Source: Caldilineaceae bacterium (GTDB lineage Bacteria > Chloroflexota > Anaerolineae > Caldilineales > Caldilineaceae). From it: a stretch of DNA of 53,318 nt. The position numbers and the translations under genes are program-made. The stretch's first letter is position 1, and each line of letters starts with the position of its first letter. The stretch is taken from NCBI GenBank assembly GCA_026989655.1, contig JALSIX010000113.1, positions 1-53,318 on the forward strand, given 5' to 3'. Of the stretch, positions 1 to 53,318 are shown piece by piece. The notes under the pieces were generated by a model. The model worked only from the letters and a program-made list of their open reading frames with translations. It was not told the DNA's origin and did no database searches.

Positions 1-47
1 ACATCGCCCTGTTCATCCCAAGGGGTCACGATCTTGCGAACGGCCAT
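1..47 (-). CDS. Possible start of a truncated ORF, function unknown
   Basis: Reading leftward, an ATG at 47 preceded by a weak purine-rich site (AAGGTGGAGC) opens a frame that runs off the window edge. Only about 15 residues are visible (MAVRKIVTPWDEQGD), too few to assign a family. The ATG lies in a third partial copy of the GAGCATGG word found in the tandem repeat just upstream. It could be a real gene downstream of the thioesterase or a chance frame. Confidence 0.3.
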   Translation of the reverse strand, partial: MAVRKIVTPWDEQGD

Positions 48-57
48 GCTCCACCTT

Positions 58-99
58 GTCCATGCTCAGCAGTTCACGGTCCATGCTCAGCAGTTCACG
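58..99. repeat. Perfect tandem 21-bp duplication
   Basis: Two exact head-to-tail copies of a 21-bp unit lie at 58-78 and 79-99, each containing CATGCTCAGCAGTTCACG. The second copy runs into the left end of the inverted-repeat element at 87-201, so the repeat may be a duplicated element end. Confidence 0.85.
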
Positions 100-201
100 A
101 ATTCGTAGCGGAATCGGCATCCTCAGATGCCGATTCCAGAGGGGCGATGCCGCAACGGAGGATGCTCACTCCTCCGTTTGGCTAAAATCGTGAATTACTG
201 A
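87..201. mobile_element. Small MITE-like inverted-repeat element (putative)
   Basis: The segment is bounded by imperfect terminal inverted repeats: TCAGCAGTTCACGA at 87-100 and the complement of TCAGTAATTCACGA at 188-201, matching at 12 of 14 positions. Inside are a perfect 12-bp stem with a 4-nt loop (110-121/126-137) and an 8-bp stem (154-161/171-178). It has no coding capacity. The layout resembles a miniature transposable element or a REP-type repeat, but I see no clear target-site duplication. It could instead simply be a pair of transcription-stop hairpins behind the leftward thioesterase gene. Confidence 0.4.
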
Positions 202-327
202 TGCTCCTTGTCCGCATGCCTGGTCCGTCCTCGTCCCTCTCTGCAACGGGCCGGTGAGGGCCCACCTTGCTCCGGGAAGAGGGGCCGGGTTCCAATTATA
301 CCATCTTGTCTCCCCAGGGCCGCTCTC

Positions 328-753
328 TCATCGTGTCAGGATCATCATGGTCAGCCGGCTGACACAGACCGGTCGCCCGGCCTCGTCTTCGATCCGGATG
401 TCCCACACGTGGGTGCGGCGGCCGATGTGGATGGGCCGGGCTGTGGCATAGACGTACCCCCCGTCCACAGGACGGATGTGGTTGGCGTTGATCTCCAGGC
501 CCACGGCTCGTTGGCGCTCCAGGTCGATGAGCGCGGTGGAGGCCACGCTGCCCACCGTCTCCGCCAGGGTGGCCGAGGCCCCTCCATGGAGGATGCCGAA
601 GGGCTGGACCGTGCGTCGGTCCACCGGCATCCGGGCCCGGAGGCAGTCCTCGCCGATCTCCGTGAACTCGATGCCCAGATGGCTCACCATGGAGTCCTGG
701 TGCATCCGGTTCAGCAGCTCCACGGTGAGCGCGGCGGGGAAGAGCCGGCCCAT
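328..753 (-). CDS. PaaI/YdiI-type hotdog-fold acyl-CoA thioesterase
   Basis: A 141-residue single-domain hotdog protein. The central motif HGGASATLAETVGSVA (about residues 56-71) matches the active-site helix of the PaaI/EntH/YdiI thioesterases, where an acidic residue and the HGG turn act on the thioester. Length fits the family (130-150). Such enzymes hydrolyse aromatic or hydroxylated acyl-CoAs in the cytosol; the substrate here cannot be read from sequence. It starts only 10 nt after the LysM-PA14 gene ends, so the two are probably co-transcribed. No strong ribosome site precedes the ATG at 753, and internal ATGs at residues 17 or 22 are possible starts. Confidence 0.85.
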   Translation of the reverse strand: MGRLFPAALTVELLNRMHQDSMVSHLGIEFTEIGEDCLRARMPVDRRTVQPFGILHGGASATLAETVGSVASTALIDLERQRAVGLEINANHIRPVDGGYVYATARPIHIGRRTHVWDIRIEDEAGRPVCVSRLTMMILTR

Positions 754-763
754 GGGGGTGGAC

Positions 764-1822
764 TCAGCGCAGGCGCTGCCAGCTGAGCTTGAGCACCGCG
801 AACTCGCTCTCCTCGAAGTATTCCACCCGCAGGGTGTGGTACCCGGCGCTCAGGGTGACGTCCGCGAAGTAGTTGGTGGCCGGCTGGATCCGCCAGGCGT
901 CGATGATGCGGTTGTCGTCCACGTAGACCCGGGCTCCGTCGTCCGTGGTCAGGAAGAAACGATAGGTGCCTGCGGCGAAGTACTGGTTCGTGGTCCACAG
1001 GGCGCTGAAGCCGTCTGCGTTCACACCCGAGGCCGGGCTTCCCAGGCCCCAGTCGAAGTTGAGCCGGGGGGCGCTGGTGATGTGCGCGGGCGGTCCGCTG
1101 AAGTCCTTGTTGTTGAAGAAGAGCCCGGCCCAGGGAGCCGTGGCGGGCGGTGCAGGGGTGGGGGGCTTGGGAGGTGGCTTGGGTGCCGGCGGTGCGGGCG
1201 CGTATCCCGGGAGCCAGAGCCGCTGTCCCACATAGATCCGGTTGGGGTTCTTCAGCCCGTTGGCGGCCATGATGGCCTGCACCGTGGTGCCGTAGCGGTA
1301 TGCGAGCTTTGCCAGGGTGTCCCCTGGCCGCACCGTGTACCAGAAGCCGCCGCCCGGCTGAGGGGTCGGCCCACCCACGCCGGGGATGCACAGGACCTGG
1401 CCTGCGTAGATCCGGTTGGGGTTTACGATGTGGTTGGCCGCGATGAGCGCGCTCAGGGAGATGCCGTAGGTGGCCGCCACCCGGCTCAGGGTCTGTCCGT
1501 AGACCACCCGGTGATAGCGGGCGCACAGGTCTGGGGAGGGGATCTTCAACACCTGTCCCACATAGATCCGGTTGGGGTTCTTCAGCCCGTTGGCGGCCAT
1601 GATGGCCTGCACCGTGGTGCCGTAGCGGGCCGCGATCTTGGACAGAGTGTCTCCCGGACGGACCGTGTACAGGGTGACATGGGAGGCGGCCTTCGCCTCC
1701 GGCTGGGCCGAAGCGGGGGCCGCGGAGACCGGCTGTGGCCAGGCCATGGTGGTGGCCGCCAGGGCCAGGAGCACGGCCACCAGGACATGGAACAGCCGTG
1801 GAACGGTGAGTGTGCTGGGCAT
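764..1822 (-). CDS. Secreted LysM(x3)-PA14 carbohydrate-binding protein
   Basis: A 352-residue exported protein. The ATG at 1822 is preceded by AGGAGG at good spacing and followed by a signal peptide (hydrophobic residues about 10-24, likely cleavage near AAPA). Three LysM modules follow (about 51-95, 104-147, 161-205), each with the YTVRPGDTL-type start and NPNRIYxGQ end, then a Pro-rich linker (206-228) and a PA14-like domain (229-352; [16 protein letters not shown] is typical). LysM binds N-acetylglucosamine polymers such as peptidoglycan and PA14 often binds sugars, so a cell-wall or matrix role is likely. No catalytic domain is visible. LysM1 and LysM3 are nearly identical, including at DNA level. 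Confidence 0.9.
1223..1628. repeat. Two identical 76-bp segments 330 bp apart (LysM1/LysM3)
   Basis: Bases 1223-1298 and 1553-1628 are identical over 76 bp and encode the second halves of LysM3 and LysM1 of the LysM-PA14 gene. LysM2 between them is clearly diverged. Identity at third codon positions points to recent duplication or gene conversion rather than protein-level constraint alone. Confidence 0.9.
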
Positions 1823-1910
1823 CGGTGACCTCCTGGTGAAGGGTGATGGGGGACATGCCGTGAGGTCCCACAGCCGTGACATCGCACCAACCGGCCGAAG
1901 ACTCGCTTTC

Positions 1911-1939
1911 ATTTTCCTACGGGGCAGAGGAAATGTCAA
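1911..1939 (-). promoter_or_regulatory. Sigma70-type promoter of the LysM-PA14 gene
   Basis: On the minus strand a perfect TTGACA (-35, 1934-1939) is followed after exactly 17 nt by GAAAAT (-10, 1911-1916; 4 of 6 consensus). Predicted start of transcription is near 1904, giving a leader of about 80 nt before the ATG at 1822. The promoter sits just downstream of aroQ, so the LysM gene need not depend on the aro operon. Confidence 0.6.
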
Positions 1940-2058
1940 GCAAGATCTTTGACGTATCAGGCGACATTGTTCTGGCGCCAAGGTTCTGTCGCCGGGGCCC
2001 TGTTGCCCTTCTGCCCGCGGTTCCCGGCGCCGGGATCCCAGATGGCGAGGAGGTCCCG

Positions 2059-2508
2059 CTACTTCCCGGGCTGGCTCTCTTCCTCCAGGTGGGCCAGCAG
2101 GGCCTGGAGCCCCCACAGGTAGCTGCGCCAGCCGAAACCGCAGATCTGCCCCAGGCAGACCGGCGCCAGGAGAGAGATGTGGCGGAAGGGCTCCCGGGCA
2201 TGGATGTTGCTCAGGTGGACCTCCACGGTGGGCAGGCCGACGCCCGCGATGGCGTCTCGCAGGGCGTAGGAGGTGTGGGTGTAGGCGCCCGGGTTGATGA
2301 GGATCCCATGGGCCCAGGTCCGGGCCTCGTGGATGGCGTCGATCAGCGCGCCCTCGTGGTTGCTCTGGAGGCTTCGCAGGGCGTGGTCCGGGGCGGCGGC
2401 CTCCTGCAGCCTCCGGTCGATCTCCGCCAGGGTCACCGTGCCGTAGATGGTCGGCTCTCGGATCCCCAGGAGGTTCAGGTTGGGGCCGTGCAGGACCAGG
2501 ATCTCCAT
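2059..2508 (-). CDS. aroQ: Type II 3-dehydroquinate dehydratase
   Basis: Dehydrates 3-dehydroquinate to 3-dehydroshikimate, step 3 of the shikimate pathway. At 149 residues it has the usual type II length and hallmark motifs: N-terminal [12 protein letters not shown] with the catalytic Tyr in EPTIYG, the substrate loop [10 protein letters not shown], and [17 protein letters not shown]. The start at 2508 is chosen because [10 protein letters not shown] matches family N-termini and GAGAGG lies about 7 nt upstream; an in-frame ATG at 2523 is less likely. It lies 41 nt downstream of aroKB on the same strand, an operon carrying steps 2, 3 and 5 of the pathway. The active form is expected to be a dodecamer. 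Confidence 0.95.
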
Positions 2509-2549
2509 CGGGTTCCTCTCCACCGGTTGGGGTTGGGCGGTGTTCGGGG

Positions 2550-4220
2550 CTATCCGGCCCCTGGGTCGGGGCCTTCCAGGACCCGGGCCAAGGCGGCCCG
2601 GACCACGGGCTCGCCGGGATCGTCCACCAGGGTCACCCGGCCGATGGCCTCGGGGATGACGAAGCGCAGCACCTGGCCTCGGCGTTTCTTGTCGTGGGCC
2701 ATGGCCCTGTGTACGGCCTCCACCGAGTATCCGTCGAGCCGGGTGGGCAGCCCCAGCCGCTCCAGCAGCCTGGCCACCCGAGAGGCCAGTCCCCTCTCCG
2801 CCCGTCCCAGCCGCTCCCCCAGGTCTGCGGCGGCCACCAGGCCCACGGCCACGGCCTCGCCGTGGCGCACGGTGTAGCCGCTCACCTGTTCGATGGCGTG
2901 GCCGAAGGTATGCCCCAGGTTGAGGACTGCCCGGCGTCCTCGCTCGAAGGGGTCCTGGCTCACCACGTCCACCTTCACCTGGACCGCGTCCCGGATCAGG
3001 GCAGTCAGGCTGGCCGGCCCCTCGCCCTCCAGTTGGTGGAACAGCTCCGGTGAGGCGATGAGCGCGTGTTTCACCACCTCGGCCAGCCCGGCCCGGAACT
3101 CCTGGGCGGGGAGGGTACGGAGCAGGTCCGGGTCGATGAGGACCAGCTCGGGCTGCTTGAACGCACCCACCAGGTTCTTGCCCTGGGGCAGGTCCACCCC
3201 GGTCTTGCCCCCCACCGAGGCATCCACCATGGCGAGCAGGGTGGTGGGGACGGGCACGAAGGGCACTCCCCGGAGGAAGGTGGCGGCCGCGAAGCCGGCC
3301 AGATCGCCCACCACCCCGCCTCCCAGGGCGATGACCGGCCGTTGCCGGTCCAACCCGGCCGCGAGCAGCCCGGGGTACAGCTCGGCCACGGTGTCCAGGG
3401 TCTTGTGCACTTCTCCGGCCGGCACCTGGAGCAGGGTGGGACGATAGCCGGCCCGGGACAGGGCCTCCATCACGGTCTCGCCGTGGTGGGCGGCCACCTG
3501 GCGGTCCGCGACCACGGCCACCGGTCCGGGAGGCAGGCGGTGTTCGGCCAGCAGCTCGGGCAGGTGTTCCACCAGGCCGGAGCCCAGGTAGATGGGATAG
3601 GTTCCCTGGGGCGTGGGCACCGGGATCTGGGTGGCGCCGGGCAGCCGGCCCTGGAGGGCCAGGAGCGCCAGGATCCGCTCCACCACCTCTTCAGGGGTGT
3701 GTCTGTCGGTGTCCACCTGGAGGGCGAAGCCCGTGTAGACGCCCTGGCGCCGGGCCAGGAGGGCCCGGATCTGGCTTCGGCGGCGTTCCCGGTCGCCGGA
3801 GAGCAGGGGCCGGTCCTGGGCCCTGTCCAGCCGCTCCAGGAGGGTATCCACCTTCGCGGTCAGGCACACGATGGGGCCAGAGCGGGCCAGGGCCTCCCGG
3901 CTGGCCGGATCCATCAGCGCGCCTCCGCCGGTGGCGATGACCAGTCCCTGTTGTCGGCTCAGCTCCTGGCAGAGCCGGGCCTCCGCGGCCCGGAAGGTCT
4001 CCTCGCCTTCCTCGGCGAAGATCTGGGGGATGGGCTTGCCGAAGAGAGCCTCCAACTGGGCGTCCATGTCCACGAAAGGGCGCCCCAGCCGCTGGGCCAG
4101 GAGCTGTCCCACGGTGGTCTTTCCCGTGCCCATGAACCCGGTGAGGATGAGGTTCTGCTCCGGCGGGAGCGGTCTCCGTGCGGCTCCGGTGTGGTTGGGG
4201 TGGGGCATGGCAGGGTTCAC
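2550..4220 (-). CDS. aroKB: Bifunctional shikimate kinase / 3-dehydroquinate synthase
   Basis: A 556-residue fusion. Residues about 22-190 form a shikimate kinase: P-loop GFMGTGKTT (28-36), acidic DMD (51-53), TGGG (97-100) and RPLL lid region. Residues about 195-556 form 3-dehydroquinate synthase: GGGVVGD (300-306), [16 protein letters not shown] (325-340), and metal ligands fitting E381, H437 in NLGHTFGHA and H453 in RHGEAV. The fused enzyme would catalyse DAHP to dehydroquinate and shikimate to shikimate-3-phosphate. The start is a GTG at 4220 overlapping the kinase stop as GTGA, suggesting coupled translation; ATG at 4208 is an alternative. The linker is short and both active sites look intact. 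Confidence 0.95.
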
Positions 4221-4756
4221 GGTGCAGGCGTGGATTCAGGGGTGGAGACGTCCAGCCAGTGGAGCACCTGGGAGACGAGCCGTTCCACGGGCAGGGCCGT
4301 GTCCACCACCCGGTGGATCGCGGCGGGGATGGGATAGTTCCAACAGCCCCTGTAGCGTTCCAGGAGGGTCTGCATGGCCTGCCAGCCCCGGATCCGGTGG
4401 TCCGAGGCCGGCCGTGCCTCCAGCCGAGCGCGCCACAGGGGTTCGGCCAGCCGGGTCTCCACCACCCGGAGTTCGGCCCCGTGGTGGCGGGCCAATGCCT
4501 GGGCCCGGGCGAACTGCTCCGGGTAGCTCAGGGGGGAGTCCGCCACCAGGCTCAGGCCGACCTGGAGCTGGGTTGCGGCCACGTGCCATAGGAGTCGGTA
4601 GGCCCGACCGTTGGCATCCGGACAGTCCAGCACCCGGTCCTTGAAGTCGTCTTTCACCAGGAGCGGCCATCCCAGCCTCTGGGCCAGGGCCCGGGCCAGG
4701 GTGCTCTTGCCCGTGGCCGGATGGCCTTTCATCAGCAACAGGATCTGGCGCGGCAT
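4217..4756 (-). CDS. P-loop kinase-like ATPase (AAA_33 / zeta-like)
   Basis: A 179-residue single-domain P-loop protein. The Walker A motif GHPATGKST is at residues 11-19, followed by KDDFKDRVLD, the strand/helix typical of AAA_33 small-molecule kinases (gluconate-, chloramphenicol- or zeta-toxin-type), and LVADSPLSYPEQF, which resembles the substrate-site strand of that group. The acceptor is unknown. It begins at the ATG at 4756 only 7 nt after a perfect TATAAT, so the mRNA is probably leaderless. Its stop overlaps the aroKB start by 4 nt, making it the first gene of kinase-aroKB-aroQ. A role in aromatic metabolism is not implied by sequence. Confidence 0.75.
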   Translation of the reverse strand: MPRQILLLMKGHPATGKSTLARALAQRLGWPLLVKDDFKDRVLDCPDANGRAYRLLWHVAATQLQVGLSLVADSPLSYPEQFARAQALARHHGAELRVVETRLAEPLWRARLEARPASDHRIRGWQAMQTLLERYRGCWNYPIPAAIHRVVDTALPVERLVSQVLHWLDVSTPESTPAP

Positions 4757-4763
4757 GGCCGCT

Positions 4764-4769
4764 ATTATA
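4764..4769 (-). promoter_or_regulatory. -10 box of a leaderless promoter for kinase-aroKB-aroQ
   Basis: A perfect TATAAT on the minus strand ends 7 nt before the kinase ATG (4756), so transcription should start at or next to the start codon. No convincing -35 is seen at 16-18 nt spacing; the upstream DNA instead carries the AGTTGTGC repeats, which could bind an activator. Confidence 0.65.
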
Positions 4770-4802
4770 GCACAACTCCAGCACAACTTGGCTGGCACAA
4801 CT
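4770..4802. repeat. Three GCACAACT direct repeats between divergent promoters
   Basis: GCACAACT occurs at 4770-4777, 4781-4788 and 4795-4802. The spacings are 11 and 14 bp, so the first pair is on the same helical face. They fill the space where the -35 region of the leftward kinase promoter should be and abut the TTGACC of the rightward promoter. This is a plausible operator or activator site; no known regulator motif is recognised. Confidence 0.6.
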
Positions 4803-4831
4803 TGACCGAACTCGGCCCTCGGACGCAGAAT
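4802..4831 (+). promoter_or_regulatory. Promoter for the HAD phosphatase gene
   Basis: TTGACC (4802-4807) and CAGAAT (4826-4831) are separated by 18 nt. Predicted transcription start is near 4838, giving a leader of about 65 nt that carries the gene's GAGGAG site. The -35 is strong and the -10 moderate. Confidence 0.45.
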
Positions 4832-4904
4832 AGGCAGGAGGTGCCGTTCTTTTCGTCCGCTGCCCAGCCTTTGTGGGCAGCCCACCGCGGCAGAGGAGAT
4901 GGGC

Positions 4905-5729
4905 ATGGTCGCTGTGCAGCCGGATCTGGCCCGCATCCGGGGCGTGCTCCTGGACATGGACGGCGTCGTCTACGTGGGCGACCGTCCACTGCCCGGCGTG
5001 CAGGAGCTGTTGGACTACCTGGACGCCACCGGGCGCGGGTGGCTCTTCGTCACCAACAACGCGTCCCAGCGTCCGGAGCAGTTCGCGGAGAAGCTGGCCG
5101 GCATGGGCATCCGGGCCTGCCCCGACCGGATCTTGACCAGCGCCATGGCCACGGCCCAGTGGCTGGCCGCTCACCACCCGGAACGGGGCCCCGTCTTCAT
5201 GGTGGGCATGGAGGGGCTCCGGTGGGCCCTGGAACAGGCGGGCTTCGCCTTGGTAGACGATCCCTTCCAGGCTCGGTTCGTGGTGTGTGGGATCGACTTC
5301 CAGGTGTGCTATCCGCGGCTGGCGGATGCCACCCTGGCTCTCCGCCACGGCGCCCGTTTCATCGGCACCAACGGCGATCGTTCCTACCCCACCGAGCGGG
5401 GGATCATCCCCGGAACCGGGAGCCTGCTGGCCCTGCTCCAGGCGGCCGCGGGGGTGGAGCCCACGGTGATCGGCAAGCCGAATCCCGGCATGTACGAACA
5501 GGCCCTTCAGGCCCTGGGCACGGATCCGGGGTCCGCCCTCATGGTGGGCGATCGCTACGAGACAGACATCCTGGGCGCGGCCCGGCTGGGCATGGCCACC
5601 GCCGCGGTGTTGACCGGCATCACGGACCGGGAGACCTTCGAGCGGTCGCGGCCGCGGCCCGACTGGATCCTGCCCGATCTGCCGGCCCTGCTGGCCGCGT
5701 TCCAGGCCGCGGACCGGGCCTCTCGGTGA
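4905..5729 (+). CDS. HAD-IIA family sugar/aryl phosphatase (NagD-like)
   Basis: A 274-residue HAD superfamily hydrolase of subclass IIA. Motif I LLDMDGVVYVG holds nucleophile D17 and general acid D19; motif II is T50 in VTNNAS; the Lys of IGKPNP is motif III; GDRYETDI gives the motif IV acidic pair. The capping module between motifs II and III fits NagD/phosphoglycolate phosphatase-like enzymes, which act on UMP, p-nitrophenyl phosphate or glycolytic phosphates. The start is set at 4905 because AGAGGAG lies at the right distance; the ATG at 4899 directly abuts that site. It is probably monocistronic, since rlmN has its own promoter. Confidence 0.9.
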   Translation: MVAVQPDLARIRGVLLDMDGVVYVGDRPLPGVQELLDYLDATGRGWLFVTNNASQRPEQFAEKLAGMGIRACPDRILTSAMATAQWLAAHHPERGPVFMVGMEGLRWALEQAGFALVDDPFQARFVVCGIDFQVCYPRLADATLALRHGARFIGTNGDRSYPTERGIIPGTGSLLALLQAAAGVEPTVIGKPNPGMYEQALQALGTDPGSALMVGDRYETDILGAARLGMATAAVLTGITDRETFERSRPRPDWILPDLPALLAAFQAADRASR

Positions 5730-5752
5730 GGAGGGCGGATCCCACGACTTTT

Positions 5753-5781
5753 TGACCCGCCGCGAAGGGATACGCTACAAT
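5753..5781 (+). promoter_or_regulatory. Leaderless promoter of rlmN
   Basis: TTGACC (5753-5758), a 17-nt spacer and TACAAT (5776-5781) form a near-consensus promoter. The rlmN ATG is at 5790, 8 nt after the -10 box, so the predicted transcript begins about 2 nt before the start codon. No Shine-Dalgarno sequence precedes the ATG. Confidence 0.75.
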
Positions 5782-5789
5782 CAGACGAT

Positions 5790-6947
5790 ATGACCGAACA
5801 CGGAACCGCCGCGGCACCCAGCCGCTCCACCCCATCCCAGGACGGCCCCGACGAGGGAGATCCCCGGGCGGTCTGGCTGGACCTGTCTTCGGAGGAGCAG
5901 CAGGCTTGCCTTCGGGACCAGGGCCAGCCCCCTTTCCGCGCGGCCCAGATCCGGGAATGGATCTACAGGCGCTACGCCCAGCGCTTCGCGGAGATGACCA
6001 ACCTGCCCCGGGCCCTGCGGCAGGAGCTGGACCGATGTTTTCGGATATGGCCTCTGGAGCCCCTGGCCCAGGTGGTCTCCCAGGACCGCAGCACCCAGAA
6101 GGTGGTCTTCCGCCTGCCGGACGGACAGACCATCGAGACGGTGCTGATGCTCTACCGACGGCGGCGCACCCTGTGCATCAGCAGCCAAGTGGGATGCGCG
6201 ATGGGCTGTACCTTCTGTGCCACTGCCCAAGGGGGGCTGGCCCGCAACCTGGGTGTGGGGGAGATGGTGGCCCAGGTGCTCTACTTCGCCCGCTACCTGG
6301 CCGATCCCCAGGCCGGCCCCGGCATGGCCGTGGAGCGACCCACCCGGGTGACCCATATCGTGCTCATGGGGATGGGGGAGCCCATGCACAACTACCGGAG
6401 CGTGTGGGCGGCCATCCGCCTGTTGACCCACCCAGAGGCCTTCGGCCTGGGGGCCCGGCACATCACCCTGAGCACGGTGGGGCTGGTCCCCATGATCGAC
6501 CGGATGGCCGAGGAAGGGCTGCAGGTCAACCTGGCCGTGAGCCTCCACGCACCCAACGACGAGCTGCGCAGCCAACTGGTGCCCATCAACCGACGATGGC
6601 CGGTGGAGGAGCTCCTGGCCGCGGTCCGACGCTATGTGGACCGGACCCACCGACGGGTGACCTTCGAGTATGCGCTGATGCGAGGGGTGAACGACAGCCC
6701 AGCCCTGGCCCACGAGCTGGCCCAACGGCTGCAGGGGATCCTATGTCATGTGAACCTGATCCCGTGGAACCCGATCCCCCACAGCCCGTTCCAGCCCACC
6801 AGCCCCCAGGACACCCGGCGGTTTGCCCAGGTCCTCCGGTCCCACGGGATCCCCACCACGGTGCGTCTGCGCCGGGGCATCGAGATCGACGCGGGCTGTG
6901 GCCAGCTCCGTCGCCGCCTGGCCCAACAGGACCAGGCGGCTGCCTGA
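5790..6947 (+). CDS. rlmN: Dual-specificity 23S rRNA/tRNA (adenine-C2) methyltransferase
   Basis: A 385-residue radical-SAM enzyme that methylates C2 of A2503 in 23S rRNA and A37 in some tRNAs, using two SAMs. The [4Fe-4S] cluster motif C136-x3-C140-x2-C143 (GCAMGCTFC) is intact. The two catalytic cysteines of the ping-pong mechanism fit C129 (LCISSQ) and the late Cys in [22 protein letters not shown] and LIPWNPIP are further family motifs. About 28 poorly conserved residues precede the usual RlmN N-terminus. The ATG at 5790 fits the adjoining leaderless promoter. Confidence 0.95.
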
Positions 6948-6968
6948 GCCACCGGGCCCCCAGCGCAA

Positions 6969-7002
6969 CAAGCGCCGGTCCACAGCCAGGGACCGGCGCT
7001 TG
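6969..7002. terminator. Hairpin between convergent rlmN and rpmB
   Basis: A perfect 13-bp stem (6969-6981 with 6990-7002) and 8-nt loop lies between the two convergent stop codons. It could stop transcription from both sides. Neither side has a U-tract, so it is not a textbook intrinsic terminator. Confidence 0.6.
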
Positions 7003-7092
7003 CCTGGAAGGCAGGAGGGAGGGCTCGGCCCCAGGCCCTCTGGGCCGACGTCCATGGGGCCGGGGGGCAGGTCGGGACTTCCGTCCCAGGAC

Positions 7093-7272
7093 TCAGACCT
7101 TGGTCAGGGTCTTGATGCAGGAGGTGCACAGCCGCCGGGAGACCCGCCGACCGTTCTCCATCACCTTGACCTTCTGGATGTTGACGTTCCAGCGGCGGCG
7201 GGTGGCCTTCTTGGACCAGGGCCGGTTGTTGCCGAACCTGGGGCCCTTGCCGCACCGTTCGCACTTGGCCAT
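7093..7272 (-). CDS. rpmB: 50S ribosomal protein L28, zinc-ribbon form
   Basis: A 59-residue ORF beginning [16 protein letters not shown] and ending [11 protein letters not shown]. It matches L28 in length and in core residues ([25 protein letters not shown]). C4-x2-C7 and the CxxC near residues 48-51 make it the four-cysteine, zinc-binding form; many bacteria under zinc limitation use a Cys-less paralogue instead. AAAGGAG precedes the ATG at 7272. It is monocistronic, transcribed from a strong promoter at 7360-7388, and ends facing rlmN across a hairpin. Confidence 0.95.
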
Positions 7273-7359
7273 GATCGCACTCCTTTGTCCATCGCGTTGG
7301 GCTGTGGATCCCGTTCAGAGCCTCGTCCAGGCCTGGAGACCTGGCTCCACAACCCCTTT

Positions 7360-7388
7360 AGCTTAACAGAGAGCGGACCGACTGTCAA
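7360..7388 (-). promoter_or_regulatory. Promoter of rpmB
   Basis: On the minus strand a perfect TTGACA (7383-7388), a 17-nt spacer and TAAGCT (7360-7365) predict a start near 7353. The leader to the ATG is about 80 nt, long enough for autogenous control, but I recognise no defined structure in it. Confidence 0.7.
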
Positions 7389-7420
7389 AACCAGACCAGC
7401 CCGGACGGAGAAACGTTTCT

Positions 7421-8281
7421 GTGAGCAGCGTGCGGATTGTCACGGATAGCAACGCCAGCCTCTCACCGGAATTGATCCGGCGCTACAACATCCAGGTGAT
7501 CCCCCACATCATCCGGGTGGGGCGGGCCCGCCGAGAGGAGACCCCCGACTTCACCGCCGATCAGCTCTTCCAGATGGTCCGGGAGAACCGGAACGAGAAC
7601 TGCACCCAGCTCCCCCGGCTGGAGGCCCCGGACGTCAACCGGCTGGTGGACCTCTATCGCCAGTGGGGCCAGGAGGCAGAGCAGATCCTGGCCATCCACA
7701 TGAGCAGCCACCTGAGCCCCATGTGGCGCCAGTCCCGCCGGGCCGCGGAGATGATGATGGGGCGCTACCGGATCCGGGTCATCGACAGCCAGACCACCTC
7801 CATGGGCCTGGGGATGCTGGTGGAGATGGCGGCCCAGGCCGCGGCCGAGGGCGCGACCATCCACGAGGTGGCTCGGATGGTCAACGGGGCCATTCCCCGC
7901 ATGTACGCGACCTTCTTCGCCGAGACCCTCCACTACCTGGAGCGGAGCGCAGACCTGGGCGTTGCCCAGAGCGTGTTGGGCACCCTGTTGGGCATCAAGG
8001 CCATGCTGATCATGGAGGACGGCACCCTCATTCCCCTGGAGAAGGTCCAGGAGAGGGAGGAAGTGGTGGAGAAGCTGTACAACTTTGTGGCCGAGTTCGC
8101 GTGCATCGAACAGATCGGCGTGGTCCAGCACCGCTACGAGCAGGCCCAGGAGATGTTCCTGGAACGGCTGAAGGAGGGGATGCCCCACGTGCCCGTGCGC
8201 CTGGTCCCCTACGTGCCCAGCCTGGCCGCGCACCTGGGCCCCAATGTCCTGGGGGCCATCGTGTACGAGGGAACCCTGTGA
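7421..8281 (+). CDS. DegV family fatty-acid-binding protein
   Basis: A 286-residue EDD-fold protein. The N-terminus VRIVTDSNASLSPELI is the DegV signature, and HMSSHLSPMWRQSRRAA plus VIDSQTTSMGLGMLV match the lipid-binding core. DegV proteins (FakB in Gram-positives) bind fatty acids and present them to the kinase FakA for phosphorylation. No fakA/DhaK-like gene is in the window, so the partner is elsewhere or absent. The start is GTG at 7421 with GGAGA about 10 nt upstream. Only 2 nt separate its stop from recG, so the genes are probably co-transcribed. Confidence 0.9.
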   Translation: MSSVRIVTDSNASLSPELIRRYNIQVIPHIIRVGRARREETPDFTADQLFQMVRENRNENCTQLPRLEAPDVNRLVDLYRQWGQEAEQILAIHMSSHLSPMWRQSRRAAEMMMGRYRIRVIDSQTTSMGLGMLVEMAAQAAAEGATIHEVARMVNGAIPRMYATFFAETLHYLERSADLGVAQSVLGTLLGIKAMLIMEDGTLIPLEKVQEREEVVEKLYNFVAEFACIEQIGVVQHRYEQAQEMFLERLKEGMPHVPVRLVPYVPSLAAHLGPNVLGAIVYEGTL

Positions 8282-8283
8282 CC

Positions 8284-10809
8284 ATGCTCGAGCAATCCGC
8301 GCTGGAACGGCTGCACAATATCCTGAACCTGGAGCGGCGCCAGGGATATCGCAATCGAGCGGTCATCGGTGGCATGGAGGCCCTGGCCGAACGCTGGAGC
8401 CGGGATGCCCAGGCCGAGGGGGTGCCTCCGGCCCGGATCGAGGAGATCACGGCTCGGCTTCGACGCTACGCAGAGGCATCGGCCCAGGAACGGGGCCCTC
8501 TTCTGGAGGAACTCCTGGCGCTGACCGCCGCCCCCGTGGAGGACGAGGGCCCGGCGCCAACCCCCGAGGAGGCCCGGGCAACGGTCCCGGACGCGCCGGG
8601 GCCGCAACCCCCTCCCCCAGGGGAGATCGTCCCCGAGCCCCAGGTCCCCCCGCCGGGGGCCCGGCCCACGCCCCGAGGCCGGCCGGCCGGCGCCCGGGGC
8701 CGGGAAAAGCCCCGACCGACCTCCACCCGTCGGGCGGCCAGTCCCCTGGACACGCCGGTGACCCGGCTACGGGGTGTGGGACCGGCCGTGGCCGAACGGT
8801 TGGCTCGTCTGGGCATCCACACCTACCAGGACCTGCTCCACCACTATCCCCGCCGCTACGAGGACTACAGCCGGGTGGTCTCCATCGGCGACATGGTGGA
8901 AGGGGAGACCGTCAGTGTGGCCGCGAACCTGTGGAAGATGGAGACCCGCAAGCTCAGCCGAGGGCGGGAGATGGTCCTGGCCCTGTTCAACGACGGCACG
9001 GGCACCCTGCGGGTGGCCTTCTGGAACCGGTGGATGGCCAAGAAGCTGACCGTCGGTCGGACCTATCGCCTGAGCGGGAGGGTGGGGCTCTTCCAGGGGT
9101 ACAAGACCCTGGACAACCCCCACGTGGAACCCATGGACGTGGACGCGCTGCGGGATGGCCCCATCCTGCCGGTCTACCCCCTCACCGAAGGTCTGACCAG
9201 CCTCCAGATCGGCCGCCTGGTGGCCCAGGTCATCCAACAGTCCCTGGATGCCATCCAGGACCCCCTGCCCCAGGAACTGCGCCAACGCTACGGCCTCCGC
9301 AACCTGGCCACCGCGCTGAAGCAGATCCACCTGCCGGACAGCCCCGAGCAGTTGGAGGCGGCCCGACAGCGGCTGGCCTTCGACGAGCTCTTCGCGATCC
9401 AGCTGGGCATGCAGATGCGACGTCGCCGCCTGCGCCAGGCCACCGCGCCGGCCCTGTCCAGCACGCCGGAGCTCCTGGCGCGCTTCCAGCAGGCCCTGCC
9501 CTTCGCCCTCACCGGGGCCCAGGAACGGGTGCTCCAGGAAGTGGCTCGGGACCTGGCCCGCACCGTGCCCATGAGCCGGTTGGTCCAGGGCGATGTGGGC
9601 AGCGGGAAGACAGTGGTGGCGGCCGGGGCCATGTACATCGCCGCGGCGAACCAGGCCCAGTCCGCGCTCCTGGCGCCCACCCAGATCCTGGCCGAACAAC
9701 ATTTCCGAGGGTTGACCCGGCTGCTGGAGCCCCTGGCTCGACCGGATGGGGTGCCCCTGCGCCTGGCCCTCCTCACCGGCCGGGTGACGGGCAGGGAGCG
9801 GGAGGCCATCCTGGAAGGGCTCGCGGACGGCTCCATCGACATCGTGGTGGGCACCACCGCCCTGATCCAGGAACCGGTGGCCTTCCGCAACCTGGCCTGT
9901 GTGGTGGTGGACGAGCAACACCGCTTCGGCGTGGAGCAGCGGGCCCGTCTTCGGGACAAGGGGCTGGAGGCGAATGGCCAGGTGAGCCACATGCTGGTGA
10001 TGAGCGCAACCCCCATTCCCCGCAGCCTGGCCTTGACCCTCTACGGCGACCTGGACGTGAGTGTCATCGACGAACGGCCCCCGGGCCGTCAGCCCGTGCG
10101 GACCAAGCTCTTCCGGCCGGCCGAACGGGAACGGCTCTACGCCTTCCTCCGCCGCCGGGTGGCGGAGGGGCGTCAGGGGTACATCATCTACCCTCTGGTG
10201 GACGAGAGCGACCGGCTGGACGTGGGCGCGGCCGTGGAGGCCTACGAGTTCCTGCGCACAGAGGTCTTCCCCGACCTCCACCTGGGCCTGCTCCACGGCC
10301 GCATGGCCGGCCCCGAGAAGGACCAGGTGATGCAGGCCTTCGTGGCCGGGGAGATCCAGATCCTGGTGGCCACCACCGTGGTGGAGGTGGGCATCGACGT
10401 GCCCAACGCGACGGTGATGATGGTGGAGGACGCGGATCGCTTCGGCCTGGCCCAGCTCCACCAGCTCCGGGGACGGGTAGGGCGTGGAGAGCACCCCAGC
10501 TACTGCGCGCTCATCAGCAAGGCCGACTCCCCCGAGGCCCGAGCCCGGCTGGAGGCCCTGGAGACCATCCACGATGGCTTCACCCTGGCCGAGAAGGACC
10601 TGGAAATGCGCGGTCCGGGGGACTTCTTCGGCGTCCAACAGAGCGGCCTCCCGCCCCTGCGGATGGCCAACCTCACGGATATGCGGACCCTGTCCCTGGC
10701 CCAGGAGGCGGCCCGAGAGCTCCTGGCCCAGGATCCGGAGCTGACCGGCCACCCGGCCCTGAGGAGCCAGGTGGAGACCTTCTGGCGCGGCCACGGCGAT
10801 ATCAGTTGA
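8284..10809 (+). CDS. recG: ATP-dependent DNA helicase RecG, N-terminally extended
   Basis: An 841-residue superfamily 2 helicase that reverses stalled forks and branch-migrates Holliday junctions. Residues 1-80 form a helical extension and about 85-155 a Pro/Arg-rich linker. The wedge domain starts near LDTPVTRLRGVGP (155-167). Walker A GDVGSGKT is near 436-443, DEQH near 543, SATPIPR near 575, and the C-terminal helicase domain has GRVGRG and the TRG region. E. coli RecG has 693 residues, so about 150 are extra; such extensions occur in several thermophile-related lineages. It follows degV with a 2-nt gap. Confidence 0.97.
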   Translation: MLEQSALERLHNILNLERRQGYRNRAVIGGMEALAERWSRDAQAEGVPPARIEEITARLRRYAEASAQERGPLLEELLALTAAPVEDEGPAPTPEEARATVPDAPGPQPPPPGEIVPEPQVPPPGARPTPRGRPAGARGREKPRPTSTRRAASPLDTPVTRLRGVGPAVAERLARLGIHTYQDLLHHYPRRYEDYSRVVSIGDMVEGETVSVAANLWKMETRKLSRGREMVLALFNDGTGTLRVAFWNRWMAKKLTVGRTYRLSGRVGLFQGYKTLDNPHVEPMDVDALRDGPILPVYPLTEGLTSLQIGRLVAQVIQQSLDAIQDPLPQELRQRYGLRNLATALKQIHLPDSPEQLEAARQRLAFDELFAIQLGMQMRRRRLRQATAPALSSTPELLARFQQALPFALTGAQERVLQEVARDLARTVPMSRLVQGDVGSGKTVVAAGAMYIAAANQAQSALLAPTQILAEQHFRGLTRLLEPLARPDGVPLRLALLTGRVTGREREAILEGLADGSIDIVVGTTALIQEPVAFRNLACVVVDEQHRFGVEQRARLRDKGLEANGQVSHMLVMSATPIPRSLALTLYGDLDVSVIDERPPGRQPVRTKLFRPAERERLYAFLRRRVAEGRQGYIIYPLVDESDRLDVGAAVEAYEFLRTEVFPDLHLGLLHGRMAGPEKDQVMQAFVAGEIQILVATTVVEVGIDVPNATVMMVEDADRFGLAQLHQLRGRVGRGEHPSYCALISKADSPEARARLEALETIHDGFTLAEKDLEMRGPGDFFGVQQSGLPPLRMANLTDMRTLSLAQEAARELLAQDPELTGHPALRSQVETFWRGHGDIS

Positions 10810-10810
10810 A

Positions 10811-10840
10811 CGCCGTGGCCCGGGGGGGCTGGCCGCGGCG
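10811..10840 (+). terminator. Hairpin just after recG
   Basis: CGCCGTGGCC (10811-10820) can pair with GGCCGCGGCG (10831-10840), giving a 10-bp stem with one U-G wobble and a 10-nt loop that begins 1 nt after the recG stop. No U-tract follows, so termination is plausible but not certain. Confidence 0.5.
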
Positions 10841-10951
10841 CCCAGGGGAGCCCCTGGGGTTTCCCACCCGGTCCATGTCGTCCCGAGGCGATGCACCGGT
10901 TCCTGCCCGCTTCGGCCCATGGACCCCGTGTCCTTTTCCATCCTTACCATC

Positions 10952-10981
10952 CATCTGATCATCTGACATCTGATCATCTGA
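10952..10981. repeat. Tandem 15-bp repeat upstream of the HD-domain gene
   Basis: Two exact copies of CATCTGATCATCTGA lie head to tail at 10952-10966 and 10967-10981, each holding a TGATCA palindrome flanked by CATCTGA words. The array ends 15 nt before the HD gene's ATG, between recG and that gene, so it could be an operator or simply a slippage repeat. Confidence 0.85.
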
Positions 10982-10996
10982 TGGAGCGCCGATCTC

Positions 10997-11836
10997 ATGC
11001 TGAACCTGCGGCAGACGGTCATCGAGAGGACTTTGGACGAGCTGGAGCGGGCCTATCGGATCACCTACGGCTCTGGATCCCCCCTGGTGGGCGAGACGGT
11101 CACCTGGTGCGGTCGGCTGGCCTTGGAGAACATCGCGAACTCGGATGCCCTCTACCACGACCTGGACCACACCATCATGGTGACCCTGGTGGGGCTGTCC
11201 ATCCTCCAGGGAAGGCATCTCCTGGAGGGACGGGTGACCCCCATCGACTGGCTGAACTTCACCATGGCTCTTCTGTGCCACGACATCGGCTTCGTGCGCG
11301 GGGTGTGCAAGGAGGACCGGGGCCCGGTGGTGGCCACAGGCATCGACGGCCAGACCGTGGTCCTGCCGCCCTCGGCCACGGACGCGGCCCTGGCCCCCTA
11401 CCATGTGGATCGCTCCAAGCTCTTCATCCGGGAGCGCTTCAGCCAGCCCCTGTTCATGGACATCGACGTGGAGACGGTGTGCAGCTACATCGAGATGACC
11501 CGCTTCCCGGTGCCCGACGACCCGGCCTACCAGGAGACGGCCAGCTACGGAGGGCTGGTGCGGGCCGCGGATTTCATCGGCCAGCTCGGCGACCCGGACT
11601 ACCTCCGCAAGCTTCCGGCCCTCTACTACGAGCTCGCGGAGACCGGTGCCCACCAGGCCATGGGCTACACCGAACTGGCCGACCTGCGCCGGGACTATGC
11701 CCGCTTCTACTGGACCATGGTGAGCCCCTACATCCAGGACGCCCTGGGCTATCTTCGGGTCACCCAGGAGGGCAAGCAGTGGATCGCCAACCTCCACTCC
11801 CACGTGTTTGAGATCGAACATCTGGACCAGAGCTGA
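10997..11836 (+). CDS. HD-domain metal-dependent phosphohydrolase
   Basis: A 279-residue protein with an HD fold. The metal-binding residues fit H54-D55 in YHDLDHT (53-59) and H95-D96 in CHDIG (94-98), with additional candidates in the helical C-terminus (AADFIGQLGD). Overall it resembles a stand-alone HD family found in cyanobacteria and other bacteria (Npun_R2479-like), for which I know no substrate. It lacks GGDEF, PAS or response-regulator domains. GGAG lies about 10 nt before the ATG. The stop is 3 nt from aroC, so the two are almost certainly co-transcribed; a functional link to the shikimate pathway is not established. Confidence 0.8.
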   Translation: MLNLRQTVIERTLDELERAYRITYGSGSPLVGETVTWCGRLALENIANSDALYHDLDHTIMVTLVGLSILQGRHLLEGRVTPIDWLNFTMALLCHDIGFVRGVCKEDRGPVVATGIDGQTVVLPPSATDAALAPYHVDRSKLFIRERFSQPLFMDIDVETVCSYIEMTRFPVPDDPAYQETASYGGLVRAADFIGQLGDPDYLRKLPALYYELAETGAHQAMGYTELADLRRDYARFYWTMVSPYIQDALGYLRVTQEGKQWIANLHSHVFEIEHLDQS

Positions 11837-11839
11837 GCC

Positions 11840-13132
11840 ATGGAGATCCTCGGTGGCCCCCTTTTCGGCGTGGCCGGCGCAGGCGAATCCCACGGCCCCG
11901 GTGTCCTGACCATCGTCTTCGGCTGTCCGCCGGGCCTCTACCTGGAGCGGGAGACCATCCAGCGCTACCTGGATCGACGACGCCCGGGGAGCACCAAGCA
12001 CGGCACCCCCCGGCGCGAGGCGGACAAGGTCCTCCTCCTCTCCGGGCTCTACAGCGAGGGAGAGCTGGAGCGGCTCCTGGCGGGCCCCCAGGTCACGGCC
12101 CAGGTGGGCGAGGAACTCTTCGCCACACCCAGCTACGAGGCCGGCTACACCACGGGCGAGCCCATCGGGGCCCTGGTCCTCTCCACCTCCAAACGGTCCG
12201 GAGACTACGTCCAGTTCGCGGGACCCCGGGGCCAGGTGCGGCCCGGCCACACGGATCTGGTCAAGTGGTACAAGTCCCAGGGCTTTGTGGACATCCGGGG
12301 TGGGGGGCGCTCCAGCTATCGGGCCACCATCTCGGACGTGGTGGGCGGGTCGGTGGCCCGGATCTTCCTGGAGCAGACCTTTGGCACCGTCCTCCTCTCG
12401 GCCATCGTCCAGGTGGGGCCCCTGCGTACCGAGCAGACCCTGGCCGCTCACTTCATGGCCCATCTTCGAGAGCGGCGGTCGACCCAGGTCGCCCCGGAGG
12501 CCATCCGAGCTGCCCAGGAGGCCCTGGAGGCAGCCACCCTGCCCACCCTGGACCTGGACTTCGCCCAGGAGGCCGCGGCCCTGATCCGACGCACCCGGAT
12601 CCAGGGCGATTCCCTGGGCGCGGTGGTGGAGGTGGTGGCGGTCAACCCGCCGGCCCTGGTCGGCGAGCCCCTGTACAACAGCCTGAAGCTGCGGCTCATG
12701 GGCACGTTGGGAGGGCTCCACGCGGTCCAGTCGTGCGAGATCGGCGATGGGCGGGCCGTGGCCTCCCGGCGGGGCAGCGAGAACAACGACCCCATCCGCT
12801 CCTGGGGCTACACGGGGAACAGCCACGGCGGGCTCATCGGGGGCATCACCACCGGCATGCCCCTGGTGGCCCGGGTGGGCTTCAAACCTACCTCCTCCAT
12901 CACCCTGCCCCAGGACTCGGTGCGGAAGGACCTGGAGGAGATCGAGTTCCGGCTGCGCCGAGGACGGCACGACCCCTGTGTGGGCGTCCGGGCCGGGGTC
13001 ACTCTGGAGTCTCGGATGGCCATCGAGCTCATGAACGCGGTCCTGGTCCACCAGGCCCGACGGGTGGACCCCCAGGCCTTTCGGCTGTTCCCCGGGCCCG
13101 ACGAACCCGAGGCGCCGGGCATGTCGACCTGA
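11840..13132 (+). CDS. aroC: Chorismate synthase
   Basis: Converts EPSP to chorismate using reduced FMN, the last shared aromatic step. It is 430 residues long, slightly above the usual 360-400. The N-terminal GESHGPG (15-21), RPGSTKHGTPRREADKV, GRSSYRATI and the FMN-binding stretches RRGSENNDPI and NSHGGLIGGITTGMP are all present. The ATG at 11840 follows the HD gene by 3 nt. The other shikimate genes lie 8-9 kb to the left (aroKB, aroQ) and about 40 kb to the right (aroA, aroE), both on the opposite strand. Confidence 0.96.
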   Translation: MEILGGPLFGVAGAGESHGPGVLTIVFGCPPGLYLERETIQRYLDRRRPGSTKHGTPRREADKVLLLSGLYSEGELERLLAGPQVTAQVGEELFATPSYEAGYTTGEPIGALVLSTSKRSGDYVQFAGPRGQVRPGHTDLVKWYKSQGFVDIRGGGRSSYRATISDVVGGSVARIFLEQTFGTVLLSAIVQVGPLRTEQTLAAHFMAHLRERRSTQVAPEAIRAAQEALEAATLPTLDLDFAQEAAALIRRTRIQGDSLGAVVEVVAVNPPALVGEPLYNSLKLRLMGTLGGLHAVQSCEIGDGRAVASRRGSENNDPIRSWGYTGNSHGGLIGGITTGMPLVARVGFKPTSSITLPQDSVRKDLEEIEFRLRRGRHDPCVGVRAGVTLESRMAIELMNAVLVHQARRVDPQAFRLFPGPDEPEAPGMST

Positions 13133-13216
13133 ACCACACCCAGGGGCCAGCGATCCAGGCGCAGGTGCCCGCTCCTGGCCGTGGTCCTCGGCCCCTGCAC
13201 CCGTTGAGGGGGAGCC

Positions 13217-13807
13217 ATGCGCGCAGGCCATATCCATCGCAAGACCGGAGAGACCGATGTCCAGGTGGCCCTGGTCCTGGACGGCCAGGGGCGCTCCCAG
13301 GTCCACACGGGCATCGGCTTCCTGGACCACATGTTGGATCTCTTCGCATCCCACGGCCTCTTCGACCTGACGGTCCGGGCCCAGGGCGACCTGGCCGTGG
13401 ACGAACACCACACCGCGGAGGACGTCTTCATCTGCCTGGGCAAGGCCCTGGACCAGGCCCTGGGCGATCGCCGGGGGATCGTGCGCACGGCCCACAGCTA
13501 CGTGCCCATGGATGAGGCCCTGGCCCGGGTGGCGGTGGACCTGGGGGGGCGGCCCTACTGTGTGTTCCAGGCCGAGTTCTCCACCCCCCGGCTTGGCCAG
13601 TTGGCCACGGACCTGCTCTTCCACCTCTTCGAGAGCCTGGCCATCCACGGCCGTCTCAACCTCCACGCCGCGGTGCTGTACGGCCGCAACGACCACCACC
13701 GGGCGGAGGCCCTCTTCAAGGCCCTGGCCCGGGCCCTGGACCAGGCCACCTCCCTGGATCCCCGTCGTTCGGACGTGCCCAGCACCAAGGGCACTCTGAT
13801 CGCATAG
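13217..13807 (+). CDS. hisB: Imidazoleglycerol-phosphate dehydratase
   Basis: A 196-residue monofunctional HisB catalysing step 6 of histidine synthesis. The two-fold repeat of Mn-binding motifs is clear: FLDHML (35-40), DEHHTAED (62-69), HGRLNLH (144-150) and NDHHRAEA (158-165). There is no fused histidinol-phosphatase domain, in contrast to the E. coli form. GAGGGGGA precedes the ATG at 13217. It sits 84 nt after aroC and 26 nt before the PLP enzyme; no other his gene is in the window, so the histidine pathway is dispersed. Confidence 0.96.
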
Positions 13808-13833
13808 CCACCCCCACGGGTCCGGAGTCCACC

Positions 13834-14832
13834 ATGCACAGCCTGCCATCCACCGTGCCGGAGATCCCTTCCCTGGCCCAGATCCGGGCCACCCGGGCCC
13901 GGATCGCCCCCTATATCGTGGAGACGCCTGTGTGGGAGTGGCGCACTCGGGAGATCCAACGCCGCCTGCCCAGGGGAACCCGGCTCTTCCTCAAGCTGGA
14001 GCTCTTCCAGGAGACCGGCACCTTCAAGGCCCGGGGCGCGGTCCACGCGCTCCTCTCCCTGGACCCAGAGGCCCGGGAACGGGGCGTCACCGCGGTCAGC
14101 GCGGGCAACCACGCCATTGCCGTGGCCTACGCGGCCGGGCTCCTGGGGAGCACGGCCAAGGTGGTCATGCCCCGCAGCGCCCCTCCAGGTCGTGTGGCCC
14201 GATGCCAGGCCTATGGCGGCCAGGTGGAACTGGTGGACGACGTCCACCAGGCCTTTGCCCGGGTGCGCCGGATCGAACAGGAGGAGGGACGCACCTTCAT
14301 CCACCCCTTCGAGGATCCCCGGGTGATCCTGGGGCAGGCCACCGCGGGGCTGGAGCTGGCCCAGCAGGTCCCAGAGCTGGATGCGGTGATCGTCCCCATC
14401 GGAGGCGGAGGCCTGGCCGCGGGCATGGCCAGCGCGCTCAAACAGCTCCAGCCCCAGGTGCGCATCTACGGGGTGGAGCCCCAGGGCGCGGACACCATGT
14501 GGCGGAGCTTCCAGGCCGGCACGCCCCAGGCCATCGATCGGGTGCGCACCATCGCGGACAGCCTGGGAGCTCCCCGGGCCGAACCCTACAGCTTTGGGCT
14601 CTGCCGTCAGCTCCTGGCGGATGTGGTCCGGGTGGACGACTCGGCCCTCGTCCAGGCCATGGAGCTGCTCTTCCAGGAGATGAAGCTGGCCGTGGAGCCC
14701 GCGGGGGCTGCGTCCACCGCGGCCCTCCTGGGGCCGCTGCGAGAGAGGGTGGCCGGAGGACGGGTGGCCCTGGTCCTGTGCGGCAGCAACATCGATCCGG
14801 CCACCTTCTGTCACCTGGTGAACCGGCGATGA
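13834..14832 (+). CDS. Threonine/serine dehydratase-like PLP enzyme
   Basis: A 332-residue fold-type II PLP enzyme of the threonine dehydratase / serine racemase group. The Schiff-base Lys fits K65 in ETGTFKARGA, the asparagine loop is SAGNHAIAVA (89-98), and the phosphate-binding loop is GGGGL (190-194). It lacks the C-terminal ACT regulatory domain of biosynthetic IlvA, so it is likely catabolic or allosterically unregulated; it could also be a serine racemase or hydroxyaspartate dehydratase. Its stop overlaps the next gene as ATGA. Confidence 0.88.
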   Translation: MHSLPSTVPEIPSLAQIRATRARIAPYIVETPVWEWRTREIQRRLPRGTRLFLKLELFQETGTFKARGAVHALLSLDPEARERGVTAVSAGNHAIAVAYAAGLLGSTAKVVMPRSAPPGRVARCQAYGGQVELVDDVHQAFARVRRIEQEEGRTFIHPFEDPRVILGQATAGLELAQQVPELDAVIVPIGGGGLAAGMASALKQLQPQVRIYGVEPQGADTMWRSFQAGTPQAIDRVRTIADSLGAPRAEPYSFGLCRQLLADVVRVDDSALVQAMELLFQEMKLAVEPAGAASTAALLGPLRERVAGGRVALVLCGSNIDPATFCHLVNRR

Positions 14833-15644
14833 TCGATCTGGCTCCGGGCCACAAGGCCGGCCTGGTCCTGGACTCTCCGGTGATGGTGGCCGGTGGCACG
14901 GTGGCCTACGGCGATGCGCTGCCGCCGGGCTGGGATCTGTCGGCCTTGGGCGCGCTGGTGGTGGGGCCGGTGACCCGCCATCCCCGGTCCGGCCCGGCAC
15001 CGCCCCGGCTGGCGGATGTGCCCGGGGGGCTGGTGTTGGATCGGGGCCTGCAGAACCGCGGGGTGCGCCGGGTGGTGCGTCGGTATGCCAGGCTGTGGGA
15101 GCGGCTGGGCCTCCCCATCCTGGTCCAGATCGGGGACACCGAGCCCGGGGAGGCCGCGAGCACGGCCCGGAGTGTGATGGTCTCCTCGGCAGTGGCCGGG
15201 CTGGAGCTGCTCCTGCTTCCAGAGGCCACGCCCGAGGCCGATCGGGCCCTGGTACAGGCCCTCCGTCGGGCCGTGGAGGTTCCGCTGTTGGCCAAACTGC
15301 CCCTCCACACCTCGCCGGAGCGGGCCCGAGCCCTGGTGGAGGCCGGCGTGGACTGCCTGGTGGTGGGGCGTCCACCCCGGGCCATCGCCCGGACCCCCCA
15401 GGGTCCCTTCCTCCGGGGCGAACTCTACGGCCCAGCCGTGTTTCCCCTGATGCTCCATGCCCTGGAGCGCCTGGCCGCGGCCGCCCTGGGCGTGCCCCTG
15501 GTGGCCTGCGGCGGCATCCACACCCAGGACCAGATCCGGGACGCCCTGGCCCTGGGCGCGGTGGCCGTCCAGTTGGACAGCCTGGTGTGGGTGGAGCCGG
15601 GGATGGCCATGGAGCAGGTGGAGAGCCTGTCCCCCGGGAAATGA
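14829..15644 (+). CDS. Dihydroorotate dehydrogenase-like TIM-barrel protein, degenerate
   Basis: A 271-residue FMN-type TIM barrel. The N-terminus SPVMVAGGTVAYGD, the segment VVGPVTRHPRSGPAPPR and LVLDRGLQNRGV track class 1 dihydroorotate dehydrogenases, as do AKLPLHTS, EAGVDCLVV and ACGGIHTQDQIRDAL (FMN phosphate site). However, the usual NxSCPN active-site segment is replaced by ELLLLPEA, and the catalytic Cys/Ser is not visible. It may be a non-catalytic paralogue or act on another substrate. It overlaps the preceding PLP gene by 4 nt (ATGA at 14829). Confidence 0.75.
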   Translation: MIDLAPGHKAGLVLDSPVMVAGGTVAYGDALPPGWDLSALGALVVGPVTRHPRSGPAPPRLADVPGGLVLDRGLQNRGVRRVVRRYARLWERLGLPILVQIGDTEPGEAASTARSVMVSSAVAGLELLLLPEATPEADRALVQALRRAVEVPLLAKLPLHTSPERARALVEAGVDCLVVGRPPRAIARTPQGPFLRGELYGPAVFPLMLHALERLAAAALGVPLVACGGIHTQDQIRDALALGAVAVQLDSLVWVEPGMAMEQVESLSPGK

Positions 15645-15702
15645 GTCCCCGATGGGGGCGCTGGGGGCCGATGTGTCCGAAATGGAAAGAGGAGGACGGA
15701 GG

Positions 15703-16989
15703 ATGGGGGGACCCTTTTCGCCCTTCCTACAGGGGCTGCGCTGTACCCGTTGTGGCCGGGAGTACGCGGCCGGAGAGGTGGCCTATGTCTGCGGATGTCG
15801 CCCCAATGTGGGCAGTGACCTGGGCACCTTGGACGCGGTCTACGACTACCGGGCTCTCCGCGAGGCGGTGACGCCTGGGGCCCTGGCCCGGTCCCCGGCC
15901 TCTGGCCTGGAGGCCTGGGAGCCGTTGCTGCCCGTGGCCCCGGGCCATCTGCCCCCTCTGCCGGTGGGCAGGACGCCCTTGCTCCATGCCCGGCGGCTGG
16001 GCGCGGCCCTGGGCATGGAGCGGCTCTGGGTGAAGGACGACAGCCGCAACCCCTCCGGCTCGTTGAAGGATCGGGCCTCCGCGATCGCGGTAGCCCTGGC
16101 CCAGGCCCTGGGGCGGGAGACGGTGGCCACGGCCAGCACGGGCAACGCGGCCGCGGCCCTGGCCGCGCTCTCCGCCGCGGCCGGGCTTGCCAGCGTGATC
16201 TTCGTGCCCCAGGCCGCGCCTCGGGCCAAGATCGCCCAGCACCTGGCCTACGGGAGCCGGGTCCTGGCCGTGGAGGGCAGCTACGACGACGCGTTCGACC
16301 TGTGCGTGGCCGCGTGCGATGCCTTGGGTTGGTACAACCGGAACACCGGCTACAACCCCTTCATGACCGAGGGCAAGAAGACCGTGGCCCTGGAGCTGGC
16401 AGCCCAGATGGCCCAGGCCCACGGAGGGGAACAGCCCTTCCTGGCACCGGACGCGGTGCTGGTGCCCGTGGGAGATGGGTGCATCATCGGCGGGGTGCAC
16501 AAGGGCTTCCAGGACCTGTTGGCCCTGGGCTGGATCCGGCGGATGCCCCGGATCTACGGGATCCAGTCCACCCAGAGCTCGGCCCTGTATCGGGCCTGGC
16601 AGACAGGGCTGGAGATCCCGGAACCTGTGGAGGCCACCACCCGGGCCGACTCCATCGGCGTCAACGCGCCCCGGGATCCGGTGAAGGCCCTGCGAGCGGT
16701 CCGGGAGACCGGTGGAGCCTTCCTGGCCGTGGAGGATTCGGCCATCCTCCAGGCCATCCTTCCCCTGGCCCGGCGGGTGGGGGTCTTCCCCGAGCCGGCC
16801 GGGGCCGCGGCCTACGCAGGGCTGCTCCAGGCCCTGGAGAGCGGGACCGTCCGCCGGGACGAGACGGTGGTCCTCCTGGTCACCGGAACCGGGCTCAAGG
16901 ACGTGAACGCGGCCATGGAGGTCGCGGGGGAGCCCACAGCGATCCCCCCGGACCTGGAGGCGGTACGGGAGGCGTTGGGGAGGGAGTAA
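15703..16989 (+). CDS. thrC: Threonine synthase, zinc-ribbon type
   Basis: A 428-residue PLP enzyme converting O-phosphohomoserine to threonine. The N-terminus carries C14, C17, C30 and C32, a zinc-ribbon-like module common in this threonine synthase class. The PLP Lys fits K122 in SGSLKDRAS, followed by ASTGNAAAALAA and the late GTGLKD. The start at 15703 is favoured by AGGAGG 7 nt upstream; ATGs at 15652 and 15682 are in frame but lack sites. The stop codon lies inside the first unit of a tandem heptamer array. It is the third gene of a PLP/TIM-barrel cluster. Confidence 0.9.
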   Translation: MGGPFSPFLQGLRCTRCGREYAAGEVAYVCGCRPNVGSDLGTLDAVYDYRALREAVTPGALARSPASGLEAWEPLLPVAPGHLPPLPVGRTPLLHARRLGAALGMERLWVKDDSRNPSGSLKDRASAIAVALAQALGRETVATASTGNAAAALAALSAAAGLASVIFVPQAAPRAKIAQHLAYGSRVLAVEGSYDDAFDLCVAACDALGWYNRNTGYNPFMTEGKKTVALELAAQMAQAHGGEQPFLAPDAVLVPVGDGCIIGGVHKGFQDLLALGWIRRMPRIYGIQSTQSSALYRAWQTGLEIPEPVEATTRADSIGVNAPRDPVKALRAVRETGGAFLAVEDSAILQAILPLARRVGVFPEPAGAAAYAGLLQALESGTVRRDETVVLLVTGTGLKDVNAAMEVAGEPTAIPPDLEAVREALGRE

Positions 16990-17107
16990 GGAGTAATGAG
17001 TAATGAGTAAGGAGTAAGGAGTAAAGAACGAGACGTTCCTCCTGTCTCTTTTTTACCCATCACCCATCACTCATTGCTCATTTTACTCATTACTCATCAC
17101 GCATCAC
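16984..17107. repeat. Tandem heptamer array with an inverted partner
   Basis: Six head-to-tail heptamers of form GAGTAAN occupy 16984-17025. Degenerate heptamers in the opposite orientation (units like ACTCATT and CCCATCA) fill about 17056-17107. GAGTAATGAGTAA at 16991-17003, and again at 16998-17010, is perfectly complementary to 17083-17095, so the arms can form a long hairpin with register slippage. The first heptamer supplies the thrC stop codon. The array is AT-rich compared with its surroundings and resembles the short tandemly repeated heptamers of some cyanobacteria in style. Confidence 0.85.
17030..17054 (+). terminator. Possible intrinsic terminator of thrC
   Basis: GAGAC (17030-17034) pairs with GTCTC (17044-17048), followed at once by six T residues (17049-17054). 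The stem is short, but it sits at the tip of the larger heptamer inverted repeat, which would strengthen it. Confidence 0.45.
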
Positions 17108-17221
17108 CTCCTTTTCTCCGACGGATCTGCTCGCCCAGTTCCCTGCCATCGCCCTTCGTCTTCCGTGGTCTCGTCTTTCATTCAGTTCCTTCGGCCAGTT
17201 TCACAGAAAGGACTTTCCACC

Positions 17222-18598
17222 ATGTCGCGACCCATCGTTCCCGGACCCACCTACGCGGAGATGCGGGATCCCCTGTTGCTGCCCGAGGAGCTGCGTCGAC
17301 GGGCTGTCCAGGCCCTGGACGCGGATGAGCAGGACCCGGTGAACCTGTTCAACATCAACTGGAAGCGGACGGGGACTCAGGTGGAGCGGATCGTCCTCCC
17401 CCGGGAGCTGACCGGGGTGGACGCGAACATCGTTGTCCTCAGCGGCCGCCACTTTCCCTCGGGCAGCATGAAGGTGGGCCCGGCCTACGCGACCCTGGCC
17501 GAGGAGGAGGCCCTGAGCGGCCTGCGCCCCGGAGCGAAGACGGTCATCGGTCCCAGCACGGGCAATTTCGGCATCGGCACCGCCTACATCAGCAAGCTCA
17601 AGGGGTACCGGGCCGTGGTGGTCATGCCGGACAACATGAGCAAGGAGCGCTACGAGCGGATCCGCCGGTACGGCGGGGAGCTGGACCTGACCCCCGGCAC
17701 CGAGTCGGACGTGATCCTCACCCTGGAGCGCACCCACAGCGAGTACGTGAGCAAGCCGGACGAGTACGTGGTCCTGGCCCAGTTCGAGCTCCTGCCCAAC
17801 TACCGTTTCCACCGCCACGTCACCGGGGACGCGGTGGTCCAGGCCGTCCGGGATCTGGGCAATGGCCGGGTGGCCGCGTTCGTCAGCGCGCCGGGGAGCG
17901 GGGGCACCCTGGCCGCGGGGGACCACGTGAAGAGCCTGTGGCGGGACAGCGTGGTGGTGGCCCTGGAGCCCCGGGAGTGCCCCACCCTCTACCGGGGCGG
18001 ACAGGGCCAGCATCGGATCGAGGGCATCGGCGACAAGATGGTGACGTTGATCCACAACGTCTTCAACACGGATCTGCTCATGCTGGTCCACGACGAGGAC
18101 ACCGTCCGGGGCATGGAGGCCCTCCAGTCCGGGACCCGGGTGCTGGTGGAGCGGCTGGGCGTGGCCGAGGACGCAGCCCGAGGTCTGGTGGACAAGTTCG
18201 GCCCCAGCGGCGTGTGCAACGTGATCGGCGCCATCAAGACCGCCCGCTACCTGGGCCTGGGCCGGGAGGACAACGTGGTCACCATCGCCACGGACAGCTA
18301 CGACCGCTATCCCTCCGTGAGCCAGGAGCTCTACCGCCGCGTCGGGGGCAAACCCACGGACGACATGTTGGAGATGTGGGCCCGCAGCGCGTTCCTGGGC
18401 GCCAGCCTGGGGGAGATCCTGGACCTGAACCAGGGGCGACACCACGAACGGCTGCAGCGCATGAAGGCAGAGCTGTGGACCCGTTTCGGCTACGACGAGG
18501 CCTACATCCGTCGGATGGTCTCCCAGGACTTCTGGGACCAGGAATACGCCCGGATCCCGGCCATCGACCGGGCCATCCGCGAGCTCCGAGGATGGTGA
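17222..18598 (+). CDS. Fold-type II PLP enzyme, cysteine synthase-like, specificity unknown
   Basis: A 458-residue PLP protein, longer than CysK (about 310). The Schiff-base Lys fits K84 in PSGSMKVGPAY; the substrate loop is GPSTGNFGIGTAY and the phosphate loop SAPGSGGTLAAG. About 70 residues precede the PLP domain and a helical tail follows it. It resembles the long PLP-dependent 'beta subunit' family found in anaerobes and Chloroflexi, not a classical cysteine synthase. AAAGGA lies upstream of the ATG at 17222. Three PLP enzymes within 5 kb suggest linked amino-acid metabolism, but this one is separated from thrC by the heptamer inverted repeat. Its 3' end lies 9 nt from the convergent ABC permease gene. 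Confidence 0.75.
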   Translation: MSRPIVPGPTYAEMRDPLLLPEELRRRAVQALDADEQDPVNLFNINWKRTGTQVERIVLPRELTGVDANIVVLSGRHFPSGSMKVGPAYATLAEEEALSGLRPGAKTVIGPSTGNFGIGTAYISKLKGYRAVVVMPDNMSKERYERIRRYGGELDLTPGTESDVILTLERTHSEYVSKPDEYVVLAQFELLPNYRFHRHVTGDAVVQAVRDLGNGRVAAFVSAPGSGGTLAAGDHVKSLWRDSVVVALEPRECPTLYRGGQGQHRIEGIGDKMVTLIHNVFNTDLLMLVHDEDTVRGMEALQSGTRVLVERLGVAEDAARGLVDKFGPSGVCNVIGAIKTARYLGLGREDNVVTIATDSYDRYPSVSQELYRRVGGKPTDDMLEMWARSAFLGASLGEILDLNQGRHHERLQRMKAELWTRFGYDEAYIRRMVSQDFWDQEYARIPAIDRAIRELRGW

Positions 18599-18607
18599 GG
18601 GCCCGGT

Positions 18608-19849
18608 TCACGCCTCCCGCAGCAGCCGCAGGATCTCCCGTACCCCTGGACGCTTGCCGTACATGAGCAGCCCCAGCCGAAAGAGCTTCCCGCCCAACCA
18701 CAGGATGAGGGGGATGGTGCCCAGGATGGAGAGGATGCTTCCCCCGATGTCCAGGGCCGGGACCTGGGCCATGGGGAGCCGCAACATCATGGCTGTGGGG
18801 GCGGTGAGCGGGAACCAGGAGACGACCCGGATCAGGGCGGAGTCTGGGTTGGCGAAGAAGACGCTGGCCAACATCAGGGGCACCGCGGCCAGGAGGGAGA
18901 AGAGCCCGGCCAGCTGTTGAGCCTCCTGCACATCCGTGCCCAGAGCCCCCACCGAGGCCATGAGCACCGCGTACATCAGGAAGCCCAGGACGTAGTAGAC
19001 CGCGGCCAGGAGCAGGACGGTGGGCTGGGTGAAGAGAGGGATCACCAGCCCCAGGAGCAGAAATGCGCCGCTGCTGAGCCCGAAGCCGGACAGCAGCCAC
19101 ACGCCGATCTGGGTAAGCCCCAGGGCACCCAGGCCCAGCACCTTGCCGGCCAGGAGCTCCTGGGCGGTGACGGAGGAGAGCAGGATCTCGATGACCCGGT
19201 TGGTCTTCTCCTCGGCCACGCTCCGCAGCAGGTAGCCTGAGGAGACGAAGATGGTCATGATCAGCAGGATGCTCAGCACATAGGGGACGACGAAGCGGCC
19301 CACGATGGAGAGGGGACCTCCTTCCTGGGGGCCAGACTCCCGGTCCAGGGTGTCCAGGATGGGCTCAAAGGGGTCCACCAACCGAGCCCGCAGCCGGGGA
19401 TCGGGCAGGTCGCGGGCCAGATGGGCGACGAAGAAGCGCTCCAGGTCGGTGGCCTCCTCGAGCTCCACCGCGATGAGGCCGGTGGACCGGGCCACGACGG
19501 TGATCCGGCCGGTGTCCAGGTAGTCCGACGGCACCAGGACCAGGCGGTCCACCTCCTCCGTGGCCAGGGCTGCCCGGCCACGGGCCTCGTCTGGGTACAG
19601 GCGGTAGACCTCCGTGTACTCGGGCAGCAGAGGGGTGAAGAGCCCGCTGCGGTCCACCACGCCGGTGATCTGCCGGCCCACGAAGACCCGCTCCAGCGCG
19701 CTCGCGGTGGGCCCGGACGCGAGCGCGGCCAGGAGCAGCACCGCCAGGCCCAGGAGGGGAACCAGCCCGGTCACGATGAGGAAGCCCGGCCGGCGGAGGT
19801 TCACCCGGTACTCGTGGCGTGCGATGACCAGGACTTTCTGGACGTTCAC
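18608..19849 (-). CDS. ABC-2 type exporter permease (NatB-like)
   Basis: A 413-residue membrane protein. A first membrane helix (about 22-45) is followed by an extracellular segment of about 150 residues, then five or six helices including [16 protein letters not shown] and the conserved cytosolic [16 protein letters not shown] typical of ABC-2/NatB permeases. The start is GTG at 19849, overlapping the ATPase stop as GTGA, with CCAGGAGG upstream. With the upstream ATPase it forms a simple two-gene exporter; Na+, a peptide or a drug are possible substrates, none shown by sequence. Confidence 0.88.
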
Positions 19850-20787
19850 GGCGCGGCCTCCTGGCTTTCCGTCTCCGGCCTCTCGGCGGCCCCCGGCTTC
19901 TCTCCCTGGACCACGGCCACGAAGATCTCGTTCAGGGGCACCCGGGCCACTTCGAAGCTGTGGATGGGGACATCCTGGAGGACCAGCGCCCGGAGCAGCT
20001 CCTGGGGCGTGCCGTCGGCCAGCTCCACCTGGTAGGTGTCCCCGCGGCGTTCCACCCGGGCCACTCCCGACAGTGGGGGCAGGGAGGCCGAAGTGCGGAT
20101 CCGTACCCGGCGGGGAGCATGTCGGTGTTGGATCTCGTCCAGCGGGCCGTAGAGGACCGCGGTGCCTCGATGGATGAGGACGATGCGGTTGCACAGTTCC
20201 TCCACCAGGCCCATCTGGTGGGTGCTGAGGACGATGGTCTTGCCCGCGGCCTGCAGTTCCTGGAGGATGGCCTTGAGCCGCTCCACGTTCACCGGGTCCA
20301 GCCCCTGGAAGGGCTCATCCAGGACCAGGAGCTCGGGATCGTGGACCAGGCTGGCCACGAACTGGAGCTGTTGTTGCATGCCTCGGCTGAGATCCTTGAC
20401 CTTGCGTTCGGCCCACCCGTCCAGCTTCACCTGGGCCAGCCAGTGTTCCGCCTGGCGTCGAGCCTGGGCTGGGGGCACCCCCTTCAGCGCGGCCAGGTAG
20501 ACCAACACCTCCATGACCTTCAGGTTCCGGTAGAGACCCCGTTCCTCGGGCAGGTACCCCACCCTGGAGCGGACCCGACTGGGATGCTCCCCCAACACCC
20601 GGACCTGGCCTCGATCCGCCGCGTAGATGTCCATGAGGATGCGGATGGTGGTGGTCTTGCCGGCACCGTTGGGGCCCAGGAGACCGAAGATCTCGCCGGG
20701 ATGCACGGCAAAGGAGAGATCCCGCACCGCGACGAAATCGCCGTAGGACTTGGTCAGATGGCGGACATCCACGACCGGCTCAGGCAT
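19846..20787 (-). CDS. ABC transporter ATP-binding protein (NatA-like)
   Basis: A 313-residue ATPase partner of the downstream permease. Walker A GPNGAGKT is at 38-45, Walker B VLDEP at 155-159 and the switch His in LSTHQMG. The signature is LSRGMQQQ (133-140) instead of LSGGQ, a known variation in the NatA/YhaQ type. A C-terminal domain of about 90 residues (220-313) follows the nucleotide-binding fold, ending in LNEIFVAVV as in many ABC-2 ATPases. CGGAGGAG precedes the ATG at 20787. Confidence 0.92.
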   Translation of the reverse strand: MPEPVVDVRHLTKSYGDFVAVRDLSFAVHPGEIFGLLGPNGAGKTTTIRILMDIYAADRGQVRVLGEHPSRVRSRVGYLPEERGLYRNLKVMEVLVYLAALKGVPPAQARRQAEHWLAQVKLDGWAERKVKDLSRGMQQQLQFVASLVHDPELLVLDEPFQGLDPVNVERLKAILQELQAAGKTIVLSTHQMGLVEELCNRIVLIHRGTAVLYGPLDEIQHRHAPRRVRIRTSASLPPLSGVARVERRGDTYQVELADGTPQELLRALVLQDVPIHSFEVARVPLNEIFVAVVQGEKPGAAERPETESQEAAP

Positions 20788-21038
20788 GGCGCGACTCCTC
20801 CGTTGTGTGGGACACCGGGGAAGAGCGGCTCCCCACGGGCATTACGGCCCCAGGCCGGGGGAAGTTTCCGCGGCCTCAAGATCCTTTCGGGGGAGCCGCC
20901 GGCTTCCGTCCTCGGCCCGGTGCTGCTTCCCAGGCCATTTCCCTTTCCCCGACCCCAGATGGTATGATGGGGGACGCGGGCTTGTTCCTCCAGCGGTGGC
21001 CCCTCCAGGTCGGAGAGACGAGCCCCCTGTTTCCCAGC

Positions 21039-21857
21039 ATGTCCCTGCATCCATGTCCCAGGTCCACATTCCGGGAGGAGGTCCTGGGCACATGGTCTTG
21101 GAACCAGCCTGCACAGCCTGTTCCTGCATCCTGTCCCTTGTCCCCTCCGCACCGGGATCGGTTGTCTGTGGGCTCTTCCTCAGAACTGCGGCTTCTGTAT
21201 CTGGGCCGAGATTGGTCTCTCTACCAGCAGGTGCGCCAGGCGATCGACCGAGGGCTGACATCCCGCCCCTTGGAGGCCGCCTGGGAGCTGCGTCGCGCGG
21301 GCAACCAGACGGAGGCCCAGGCACTCGTCACCGGCTGGACCCCTCACGCCCTGTTCCTGGAGGCTGGCCCCCAGCCAAACAGCCGGGCCCGTTTCGCCGA
21401 GTCGATCCACAAACGCTTCCCAGACCTGTGCCTGGTCGCGGTGACCCGAACCCCGGAGGTCCGTTACCGGTTCCCCTTCCATGACACGGTGGTGCCCCCG
21501 GTCCAGCCCGGGGACCTGGCCCCCCTGTGGGATCGGCTCCTGGGAACCGACGTGGCCACCCAGATCGTGCGGGGCCCCTTCCGCCTGGACCTGGTGGAAC
21601 GGACCGTGGACGGGCCGGCTGGGCACTCCGTGCTCTCGCCCAAGCTGTGTCGGCTGTTGCAGGTGTTGATGGAGCGGAGCGGGGAGACGGTCCGTCGGGC
21701 CGAGCTGATGCAACAGGTATGGGAGACGGATTTCCTCAAGGACACTCGCACCCTGGACGTCCACATCCGTTGGCTGCGGGAGCGGATCGAGCCCGAGCCC
21801 TCTGCACCCCGCTATCTGCAGACGGTGCGCGGGGTGGGTTACCGGTTCACGGTGTGA
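21039..21857 (+). CDS. Pseudo-receiver / winged-helix transcriptional regulator
   Basis: A 272-residue regulator from the chosen start. Residues about 178-272 are an OmpR/PhoB-type winged helix: LSPKLCRLLQVLMERSGETV, RAELMQQVWETDF, TLDVHIRWLRERIE and YLQTVRGVGYRF. Residues about 50-168 have the size and strand pattern of a receiver, but the phosphoacceptor region reads ALFLEAGP with no Asp, and the usual acidic pair and Lys are not evident, so control is probably phosphorylation-independent. No histidine kinase is nearby. The start is uncertain: there is no good ribosome site, and a TATGAT at 20963-20968 overlaps earlier ATGs; a GTG near 21170 is possible. Confidence 0.75.
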   Translation: MSLHPCPRSTFREEVLGTWSWNQPAQPVPASCPLSPPHRDRLSVGSSSELRLLYLGRDWSLYQQVRQAIDRGLTSRPLEAAWELRRAGNQTEAQALVTGWTPHALFLEAGPQPNSRARFAESIHKRFPDLCLVAVTRTPEVRYRFPFHDTVVPPVQPGDLAPLWDRLLGTDVATQIVRGPFRLDLVERTVDGPAGHSVLSPKLCRLLQVLMERSGETVRRAELMQQVWETDFLKDTRTLDVHIRWLRERIEPEPSAPRYLQTVRGVGYRFTV

Positions 21858-21921
21858 GGCCTCGGGACCGCGGAGATCCGCGCCGGGACCTGGCCCGGGG
21901 AGGAAAGGGCCGATCTCGGGG

Positions 21922-24345
21922 CTACCCGACCTTGCGCCGGGCGTGGATCACGTTGGGGAGGTTCTCGATCCGGGTGAGGACACGGCTGAGCTGGGCTGCG
22001 TTGTAGAGCTCCAGGGTGGCGTGGATGACGGCCATGTTGTTCTTGAGCCCAGTGGTGGCGTTGGCCGCACGCAGGTTGATCTTCTCGTCCGCGACCACGT
22101 TGGTCACGTCCCGCAGCAGGCCGGCCCGGTCGTAGGCCACCACCTCGATGCTGACCGGATAGACCTCCTCGCTGTCCAGGCCCCACTGGACCTCCACCAG
22201 TCGGGTGTTCTCCTTGCGCAGGATCAGGGCCCGGATGTTGGGACAGGTGTCCCGGTGGACGGTCACGCCTCGTCCCTTGGTGATGTAGCCCACGATGGGA
22301 TCCCCGGGCACCGGGTTGCAGCAGCGGGCCAGGTTCGTCAGCATCCCCTGGTGGCCGGCCACGATGACGCTCCCGATGCCCCGGTGGGTGCCCCTTCGCC
22401 TGCCCCGGATCTCGGTGGCCTCGGGGGAGATGGCCTCCTGCTCCTGCCGTTCGTGTTCCAGGATTTTCTGGGCGATGGTCTGGCTGGTGATGTCGCCGTA
22501 GCCGATGGCGGCCAGGAAGTCCTCCAGCCGCTCGTAGCCACACAGCCGGGCCACGGTCTCGAAGGGCAGGTTCACCGAGAGCCGCTTCAGCTCCTTCTCC
22601 AGGATCTGCCGGCCCTGGGCGATGTTGTCCTCCCGGGCCTGTTTCCGGAACCAGGTGCGGATCTTGCTCCGGGCCCGGGTGGTGACCACGTATCCCAGGT
22701 TGGGGTTGAGCCAGTCTCGGCTGGGGCCGCCGCGTTTGGCCGCGAGGACCTCCACCATGTCTCCGTTCTGGAGCTGATAGTCCAGGGCGACCAGCTTGCC
22801 GTTGACCCGGGCCCCTCGACAGCGATGTCCCAGCTCGGTGTGGACGTGGTAGGCGAAGTCGATGGGGGTGGCGCCGCGGGGCAGGTCGATGACGTCGCCG
22901 TTGGGCGTGAAGACGTAGACCCGGTCCTGGAAGACATCGGTCTTCATGCCGCTGACGAACTCCTGGGCGTCCGTCACGTCCTGGCGCCACTCCATGAGCT
23001 GGCGCAGCCACGCGATCTTCTCGTCCAGGGCCTTGTTGGGCCGTCCGCCCTCCTTGTAGCGCCAGTGCGCGGCGATGCCGTACTCCGCCACCTGGTGCAT
23101 CTCCCAGGTCCGGATCTGGACCTCCATGTGCTTGCCGTCCGGGCCGATGACCGCGGTGTGGAGGCTCTGGTAGAGGTTGTCCTTGGGGTTGGCGATGTAG
23201 TCGTCGAACTCCCCGGGGATGGGGCGCCACTTGCTGTGGACCACGCCCAGGGCCGCGTAGCAGTCCGCGACCGAGTCCACCAGGATGCGGAAGCCGTGGA
23301 TGTCGTAGATCTGCTCGAAGGGGATGCCCTTGCGCCGCATCTTCCGGTAGACGCTGTAGATGTGCTTGGGCCGTCCCCGGACCTCGGCCCGGATGCCGGC
23401 GCCGGCCAAGGCCTCCTCCAGCTCCCGCTGGACCTTGGCCACCCACTGCTCCCGCTCGGTCCGCTTCGCCTGCATGGCCCGGGCGAGCTCCTTGTAGGTG
23501 CTGGGCTCCAGATACCGGAAGCTCAGGTCCTCCAGCTCCCACTTGATCTGCCAGATCCCCAGGCGGTTGGCCAGCGGCGCGAAGATCTCCAGGGTCTCCC
23601 GGGCAATACGCCGCCGCTTGTGGTCCGGCATCCCCTCCAGGGTGCGCAGGTTGTGGAGCCGATCCGCCAGCTTGATCAGCACCACCCGGATGTCCTCCAC
23701 CATGGCCAGGAACATCTTGCGCAGGGACTCGGCCTTCTCGTCCGCCACGCTGTGGCGCATGTTGCTCAGCTCTTTGATGCGCTTGAGCTTGGTGACCCCA
23801 TCCACCAGCTCGGCCACCTCCGCGTTGAAGTGCTGGGTCAGGTACTCCAGGGTGAACTCGGACGAATCCTCCAGGACGTCGTGGAGCAGGGCCGCGGCCA
23901 GGGTGTCGGGATCCAGGCAGAGATCGGCCAGGATGCGGGCCACCTCGATGGGGTGGACGATGTAGGGGCCACCGGTCAGGCGTTCCTGGTTGCGGTGGGC
24001 GTAGGAGGCCACCACATAGGCCCGCAGCACGTGGGCCCGCTGTTCTGGGGTGAAGTTCTCGGGGAGCTGGGCCAACAGGGCCTCCAGGGCCTGGATCTCG
24101 GTGGGGTAGAGGGTGGGCTGCAGGAGGAGGTCCGGCTCTGCAGGGTTGGGGGGCCAGGCCGGAAGGTCCGCGAGGACAGGGTGGCATTCCGCGGGGACCC
24201 GGGTCTCGGAACCGCTCGGGAGACGGACGGCCGGGCCGTTCTCGGCCCCTCGGCCGTTGGCCTCCCAGGTGATGGAGGCCTCCATCGAGGCGGTGGACCT
24301 GTCTACATGCTCCTTCTCCACGGTGGAATCCGCCTGGCTGGTCAT
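21922..24345 (-). CDS. rel: Bifunctional (p)ppGpp synthetase/hydrolase Rel
   Basis: An 807-residue Rel/SpoT homologue controlling the stringent response. The N-terminal HD hydrolase has HP (131-132) and HD (155-156) in ALLHDVLED and looks intact; RADRLHN continues the fold. The synthetase domain carries [10 protein letters not shown] and the DNLYQSLHT segment with its conserved Tyr. TGS ([21 protein letters not shown]), a helical/zinc-finger region ([19 protein letters not shown]) and a C-terminal ACT domain follow. The first 80 residues are a variable extension. The ATG at 24345 follows GGAGAGGGG. It has its own promoter at 24388-24416, and its 3' end faces the pseudo-receiver regulator across 64 nt. 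Confidence 0.96.
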
Positions 24346-24387
24346 GGTGTCCCCCTCTCCTCGCCCCAAGGCGCTTCGTCAGGTTCC

Positions 24388-24416
24388 ATTATACCCTGGG
24401 CCGGGGGGGAGATCAA
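24388..24416 (-). promoter_or_regulatory. Promoter of rel
   Basis: TTGATC (-35, 24411-24416), a 17-nt spacer and a perfect TATAAT (-10, 24388-24393) on the minus strand. The predicted start is near 24381, giving a leader of about 35 nt with a Shine-Dalgarno site, unlike the leaderless genes elsewhere in the window. A TTG at 24369 is a less likely alternative start codon. Confidence 0.75.
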
Positions 24417-24496
24417 TCCGCGATCCCCATGCGTTCCACGGGGTCCATCCCCTGGATCGCCTCCATGTCCCTGGATCGGTGTCCAGAGGGCCCTCC

Positions 24497-25525
24497 TCAT
24501 CCGCTTCCCCCGGAGCCGCCTTCCTGCAGCCATCCCTGGATCCGGCGGACCACCGCATCCACCTGTGGAGGGTTCCACGGGTACCATTCCACATCTGCCA
24601 TGCGTCGGAACCAACTGAACTGATGGCGCACGTAGCGATGGGTCTGGGCCTGGATCCGACGGACCGCCTCCTCCAGGGAGATCTCTCCCCGCAGGTGGGC
24701 CGCGATCTCCCGGTAGCCCAGGCCGGTCATGGCCGGAAGCTCCAGGGTGTAGCGCTCCAGAAGGCGGGCCGTCTCCTGGACCAGCCCCGCCTGGACCATC
24801 CGCCACACCCGCTGGTCGATCCGGGCGTAGAGGACCTTCCGGGGCATGGTGAGCCCGATCTGGAGGATGCGGTAGGGAGGGGGCCGTTGGCCTTCCAGCG
24901 CGCTCTTGGGCTGCCCGGTGGCCAGGACGATCTCCAGGGCCCGGATGACCCGGCGAACGTTTCGGGGATCGATGCGGCGGGCGCTCTCCGGATCCAGCTG
25001 GGCCAGCGTGCGGTGGAGGGCCTCCGGGCCCTCCTCCCAGGCCTGGGCCTCCAGCCGACGGCGCAGCTCGGGATGGGGCGGCACCGGCGGGATCCGCAGC
25101 CCCTGGACCACGGCCCGGATGTAGAGGGGGGTGCCGCCCACCAGCAGGGGGAGATGTCCTCGGGCATGGATCGCGTCGATGGTGGCGTAGGCCAGCCGTT
25201 GGTACTCGGCCAGGGTGAGGGGGTTGTCCGGCTCCCGGAAGTCGAACAGGTGGTGGGGGATCCGGGCGCGCTCCTGGGGGATGGGTTTCGCGGTGGCGAT
25301 GTCCAGTTCCCGGTATACCTGGCGGCTGTCCGCGTTGATGATCTCTCCTTGGAAACGCGCAGCCAGTTGGAGGCTCAGTTCGCTCTTCCCCACACCGGTC
25401 GGCCCGATGAGGACCACCAGGGGACCACGGGGTCCAGGGGGCATGACAGAGGGACGAGCCTGGTCGGTCGGCGGGGTTTCCGGGGCCGTTGTGGCCCGGC
25501 CAGGGCGTTCGGCTTGGGGGTTCAT
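24497..25525 (-). CDS. miaA: tRNA dimethylallyltransferase
   Basis: Adds a dimethylallyl group to N6 of A37 in tRNAs reading UNN codons. It is 342 residues long with the P-loop GPTGVGKS (41-48), the DSRQVY substrate motif, TAKP, VGGTPLYIRA, and the RNA-binding helix region around DPRNVRRVIRALE and TGLGYREIA. About 33 Pro-rich residues precede the normal N-terminus. Its ATG at 25525 overlaps the yraN stop (ATGA), so the two are translationally coupled. rel lies downstream on the same strand, separated by 150 nt and its own promoter. Confidence 0.96.
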   Translation of the reverse strand: MNPQAERPGRATTAPETPPTDQARPSVMPPGPRGPLVVLIGPTGVGKSELSLQLAARFQGEIINADSRQVYRELDIATAKPIPQERARIPHHLFDFREPDNPLTLAEYQRLAYATIDAIHARGHLPLLVGGTPLYIRAVVQGLRIPPVPPHPELRRRLEAQAWEEGPEALHRTLAQLDPESARRIDPRNVRRVIRALEIVLATGQPKSALEGQRPPPYRILQIGLTMPRKVLYARIDQRVWRMVQAGLVQETARLLERYTLELPAMTGLGYREIAAHLRGEISLEEAVRRIQAQTHRYVRHQFSWFRRMADVEWYPWNPPQVDAVVRRIQGWLQEGGSGGSG

Positions 25526-25959
25526 CCGACGATCGCGTGGCGGATGTGTTCGATCTGGACCGGCCGTCCCCGGCCATCCAGTTGGACGGCCACCGCGTCG
25601 ATGCGCCAGGGCCCCTGCCAGCCCGTCTCCTGGACGTAGTGGGCCGCGACCCGACGCAGTTGCTCCTGTTTGCGGGGGGTGAAGGCCTCCCGCGCGGTGC
25701 CGTAGGCCGTGCCCCGTCGGGTGCGGACCTCCACCAGGACCAGCCAGGTGACCGGCTGTCCGTCCTGGAGCAGATCCGGGGCCAGCTCCTCGGCCACGAT
25801 GTCGATCTCCCCCACGGGGCTGCGCCAGTTCCGTTCCCGGACGGTGAGGCCGGCCCGGCGCAGGGCCTCCACGGCCAATTCCTCTCCGTACCGTCCGGTG
25901 GCCTGACGGTCGGCCCTGGGGCCCGGTGACGAGGGGCGTGCTGGGGGGCGACGGTCCAT
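25522..25959 (-). CDS. yraN: YraN/UPF0102 endonuclease-like protein
   Basis: A 145-residue protein with the UPF0102 restriction-endonuclease-like fold. GRYGEELAVEALRRAG, ERNWRSPVGEIDIVAEE and LVLVEVRTRRGTAYG match the family. The catalytic ExK position reads VEVR, with Arg in place of the more usual Lys (VEVKTR). The function of YraN proteins is unknown, though they often neighbour rnhB or signal peptidase genes. Here it sits between the J-like membrane protein (3 nt upstream) and miaA (4-nt overlap). Confidence 0.9.
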   Translation of the reverse strand: MDRRPPARPSSPGPRADRQATGRYGEELAVEALRRAGLTVRERNWRSPVGEIDIVAEELAPDLLQDGQPVTWLVLVEVRTRRGTAYGTAREAFTPRKQEQLRRVAAHYVQETGWQGPWRIDAVAVQLDGRGRPVQIEHIRHAIVG

Positions 25960-25962
25960 GGT

Positions 25963-27108
25963 TCAGGGGAAGCGGAGGGTGCGCGGGGTGGGGGTGGGGA
26001 CCACCTGGGGCAGGGTGCTGCCTGCGTTGTAGGTGGGCAGGTCCTCCAGCTCGCCCTGGATCTCCAGGGTCCACTCTGCGGCCCAGCCCACCTGTTCCCC
26101 GGTCCAGATCACCACCCAGGAACGGTCCACGGTGCTGCCGATGACCTGGTACTCCTGCTCTGCGAAGAGGAAGCCCAGGGAGGGATAGTCGGTGCCCGGG
26201 CCGGCCCGGAGGTTCACCGTGGGATAGGCCGGCCGCGCAGTGAGGATGATCCAGGGGGTGGGAAGAGGGGCAGGGGTGGGGGCCTGTCCCTCTGTGGCCG
26301 CCAGGATCTCGACGATGGCCACCGCGGTGGCCGTGGCCTCCAGGTCGATGGGAGGGGCCTGGTGATCGGGGAAGAGCCAGGTGAGCGCGATGGCCAGGAC
26401 CAGGAGGCCCAGGAGGAGATAGGGCCATCCATGCCAGGGCTGCCATCCCCTATGGATCGAAGGGCGCCCCTGCCATCGGGGGTAGATGGGGGGGGCCGGT
26501 GGGGGAGGGGGGGCGTAGTCCCGAGGGCGGTAGTTGGCGAAGAGCCTCTGCAGGATGGCCTCGTGCTGGGCGGTCACCCGCCAGGTGTGGGTGTGGGGAT
26601 CGTAGCTCCGCTGCTCCTCGGGGATGCTCTGTGCCAATGTCTGGGCCACCTGGTCGAAGTCCGCGGCCCAGCCGATGCGGAACTCGATCCAGCCCTCCTG
26701 GTGCTCCTGGTGGGCCAGCCAGGCGCCTTCGGGTTCACCGGGCGTGTGCCGTGGATCCGAGCCCTGGTGGGCCGATGAAGGGTCCGAGGCCGGCTGTTGG
26801 CGTGTGGCCAGTGCCAGGTCGTAGGTGCTCCGGCGTACTGGGTCCCGCAGGACTCGATAGGCCTGTTCCAGGGCTGCCAGCTCCGGGTCGAGGGGATCGG
26901 GGCCCATGTCGATCCACGGGCTCTGGGCGTGGGAGCGGGTGTAGATGCGCTTCAACCGGCGATAGGCCGCGTCGATGACATCGGGCGGCGCGTCCTGGCG
27001 TACTCCCAGGATCTGGTAGTAGGTCCTCTCGGCCGCGGGGTCCGAGGGGTGGCTTTGCTCCGGCGCGGCCGAGGCCGGTGGCGGCCCGTGGGGCTCGGTC
27101 TGTCTCAT
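25963..27108 (-). CDS. Membrane protein: degenerate J-domain, one TM, SH3b domain
   Basis: A 381-residue protein with an unusual order of parts. Residues 29-97 resemble a DnaJ J-domain (TYYQILGVRQDAPPDVIDAAYRRL and YRVLRDPVRRSTYDLA), but the HPD tripeptide needed to stimulate Hsp70 is absent (IYTRSH at that place). Residues 140-195 form a small domain (GWIEFRIGW, YDPHTHTWRVT) I cannot name. A Pro-rich stretch, one membrane helix (228-246), a Pro/Thr linker and an SH3b domain (about 294-350: VNLRAGPGTDYP, VGWAAEWTLE) follow. The expected topology is J-like inside and SH3b outside. It overlaps kdgK by 4 nt (ATGA). Confidence 0.85.
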   Translation of the reverse strand: MRQTEPHGPPPASAAPEQSHPSDPAAERTYYQILGVRQDAPPDVIDAAYRRLKRIYTRSHAQSPWIDMGPDPLDPELAALEQAYRVLRDPVRRSTYDLALATRQQPASDPSSAHQGSDPRHTPGEPEGAWLAHQEHQEGWIEFRIGWAADFDQVAQTLAQSIPEEQRSYDPHTHTWRVTAQHEAILQRLFANYRPRDYAPPPPPAPPIYPRWQGRPSIHRGWQPWHGWPYLLLGLLVLAIALTWLFPDHQAPPIDLEATATAVAIVEILAATEGQAPTPAPLPTPWIILTARPAYPTVNLRAGPGTDYPSLGFLFAEQEYQVIGSTVDRSWVVIWTGEQVGWAAEWTLEIQGELEDLPTYNAGSTLPQVVPTPTPRTLRFP

Positions 27109-28115
27109 CGCTCGACACCTCCGGCCGGGGGCCCCTGCTCCACCAGGGCCTGGACCTCGGCAGGATGGACCAGTGGCAGGTCGCCGGGGATGGTGAACTT
27201 CAGGGCGGCCATTGCGCTGGCCCAGCGCAGGGCCTGGGGCAGCCAGGGCATGGTATCCTGCCGGCCCAGGTAACCGAAGAGCAGCCCCGCGCTGAAGGCA
27301 TCGCCGACGCCGATCCGGTCCACCGAGCTGGTCGGGTAGGCCGGTTGGTGGACCGGGGGCTGCCCGGGCTCCTGGCCTATGGCCCCTGCGGGGCCCAGGG
27401 TGAGCACCACGGTGGCCTCTGGGGCCAGCCGGCCCATGTGGGTCAACAGCTCCTCAGGGGTGGCCGCCTTCGGGGCCTGGAAGACGGTGTGGGCATCCCG
27501 CCGGGGAAGGATCACCAGGTCCGCGGCCGCCAGGAAGGGCCGACAGGCTTCCTGGGCCTGGGATGGGGACCAGAGGCGGGCCCGGTAGTTCACGTCGAAG
27601 CTCACGGTCATGCCCGCGGCCCGAGCCCGTTGCAATGCCTCCCAGGCCACGGTCCGGGGGCCCTTGCCCAGGGCCAGGGTGATGCCGGTCAGGTGGAGGT
27701 GTCGGGCCGCGCCGGGGCGGAAAGGTTCCTGGGGAAGCTCATCCGGCCGCATGCGGCTCATGGCCGAGTGGGTCCGGTCGTACAGCACCTGGGTGGCCCG
27801 GGGCGTGGTGCCCGGTTCCAGGAAGTACAGGCCCAGCCGTTCCCCCGAGGCCCATACCACGTGGGCCGTGTCCACTCCCTGGGCGGCCAGGGCCTGGGCC
27901 ACCCGGCGCCCCAGGGGTGTGTCCGGCAGACGGGAGATCCAGGCCACCCGGAGACCCAGCCGAGCCAGGCCCACCGCGGTGTTGGACTCGGTGCCCCCCA
28001 CGCCCACCTCCAGGACAGGGGTCTGCTCCAGGCGCAGGGAGGCCGGGGGCGTCAGGCGCAACATGGTCTCGCCCAGGGTGACCAGATCCAGGTGGTATGT
28101 CGGTTGGGAGCCCAT
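27105..28115 (-). CDS. kdgK: 2-keto-3-deoxygluconate kinase (PfkB family)
   Basis: A 336-residue ribokinase-fold sugar kinase. GVGGTESNTAVGLARLG (38-54) is the PfkB N-terminal signature, FDVNYRARLW (173-182) is characteristic of KDG kinases, and GVGDAF (269-274) holds the catalytic base D272. It would phosphorylate 2-keto-3-deoxygluconate to KDPG, the substrate of the aldolase encoded 15 nt upstream in the same operon. Fructokinase or another PfkB activity is the alternative, but the aldolase neighbour favours KdgK. Its stop overlaps the J-like protein start by 4 nt. Confidence 0.88.
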   Translation of the reverse strand: MGSQPTYHLDLVTLGETMLRLTPPASLRLEQTPVLEVGVGGTESNTAVGLARLGLRVAWISRLPDTPLGRRVAQALAAQGVDTAHVVWASGERLGLYFLEPGTTPRATQVLYDRTHSAMSRMRPDELPQEPFRPGAARHLHLTGITLALGKGPRTVAWEALQRARAAGMTVSFDVNYRARLWSPSQAQEACRPFLAAADLVILPRRDAHTVFQAPKAATPEELLTHMGRLAPEATVVLTLGPAGAIGQEPGQPPVHQPAYPTSSVDRIGVGDAFSAGLLFGYLGRQDTMPWLPQALRWASAMAALKFTIPGDLPLVHPAEVQALVEQGPPAGGVER

Positions 28116-28130
28116 GGCGCCGCGCCTCCC

Positions 28131-28820
28131 TCAGGCCGATGAACGGGCCTCCTGGATCCGTTCCACGTAGCTGCGGGCCAGCTCGGTGAGCCGATCCCAG
28201 GAGCCGGTCTGGATCCAGTCCGCACGCACCAGACGGCTGCCCACGCCCACCGCGGCTGCGCCGGCCCGGATGTAGGCGCCGACGTTGTCCAGGTCGATGC
28301 CGCCCGTGGGCATCAGCCGGAGGTGGGGCAGGGGGGCTCGCAGGTCCCGCAGATATTGAGGGCCCAACGTCCGGGCCGGGAAGACCTTCACCAAGGGCAC
28401 ACCGTGTTGCCAGGCGGTCTGGATCTCCGTGGGGGTGAAGGCCCCCGGGATCACGGGCACCCCCGCGGCGGTGCAGAAGTCCACTGTGGCCGGGTGGAAG
28501 ATCGGGGCCACGATGAACTGGGCACCGGCCTGGAGGGCGGCGGCTGCCTGGCGGGGGTCCACCACAGAGCCCACGCCCAACAGGGCATCGCCTCGGCGAA
28601 ACGCGGGGATCTCCTGGGGAAGCCGGGAGATCACCGAGAGGACCCCGGGCGTGGTCATGGTGAACTCCAGCGCGGTGAGCCCCGCGGACAGCAGGGCCTG
28701 GGCCAGCCGGGAGGCGGTGGGAAGGTCCAGATCGGGCAGCCGAACGATGGGGACCACGCCCCCCTGGACAAGCGGCTCCACGGACTCTGGGCGCTGGGCA
28801 GCGGTGCGCTCGGGCATCAT
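28131..28820 (-). CDS. eda: KDPG/KHG aldolase
   Basis: A 229-residue class I aldolase splitting 2-keto-3-deoxy-6-phosphogluconate into pyruvate and glyceraldehyde-3-phosphate. Key residues fit R27 (PIVR), E52 (ALEFTMTTP) and the Schiff-base K145 (LVKVFPA), with GAFTPTE and MPTGGI forming the phosphate site. The first ATG of a MetMet pair at 28820 lies 6 nt from a perfect TATAAT and has no ribosome site, so the transcript is probably leaderless. It leads the operon eda-kdgK-J-like-yraN-miaA. No edd or gluconate dehydratase is in the window. Confidence 0.92.
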   Translation of the reverse strand: MMPERTAAQRPESVEPLVQGGVVPIVRLPDLDLPTASRLAQALLSAGLTALEFTMTTPGVLSVISRLPQEIPAFRRGDALLGVGSVVDPRQAAAALQAGAQFIVAPIFHPATVDFCTAAGVPVIPGAFTPTEIQTAWQHGVPLVKVFPARTLGPQYLRDLRAPLPHLRLMPTGGIDLDNVGAYIRAGAAAVGVGSRLVRADWIQTGSWDRLTELARSYVERIQEARSSA

Positions 28821-28826
28821 GGCCCC

Positions 28827-28855
28827 ATTATAGCCGAACTCCCAGGGGGTACCAA
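28827..28855 (-). promoter_or_regulatory. Leaderless promoter of eda operon
   Basis: TTGGTA (28850-28855), a 17-nt spacer and TATAAT (28827-28832) on the minus strand. The -10 box ends 6 nt before the eda start codon at 28820, so transcription should begin at the ATG itself. Confidence 0.75.
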
Positions 28856-29512
28856 CCGGCCTGGGCACGACGTCTCCCCCCCGAATCCTCTTGCAGAGGG
28901 CAGCCGTAGGGGGGTGGGTCGGGGCCGGCCGCGAAGGCGACTGGGCCATAAGGCGGAGGCAGGAGGCCGGGTCTCCGCCATTCGGCGCAAGGATTGTCGG
29001 TGTGGGAACGGGGAAGAGGGGCAGGACGTTCCGCATGGCAGGGTTCGGCCGGCGTGCATGGGCCCCGGGCCCGGCATCTCCTCCTCGGTCGTCGGGTTCT
29101 CCCTTCCCCATTGCGAGGAGCCCATCCCCTGCAGGTGCGGCCGTCTGCAGGTCAGATCTGGCCGTCCAGTGTGTCGAATCGTAAGCTTTCAGTTCTCGAC
29201 AACCCGGGGGACCTATGATAGGCTTTCTGTGATCGACATCAATGAATTGAGGATCTGTCCCCCCTCCTTAAAGCGGTTATGTCAACGTTCGGCAACGAAA
29301 TATTGACACCTGGCTTACACCGGCCGCCAGGGGTCTCGGGCCACACGGATGGGGCCACACCTCAGTTCCCTGGGTCGTCGTCCACTTCGTCTGTGTGGTT
29401 CACGTCTGCGTGATCCGTGCGACCAAAATCCAAAATCCTATCGCCACCGAAAGTCGTCACTGAAAACGGAATCCCGGAAACGGGAAATAGGCTAAAAAAG
29501 GAGGAGAACGTC
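28856..29512. other. Intergenic region with an AT-rich right half
   Basis: About 660 bp separate the divergent eda and subtilase genes. I see no convincing gene here; the short frames encode Arg/Gly/Pro-rich nonsense. From about 29170 the base composition becomes visibly richer in A and T. TATGAT (29214-29219) and TTGACA (29303-29308) occur but lack properly spaced partners, so the subtilase promoter is not identified. Short direct words (CCAAAATCCAAAATCC near 29422) are present. Confidence 0.6.
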
Positions 29513-32500
29513 TTGAAACGCCTGCTCTGTCTCGTCCTGTTGTTCGTTGGATGGGCGGCGATCTCCTTGGCCGGTATCTCCCATGCTCAGGAGGATCCAC
29601 CGCCGGCCTCCTCGGTCTATCTTCCCCTCATCAGCCAGGGAGCCACCCCCGAGACCCCTCCAGCGCCCACCCCCTCTCCGACTCCGGAGCCGCCCTTCGA
29701 TCCAGGGCCTTTTCGGGTAGCCAGCGTGTTGTCCACGGCCCGGGTCGAGGTGCCCGCGGTGGTCAAGCCCGGAGCCCGGAGTCGCACCGGACAGCCCCTC
29801 CCGGGCGTGGACCGGCCCCTGGTCGGCATCATCGTCCAGTTGGAGGGGGAGAGCCTGGCCACCTATCGGGGCGACATCCCCGGGATCCCGGCCACCAGCC
29901 CCCGGAGCGCGGGCCAGCCTCGGCTGGATCCGGAGAGCCCCCAGAGCCGGGCCTATCTGGACTACCTGGACAAACAGCACCGCGCGTTCGTGCAGAGCGT
30001 CTCCCGGGTGGCCCCCTCGGCCCGGGTGCTCCACACCTACCGGACGGTGTTCAACGGCATGGCCATGGTGGTGCCCGCGGACGCGGTGAAGGAGGTGGCC
30101 CAGTTGCCCGGGGTGGCCGCCGTCTTCGTGGACGAACTCCAGCCCCTGGCCACCGAGCGCAGTCCCTACTTCATCGGTGCGCCCAAGCTGTGGCGTCAAC
30201 TGGGGGGTGTGGAGAAGGCCGGCGAAGGGGTCATCATCGGTGTCATCGACTCGGGCATCTGGCCCGAACACCCCTCCTTCTCCGACCCGGATCCCGCGGG
30301 GAAGCCCTATCCGCGCCCCCCTAGATACTGGCGGGGCCGGGAGTGCGACTTCGGCAACACGGCCTGGAACCCGAACGACCGGCCTTTCCGCTGCAACAAC
30401 AAGCTCATCGGCGCGGCCACTTTCCTGGAGGGCTACAAGGCCTTGGTCGGCCTCCTGCCCACCGAGTTCGACTCGGCCCGGGACAGCAACGGCCACGGAA
30501 CCCACACCGCGAGCACCGCGGCGGGCAACGCCGGCGTCCGGGCCGTGCTCCTGGGCGTGGCCCGGGGCGCGGTCTCCGGCATTGCCCCCCGGGCCCACGT
30601 GGCGGTGTACCGGGCCTGCGGCGATGCGGGATGCTATGTCTCGGACCTGCTGGCCGCCATCGAGCAGGCCATCTTCGACGGGGTGGACGTGATCAACTAC
30701 TCCATCGCCGGCGGCGAAGAGCCCTATGCGGACCCCGTGGAGCTGGCCTTTCTGGCCGCGTACGAGGCCGGTGTGTTCGTGGCGGCCTCCGCGGGCAATG
30801 CCGGACCGGCACCGGACACGGTCTCCCATCGCTCGCCCTGGGTCACCACGGTGGCCGCGAGCACCACGGACCGTCACTTCCTCAGCACCCTCACCCTGCG
30901 GGCCGCGAATGGAGAGACCCTGCGGCTGACCGGAGCCTCCGTCACCCAGGGCATCGACACCCCGACCCCGGTGGTCTTTCCACCAGAGGGCCAGGAGCTG
31001 TGTCTGACCCCCTTCCCGCCCGGGACCTTCGACGGCCAGATCGTGATCTGTCGCCGAGGGGTCATTCCCCGGGTGGCCAAGAGCTACAATGTGCGGGCCG
31101 GTGGGGCCCGCGGGCTCATCCTCTACAACCCCGAGTTCCAGGGCGTGGCCACGGACAACCACTTCCTGCCGACCATCCACCTGGAGGCGGACGCGGGCAA
31201 ACGGCTGCTGGACTTCGTGAACACCCGTCCCGGCGTGGTCGCGACCTTCACCCCGGGCCAGGCCACCCGCGTCCGGGGCGATGTCATGGCCGCGTTCAGC
31301 TCTCGAGGCGGGCCGGGGCAGACCCTGGGCGTGAGCAAGCCCGACCTCACCGCCCCCGGCGTCCAGATCCTGGCCGGCCACACCCCCATGCCCGCGACCC
31401 TGGTGGGCGGGGTGCCCGGCCAACTGTTCCAGGCCATCCAGGGAACCTCCATGGCCAGCCCCCACGTGGCCGGCGCAGCGGCCCTCCTCCGGGCCCTGCA
31501 TCCCACATGGACCCCTGGCCAGATCAAGTCCGCGCTCATGTTCACGGCCCGGACCCGGAAGGTGGTGAAGGAGGACGGCGTCACCCCCGGGGATCCCTTC
31601 GACTACGGCTCCGGCCGTCTCTCCCTGCGAAAGGCCGGTGATCCCGGGCTGACCATGGACGAGAGCGCCCGGAACTACCTGCGCCTGCGGAACGAACTGT
31701 GGAGCGCCAACTACCCCAGCCTGTACGTGCCCATCATGCCCGGACGGATCACCGTGGAGCGGACCGTCCGGAACGAGACGGGGAAGAGGGCCCGGTGGCG
31801 ACTCAAGGTGAGGGCCCCGAAGGACGTGAAGATCCGGGTCCCCCGGCGGCTCGTCCTGCCGCCGTACGGCACCGCCACCTTCCGGATCACCGTGGACGCC
31901 CGCGACGTCCCCTTGGGCGAGGTCCGCCACGCCACCCTGACGCTGCGCGGGCGGAAGAACCGACGGCTCCGCTTCCCCATCACCATCGTGCGCCGTCAAC
32001 CCGTTGTCACCCTGGAGACCTGGTGCGAGCCGGCCGAGATCCTCCGTGGCTCCCCCACCCGATGTACCGTCCAGGCCACCAACACCGGCTTCGAACCCGC
32101 CTCCGTGGAGATCGTGGACCGGATCCCCCGGCGGTTGAAGCTGGACCCGGACAGTGTCCAGGGGGCCACCGTGGTCTCCAGGCGGGAGATCCGCTTCTCC
32201 GGCACGCTGGCCCCGGCTGAACCCCCCGACGTCACCGTGGTCGATGGCACCGGAACCAGTCCGGTGGGAGGCTACCTCCCCCTGGAGAAGCTGGGCGTGT
32301 CGCCCATTCCCGGTGTCACCGATGAGACCATCGTGAACCTGGGCACGCCTCCCTTCCTGTTCCTGGGCCAGACGTGGACCCAGATCGGCCTGGTGAGCAA
32401 CGGCTACGCGGTGGTGGGGGGCGGCACGGTCGACGACGTCCAGTTCATCAACCAGGCTCTGCCCGATCCCACGCCGCCCAACAACGTCCTGGCGCCGTTC

Positions 32501-33145
32501 TGGACCGACCTGAACCCCGAGGCGGGAGGGGCCGTCTATGCCGCGGTGATCACGGACGGCACCAACCAGTGGATCGTGTTGGAGTGGGCTCGGGTCCCCG
32601 AGTTCGACGACGGTACCCCGGCCTCCTTCCAGATCTGGATCGGCCTGAACGGGGTGGAGGACATCAGCTTCGTCTATGGGCCCGTGGGCGACGGCAACCG
32701 AGGCCTGCTCACGGTGGGGGCGGAGAACCAGCTCGGGAACCGAGGCTCCAGCTGGTACGTGAACGGCACCGGGGCTCTTCCCCAGGCCGGCACGGAGCTC
32801 CGGGTCATCTCCACACCGGGGGCCCCGGGCGAGACCCACGTCATCACCTTCGTGGCCGAGGGCAAGCGCAAGGGCACATACAGGAACTGCCCCGAGATGA
32901 CCAGCGATGCCTTCTTCGGCACCAACATCGTCTGCTTCGAGGGTCGGGTCGTCCACAAGGTGAGACCCATCCCCATGCCCCTGCCCGCGGAGGACGATGA
33001 TCACGCCCAGGAGGAGCACGATCGGCAGGACGACGAGGACCACGATGACGACGAGGACGACGAGGACGATGATGCGCACAACGAGGACGATGACCACAAC
33101 GACGATGACGGGGAGGACGGCGAAGACCCCGGGGACGGCGACTGA
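29513..33145 (+). CDS. Large secreted subtilisin-like serine protease with acidic tail
   Basis: A 1210-residue S8 peptidase. The start is TTG at 29513 with AAGGAGG 8 nt upstream; translation opens MKRLLCLVLLFVGWAAISLA, a signal peptide ending near SHA-QE. A Pro/Thr linker, an I9-like propeptide (about 100-215) and the protease domain follow. The triad fits D246 (GVIDSG), H328 (NGHGTHTA) and S646 (GTSMASPH); a PA domain (about 490-570) is inserted between H and S. Fn-III-like and other beta domains occupy about 720-1150, and residues 1160-1210 are almost only Asp/Glu/His/Asn. An extracellular, possibly calcium-binding, degradative role is likely. No sorting signal is seen. Confidence 0.93.
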   Translation: MKRLLCLVLLFVGWAAISLAGISHAQEDPPPASSVYLPLISQGATPETPPAPTPSPTPEPPFDPGPFRVASVLSTARVEVPAVVKPGARSRTGQPLPGVDRPLVGIIVQLEGESLATYRGDIPGIPATSPRSAGQPRLDPESPQSRAYLDYLDKQHRAFVQSVSRVAPSARVLHTYRTVFNGMAMVVPADAVKEVAQLPGVAAVFVDELQPLATERSPYFIGAPKLWRQLGGVEKAGEGVIIGVIDSGIWPEHPSFSDPDPAGKPYPRPPRYWRGRECDFGNTAWNPNDRPFRCNNKLIGAATFLEGYKALVGLLPTEFDSARDSNGHGTHTASTAAGNAGVRAVLLGVARGAVSGIAPRAHVAVYRACGDAGCYVSDLLAAIEQAIFDGVDVINYSIAGGEEPYADPVELAFLAAYEAGVFVAASAGNAGPAPDTVSHRSPWVTTVAASTTDRHFLSTLTLRAANGETLRLTGASVTQGIDTPTPVVFPPEGQELCLTPFPPGTFDGQIVICRRGVIPRVAKSYNVRAGGARGLILYNPEFQGVATDNHFLPTIHLEADAGKRLLDFVNTRPGVVATFTPGQATRVRGDVMAAFSSRGGPGQTLGVSKPDLTAPGVQILAGHTPMPATLVGGVPGQLFQAIQGTSMASPHVAGAAALLRALHPTWTPGQIKSALMFTARTRKVVKEDGVTPGDPFDYGSGRLSLRKAGDPGLTMDESARNYLRLRNELWSANYPSLYVPIMPGRITVERTVRNETGKRARWRLKVRAPKDVKIRVPRRLVLPPYGTATFRITVDARDVPLGEVRHATLTLRGRKNRRLRFPITIVRRQPVVTLETWCEPAEILRGSPTRCTVQATNTGFEPASVEIVDRIPRRLKLDPDSVQGATVVSRREIRFSGTLAPAEPPDVTVVDGTGTSPVGGYLPLEKLGVSPIPGVTDETIVNLGTPPFLFLGQTWTQIGLVSNGYAVVGGGTVDDVQFINQALPDPTPPNNVLAPFWTDLNPEAGGAVYAAVITDGTNQWIVLEWARVPEFDDGTPASFQIWIGLNGVEDISFVYGPVGDGNRGLLTVGAENQLGNRGSSWYVNGTGALPQAGTELRVISTPGAPGETHVITFVAEGKRKGTYRNCPEMTSDAFFGTNIVCFEGRVVHKVRPIPMPLPAEDDDHAQEEHDRQDDEDHDDDEDDEDDDAHNEDDDHNDDDGEDGEDPGDGD

Positions 33146-33270
33146 GGGGCAGGCCGTGGACGCGAAGAGGACGGTCTGTCCCCGGGCTCTCCCGGACGAT
33201 CCCGGGGGCGGTGCCGGAGGACCGGGGAGAGAGGCCGGTGGGTAGAGACCTCCGCGAACCGATGGAGGTG

Positions 33271-33306
33271 GAGAGACGGGGATGCCTGCAGGCATCCCCG
33301 TCTCTC
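33271..33306. terminator. Perfect 36-nt palindrome between convergent genes
   Basis: Bases 33271-33288 (GAGAGACGGGGATGCCTG) are the exact reverse complement of 33289-33306. The palindrome can form an 18-bp hairpin on either strand. It lies 126 nt after the subtilase stop and 42 nt from the stop of the convergent lipoprotein gene, a natural place for a two-way terminator. No long U-tract is present on either side. Confidence 0.75.
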
Positions 33307-33347
33307 TGCTCGGCCCCGGCGCCCTGGGCACCAGGGGCAGGCCTCGC

Positions 33348-33851
33348 TCAGGGGGGCTCGCACAGGAAGGGAGGCCGCAGGCCGCCGCTGTGGTACGCGT
33401 AGGTGCGTCCACCGTAGGCCAACAGGATCCGCAGCCCGTCCACTGGCACCTGGAGGTAGGCCATGCCGGGCTGTGGACAGCCCAGGCCCTGGTCTGGCCA
33501 GACCACCATCTCCACCTGGACCACCTGGATCGACTCCGGCGCGATGCCCAGTCGACGGGCCAGATCGGCCCGGGCCAGGGCCACCTGGGGCAGGTTCCGC
33601 AGATCCGAAGGCGCAGAGGGCGGAGGCGTCATGGTGGGCTTCTCCCCTTGGAGCCTGGCCAGAGGGGTCAACGGCGTGGCCCTGAACTTCGCCCAGGGGG
33701 CCGGCGTTCCGGTCCTGGACGGTGTGGGGCTGGCCGAGACCTCTGCCGGCCAGGGCTGGGCGGTTTCGAATCCAGTGGGCGCCGGCGGCATTACACAGGC
33801 GGTGAGCAGCCCCAGGGCGAGGCCCAGGGCCCAGAGCACAGCGGTTCGCAT
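33348..33851 (-). CDS. Small lipoprotein with a W-x-D / LGCPQPGM domain
   Basis: A 167-residue lipoprotein. The signal peptide MRTAVLWALGLALGLLTAC ends in a lipobox with lipid-modified C19, followed by a Pro/Thr-rich tether (20-95). Residues about 100-163 form a compact domain with ARADLARRLGIAPESIQVV, VVWPDQGLGCPQPGMAYLQV and YGGRTYAYHSGG. I recall similar domains in exported proteins of Chloroflexi but know no function. The ATG at 33851 follows AAGGGGA. The two Cys and the PGM turn suggest a small stable fold exposed on the outer face of the membrane. Confidence 0.75.
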   Translation of the reverse strand: MRTAVLWALGLALGLLTACVMPPAPTGFETAQPWPAEVSASPTPSRTGTPAPWAKFRATPLTPLARLQGEKPTMTPPPSAPSDLRNLPQVALARADLARRLGIAPESIQVVQVEMVVWPDQGLGCPQPGMAYLQVPVDGLRILLAYGGRTYAYHSGGLRPPFLCEPP

Positions 33852-34252
33852 GGTCTTTTCCCCTTGCCTGGAGAATGGATCCGCAGAGATCCGGGCGGCT
33901 CGGCGGCCCAGGGGGAGGCCGTGGACCCCAGCTCGGATCCCCCTGTGATACGTATGGCCCGGGCCTGGGGTTCCCCTTGGGCCACGTGCAACGCGGACAC
34001 GACCTGGAAGGACGGGTTCAGGGTTCCGGTGCCCTCTCCTCCATTCCCGGGGGCACATCCACGAGGGTTGGGTTCGGCAGCGCCAGGGCCTGCTCTCACG
34101 CCCCGGGTGGGCAGGAGCCCTCACCGGGCCGATGACCCTGAGATCTACCCGATTTCCCGTGAATGCCTTGTGTTGGGCCCGGTTCGCGGGTAGAATAGAG
34201 CCCCAGGTGCCCGCCATTCACCCCTTTGGGGATCCCCGGGAGGAGGCCGCCC
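33852..34252. other. Divergent intergenic region with a wax-synthase promoter
   Basis: About 400 bp lie between the lipoprotein gene (leftward) and the WS/DGAT gene (rightward). I see no gene in it. A rightward promoter is recognisable at 34168-34196 (listed separately). No clear leftward promoter for the lipoprotein was found. Confidence 0.5.
34168..34196 (+). promoter_or_regulatory. Promoter of the WS/DGAT gene
   Basis: TTGTGT (34168-34173), a 17-nt spacer and TAGAAT (34191-34196). The predicted start is near 34203, giving a leader of about 50 nt that contains the GGGAGGAGG site of the WS/DGAT gene. Confidence 0.55.
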
Positions 34253-35998
34253 ATGCCGAAACGTGAGCCCATGTCCTCGGTGGACCGGGCCTGGCTCCTC
34301 ATGGACCGCCCCACCAACCGCATGGTCATCAACGGTTTCTGGATCTTCCAGGAGCCCATCGAATACGAAAGGGTTGTGGCGACCTTGGAGGAGCGTCTGC
34401 TCATCCACGACCGCTTTCGTCAGCGGGTGGTAGAGGTCACCGGCCCCACAGGGATGCAGGCCTACTGGGAGGAGGATCCCTACTTCGACATGGAGGCCCA
34501 TGTTCGTCGGGTGGCCCTCCCTCCTCCTGGGGACACGGAGACCCTGCGGGCCTTCATCTCCACCCTGGCCAGCGACCCGTTGGACCGGGAACGCCCCCTG
34601 TGGCAGTTCTACCTGATCGAGAACTACCTGGACGGCAACGTGTTGATGGCTCGGATCCACCACGCGGTCGGAGATGGCGCGGCCCTGGTCCACGTGCTCC
34701 TCTCCTTGGCCGACCGTTCTCCTGAGGGGACCTGGCGCCCACCGCGACGACGGCGGGCCAGGGGGCGCGGCCATCCCCTGGCCCGCTGGCTGCAGGGCAC
34801 TGCCCGCACCGCGTTGGACGTGTTGGAGACCGCTGTGGACCTGAGCGCGGCCCTGGCCAACCAGGGGTTGGAGGTCCTCTCCCGGCCCGGCCACCTGTTG
34901 GAGCTGTTGGACCAGGGGGGGCGTGTCACGGGCAGCGTGGCCGAGGTGTTGGCCAAGCTGGCCCTCATGCCGCCGGACAGCCCCGGCGTCTTCAAGGGCA
35001 AGCTGGGGGTGGCCAAGCGGGTGGCCTGGTCGGATCCCATCCCTCTGGAAGCTGTGAAGACGGTCAAGCAGCTCCTGGGCGCCACCGTGAACGATGTGTT
35101 GGTGGCCGCCCTCACCGGCGCGCTTCGCCGCTACATGATCGCCCGGGGCGACGATCCAGAGGGCAAGGAGCTTCGGGCCATGGTGCCGGTGAACGTGCGG
35201 CCAAAGGACGCGCCCGTCTCCATGGGCAACCGGTTTGCCCTGGTCTATCTGGGGCTCCCCGTGGGGATCCCGGATCCCCTGGCGCGGCTCTTCGAGGTGA
35301 AACGGCGCATGGACCACATCAAGGCCTCTCCCGAGGCCTTGATCACCTTCCAGATCATCCGGGCGCTGGGACGGGCTCCCGGTGAGTTGGCCGGGCCTCT
35401 CATCGAATACTTCGCCAGCAAGGCCAGCGCGGTCCTCACCAACGTACCGGGGCCCCCCCAGAAGCTCTACTTCGCGGGCCGTCGTTTCGACACCCTGGTC
35501 TTCTGGGTGCCCCAATCGGGCAACATCGGCCTGGGCCTCAGCATCTTCAGCTACGGGGGCGAGGTGACCGTGGGAGTGATGAGCGACGCCCACCTGGTGC
35601 CGGATCCCGAGAATCTGGTGCAGGCGTACCACCGGGAATTCGACGAGCTCCTGGCCCTGGCCCAGGTGCCCCACAGGGTGGAGGCCGCCCGGCGTGCCCA
35701 GGGGGGCGCCCACCTCCAGGTTCCGGACCCGGATGGGCGGTCGGCCCAGGAGGTTCCCACCGGCCCCGAGGAGGCCCCCTCCCCGGCCCTCTCCACCGAG
35801 GAGATCACCCTCGCGGAGGCGGACAGGATGGCCGATGCCCTGTTGCAGGAGTTCCTGTCCCTGAAGGACGACCCCGAGCCGGACCGTTGCCGGGCCACCA
35901 CCCGTTCTGGCCGGCGGTGCCGACGTCGTCGCAAGCCAGGCTCCCCCTTCTGTGCCGTCCACCAGATCCGGGCCGAGCATCCCGGGCAACCCTCCTAG
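34253..35998 (+). CDS. Wax ester synthase/diacylglycerol acyltransferase with C-terminal Cys/His motif
   Basis: A 581-residue WS/DGAT family acyltransferase that makes wax esters or triacylglycerols from acyl-CoA. The catalytic HHAVGDG is at 136-142; SSVDRAWLLMDRP near the N-terminus and NVPGPPQKLYFAG later are further family motifs. After about residue 470 comes a Pro-rich linker and then CRATTRSGRRC...PFCAVH (C546-x9-C556-x10-C567-x2-H570), a small putative zinc-binding motif like those in DUF5763-type proteins. That module is unusual on an acyltransferase. GGGAGGAGG precedes the ATG at 34253. Confidence 0.9.
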   Translation: MPKREPMSSVDRAWLLMDRPTNRMVINGFWIFQEPIEYERVVATLEERLLIHDRFRQRVVEVTGPTGMQAYWEEDPYFDMEAHVRRVALPPPGDTETLRAFISTLASDPLDRERPLWQFYLIENYLDGNVLMARIHHAVGDGAALVHVLLSLADRSPEGTWRPPRRRRARGRGHPLARWLQGTARTALDVLETAVDLSAALANQGLEVLSRPGHLLELLDQGGRVTGSVAEVLAKLALMPPDSPGVFKGKLGVAKRVAWSDPIPLEAVKTVKQLLGATVNDVLVAALTGALRRYMIARGDDPEGKELRAMVPVNVRPKDAPVSMGNRFALVYLGLPVGIPDPLARLFEVKRRMDHIKASPEALITFQIIRALGRAPGELAGPLIEYFASKASAVLTNVPGPPQKLYFAGRRFDTLVFWVPQSGNIGLGLSIFSYGGEVTVGVMSDAHLVPDPENLVQAYHREFDELLALAQVPHRVEAARRAQGGAHLQVPDPDGRSAQEVPTGPEEAPSPALSTEEITLAEADRMADALLQEFLSLKDDPEPDRCRATTRSGRRCRRRRKPGSPFCAVHQIRAEHPGQPS

Positions 35999-36207
35999 GA
36001 GGGGCCAGTTGTCCATGGCCCCAGGGCGCGGTCCATTGCCCCTCGTCGCACCCGCCGTTTCCCTCCGCCCCGTCCTGAACTTCTCTGGATTCTCTGGAGA
36101 AGCGCACCGGGCTGGAGCTGCGCCCGATCGTCCAACCCGTGCGGGGTCTAAAACGCTTTTGGGGTCTGTCCACGTCCGGCTTTCCACCCTGTCCAGGAGG
36201 GTCCGCC

Positions 36208-37611
36208 ATGGCCAAGATCGTCTTCATCGGCGCGGGCAGCACCGTCTTCGCCAAGAACCTGATGGGGGACATCCTCAGCTACCCGGAGCTGGCCCAGGAC
36301 TGTCATCTGGTGCTCCACGACATCGACCCGGAACGGCTGCGCACCTCGGCCATCGTGGCCCACAAGGTGGCCGAGGCCCTGGGCGTCTCCCCCCGGATCG
36401 AGGCCACCTTGGACCGGCGCCGCGCGCTGGTGGGCGCGGACTACGCCATCACCATGGTCCAGGTGGGTGGGTATCGGCCCGCCACGGTCATCGATTTCGA
36501 GATCCCCAAGAAGTATGGCCTGCGCCAGACCATTGCCGATACCCTGGGCATCGGCGGCATCATGCGAGGGCTGCGGACCATCCCGGTGCTCCTGGAGATG
36601 TGTCGGGACATGGAGGAGGTCTGCCCCGACGTCACCCTGCTCCAGTACGTGAACCCCATGGCCATGAACTGTTGGGCCATCAGCCGGGCCAGCGGCATCC
36701 GGACCGTGGGCCTGTGCCACAGTGTCCAGGGCACGGCCCGCCAACTGGCCCACGACATCGGCGTGCCCGTCGAAGAGGTCCACTACCTGTGTGCGGGCAT
36801 CAACCACATGGCCTTCTACCTGCGCTTCGAGCGGAACGGTCAGGACCTCTACCCGGAGCTCCGGCGGGTCCTGGAGGAGGGCCGGGTGCCTCCGTGGAAC
36901 CGGGTGCGCTATGCGGTCTTCCAGCGGTTCGGCTACTTCGTCACCGAGTCCAGCGAGCACTTCGCGGAGTACGTGCCCTGGTTCATCAAGCGGGACCGGC
37001 CCGACCTCATCGAGCGCTTCCACATTCCCCTGGACGAGTACATCCGCCGCTGCGAGCTCCAGATCCGGGGCTGGGCGCGGCTGCGCCACCTGTTGGAGGA
37101 CGAGAACGTCCGTTTTCGGGCCGCGGTCCATGCCCCGGGGGAGCACATCCCGGCCGAGGTGGCCATGTACCAGGAGGACGCCCCGGATCGGGAGGCACGG
37201 GAGGTGGACCCGATCCTCACCGTCCGGCGGAGCATGGAGTACGGTTCCCAGATCATCCACAGCATGGAGACGCATACCCCCCGGGTGATCTACGGCAACG
37301 TGCCCAACCACGGCCTCATCGACAACCTGCCGCCGGGATGTTGCGTGGAGGTTCCCTGTCTGGTGGACCGGAACGGGATCCAGCCCGTCCGCGTCGGCCC
37401 CTTGCCCCCTCAACTGGCCGGGCTCATGCAGACCAACATCAACGTCCAGGCCCTGACCGTGGAGGCGGCCCTCACCGGGAAGCGGGAACACATCTACCAC
37501 GCGGCACTCCTGGATCCCCACACCGCGGCAGAGCTGGACATGGACCAGATCGTGGCCCTGGTGGACGAGCTCATCCAGGCCCATGGGGACTGGTTGCCGC
37601 CGTTCCACTGA
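36208..37611 (+). CDS. GH4 family NAD-dependent alpha-glycosidase (AglA/MelA-like)
   Basis: A 467-residue glycosidase of family GH4, which uses NAD+ and Mn2+ in an oxidation-elimination mechanism. The Rossmann start MAKIVFIGAGSTVFAKNL binds NAD; the metal ligands fit C170 (LCHSVQGT) and H200 (GINHMAF). VNPMAMN and YGNVPNHG are further family motifs. The sequence is closest in style to alpha-galactosidases, though alpha-glucosidase or glucuronidase activity is possible. CAGGAGG precedes the ATG. No sugar transporter is directly adjacent; the solute-binding protein gene is about 4 kb downstream. The 209-bp gap on its left holds only a weak 6-bp hairpin near 36080-36102. Confidence 0.93.
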   Translation: MAKIVFIGAGSTVFAKNLMGDILSYPELAQDCHLVLHDIDPERLRTSAIVAHKVAEALGVSPRIEATLDRRRALVGADYAITMVQVGGYRPATVIDFEIPKKYGLRQTIADTLGIGGIMRGLRTIPVLLEMCRDMEEVCPDVTLLQYVNPMAMNCWAISRASGIRTVGLCHSVQGTARQLAHDIGVPVEEVHYLCAGINHMAFYLRFERNGQDLYPELRRVLEEGRVPPWNRVRYAVFQRFGYFVTESSEHFAEYVPWFIKRDRPDLIERFHIPLDEYIRRCELQIRGWARLRHLLEDENVRFRAAVHAPGEHIPAEVAMYQEDAPDREAREVDPILTVRRSMEYGSQIIHSMETHTPRVIYGNVPNHGLIDNLPPGCCVEVPCLVDRNGIQPVRVGPLPPQLAGLMQTNINVQALTVEAALTGKREHIYHAALLDPHTAAELDMDQIVALVDELIQAHGDWLPPFH

Positions 37612-37641
37612 GAACACGCTCTTTTTCAGCGGGCCGAGGAT

Positions 37642-37671
37642 TTGCCCCCGGGTCTTCTCTCCCGGTACAAT
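37642..37671 (+). promoter_or_regulatory. Leaderless promoter of the SNF2 gene
   Basis: TTGCCC (37642-37647), an 18-nt spacer and TACAAT (37666-37671). The ATG at 37679 is 7 nt beyond the -10 box, so the predicted transcript starts at or one base before the start codon. No ribosome-binding site is present. Confidence 0.65.
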
Positions 37672-37678
37672 GTCCTGT

Positions 37679-40600
37679 ATGCCCTTGACGATCCATGCTG
37701 CCTGGCTGATCCGTGCCGAGAGCCCAGCTCCAGACGGCGAGCTGTTCATCTGGGCCGAATACCACGCTATTCCCGGGGCCCGCCGGGATGCGGAGGGGGC
37801 GGCGGCCCAGAACGGCCGGCCGGCCGACCAGCGGACCCCCAACGGTCGCGGCCGGATCCCCTCTCATCCGGCCCAGGTTCCTGTGGGCCAGCTTCGCCCT
37901 CTCCTGGGCCCCTTGGGCGGAGGCATGGTCCCGGAGACCCGACCCGCCAACACCCAGGTCTGGTTGCCCACCTGTCGGGGCGAACCCCAGACCCGGACCC
38001 GTTCCCTGGGAACGGCCCCCCTTCCGGACCGGGACGCCCAGGCCCCTGTCCATCTGGCCCCCTGGCAGGTGACGGGCCTGGTCCTGGGGCCCATGGATGC
38101 CCTGACCTTCCTGGCCTCCCTGCAGGACCGCCGTCGAGCCGATGTGGTGCTGGGCCAGACCTACCTGCGCCATATCCGGCTGGGCAACGACCTGCGCTTC
38201 TGGGGACACGCTGCCAAGTTCACCCTGGAGATCCTGGCCGGCCAGCACTACCTGCCCGGCCTCCAGGCAGATGCCCAGGGCGGATTCCACAGCCTCTGGA
38301 CGCCCTACCTGACCGAGGGCCGCCTCCAGGAGCAGGTGGCCCGACTTCTGGAGGCCATGCCCCCCGTCTGTCGGGCCTACGGGCTGGAGACCCTGGACCA
38401 GGCTCCGGCGCCCGACCACCTGCTGGAACACTTTCTCGCCACCCTGGTGGACCGGGCCGTCCGTCTCTGGACCGCGGAGCTGCCGTCGGTGGGGGATTCT
38501 CCCGGTGCCCTCTGGCTGGCAAGCCTCCAGAGCCCTTCGAACCGCCTGCCGCTCCCTCCGCAGCCGGCCCATCGGCTCTACCAGGACTGGGTGAGCTGGC
38601 TGGAGCAGCTTCGGGCCACTGCCTGGGATGCCCAGGTCCGGGTGGCCTTCGAGCTGGAGCCGCCGGAGTTGGCGTCTGCGCCTGGGGCCCCAGAGACCCT
38701 GGAGAAGGACGCCCTCTGGACCCTGCACTACTGCCTGCAGGCCCAGGACGATCCGGAGATCCGTGTCCCCGCGGAGGAGGTCTGGCGGGCCCAGGGCACC
38801 AGCCTGCGGGTGGAGGGCCGGCGCTTCGATCAGCCCCAGGAACGTCTGCTGGCGGGCCTGGGCGCGGCCAGCCGCCTCTTTCCGCCCATCCAGGAGAGCC
38901 TGCGCACCTCTCGCCCCATCCATGTCCGCCTGACCACGGCCCAGGCCTACCAGTTCCTCCGGGACGCGGGCCCGTTGTTGGCCAGCAGCGGTTTCGGGGT
39001 CGTCCTGCCCTCCTGGTGGCATCGGCAGGAGGTGGCCCGTCTGGGCCTTCGCCTGCGTCTCTTCTCTCCGGAGCCGGGCTCTGCGGATAGCCATGCTGTT
39101 GGGCGGCCAGAGGTCCGCTACCGCTGGGACCTGACCTTGGGCGACCGGGTGCTCAGCCCGGAGGAGTTCGAGCGCCTGGCCAGCCTGGACACCCCTCTGA
39201 TCCACGTGGGCGGCCGTTGGGTGGAGCTGGATCCGGAGCAGGTGGCGGTGGCCCGCCGCTTCCTGGAACGCAACCGGACCGAGGGGCGGATGCCTCTCCT
39301 CCAGGCCATTCGCCTGGCCCAGGTCCACCGGACCCAGGCCGAGGAGGCTGCGCCAGGCGTGGAGAGCGGCCGGAGCTGGCTCCCCGTGGATGGCCTGGAC
39401 CTGCCCGAGCTGCTCCCGTTGGAACAGGTCCAGATCCAGGGATGGCTGGAACAGGCCCTGGACCGGCTGCAAGGGACGGCACCCCTGGAGGAGCTGGAGG
39501 AGCCCGAGGGCTTTGTGGGCCGTCTGCGGCCCTACCAACGCCGTGGGCTGGCCTGGCTGGTGACCATGCGGGAGCTGGGCCTGGGGGCCTGTCTGGCCGA
39601 CGACATGGGTTTGGGCAAGACCATCCAGGCCATTGCCCTGTTGCTGCACACCCGGAACCAGGCCGCTGCCCGGGGGGAGCGGTTGGCCCCTGCCCTGTTG
39701 GTCTGCCCCACCAGCGTGGTCACCAACTGGCGGCACGAGGTGGAGCGCTTCGCCCCAGGGCTGCGGGTGTTGGCCCACCACGGCAGCGGACGTTGGAACG
39801 GCCATGGGCTCCGGCGCGGCCTGGACCGGTACGATCTGGTCATCACCAGCTACGGCACGGCCCGGCGCGATCTGGAGCTCCTGGAGCAGGTCCATTGGAG
39901 CGACGTGATCCTGGACGAGGCCCAGAACATCAAGAACCCCGGGGCCAAACAGACCCAGGCCGTGCGGCGCCTGCGCGCGGACAATCGGGTGGCCCTCACC
40001 GGCACCCCGGTGGAGAACCGGCTCCTGGAGCTCTGGAGCATCATGGAGTTCCTGAACCCGGGCTACCTGGGGCGGCGGGAACGGTTCCGAAAGCAGTTCG
40101 TCCTGCCCATCGAGCGCTACAACGATCCCGAGGCCGCGGCCACCCTCCGGCGGCTGGTCCAGCCCTTCCTGCTGCGCCGGCTGAAGACGGATCCCTCCAT
40201 CCTGTCGGACCTGCCGGCGAAGAACGAGATGGTGGTCTACTGCTCCCTCACTCCGGAGCAGATCGCCCTCTACGACCGGGTGGTCCGGGAGACCCTGGAA
40301 CATCTGGATGTCGCCCAGGGGATCCAGCGCCGGGGGCAGGTGTTGGCCCTGTTGACCAAGCTGAAGCAGATCTGCAACCATCCGGCCCATTACCTGGGCC
40401 AGAAGGGCCCGTTGCGAGGGCGCAGCGGCAAGCTGACCCGGCTCGCGGAGATGTTGGAGGAGGTGTTGGAGAGCGGGCACCGGGCCCTGGTGTTCACCCA
40501 GTTCGTGGAGATGGGCCAGCTCCTGAAGGCCCACCTGGAAGAGCTCTTCGGCCAGGAGGTGCTCTTCCTCCACGGGGGCCTCTCCGCGGCCCAGCGCGGC

Positions 40601-40981
40601 GAGATGGTCCAGCTGTTCCAGGAGGGCCGGAACGCGCCGCCCATCTTCGTCCTCAGCCTCCGGGCCGGCGGCCTGGGCCTGAACCTGACCCGGGCCAACC
40701 ATGTCTTCCACTTCGATCGTTGGTGGAACCCGGCCGTGGAGAACCAGGCCACCGATCGGGCCTTCCGCATCGGCCAGCAGCGTTCCGTCCAGGTGTACAA
40801 GTTCGTGGTGGCCGGTACCCTGGAGGAACGGATCCACGAGCTCATCGAGAGCAAACAGAACCTGGCCGAGGCCATTGTGGGCAGCGGCGAGGACTGGCTG
40901 GCCGAGCTGGACACAGAGGAGCTGCGCCGGCTGCTGGAGCTGCGCCGGGACGCGGTGGACGCGGTGGAGGTCCTGGAGTGA
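37679..40981 (+). CDS. SNF2-family DEAD/H helicase-like ATPase
   Basis: An 1100-residue Swi2/Snf2 ATPase of the bacterial HepA-like group. Residues about 1-600 hold poorly conserved sequence and a bacterial SNF2-associated domain (around 400-560); the motor follows: DDMGLGKTIQ (near 641), LVCPTSVVTNW, DEAQNIKN (near 746), TGTPVENRL (near 774), and the second lobe with GGLGLNL, HFDRWWNP and DRAFRIGQ. Such proteins translocate on duplex DNA and remodel bound proteins such as RNA polymerase. The start at 37679 rests on the adjacent leaderless promoter. It overlaps the SWIM gene by 4 nt (GTGA), a common bacterial pairing. Confidence 0.93.
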   Translation: MPLTIHAAWLIRAESPAPDGELFIWAEYHAIPGARRDAEGAAAQNGRPADQRTPNGRGRIPSHPAQVPVGQLRPLLGPLGGGMVPETRPANTQVWLPTCRGEPQTRTRSLGTAPLPDRDAQAPVHLAPWQVTGLVLGPMDALTFLASLQDRRRADVVLGQTYLRHIRLGNDLRFWGHAAKFTLEILAGQHYLPGLQADAQGGFHSLWTPYLTEGRLQEQVARLLEAMPPVCRAYGLETLDQAPAPDHLLEHFLATLVDRAVRLWTAELPSVGDSPGALWLASLQSPSNRLPLPPQPAHRLYQDWVSWLEQLRATAWDAQVRVAFELEPPELASAPGAPETLEKDALWTLHYCLQAQDDPEIRVPAEEVWRAQGTSLRVEGRRFDQPQERLLAGLGAASRLFPPIQESLRTSRPIHVRLTTAQAYQFLRDAGPLLASSGFGVVLPSWWHRQEVARLGLRLRLFSPEPGSADSHAVGRPEVRYRWDLTLGDRVLSPEEFERLASLDTPLIHVGGRWVELDPEQVAVARRFLERNRTEGRMPLLQAIRLAQVHRTQAEEAAPGVESGRSWLPVDGLDLPELLPLEQVQIQGWLEQALDRLQGTAPLEELEEPEGFVGRLRPYQRRGLAWLVTMRELGLGACLADDMGLGKTIQAIALLLHTRNQAAARGERLAPALLVCPTSVVTNWRHEVERFAPGLRVLAHHGSGRWNGHGLRRGLDRYDLVITSYGTARRDLELLEQVHWSDVILDEAQNIKNPGAKQTQAVRRLRADNRVALTGTPVENRLLELWSIMEFLNPGYLGRRERFRKQFVLPIERYNDPEAAATLRRLVQPFLLRRLKTDPSILSDLPAKNEMVVYCSLTPEQIALYDRVVRETLEHLDVAQGIQRRGQVLALLTKLKQICNHPAHYLGQKGPLRGRSGKLTRLAEMLEEVLESGHRALVFTQFVEMGQLLKAHLEELFGQEVLFLHGGLSAAQRGEMVQLFQEGRNAPPIFVLSLRAGGLGLNLTRANHVFHFDRWWNPAVENQATDRAFRIGQQRSVQVYKFVVAGTLEERIHELIESKQNLAEAIVGSGEDWLAELDTEELRRLLELRRDAVDAVEVLE

Positions 40982-41811
40982 GCCGCGGTCCGTGGAACAC
41001 CCCGCCCCAGTGGTCGCAACGGTGGCACCGGTGGTTGGCCCACCTGGGCCTGGACGTGTACATGCGCCAGGGCCGTCGCTATGCCCAGCGCGGCGCCATC
41101 CAGAGCGCCCAGATCTACGGTGGCCAGGCCCACATCCAGGTGGACGACGGTGCCCAGACCTGTCAGGTCACTCTGGGATGGGCTCCCCTCTCCGACCGGG
41201 AATGGGAGACGGTATTGGGCCATCTGGCCCACGACACCCTGGCCACCGCCCAGCTCCTGGCCGGGGAGATGCCCCAGGAGGTGGAGGCCCTCTTCCGCCG
41301 GGCAGGCGTGGATCTCCTGCCCGAGGAGATGGACGAGATGGCCATGGCCTGCAGCGGCTGTGGCCAGGAGACCATGCCCTGCCGCCACGTGGCCGCTGGA
41401 CTCTACGTGTTGGGCCAGATGGTGGCGGAAGATCCATGGATCCTCTTTCGCCTCCGCGGCCGCGATCGGCACCAGGTCCTCCAGGCTCTCCGGCGTCTGC
41501 GGCAATCGGACCTCTCCAGCGGGGAGGCGGCTCCGGCCCCTTCCGAACTGGGCACGTTGGCCGGGCGGGCGCCCTCGGTGCCCCTCAGCGTGGAGCTGGA
41601 CGCGTTCTGGGGCCAGGCCCGTAAGCTGGACGAGCTGGCCCATCGGATCGGTCCGCCCCCCATCCAGTTGGCCCTGCTGCGTCGGCTGGGGGCCCCTCCC
41701 TTTTCCCGGCAGAGCCTGGAGATCTACGAGCGGCTCCGGGAGATCTACACCCGGGTGACCCAGGCCGCTCTGGAGCTGGCCTACGCGCCCCATCTCGACC
41801 AGGAGGAATGA
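40978..41811 (+). CDS. SWIM zinc-finger protein partnered with SNF2
   Basis: A 277-residue protein. A SWIM-like zinc site is formed by C125, C128, C135 and H137 (ACSGCGQETMPCRHVAAGLY); the usual SWIM pattern is CxC...CxH, so the CxxC spacing is slightly atypical. The N-terminus (WSQRWHRWLAHLGLD, RRYAQRGAI) matches bacterial SWIM proteins encoded next to SNF2 helicases, where they probably help bind DNA or protein. The GTG start at 40978 overlaps the helicase stop, so synthesis is coupled. The C-terminal third is helical with no known domain. Confidence 0.87.
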   Translation: MSRGPWNTPPQWSQRWHRWLAHLGLDVYMRQGRRYAQRGAIQSAQIYGGQAHIQVDDGAQTCQVTLGWAPLSDREWETVLGHLAHDTLATAQLLAGEMPQEVEALFRRAGVDLLPEEMDEMAMACSGCGQETMPCRHVAAGLYVLGQMVAEDPWILFRLRGRDRHQVLQALRRLRQSDLSSGEAAPAPSELGTLAGRAPSVPLSVELDAFWGQARKLDELAHRIGPPPIQLALLRRLGAPPFSRQSLEIYERLREIYTRVTQAALELAYAPHLDQEE

Positions 41812-41845
41812 GCCCTCCTGCCGACGGCCTGCAAGGAGGAGTCCC

Positions 41846-43189
41846 GTGCACGTGCTGTCCACCCGGAATCTGGTGCCCTTCCTGGTCGTCGCGGCCCTGG
41901 CCCTGTTGGCCGGCTGTGGCCGGGGAGCTCGGTCGGAGCCCACGCCGACCCCCGCTCCCGTGGCCGGCCCCATCTCCGACGAGCCCGTGGTCCAGAAGGC
42001 CTCCCCCCAGATGCCCGTCTCCCCGGACACCCTGCCTCCGGCCCCTCCCGCTCCCACACCCACGGCCCCGGTCCCCATGGCCGGGACCCTGTCCCTCTGG
42101 CATTCCTGGGCCGGGCAGGACGGGGACGCGCTGGCCCAGATCCTGGCCGGCTTCCAGGACCGCTACCCGGAACTGGCCTTGGAGACCCTGTTCGTGGGCT
42201 ACAGTCGCCTGGCCCAGGGGTACGCCTCCGCGGTCTCCGCGGGCGGTGGCCCGGATCTGCTGCTGGGGCCCAACTGGTGGTTGGAGGACCTGGTGGCCGC
42301 GGAGGTCCTGGCCCCCCTGGACGAGCAGGTGCCCCCGGAGGTCCTGGAGGGCTACCTCCCGGCCGCGGTGGAGAACCTCCGCTACGACGGCCGGCTCTAC
42401 GGTCTGCCCACCCACGTGGAGCTGGTGGCCCTCTACGTGAATCGACGGCTGCTGGGCGACCGGCCGGTGCCGGCCACTACCGAGGAGCTGCTCGCGTACG
42501 CGCGGGAGGACCCTCGCCTGGGAGCCGGCCTGTATGCCAACCTCTACCATCTCTCCTGGGGCTTCGCCGCGTACGGGGCCACCTTCTTCGATGCCCAGGG
42601 CCGGCTGGTGTTGGACCAGGGCGACGGCGCGGCCCGGTTCCTGGAATGGCTGCGTCGTGCCCAGGAGACACCGGGCATCTTTGTCTCGCCGGACTACGGC
42701 ATGCTCATCGACCGCTTCAAGAAGGGAGAGTTCGCCTTCTTCGTGGACGGGCCCTGGAGCCGGGCAGAGCTCACAGAGGCTCTGGGGGCGGACCTGGCCG
42801 TGGCTCCCCTGCCCGCGGGGCCGGCGGGCCCTGCCCGGCCCTGGCTCAGCGCGGACGGGGTCTTCCTGAACCCCAACATCTCCCCGGCACAGACGGCCCG
42901 GGCCCTGGCCCTGGCCCGCCACGTGAGCTCTGCCGAGAGCGGGAGCCTGTGGGCCCAGACCTCGGGACGGATCCCGGCCCAGGTGGAGGCGGATGTGGGC
43001 GCCGATCGCCTGGTCCGGGGCTTCCTGGCCCAGGCCCAGCAGGCCCTGCCCGAGCCCAACCGGCCGGAGATGGTCGCGGTCTACACCTACGCGGGGGACA
43101 TGGTGCTGAAGGTGCTGGGCGGCGATGCCTCCCCCGAGCAGGCGGTGGTGGAAGCGGTCACACTGATCCAGGAGGAGACGGGGCCATGA
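41846..43189 (+). CDS. Extracellular solute-binding lipoprotein (ABC family 1)
   Basis: A 447-residue lipoprotein with GTG start at 41846 and AAGGAGG upstream. The lipobox LLAGC (C24) is followed by a Pro/Thr-rich tether to about residue 78. The binding domain begins LSLWHSWAGQDGDAL and carries GGGPDLLLGPNWWLEDL, YGLPTHVELVALYVNR and FKKGEFAFFVDGPW, all typical of sugar-binding (MalE-like) family 1 proteins. No permease or ATPase gene is adjacent, so it is an orphan or shares a distant transporter. It overlaps the next gene by 4 nt (ATGA at 43186). Confidence 0.9.
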   Translation: MHVLSTRNLVPFLVVAALALLAGCGRGARSEPTPTPAPVAGPISDEPVVQKASPQMPVSPDTLPPAPPAPTPTAPVPMAGTLSLWHSWAGQDGDALAQILAGFQDRYPELALETLFVGYSRLAQGYASAVSAGGGPDLLLGPNWWLEDLVAAEVLAPLDEQVPPEVLEGYLPAAVENLRYDGRLYGLPTHVELVALYVNRRLLGDRPVPATTEELLAYAREDPRLGAGLYANLYHLSWGFAAYGATFFDAQGRLVLDQGDGAARFLEWLRRAQETPGIFVSPDYGMLIDRFKKGEFAFFVDGPWSRAELTEALGADLAVAPLPAGPAGPARPWLSADGVFLNPNISPAQTARALALARHVSSAESGSLWAQTSGRIPAQVEADVGADRLVRGFLAQAQQALPEPNRPEMVAVYTYAGDMVLKVLGGDASPEQAVVEAVTLIQEETGP

Positions 43190-44205
43190 CCGAGGGAACC
43201 GGGGCCCATCCGCTGGAGCCCTTCAACCTGGAGACCATGTCCGGCGTCCACCCCGGCAGCCGCACCCGGGTGTACCAACAGATCCGGCTGCGGTCCCGGG
43301 AAGGGGACACGGTGCGCTGGGCCCAGATCCGCTGGCACGAGGCTCCTCCCCGCTGGGCGGTCCACCTCCAGAGCGCCACCGGCCCGAACCATTGGGCAGA
43401 GACGCCCCTCTGTGTGGTGGACACTCCCCAGGCGGACGGGTTTCGGGCGGCCCTGGTGGCTCGGCTGGAGGAGGCAGGCTGGTCTCTCCTCACCTGTGGC
43501 ACGTGCGGCCGCTGGCATCCGACCCCCGACCAGGACCATCCGGATGGGCTGCCCGTGGGCCTCTGTAGCTGGCGGGGGGAAGATCCCATGGCCGAGCCCG
43601 TTCCCACCGAATTTCTCTGCCAGTCCCTGTTGGCCCTGGACTGCAGCCACTGGTGCCCAGAGGCGGAGCGTCGGCCCCCCGAGCGCCTCGCCGGGGAGCG
43701 GCCGGCTCCCTCCCCGGCCCCGGATCCGGATCCCCCTGGGCGGGGATGGCAACGGCTTTGGGACCGTTGGCGTCGTCGGTCTCGGCCGCAGGACACCGGG
43801 AAGGCCCCCTCCTGGTGGGAGCGGCTGGCAGAGCGCAGCGGCGTGGGCGCGGGGACCGAGCCCTGTTTTGCCTGTCAGGGGCGATTGGCCAACTGGGGGG
43901 CCCTGACCCTGGCCACCTCCGAGGGGGACAAACGTACGGTGAGCGTGTGGCGCTGTCGTCTGTGCGGCACCTGGTACCTGAACGATTGGGTGGACCGCTG
44001 GGAGCGGCTGGACAGCCTGGAGACCGAGGAGCGCTACTTCCGGTTGGCTCCCATGGAGGCCCTGACGGTGTTGGCCCGGATCCATCGGGTACCCGGCGGT
44101 GAGCACCCCCGAGGGCGGGAGAAACGGACCGAGGAGCGGGCCTGGATCGACGGCTTTCTGGCCCAGCGGACGCCCCTGAGCCACCAGCGTCGCCAGGGTC
44201 GCTGA
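43186..44205 (+). CDS. Cys-rich protein with two zinc-ribbon-like sites, unknown function
   Basis: A 339-residue protein I cannot assign. The first Cys cluster includes C104-x2-C107 with H111 and C127 (CGTCGRWH...GLCSW), plus C145, C153 and C157 (LDCSHWCPEA). A Pro/Arg-rich linker (160-210) follows, then a second ribbon, C227-x2-C230 and C257-x2-C260 (CFACQG...CRLCGTW). No signal peptide or membrane helix is visible, so it is probably cytosolic. The ATG at 43186 overlaps the solute-binding gene, implying coupled synthesis of a lipoprotein and a cytosolic protein. The N-terminal 100 residues resemble no family I know. Confidence 0.7.
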   Translation: MTEGTGAHPLEPFNLETMSGVHPGSRTRVYQQIRLRSREGDTVRWAQIRWHEAPPRWAVHLQSATGPNHWAETPLCVVDTPQADGFRAALVARLEEAGWSLLTCGTCGRWHPTPDQDHPDGLPVGLCSWRGEDPMAEPVPTEFLCQSLLALDCSHWCPEAERRPPERLAGERPAPSPAPDPDPPGRGWQRLWDRWRRRSRPQDTGKAPSWWERLAERSGVGAGTEPCFACQGRLANWGALTLATSEGDKRTVSVWRCRLCGTWYLNDWVDRWERLDSLETEERYFRLAPMEALTVLARIHRVPGGEHPRGREKRTEERAWIDGFLAQRTPLSHQRRQGR

Positions 44206-44277
44206 CAGGAGGTTCCCTTCCCGGCAGCCATCGAACCGCCCATCCGTCCACCATCCACCAGGAGCGTCCCTATACCC

Positions 44278-45312
44278 ATGGAGACCCACGGTTCCTCCTT
44301 GCTCAAGTTCGAGATCCGGCCCCAGCACCTGGTGGCCGCGGTCTACGACGACCTGCCCTTTCCCACCATCGGCCCGGTGCAGGAGGTGGCCCTGGACGTG
44401 GGCGTGGTGGCCACCCAGGTCCCCTTGGAGCTCCGGGGGCTGGTCTTCCAGGGCTACCACGGCCACCAGCTCCTCTTCGAGCAACGCTGGCCCGAGGACG
44501 TGATCCGCGCGCGCATCGGAGAGGAGGACCTCCGCATCGAGCCGGGCATGGGGCTGGGGCTGCGCAGCCTCCAGTTCCTCCTCCACGCGTACCGCCGGCT
44601 GACCCACATGCAGATCACGGCAGTGGCCCGAAAGGCGGAGGGTCCTGAGGAGGGTGAATCCGTTCAGGGGATGGTGCAGGTGGCTGTCCACTATTTCGAC
44701 CAGAGGACGGACCTCCACTTCCCCCTGGTCGGTACCTGGTGGGCCATCCAGGCTGGGGACTGGAGCGACCTCCACAAGACCGAGGTGGTGAGCCAGCCCT
44801 TCGCGTACGACTTCGTGAAGCTGGGGCCGGACAACCAGATCTACCGGGGGGATGGCCGGGCTCTTTCCGACCACTATAGCTGGGACCAGCCGGTCTACGC
44901 GGCGGCCGGGGGCAAGGTGGCCTACATCTGCTACGACATGCCCGACATGGCCCCCGGCGCGGTCCCCGACCAGCTCATCCTCCGGGGGGACTGGCGTCGG
45001 GCCCTGGGCAATGCAGTGGTCATCGCCCACGGCAACGACGAGTTCAGCTTCTACGGCCACCTGCAGCAGGCCAGCGTCCAGGTGGCTGTGGGCGAGACGG
45101 TACGCCGGGGGACGCTCATCGGTCGGGTGGGCAACAGCGGCAACAGCCCTGGGCCCCACCTGCACTTCCACCTGATGAACGGGCCGAACGCCTTCATCGA
45201 CCAGGGCCTGCCGGTCAAGTTCAGCCACTTCTGGGCCGCGGGCCAGTGGTACGAACAGCCCATCACCGTGCCCACCCGCATGATCCTCACCGGCCCGGAG
45301 CGTGCCCCATGA
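44278..45312 (+). CDS. M23-like (LytM) peptidase-domain protein without signal peptide
   Basis: A 344-residue protein. Residues about 170-320 form a lysostaphin/LytM beta-barrel: [46 protein letters not shown] and GPHLHFHL. The second-half metal ligands (HLHFH) are present, and the Asp of the first motif fits FAYDFV, but the usual His four residues before it is not evident (SQPFAYD). The N-terminal 150 residues are a separate beta-rich region. No signal sequence is seen, odd for a wall hydrolase; secretion by another route, or a non-peptidase role, is possible. It overlaps the following gene by ATGA. Confidence 0.82.
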
Positions 45313-45761
45313 CAGCCCACGCGGATCCTCCCACGGACCCGGAACTCCACACGGAGTTGACCGAGGAGCGGTATCAGGAGCTGGTGGAGCAGGTGGAGGG
45401 GCGACGAGTGGTCAGCCTGGTCCTCTGGGAGACCTCCTTGGCCGACCCCGAGGGGGGCCGGGTTCCCGGGGAGGAGCGGGCGGTCTTCGACATGGACCTC
45501 TACCTGGAGAACCGCACCTGCCTGGAGCTGTACGGGGTGCACGTGCACCGCCATCCCTCAGAGCTCCCCTTGCGCGGGCTGGATCAACTTGGTACAATAG
45601 GGGCAGATCTGGTGACCCAGGGCATCTGGCTGGACGAGATCGCCTCCACCGAGGACGGTGGGCTGGTCCTGATCCTGGCCCGACATCGGGAACCCCGGCT
45701 GTATCTGGACGTGGGGGGCTGGAGCCTGGGCGAATGGGATCGGCTTCCCGGAGGTTCCTGA
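45309..45761 (+). CDS. Conserved-looking small protein, unknown function
   Basis: A 150-residue soluble acidic protein ([68 protein letters not shown]). The strand-rich pattern suggests a compact beta domain. It has no signal peptide, membrane helix or recognised motif. The ATG at 45309 overlaps the M23-like gene stop by 4 nt, so the two are likely made together, which is the only hint to function. Confidence 0.7.
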
Positions 45762-45845
45762 TGGCCCTGGGCGGATCGGCCCCCATTCCTCCGAGCTGTC
45801 CGGACATTCCACCAAGGGCCCACATCCATCAAGAGGAGCGAAGGC

Positions 45846-46376
45846 ATGATCCTGTTGACCGCCACCACAGCCATGGAGACCTCCACCCGGAAGTGGAAGG
45901 TGGCCCTGTTCGCGGGGGTCGCGACGGCCATCGTGGCCGCCCTGCTGGTCTCCCTCGTCAACACCCCTGTCCTGCCGGCCCTCCTGGGGCTGCTGTTGGG
46001 CGCGGCGCCTGTTGTGGGCTTCGATCTCGCCCGAGGGGCCTTCGGCAGGAGCTGGCGGCCGGTCGTAGCGGGCCTCATCGGCAACGTTCTCTTTCTGGCC
46101 GCGCTCTTCATGCCCGGGGCCGCGCCCATCATGGTGCCGCTGTTGGGCATCCTGTCCATGATCCTGTGGCCCATCGTGGTGGGGGCCATGGTGCAGGCGT
46201 TCTCCCTGGGGCGGCTGTTCCTCTGGAGCCTGATCGGCCTGGTGTTGGGCGTGGTCGCGGTGTTGGTGGTGGTGGCCCCCACCCTGGGCCAGGATCCCTA
46301 CGGGTGGTTGACCCCGGGCGCCATGGTCTTCTGGGGGGTGTGGGGCGCGGCGGTTGCCATCGGCATGGGGCGATGA
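45846..46376 (+). CDS. Small multi-pass membrane protein, unknown function
   Basis: A 176-residue hydrophobic protein with about five predicted helices (VALFAGVATAIVAALLVSLV; PALLGLLLGAAPVVGFDL; VVAGLIGNVLFLAALFM; MVPLLGILSMILWPIVVGAM; WSLIGLVLGVVAVLVVVAP) and a final short hydrophobic end. No transporter signature is recognised. AAGAGGAG precedes the ATG at 45846. It follows the 150-residue hypothetical gene by 84 nt and precedes the M28 gene by 19 nt. Confidence 0.7.
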   Translation: MILLTATTAMETSTRKWKVALFAGVATAIVAALLVSLVNTPVLPALLGLLLGAAPVVGFDLARGAFGRSWRPVVAGLIGNVLFLAALFMPGAAPIMVPLLGILSMILWPIVVGAMVQAFSLGRLFLWSLIGLVLGVVAVLVVVAPTLGQDPYGWLTPGAMVFWGVWGAAVAIGMGR

Positions 46377-46395
46377 GCTCTCCGGCCCACGGAGC

Positions 46396-47595
46396 ATGAC
46401 CGAGCCCAACCGAGTGGACTGGGGCCAGCGGGCGTACGCACACGCCCGCTGGTTGCTTGAGGAGATCGGCCCTCGGGGCAGCACCACCCCCCAGGAGCGG
46501 GCCGCGGCCGAGTACGTCCACCGGCAGGTGAGCGGGTGGGATCCGCCGGAGGTCCACTGGGAACGGTTCCGGGCGCCCACCTCAGCCTGGCGTCCCTTCG
46601 GGGTGGCGACGGCCATGGGCCTCCTGGCCAACGGCCTGGCCACCCGGACCTCCCCGGCAGCCCGGTGGACGGCCGCTGCCCTGGCAGGCCTGGCCCTGTG
46701 GTGGGGCTTCCGGGAGAGCGATCTGGAGGAAACCTGGCTGGGTCAGGCCCTGCCCCAGGGGGCCAGCCAGAACGTGTGGATCCGGATCCCTGCCACGGCG
46801 GCCATACCCCGCCGGCGGCTGGTGATCCTGGCCCATCTGGACACCCACCGCAGCCCTTGGCTCTTCCAGACCCCGACGCGCACGGCCTGGTTCGGCCGGC
46901 TGGTGACCGGCGGCTTCCTCAGTCTGGCGGCAAGCACCCTGCTCTGCTGGGCCCGGGGGCCCCGAGGGCCGGTGCCCCGGAGCGTGGCCGGCCTTCTCGC
47001 CCTGCCCCAGGCCGTGACCCTGGCCTTGGCCGTGGACGCGGACCGCAGCCCCTTTTCCCCGGGAGCCAACGACAACGCGGCAGCGGTGGGCTGTCTCCTG
47101 GCCCTGGCGGAGCACTTTCTCGCCCATCCCCTTCGCCACACGGAGGTCTGGTGTCTCTTCACCGGCTGCGAGGAGGTGGGCTGCTACGGCATCCGCCACT
47201 TCCTGCGCCGGCACTGGGCGGAGCTGGACCGGCTCTCCACGGACTTCATCGACCTGGAGCTGGTGGGCGTGGGTTCGGTGGTGGGCTATCTGGTGGAGGA
47301 GGGCCTGATCCGGCGGCATCGCTACTCGCCTCGCCTGCGGGCCCTGGCGGAACAGGTGGCCCGAGAGGAGCCGGACCTCCCCGCGGTGCCCCACCGTGGT
47401 GGTGCCTACGGCGAGTCGGTTGTCATCCACAAGGCCGGATACGACACCATCACCCTGAACTGTCTGGTGCCCGGCCAGGACGCGGCCTACTGGCATTCCA
47501 TGGCCGATACCCTGGACAAGCTGGAGATGGGCGCGCTGGACCGGGCGTGTCGGTTTGTCCACGCCTTGGCCACGCGCCTGGACCGAAGCCCATGA
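46396..47595 (+). CDS. M28-type zinc aminopeptidase with hydrophobic insertions
   Basis: A 399-residue protein with the di-zinc site of M28 peptidases: H147/D149 in LAHLDTH, D226 in GANDNAA, E259-E260 in GCEEVG, D286 in DFIDLELV and the late His in AYWHSMADT. Hydrophobic segments at about 66-104 and 165-215 flank the first motif and could be membrane helices, giving a membrane-anchored or re-entrant enzyme; this is unusual for cytosolic M28 proteins. No signal peptide is present. It starts 19 nt after the membrane protein gene and overlaps the PucR gene by ATGA. Confidence 0.85.
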   Translation: MTEPNRVDWGQRAYAHARWLLEEIGPRGSTTPQERAAAEYVHRQVSGWDPPEVHWERFRAPTSAWRPFGVATAMGLLANGLATRTSPAARWTAAALAGLALWWGFRESDLEETWLGQALPQGASQNVWIRIPATAAIPRRRLVILAHLDTHRSPWLFQTPTRTAWFGRLVTGGFLSLAASTLLCWARGPRGPVPRSVAGLLALPQAVTLALAVDADRSPFSPGANDNAAAVGCLLALAEHFLAHPLRHTEVWCLFTGCEEVGCYGIRHFLRRHWAELDRLSTDFIDLELVGVGSVVGYLVEEGLIRRHRYSPRLRALAEQVAREEPDLPAVPHRGGAYGESVVIHKAGYDTITLNCLVPGQDAAYWHSMADTLDKLEMGALDRACRFVHALATRLDRSP

Positions 47596-49283
47596 GCCTC
47601 TCCTACCGCAACGGCGCCTCCCTGCAGGAGATCTACCGTCTGGTCCTGCCCCGGGAGACCCGGCTGGTGTGGGGGGAGCACCTGTTGCAGCGGCCGGTGA
47701 GCTGGGCGGTCTCCATGCGGCCCAGCCCGCCGGCCTTTCCCCGCCTGACCGGCGATGAGCTGGCCCTGGTGGACATGCAGGACCTGCGCCAGTTGGATCC
47801 CCGGGAACGGCTGGAGCGGGTGGTGGAGCTGTTGCGTCGGGCCGGCGCGGCCGGGCTGGCCGTCCGCGGCCGGGTGGCCTCCAGGGCCCTGGAGGCCGCG
47901 ACCCACGCCGGCCTGCCCCTCTTCCGCCTGCCCGAGGAGAGCAGCCTGGTCCAGGTGGAGCGGGACGTGATCCGCTACATCGTGGACCGCCAGGGGTACG
48001 TGGCCGGCCGGGTAGCCGAGCTCCAACGGGACCTGACCCGCCTGGGGCTGGACGGCAGGGGCCTGGCCGCCATGGCCGAGCGGATCCACGCGTTCATCCA
48101 GCAACCCCTGATCTTCCTGGACGAGCATGGCCGTCCTCAGGCCTATGCCGGCCTGGCCGCTTCCCCTGGATCGGGTCCGGGCCGGGTCGCCTCTGCCTGG
48201 TTGGAGGCCTTGCCCAACCGGACCGCGCTCCACAGCCTGGTGGCCGGCCTGGAGGCCGGAACCCCGGAGGCGGCCCTGATCTCCCTCCAGCGGCGGGGAA
48301 AGGAGCTGGCCGGCGCCCTGCGGCCGGTGTGGGTGGAGGGGCGGCGGGTGGGCTACTGTCTGTTGTTGCGGCCCGAGGTCCCCAGCCAGGTGCCCTTGGA
48401 CCCGTTGGAGATGGCCGCCCTGGACCAGGCCGCGGACGCGGCGGCCCTGGAGTGGAGCCGCCAGCACACTGTGGACGCCGTCCGGACCCGGATGCAGGCG
48501 GCCTTCCTGGATGAGCTCCTGGCCACCCCGGTGGCGGACGAGGAGGCCTGGATCCAGCGGGGGCGGGCCCTGGGCTACGAGCTGGACCGTCCCCACGCGG
48601 CCTGGCTGGTGGACGTGCAGGGAACGGGGGACGGACTCCAGGTGCTCCACCGTTTCGCGGAGGAGCACAGGGTGGCCGTCCCCATGACCCAGCGGAACGA
48701 GGGGACCCTGCTCTTCTGGCCCAGCCAACATCCGAAGAGCGCCCGCCATCTGAAGCCCCTGGCCCAGGCCCTGGCCTCCCGGCTTCAGGCCCAAGATCCC
48801 CAGGCAAAGGTGCTGATCGCGCTCGGTCGGCCGGCCACCCGGCCCAGCGAATGGCTGCGCAGCTATCGTCAGGCCCGGGAGAGCTGGCACATGGGCCGGG
48901 CCTGGGGCGGGGCCTCGGTGAGCTATTTCGGCGACCTGGGGCTCTACCAGCTCCTGACCGGCCTGGGCCACAGCGGCGAGGCGCTCCGCTTCTTCCGCAA
49001 GACCTTGCAACCCCTATTGGACTACGATGCGGCCCGCAACGGCGATCTGGTGGAGACCTTGGAGGCCTTCTTCGCCTGCCACGGCAACGTGAGCCAGACC
49101 GCGGCCCGCCTGCACGTGCACCGGAACACCCTGGCCTACCGCCTGGAGCGGATCCGCGCCATCACCCGGCTGGACCTGGACGATCCCGAGGCCCGCTTCG
49201 CGCTCCAGCTCGCGCTGAAACTGCGCCCGGTCCTGGAAGGGCCCCGACGGGGGCCGGGGCGTCCGGGCCTGGGGCCTGCCTAG
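47592..49283 (+). CDS. PucR-family transcriptional regulator
   Basis: A 563-residue regulator. The N-terminal PucR domain (about 10-130) includes TGDELALVDMQDLRQLD and AAGLAVRGRV. A central GAF-like/linker region (about 165-300), a GGDEF-like middle segment typical of CdaR/PucR (about 310-460) and a C-terminal helix-turn-helix (LVETLEAFFACHGNVSQTAARLHVHRNTLAYRLERI) follow. Such proteins activate purine, sugar or amino-acid catabolic genes in response to a small ligand. It ends the nine-gene plus-strand run. Its ATG at 47592 overlaps the M28 stop, which suggests joint expression; the targets are unknown. Confidence 0.9.
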   Translation: MSLSYRNGASLQEIYRLVLPRETRLVWGEHLLQRPVSWAVSMRPSPPAFPRLTGDELALVDMQDLRQLDPRERLERVVELLRRAGAAGLAVRGRVASRALEAATHAGLPLFRLPEESSLVQVERDVIRYIVDRQGYVAGRVAELQRDLTRLGLDGRGLAAMAERIHAFIQQPLIFLDEHGRPQAYAGLAASPGSGPGRVASAWLEALPNRTALHSLVAGLEAGTPEAALISLQRRGKELAGALRPVWVEGRRVGYCLLLRPEVPSQVPLDPLEMAALDQAADAAALEWSRQHTVDAVRTRMQAAFLDELLATPVADEEAWIQRGRALGYELDRPHAAWLVDVQGTGDGLQVLHRFAEEHRVAVPMTQRNEGTLLFWPSQHPKSARHLKPLAQALASRLQAQDPQAKVLIALGRPATRPSEWLRSYRQARESWHMGRAWGGASVSYFGDLGLYQLLTGLGHSGEALRFFRKTLQPLLDYDAARNGDLVETLEAFFACHGNVSQTAARLHVHRNTLAYRLERIRAITRLDLDDPEARFALQLALKLRPVLEGPRRGPGRPGLGPA

Positions 49284-49330
49284 GGCTCTCCAGCCCTCTT
49301 CCCTCGACAGGCGAACCCAATGGACCGGTT

Positions 49331-49353
49331 CGGGGAGGCCGATGGCCTCCCCG
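49331..49353. terminator. Hairpin between convergent pucR-type and response-regulator genes
   Basis: CGGGGAGGCC (49331-49340), loop GAT, GGCCTCCCCG (49344-49353): a perfect 10-bp GC-rich stem in the 130-bp gap between two convergent genes. No U-tract is seen on either side. Confidence 0.6.
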
Positions 49354-49413
49354 CGCGAGGGGCTCCCGGCATGGGTGGAGAGGACCCCATCTCCGCCGGG
49401 CCGCGGACGGTCC

Positions 49414-49863
49414 TCAGCTCTCCTGCCCCTGGGTCCGGGTCTCCAGGGCCGTCTCCACCTGGATCAGGAGCTGCTGACGGTTGAAGGGTTTGTCCATGTG
49501 GTAGGTGTATCGGTCGGCGTTGAGGATGCGTTGGAGGTCCTGGGAGACGCTGCGATCCAGGGCGGTGATGAAGATGATGGGGATGGTGGCCGTCTCCTGG
49601 TCGGCCCGGAGGGTCTGGGCCACCTCGATGCCCGACATGCCGGGCATCATCACGTCCAGGGTGATGAGATGGGGGCGAAAGCGCTTGACCGCGGCCACGG
49701 CCTCCGCGCCGTTGTACGCGGTCTCCACCTGATAGCCGGTGCGTTGGAGGATGGATGCCAACATGCGACAGAGCAGGGGTTCATCGTCGACCACCAGGAT
49801 GCGGGTGGCGGCTTTGGCCTTGGCCACGGGGCTCTCCGGCAACAAGGAGTGAGGGACGGTCAT
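49414..49863 (-). CDS. Single-domain response regulator (CheY-like)
   Basis: A 149-residue receiver protein with no output domain. The acidic pair is D26-D27 in RILVVDDEP, the phosphoacceptor D70 in LITLDVMMPGMSG, T100 in FITAL and K125 in HMDKPF; all are intact, so it should be phosphorylated by a histidine kinase, but none is encoded here. About 19 residues precede the domain. It follows trpA on the same strand after a 155-nt gap, so it may be separately transcribed. GGGAA is the only weak ribosome site before the ATG at 49863. Confidence 0.93.
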   Translation of the reverse strand: MTVPHSLLPESPVAKAKAATRILVVDDEPLLCRMLASILQRTGYQVETAYNGAEAVAAVKRFRPHLITLDVMMPGMSGIEVAQTLRADQETATIPIIFITALDRSVSQDLQRILNADRYTYHMDKPFNRQQLLIQVETALETRTQGQES

Positions 49864-50018
49864 GGTCGATTCCCGTACAACGGTGCGGCGAGCTGGATCG
49901 ACACGGTCTCGCGTTCGGTGCACGGGCAGGGCAGAGCCCACCCGTGGGACCAGATTCCATGGTACCGACCCCCTCCAGCCCAGGCAATGTGGCAAATGGC
50001 TTATTTGCGCCGATATAC

Positions 50019-50822
50019 TTATGTCGAAAAGGGGACCTGGGTACCTGTCACCAGCTCTCGGCCCAGCTCGCGGACTGCATCCAGCCCTTGGGCCGCGGCC
50101 TTCACCAGCGCGGAGCCCACGATGACGCCGTCGGCAACGGCCGCGACCTGGGCAGCCTGTTCCCGGTTGGCGATGCCGAAGCCCACGGCCAGGGGCAGCT
50201 CCGTGAAACGCCGCACCCGTTCCACGAAGGCCACCAGGTCGGGGGGCAGCCGATCCCGGGCACCGGTGATGCCCGTGACGCTGACCAGGTAGACGAAGCC
50301 GGTGGCGTGGGCCACCACGGTGCGGATCCGCTCTGGGGTGCTGGTGGGGGCCAGCAGGAAGATGAGGCCCAGGCCGGCCTCCCGGCAGGCGGTCTCCAGC
50401 TCGGGCGACTCGCCGGGCGGCAGATCCGGGACGATGAGGCCGTCGATGCCCGCATCCCGGGCGTCGGCCACGAAACGCTCCTCGCCGTAGGCCAGGATGG
50501 GGTTGTAGTAGCTCATGGCGCAGAAGGGCTGGGCGATCCCGGCTGTTCGGAGCTCCCGCACCATGGCCAGGCAGTCTGCCACGGTGGTACCCTGGCTCAG
50601 GGCCTGGTGGGTCGCGGCCTGGATGGTGGGGCCGTCGGCCAGGGGGTCGCTGAAGGGGATGCCGATCTCGAAGAGATCCGCGCCCACCTGGGCCAGGGTG
50701 TGGATCACCGCCAGGGAGCTCTCCCGATCCGGATATCCCATGGCGTGGTAGGGCATGAAGGCCGCGCGGCCTGCGGCCCGGGCCCGGGCAAAGGCTTCCT
50801 GGATCCGTTCCACGCCCCTCAT
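50019..50822 (-). CDS. trpA: Tryptophan synthase alpha chain
   Basis: A 267-residue TIM barrel that cleaves indole-3-glycerol phosphate to indole. Catalytic residues fit E52 and D63 ([15 protein letters not shown]), with [21 protein letters not shown] and the phosphate loop GFGIANREQ present. The ATG at 50822 overlaps the trpB stop (ATGA), the classical coupling of the two subunits, which form an alpha2-beta2 tunnel complex. trpE, D, C and F are not in the window. Confidence 0.96.
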
Positions 50823-52081
50823 GGGTTGCCTCCTTCCCCCAGATCTTCGCCCAGGGCGGCCATCACCGTGTCCAGGTCCTTGTCCCCGCGGCCGCTGAGG
50901 TTGATGAGGATGACCTCGTCCGGTCCCATCTGGGGGGCCAGCTCCAGCACATGGCCTACCGCGTGGGCGCTCTCCAGCGCGGGGATGATGCCCTCGAAGC
51001 GACAGAGGAGCTGGAACCCCTCCAGGGCCTGGTCGTCGGTGCAGTAGGTGTACTCGGCCCGGCCCAGGTCTCGCAGCCAGGCGTGTTCCGGCCCCACGCT
51101 GGCGTAGTCCAGCCCTGCGGAAATGCTGTGGGTGAGAGCGATCTGGCCGTCCGGATTCTGGAGCACATAGCTCTTGGTGCCGTGGAGCACGCCCAGCCGC
51201 CCCAGCCTGGGATCCCCGAAACGGGCCGCGTGCTGGCCGCTCTCGATGCCCAGGCCACCGGCCTCCACCCCGATGAGGCGCACCGCTCGGTCCTCCAGGA
51301 AGGGGTGGAAGATGCCGATGGCGTTGCTGCCACCGCCCACACAGGCCACGATGACGTCCGGCAGGCGGCCGGGGCCCGTCTGGGGGTCCAGCATCTGGGC
51401 CCGGGCCTCCCGGCCGATGACCGCCTGGAAGTCCCGGACCATGGCCGGGTAGGGGTGGGGACCTAGGGCACTGCCCAGCAGGTAGTGGGTGGTCCGCACG
51501 TGGGTCACCCAGTCGCGGATGGCCTCGTTGATCGCGTCCTTCAGGGTCCTGGAGCCGCTGTCCACGCCCCGGACCTGGGTGCCCAGCAGCCGCATGCGGA
51601 AGACGTTCGGCCGCTGCCGTTCCATGTCCACGGTGCCCATGTAGACCACACATTCCAGGCCCAGGAGCGCGGCCGCGGTGGCGGTGGCCACCCCGTGTTG
51701 GCCTGCGCCGGTCTCCGCGACGATGCGCTGTTTGCCCATCTTCCGCTTGACCAGCAGGGCCTGGCCCAGGGCGTTGTTGATCTTGTGCGCGCCCGAGTGG
51801 GCCAGGTCCTCCCGCTTCAGGTAGATGCGGGCCCCGCCCAGGTGCTCGCTGAGGCGGCGGGCATAGGTGAGGGGGGTGGGCCGCCCCACGTAGGTGCGGA
51901 GGAGGTGGGCCAGCTCGGCCTGGAAGGCCCGATCGTTCCGGGCCTCCAGGTAGGCTGCCTCCAGCTCCTCCAGGGCCGGGATCAGGGTCTCGGGCACGTA
52001 ACGGCCGCCGTAGGGGCCGAAGCGGCCGTGTTCATCGGGCACGGAGCCCAAGGAGGGAGGGGATGCTGTGGCTTGGGTCAT
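50819..52081 (-). CDS. trpB: Tryptophan synthase beta chain (TrpB1 type)
   Basis: A 420-residue PLP enzyme condensing indole with serine. The PLP Lys fits K100 in [22 protein letters not shown], the phosphate loop [10 protein letters not shown], and TDDQAL are intact, and length and motifs match the TrpB1 form that pairs with TrpA. The start at 52081 follows GAGG in the leader and matches family N-termini ([15 protein letters not shown] begins near residue 19). It lies 94 nt downstream of aroE and overlaps trpA by 4 nt. Confidence 0.96.
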
Positions 52082-52175
52082 GGCGAACCTCGCAACCGTG
52101 GAAGGAGGAGAAGGCCGGGGCTCGCGGGGGCCCGGTCTTCTCCGGCACAAAGGCCTCTGTCACAGAGGGCACAGG

Positions 52176-53072
52176 TCATCGATCCAGCCCGATCTGCACG
52201 GCCCGGCGCATCACCTCCAGAGGAGGGGCCTCGCCGGTCCAGTGGCGGAAGGCGATGGCCCCCTGGTGGACCAACATGCCCAGGCCGTTGAGGGCTCGGG
52301 CCCCGTCTGCCGTGGCCAACTGGAGCAGCCGGGTGGCGGACGGGGTATAGACCAGGTCGTACACTGTCTGGTGGGGGGCGAACTCCACCTCCTCGTCCCA
52401 GGGCAGGCCGTCCACCCGGGGGTGCATGCCCAGGGTGGTGCAGTGGACGATGAGCTGGGCCTGGCCTGCGAAGCGGCCCACGTCCTGGGGCAGGTGCCCG
52501 GCCTCCAGGGTGCGATCCGGGAAGTGGGCAGCCATGTCCTGGAGCAGGGCCTGGGCCCGGGTTCGGGTTCGGTTGAGGACCACGATCCGCTGGACACCGG
52601 CCTGGGCCAGGCCGTAGACCACGGCCCGGGCCGCGCCCCCCGCGCCCAGCACCAGGGCTGTCTCCACCGTGGACAGGTCCACCCCCTGTTCCTCCAGGTC
52701 GGCCACGAAGCCGGCCGCGTCCGTGTTGTCGCCCACCAGCTCGCCGTCCTCCTGGACCACGATGGTGTTCACCGCGCCGATGGCCGCCGCGGCCGGCTCC
52801 CAACGGTCCAGGTAGGGCATGACCGCCTGCTTGTGGGGGACCGTGACGTTGGCGCCCCGGAAGCCCAGGGCCCGCAGACCCCGGACGGCCTCCGGCACCC
52901 GATCTGGGGGGACGGGCAGGGGCACATAGCGCCAGTCCATCCCCAGGGCCGTGAAGGCCGCGTTGTGCATGGCCGGGCTGATGCTGTGTGCCACCGGCCA
53001 GCCCAGGATGCCCACCAGTCGGGTGTGGCCGGTGATGTCCAACTGGCGGATCCACCCATCCTCTGCGTGCAT
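52176..53072 (-). CDS. aroE: Shikimate 5-dehydrogenase
   Basis: A 298-residue NADP-dependent enzyme reducing 3-dehydroshikimate to shikimate. Substrate residues fit S30/S32 (HSISP), K81 (NVTVPHKQA) and D118 (GDNTDA); the NADP site has GAGGAAR (143-149) and NRTR (167-170), the latter favouring NADPH. The start at 53072 is set by TAGGAGG 7 nt upstream; the in-frame ATG at 53120 would overlap aroA and lacks a site. It lies between aroA and trpB on the same strand, so one transcript could carry late shikimate and tryptophan genes. Confidence 0.95.
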   Translation of the reverse strand: MHAEDGWIRQLDITGHTRLVGILGWPVAHSISPAMHNAAFTALGMDWRYVPLPVPPDRVPEAVRGLRALGFRGANVTVPHKQAVMPYLDRWEPAAAAIGAVNTIVVQEDGELVGDNTDAAGFVADLEEQGVDLSTVETALVLGAGGAARAVVYGLAQAGVQRIVVLNRTRTRAQALLQDMAAHFPDRTLEAGHLPQDVGRFAGQAQLIVHCTTLGMHPRVDGLPWDEEVEFAPHQTVYDLVYTPSATRLLQLATADGARALNGLGMLVHQGAIAFRHWTGEAPPLEVMRRAVQIGLDR

Positions 53073-53109
53073 TGGGGGCCTCCTAGGGGAGGGAGTGGGC
53101 TCGACTTCT

Positions 53110-53318
53110 TCAGGTGCCATGGTCCAGGGCCTCCGTCTCCTCCGTGACCCGGGCCGAGGCGTTCGTGTCCTGGGTCACCTCCTCCACCCGGGCCCCCAGG
53201 GCCTGGAGGGTGGCCTCGAACCCGGGAAAGCTGTCCTGGGTCACGTGGGCGTTGAGCACGGTGGTCACCCCTTTGGCGATGAGGCCGGCCACGGCCAGGG
53301 CCATGGCCAGCCGGTGGT
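53110..53318 (-). CDS. aroA: EPSP synthase, C-terminal part (partial)
   Basis: The last 68 codons of a gene that continues beyond the right edge. The visible part HRLAMALAVAGLIAKGVTT matches the conserved C-terminal (D)HRxAMA region of 5-enolpyruvylshikimate-3-phosphate synthase, followed by DSFPGFEATLQALGARVEE, the family end. Its final 20 codons are rich in Thr and Glu. It ends 37 nt before the aroE start at 53072, so aroA-aroE-trpB-trpA look like one unit. Class I or II cannot be decided from this fragment. Confidence 0.9.
   Translation of the reverse strand, partial: HRLAMALAVAGLIAKGVTTVLNAHVTQDSFPGFEATLQALGARVEEVTQDTNASARVTEETEALDHGT

Follow-up and report, generated by a model that had tools for sequence, protein, structure and literature searches.

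We found that four genes in a 53-kb contig of a Caldilineaceae genome (53,318 nt; hereafter, the window) carry a TATAAT or TACAAT hexamer that ends 6–8 nt before the start codon, and that at two of them, rlmN and a gene for an SNF2-family helicase, the promoter elements and their spacing to the ATG are conserved among relatives. We consider it highly likely (probability approximately 0.88, judged from sequence) that each gene is served by an ordinary housekeeping-sigma promoter and that transcription starts at the start codon or within 1–2 nt of it, so that the mRNAs would be leaderless. RNA polymerase would recognize TTTGAC-17/18-TAYAAT or, at the gene for a P-loop kinase, an extended TGn −10 that has no clear −35 partner. 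Transcription would begin 6–8 nt past the box, on or beside the A of the ATG, and the ribosome would initiate on the 5′-terminal AUG without a Shine–Dalgarno (SD) site. Both the precise 5′ end and initiation of the 70S type on the terminal AUG are inferred by analogy with the leaderless mRNAs of other bacteria.

Sequence data and gene calling

The source genome is 4.09 Mb in size and 99% complete, and the window is its contig C113. The sequence read was a sample of approximately 710 kb (68.6% GC), complemented by genome-wide pattern counts. Gene calling, seeded on codon-position GC and performed with a hexamer model, yielded 528 genes, for which every in-frame candidate start was allowed in the box scan; a scan for TANNNT at the called starts themselves told us little, as many of these calls lay too far upstream. 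As the genome-wide control for TAYAAT-N6–8-ATG, we used the same box at a gap of N12–14, which is conservative since real promoters can also sit there. The closest named relatives by RlmN were Caldilineaceae MAGs and Litorilinea (Chloroflexota), so the description of this genome as Chloroflexi-like was correct. Scanning the window for Rfam families and tRNAs yielded no matches.

Promoters adjacent to start codons in the window

Direct reading confirmed that all four boxes end 6–8 nt upstream of an ATG at the positions originally proposed (Table 1). No SD core was found upstream of the box-adjacent ATGs, as had been claimed; the gap between box and ATG leaves no room for one. In contrast, and likewise as predicted, most genes in the window, including rel, have SD sites. 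The gene names held in Pfam (AAA_33 kinase, KDPG/KHG aldolase, and SNF2 helicase) and NCBIfam (RlmN) searches. The rlmN promoter had been called an ideal TTGACC-17-TACAAT; both elements are present, but the spacer is 18 rather than 17.

Table 1. Promoter elements and predicted leaderless genes in the window
Feature	Position	Strand	Basis	Remarks
rlmN −35 element TTGACC	5752–5757	+	Direct reading	Spacer 18 to −10
rlmN −10 element TACAAT	5776–5781	+	Direct reading	8 nt before ATG 5790
rlmN (TIGR00048), 385 aa	5790–6947	+	NCBIfam equivalog, E 3e-123	Predicted leaderless
Kinase −10 element TATAAT	4764–4769	−	Direct reading	7 nt before ATG 4756
AAA_33 P-loop kinase	4217–4756	−	Pfam PF13671, E 1e-18	Predicted leaderless in this genome only
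eda −10 element TATAAT	28827–28832	−	Direct reading	6 nt before ATG 28820; TTGGTA at spacer 17
KDPG/KHG aldolase (eda)	28131–28820	−	Pfam PF01081, E 2e-40	Predicted leaderless
SNF2 −10 element TACAAT	37666–37671	+	Direct reading	7 nt before ATG 37679; TTGCCC at spacer 18
SNF2-family helicase, 1100 aa	37679–40981	+	Pfam PF00176, E 1e-72; PF12419; PF00271	Predicted leaderless

The start codons next to the boxes differ in how many alternatives they have. In rlmN, ATG 5790 is the sole in-frame start codon within the first 45 codons. The kinase P-loop starts near residue 10, consistent with ATG 4756, and the box of this gene has TG one base upstream, which makes it an extended −10. For eda, other candidates are a second ATG (28817) and, further upstream, a GTG at 28868 that has an SD-like stretch; the latter is unlikely to be the start, since the starts of relatives align near residues 7–10 of the protein read from 28820. 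In SNF2, another in-frame ATG (37670) overlaps the box, but relatives keep only the start at 37679.

The 53-kb window contains four strict leaderless candidates (between 4217 and 40981), whereas approximately 0.65 would be expected in it from the genome pattern rate. This is possibly local clustering, with the caveat that the finding was picked because of these four genes.

Genome-wide statistics

The spacing of boxes to start codons in the genome exceeded what chance would give. When the 710-kb sample was searched without gene calls, TAYAAT followed by ATG peaked at a gap of 6–8 nt. The genome-wide excess implied by the original prediction was also found, with 50 matches to TAYAATN{6,8}ATG versus 17 for N{12,14} (binomial p = 3e-5). 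Among 80 permuted hexamers tested at gap 6–8 on the 528 called genes, TACAAT ranked first and TATAAT second; the same genes gave no clear excess of TANNNT at this gap before GTG starts.

A coding ORF begins at the ATG in 30 of the 50 matches, distributed over gaps of 6, 7, and 8 nt as 14, 10, and 6 genes, respectively. These 30 were selected by box, ATG, and coding score only, and the −35 region played no part in the selection. Nevertheless, in 15 of them a TTG precedes the box at a distance of exactly 17 or 18 bp, compared with approximately 0.4 expected (approximately 0.2 per position). Several tRNA genes in this genome have upstream promoters of the same TTTGAC-17/18-TATAnT type. This −35 register, together with the tRNA promoters, puts the predicted +1 of these ordinary housekeeping promoters on the start codon. 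In the 710-kb sample, 54 of 55 TTG-17/18-TAYAMT promoters lie outside called genes; of the 51 that have a gene no more than 400 nt away, seven end 5–9 nt before a start candidate. In the remaining 20 of the 50 matches, no coding ORF starts at the ATG; some are clearly unrelated to a gene start, and TAYAAT-N6–8-ATG alone is therefore not proof for any single gene.

Conservation among relatives

In 17 of the 18 family relatives of rlmN with an intact 5′ end (66–74% amino-acid identity), a box lies 6–9 nt before the start, and 15 of the 18 have TTGAC at a spacer of 17–18; both counts include relative L014, with TACACT, which was read by eye. The DNA between −35 and −10 has diverged among these relatives. 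Most relatives beyond the family have lost this arrangement. For SNF2, TACAAT or TAGAAT stands exactly 7 nt before the ATG in all 13 assessable family relatives (53–61% identity), alongside a TTTG −35; it is absent from the divergent genus g16.

These comparisons bear on two other ways of reading the boxes. First, the promoters might be real but the ribosome might start further downstream, at another in-frame codon preceded by an ordinary leader and an SD site, leaving the box-adjacent ATG incidental. Starts called only from sequence carry uncertainty, and eda and SNF2 each have more than one candidate start. However, the window rlmN offers no such codon near its 5′ end, SD sites are almost absent from the downstream rlmN start codons of relatives, and the SNF2 relatives are alignable from residue 1 with the same ATG. 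A position-specific peak at 6–8 nt would not arise in this way, and we regard this explanation as very improbable.

Second, the boxes might be minor or unused, with transcription reading through from upstream promoters and SD-less translation achieved otherwise, such as by coupling or S1-type initiation. The location of rlmN and SNF2 approximately 60 nt behind a same-strand gene would suit this, as would the HAD gene that usually precedes rlmN in relatives. Against it, the −35/−10 pairs are conserved at fixed spacing, and the distance from the HAD gene to the box ranges from approximately 39 to >1000 nt while the distance from box to start is held nearly fixed, within the range given above. 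Moreover, the kinase and eda each have a divergently oriented gene as their nearest upstream neighbor. Read-through is thus very improbable, and leaderless transcription from the adjacent promoter remains the preferred reading.

A check of the relatives found neither the kinase box nor the eda box to be conserved; in most relatives, eda has an SD-led start. These unconserved boxes, and the matches unrelated to a gene start, are what an origin by chance, as AT-rich hexamers that happen to lie upstream of ATGs, would predict. For the class taken together, this account is refuted by the genome-wide excess, the permutation ranking, the −35 register, and the conservation at rlmN and SNF2, which reduces it to a negligible probability applying only to single unconserved genes. 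Thus, the leaderless reading of the original prediction is supported by the sequence on three grounds: the excess of boxes at 6–8 nt, the −35 in register, and conservation in two of the four genes.

Two stretches near the boxes showed additional similarity. In most rlmN relatives (L003–L020), TGCGC directly precedes the −10 (76–88% per position); the window has ACGC there (5771–5775), and the conserved bases fall outside the canonical extended −10 position. Between the SNF2 box and the ATG, the 7-nt stretch is largely conserved as ACTC[GT]TT in orthologs (L183–L197), and the window differs (GTCCTGT, 37672–37678). The latter conservation exceeds what a promoter needs and perhaps reflects an operator or an initial-transcription signal.

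The strict set of candidates in this genome also includes uvrC, mutS, polX, rtcA, tsaE, coaX, and genes for a tRNA-queuosine mannosyltransferase, a Dak1 kinase, and a THUMP-like methyltransferase. When four relatives were examined, uvrC had TAAAAT at 6, 7, and 10 nt before the start in 3/3, and coaX kept its TACAAT box in 2/3; most other leaderless candidates had no box in these four relatives. At uvrC (loci L268, L345, L349, and L350), TG is found just upstream of the box in all three relatives, and this genome has TACAAT at 6 nt. The strict set leans toward nucleic-acid repair and modification, which is only suggestive, as the tendency was noticed post hoc and labeled by hand. A tentative and rather doubtful extension is that selection maintains leaderless initiation in Caldilineaceae as a trait of particular genes, with a small stable core (rlmN, SNF2, uvrC, and perhaps coaX) kept family-wide and most other genes switching mode; the lean toward RNA modification and DNA repair could then allow 70S translation under stress.

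Relation to known leaderless genes

Leaderless mRNAs in Mycobacterium have been mapped by RNA-seq and are far more frequent than those predicted in Caldilineaceae. The likeness (PMC3898074, PMC4633059) is that the start codon lies at the transcription start and SD-led genes coexist; here, both the start position and the lack of a leader are predicted. In Deinococcus-Thermus, a −10 adjacent to the ORF has been demonstrated experimentally to drive leaderless transcription with specific spacing (PMC12340547). The layout is the same as that found here from sequence, but approximately one-third of D. radiodurans genes are assigned to this class (PMC12340547), whereas it is rare in our genome, where half of the strict set has a −35 TTG at 17–18 bp.

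Within Chloroflexi, Zheng et al. (2011; PMC3160421, Table 2) predicted computationally that 4 of 12 genomes have leaderless genes, at 4.0–5.7% of genes, and noted a TAtaaT pattern for the phylum. Our candidates resemble the TA-led genes of that study in having a TANNNT/TATAAT-type −10 whose first T lies approximately 12 bp upstream of the start codon and no SD site. They differ in coming from a Caldilineaceae MAG that is high in GC and has fewer genes of this type, and in that the −35 register and family-wide conservation of individual genes are demonstrated. Mapped 5′ ends for Chloroflexota were not found in the literature searched. The layout is a well-supported new example of a type of gene start that is already known, and leaderless Chloroflexi genes had been predicted before. 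What is added is that this initiation mode, known from elsewhere, now has comparative evidence at the level of single genes in a family that is largely uncultured. In practice, gene callers that rely on SD sites may place starts wrongly in Caldilineaceae, and the conserved promoters of rlmN and SNF2 provide concrete test cases.

Extent in the genome and across Chloroflexota

The strict motif covers approximately 30 of roughly 3,000 genes (approximately 1%), and with looser motifs the leaderless share is perhaps approximately 2%; an SD-like core is present at some candidate start of approximately 78% of genes. Two modes of initiation had been proposed to coexist. Judged by these figures, both are present, but the leaderless one is a small minority (approximately 1–2%) rather than a second major mode.

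We surveyed 221 Chloroflexota genomes for the same excess, with the family-level sums copied by hand from tables. The 33 Caldilineaceae genomes had approximately 38 excess sites per genome (ratio 1.5). The excess varied by family, and none was detected in families f46, f72, f65, and f85. Because use of this mode differs sharply among families, the phylum is well suited to asking why genes gain or lose leaders, and this variation between families, together with the gene-specific conservation described above, is the part most worth following. In f26, a family of the same class (13 genomes), the excess of TAYAAT-N6–8-ATG reached approximately 139 sites per genome (ratio 2.7), several times the Caldilineaceae figure, and in f49 the ratio was 13, at low counts.
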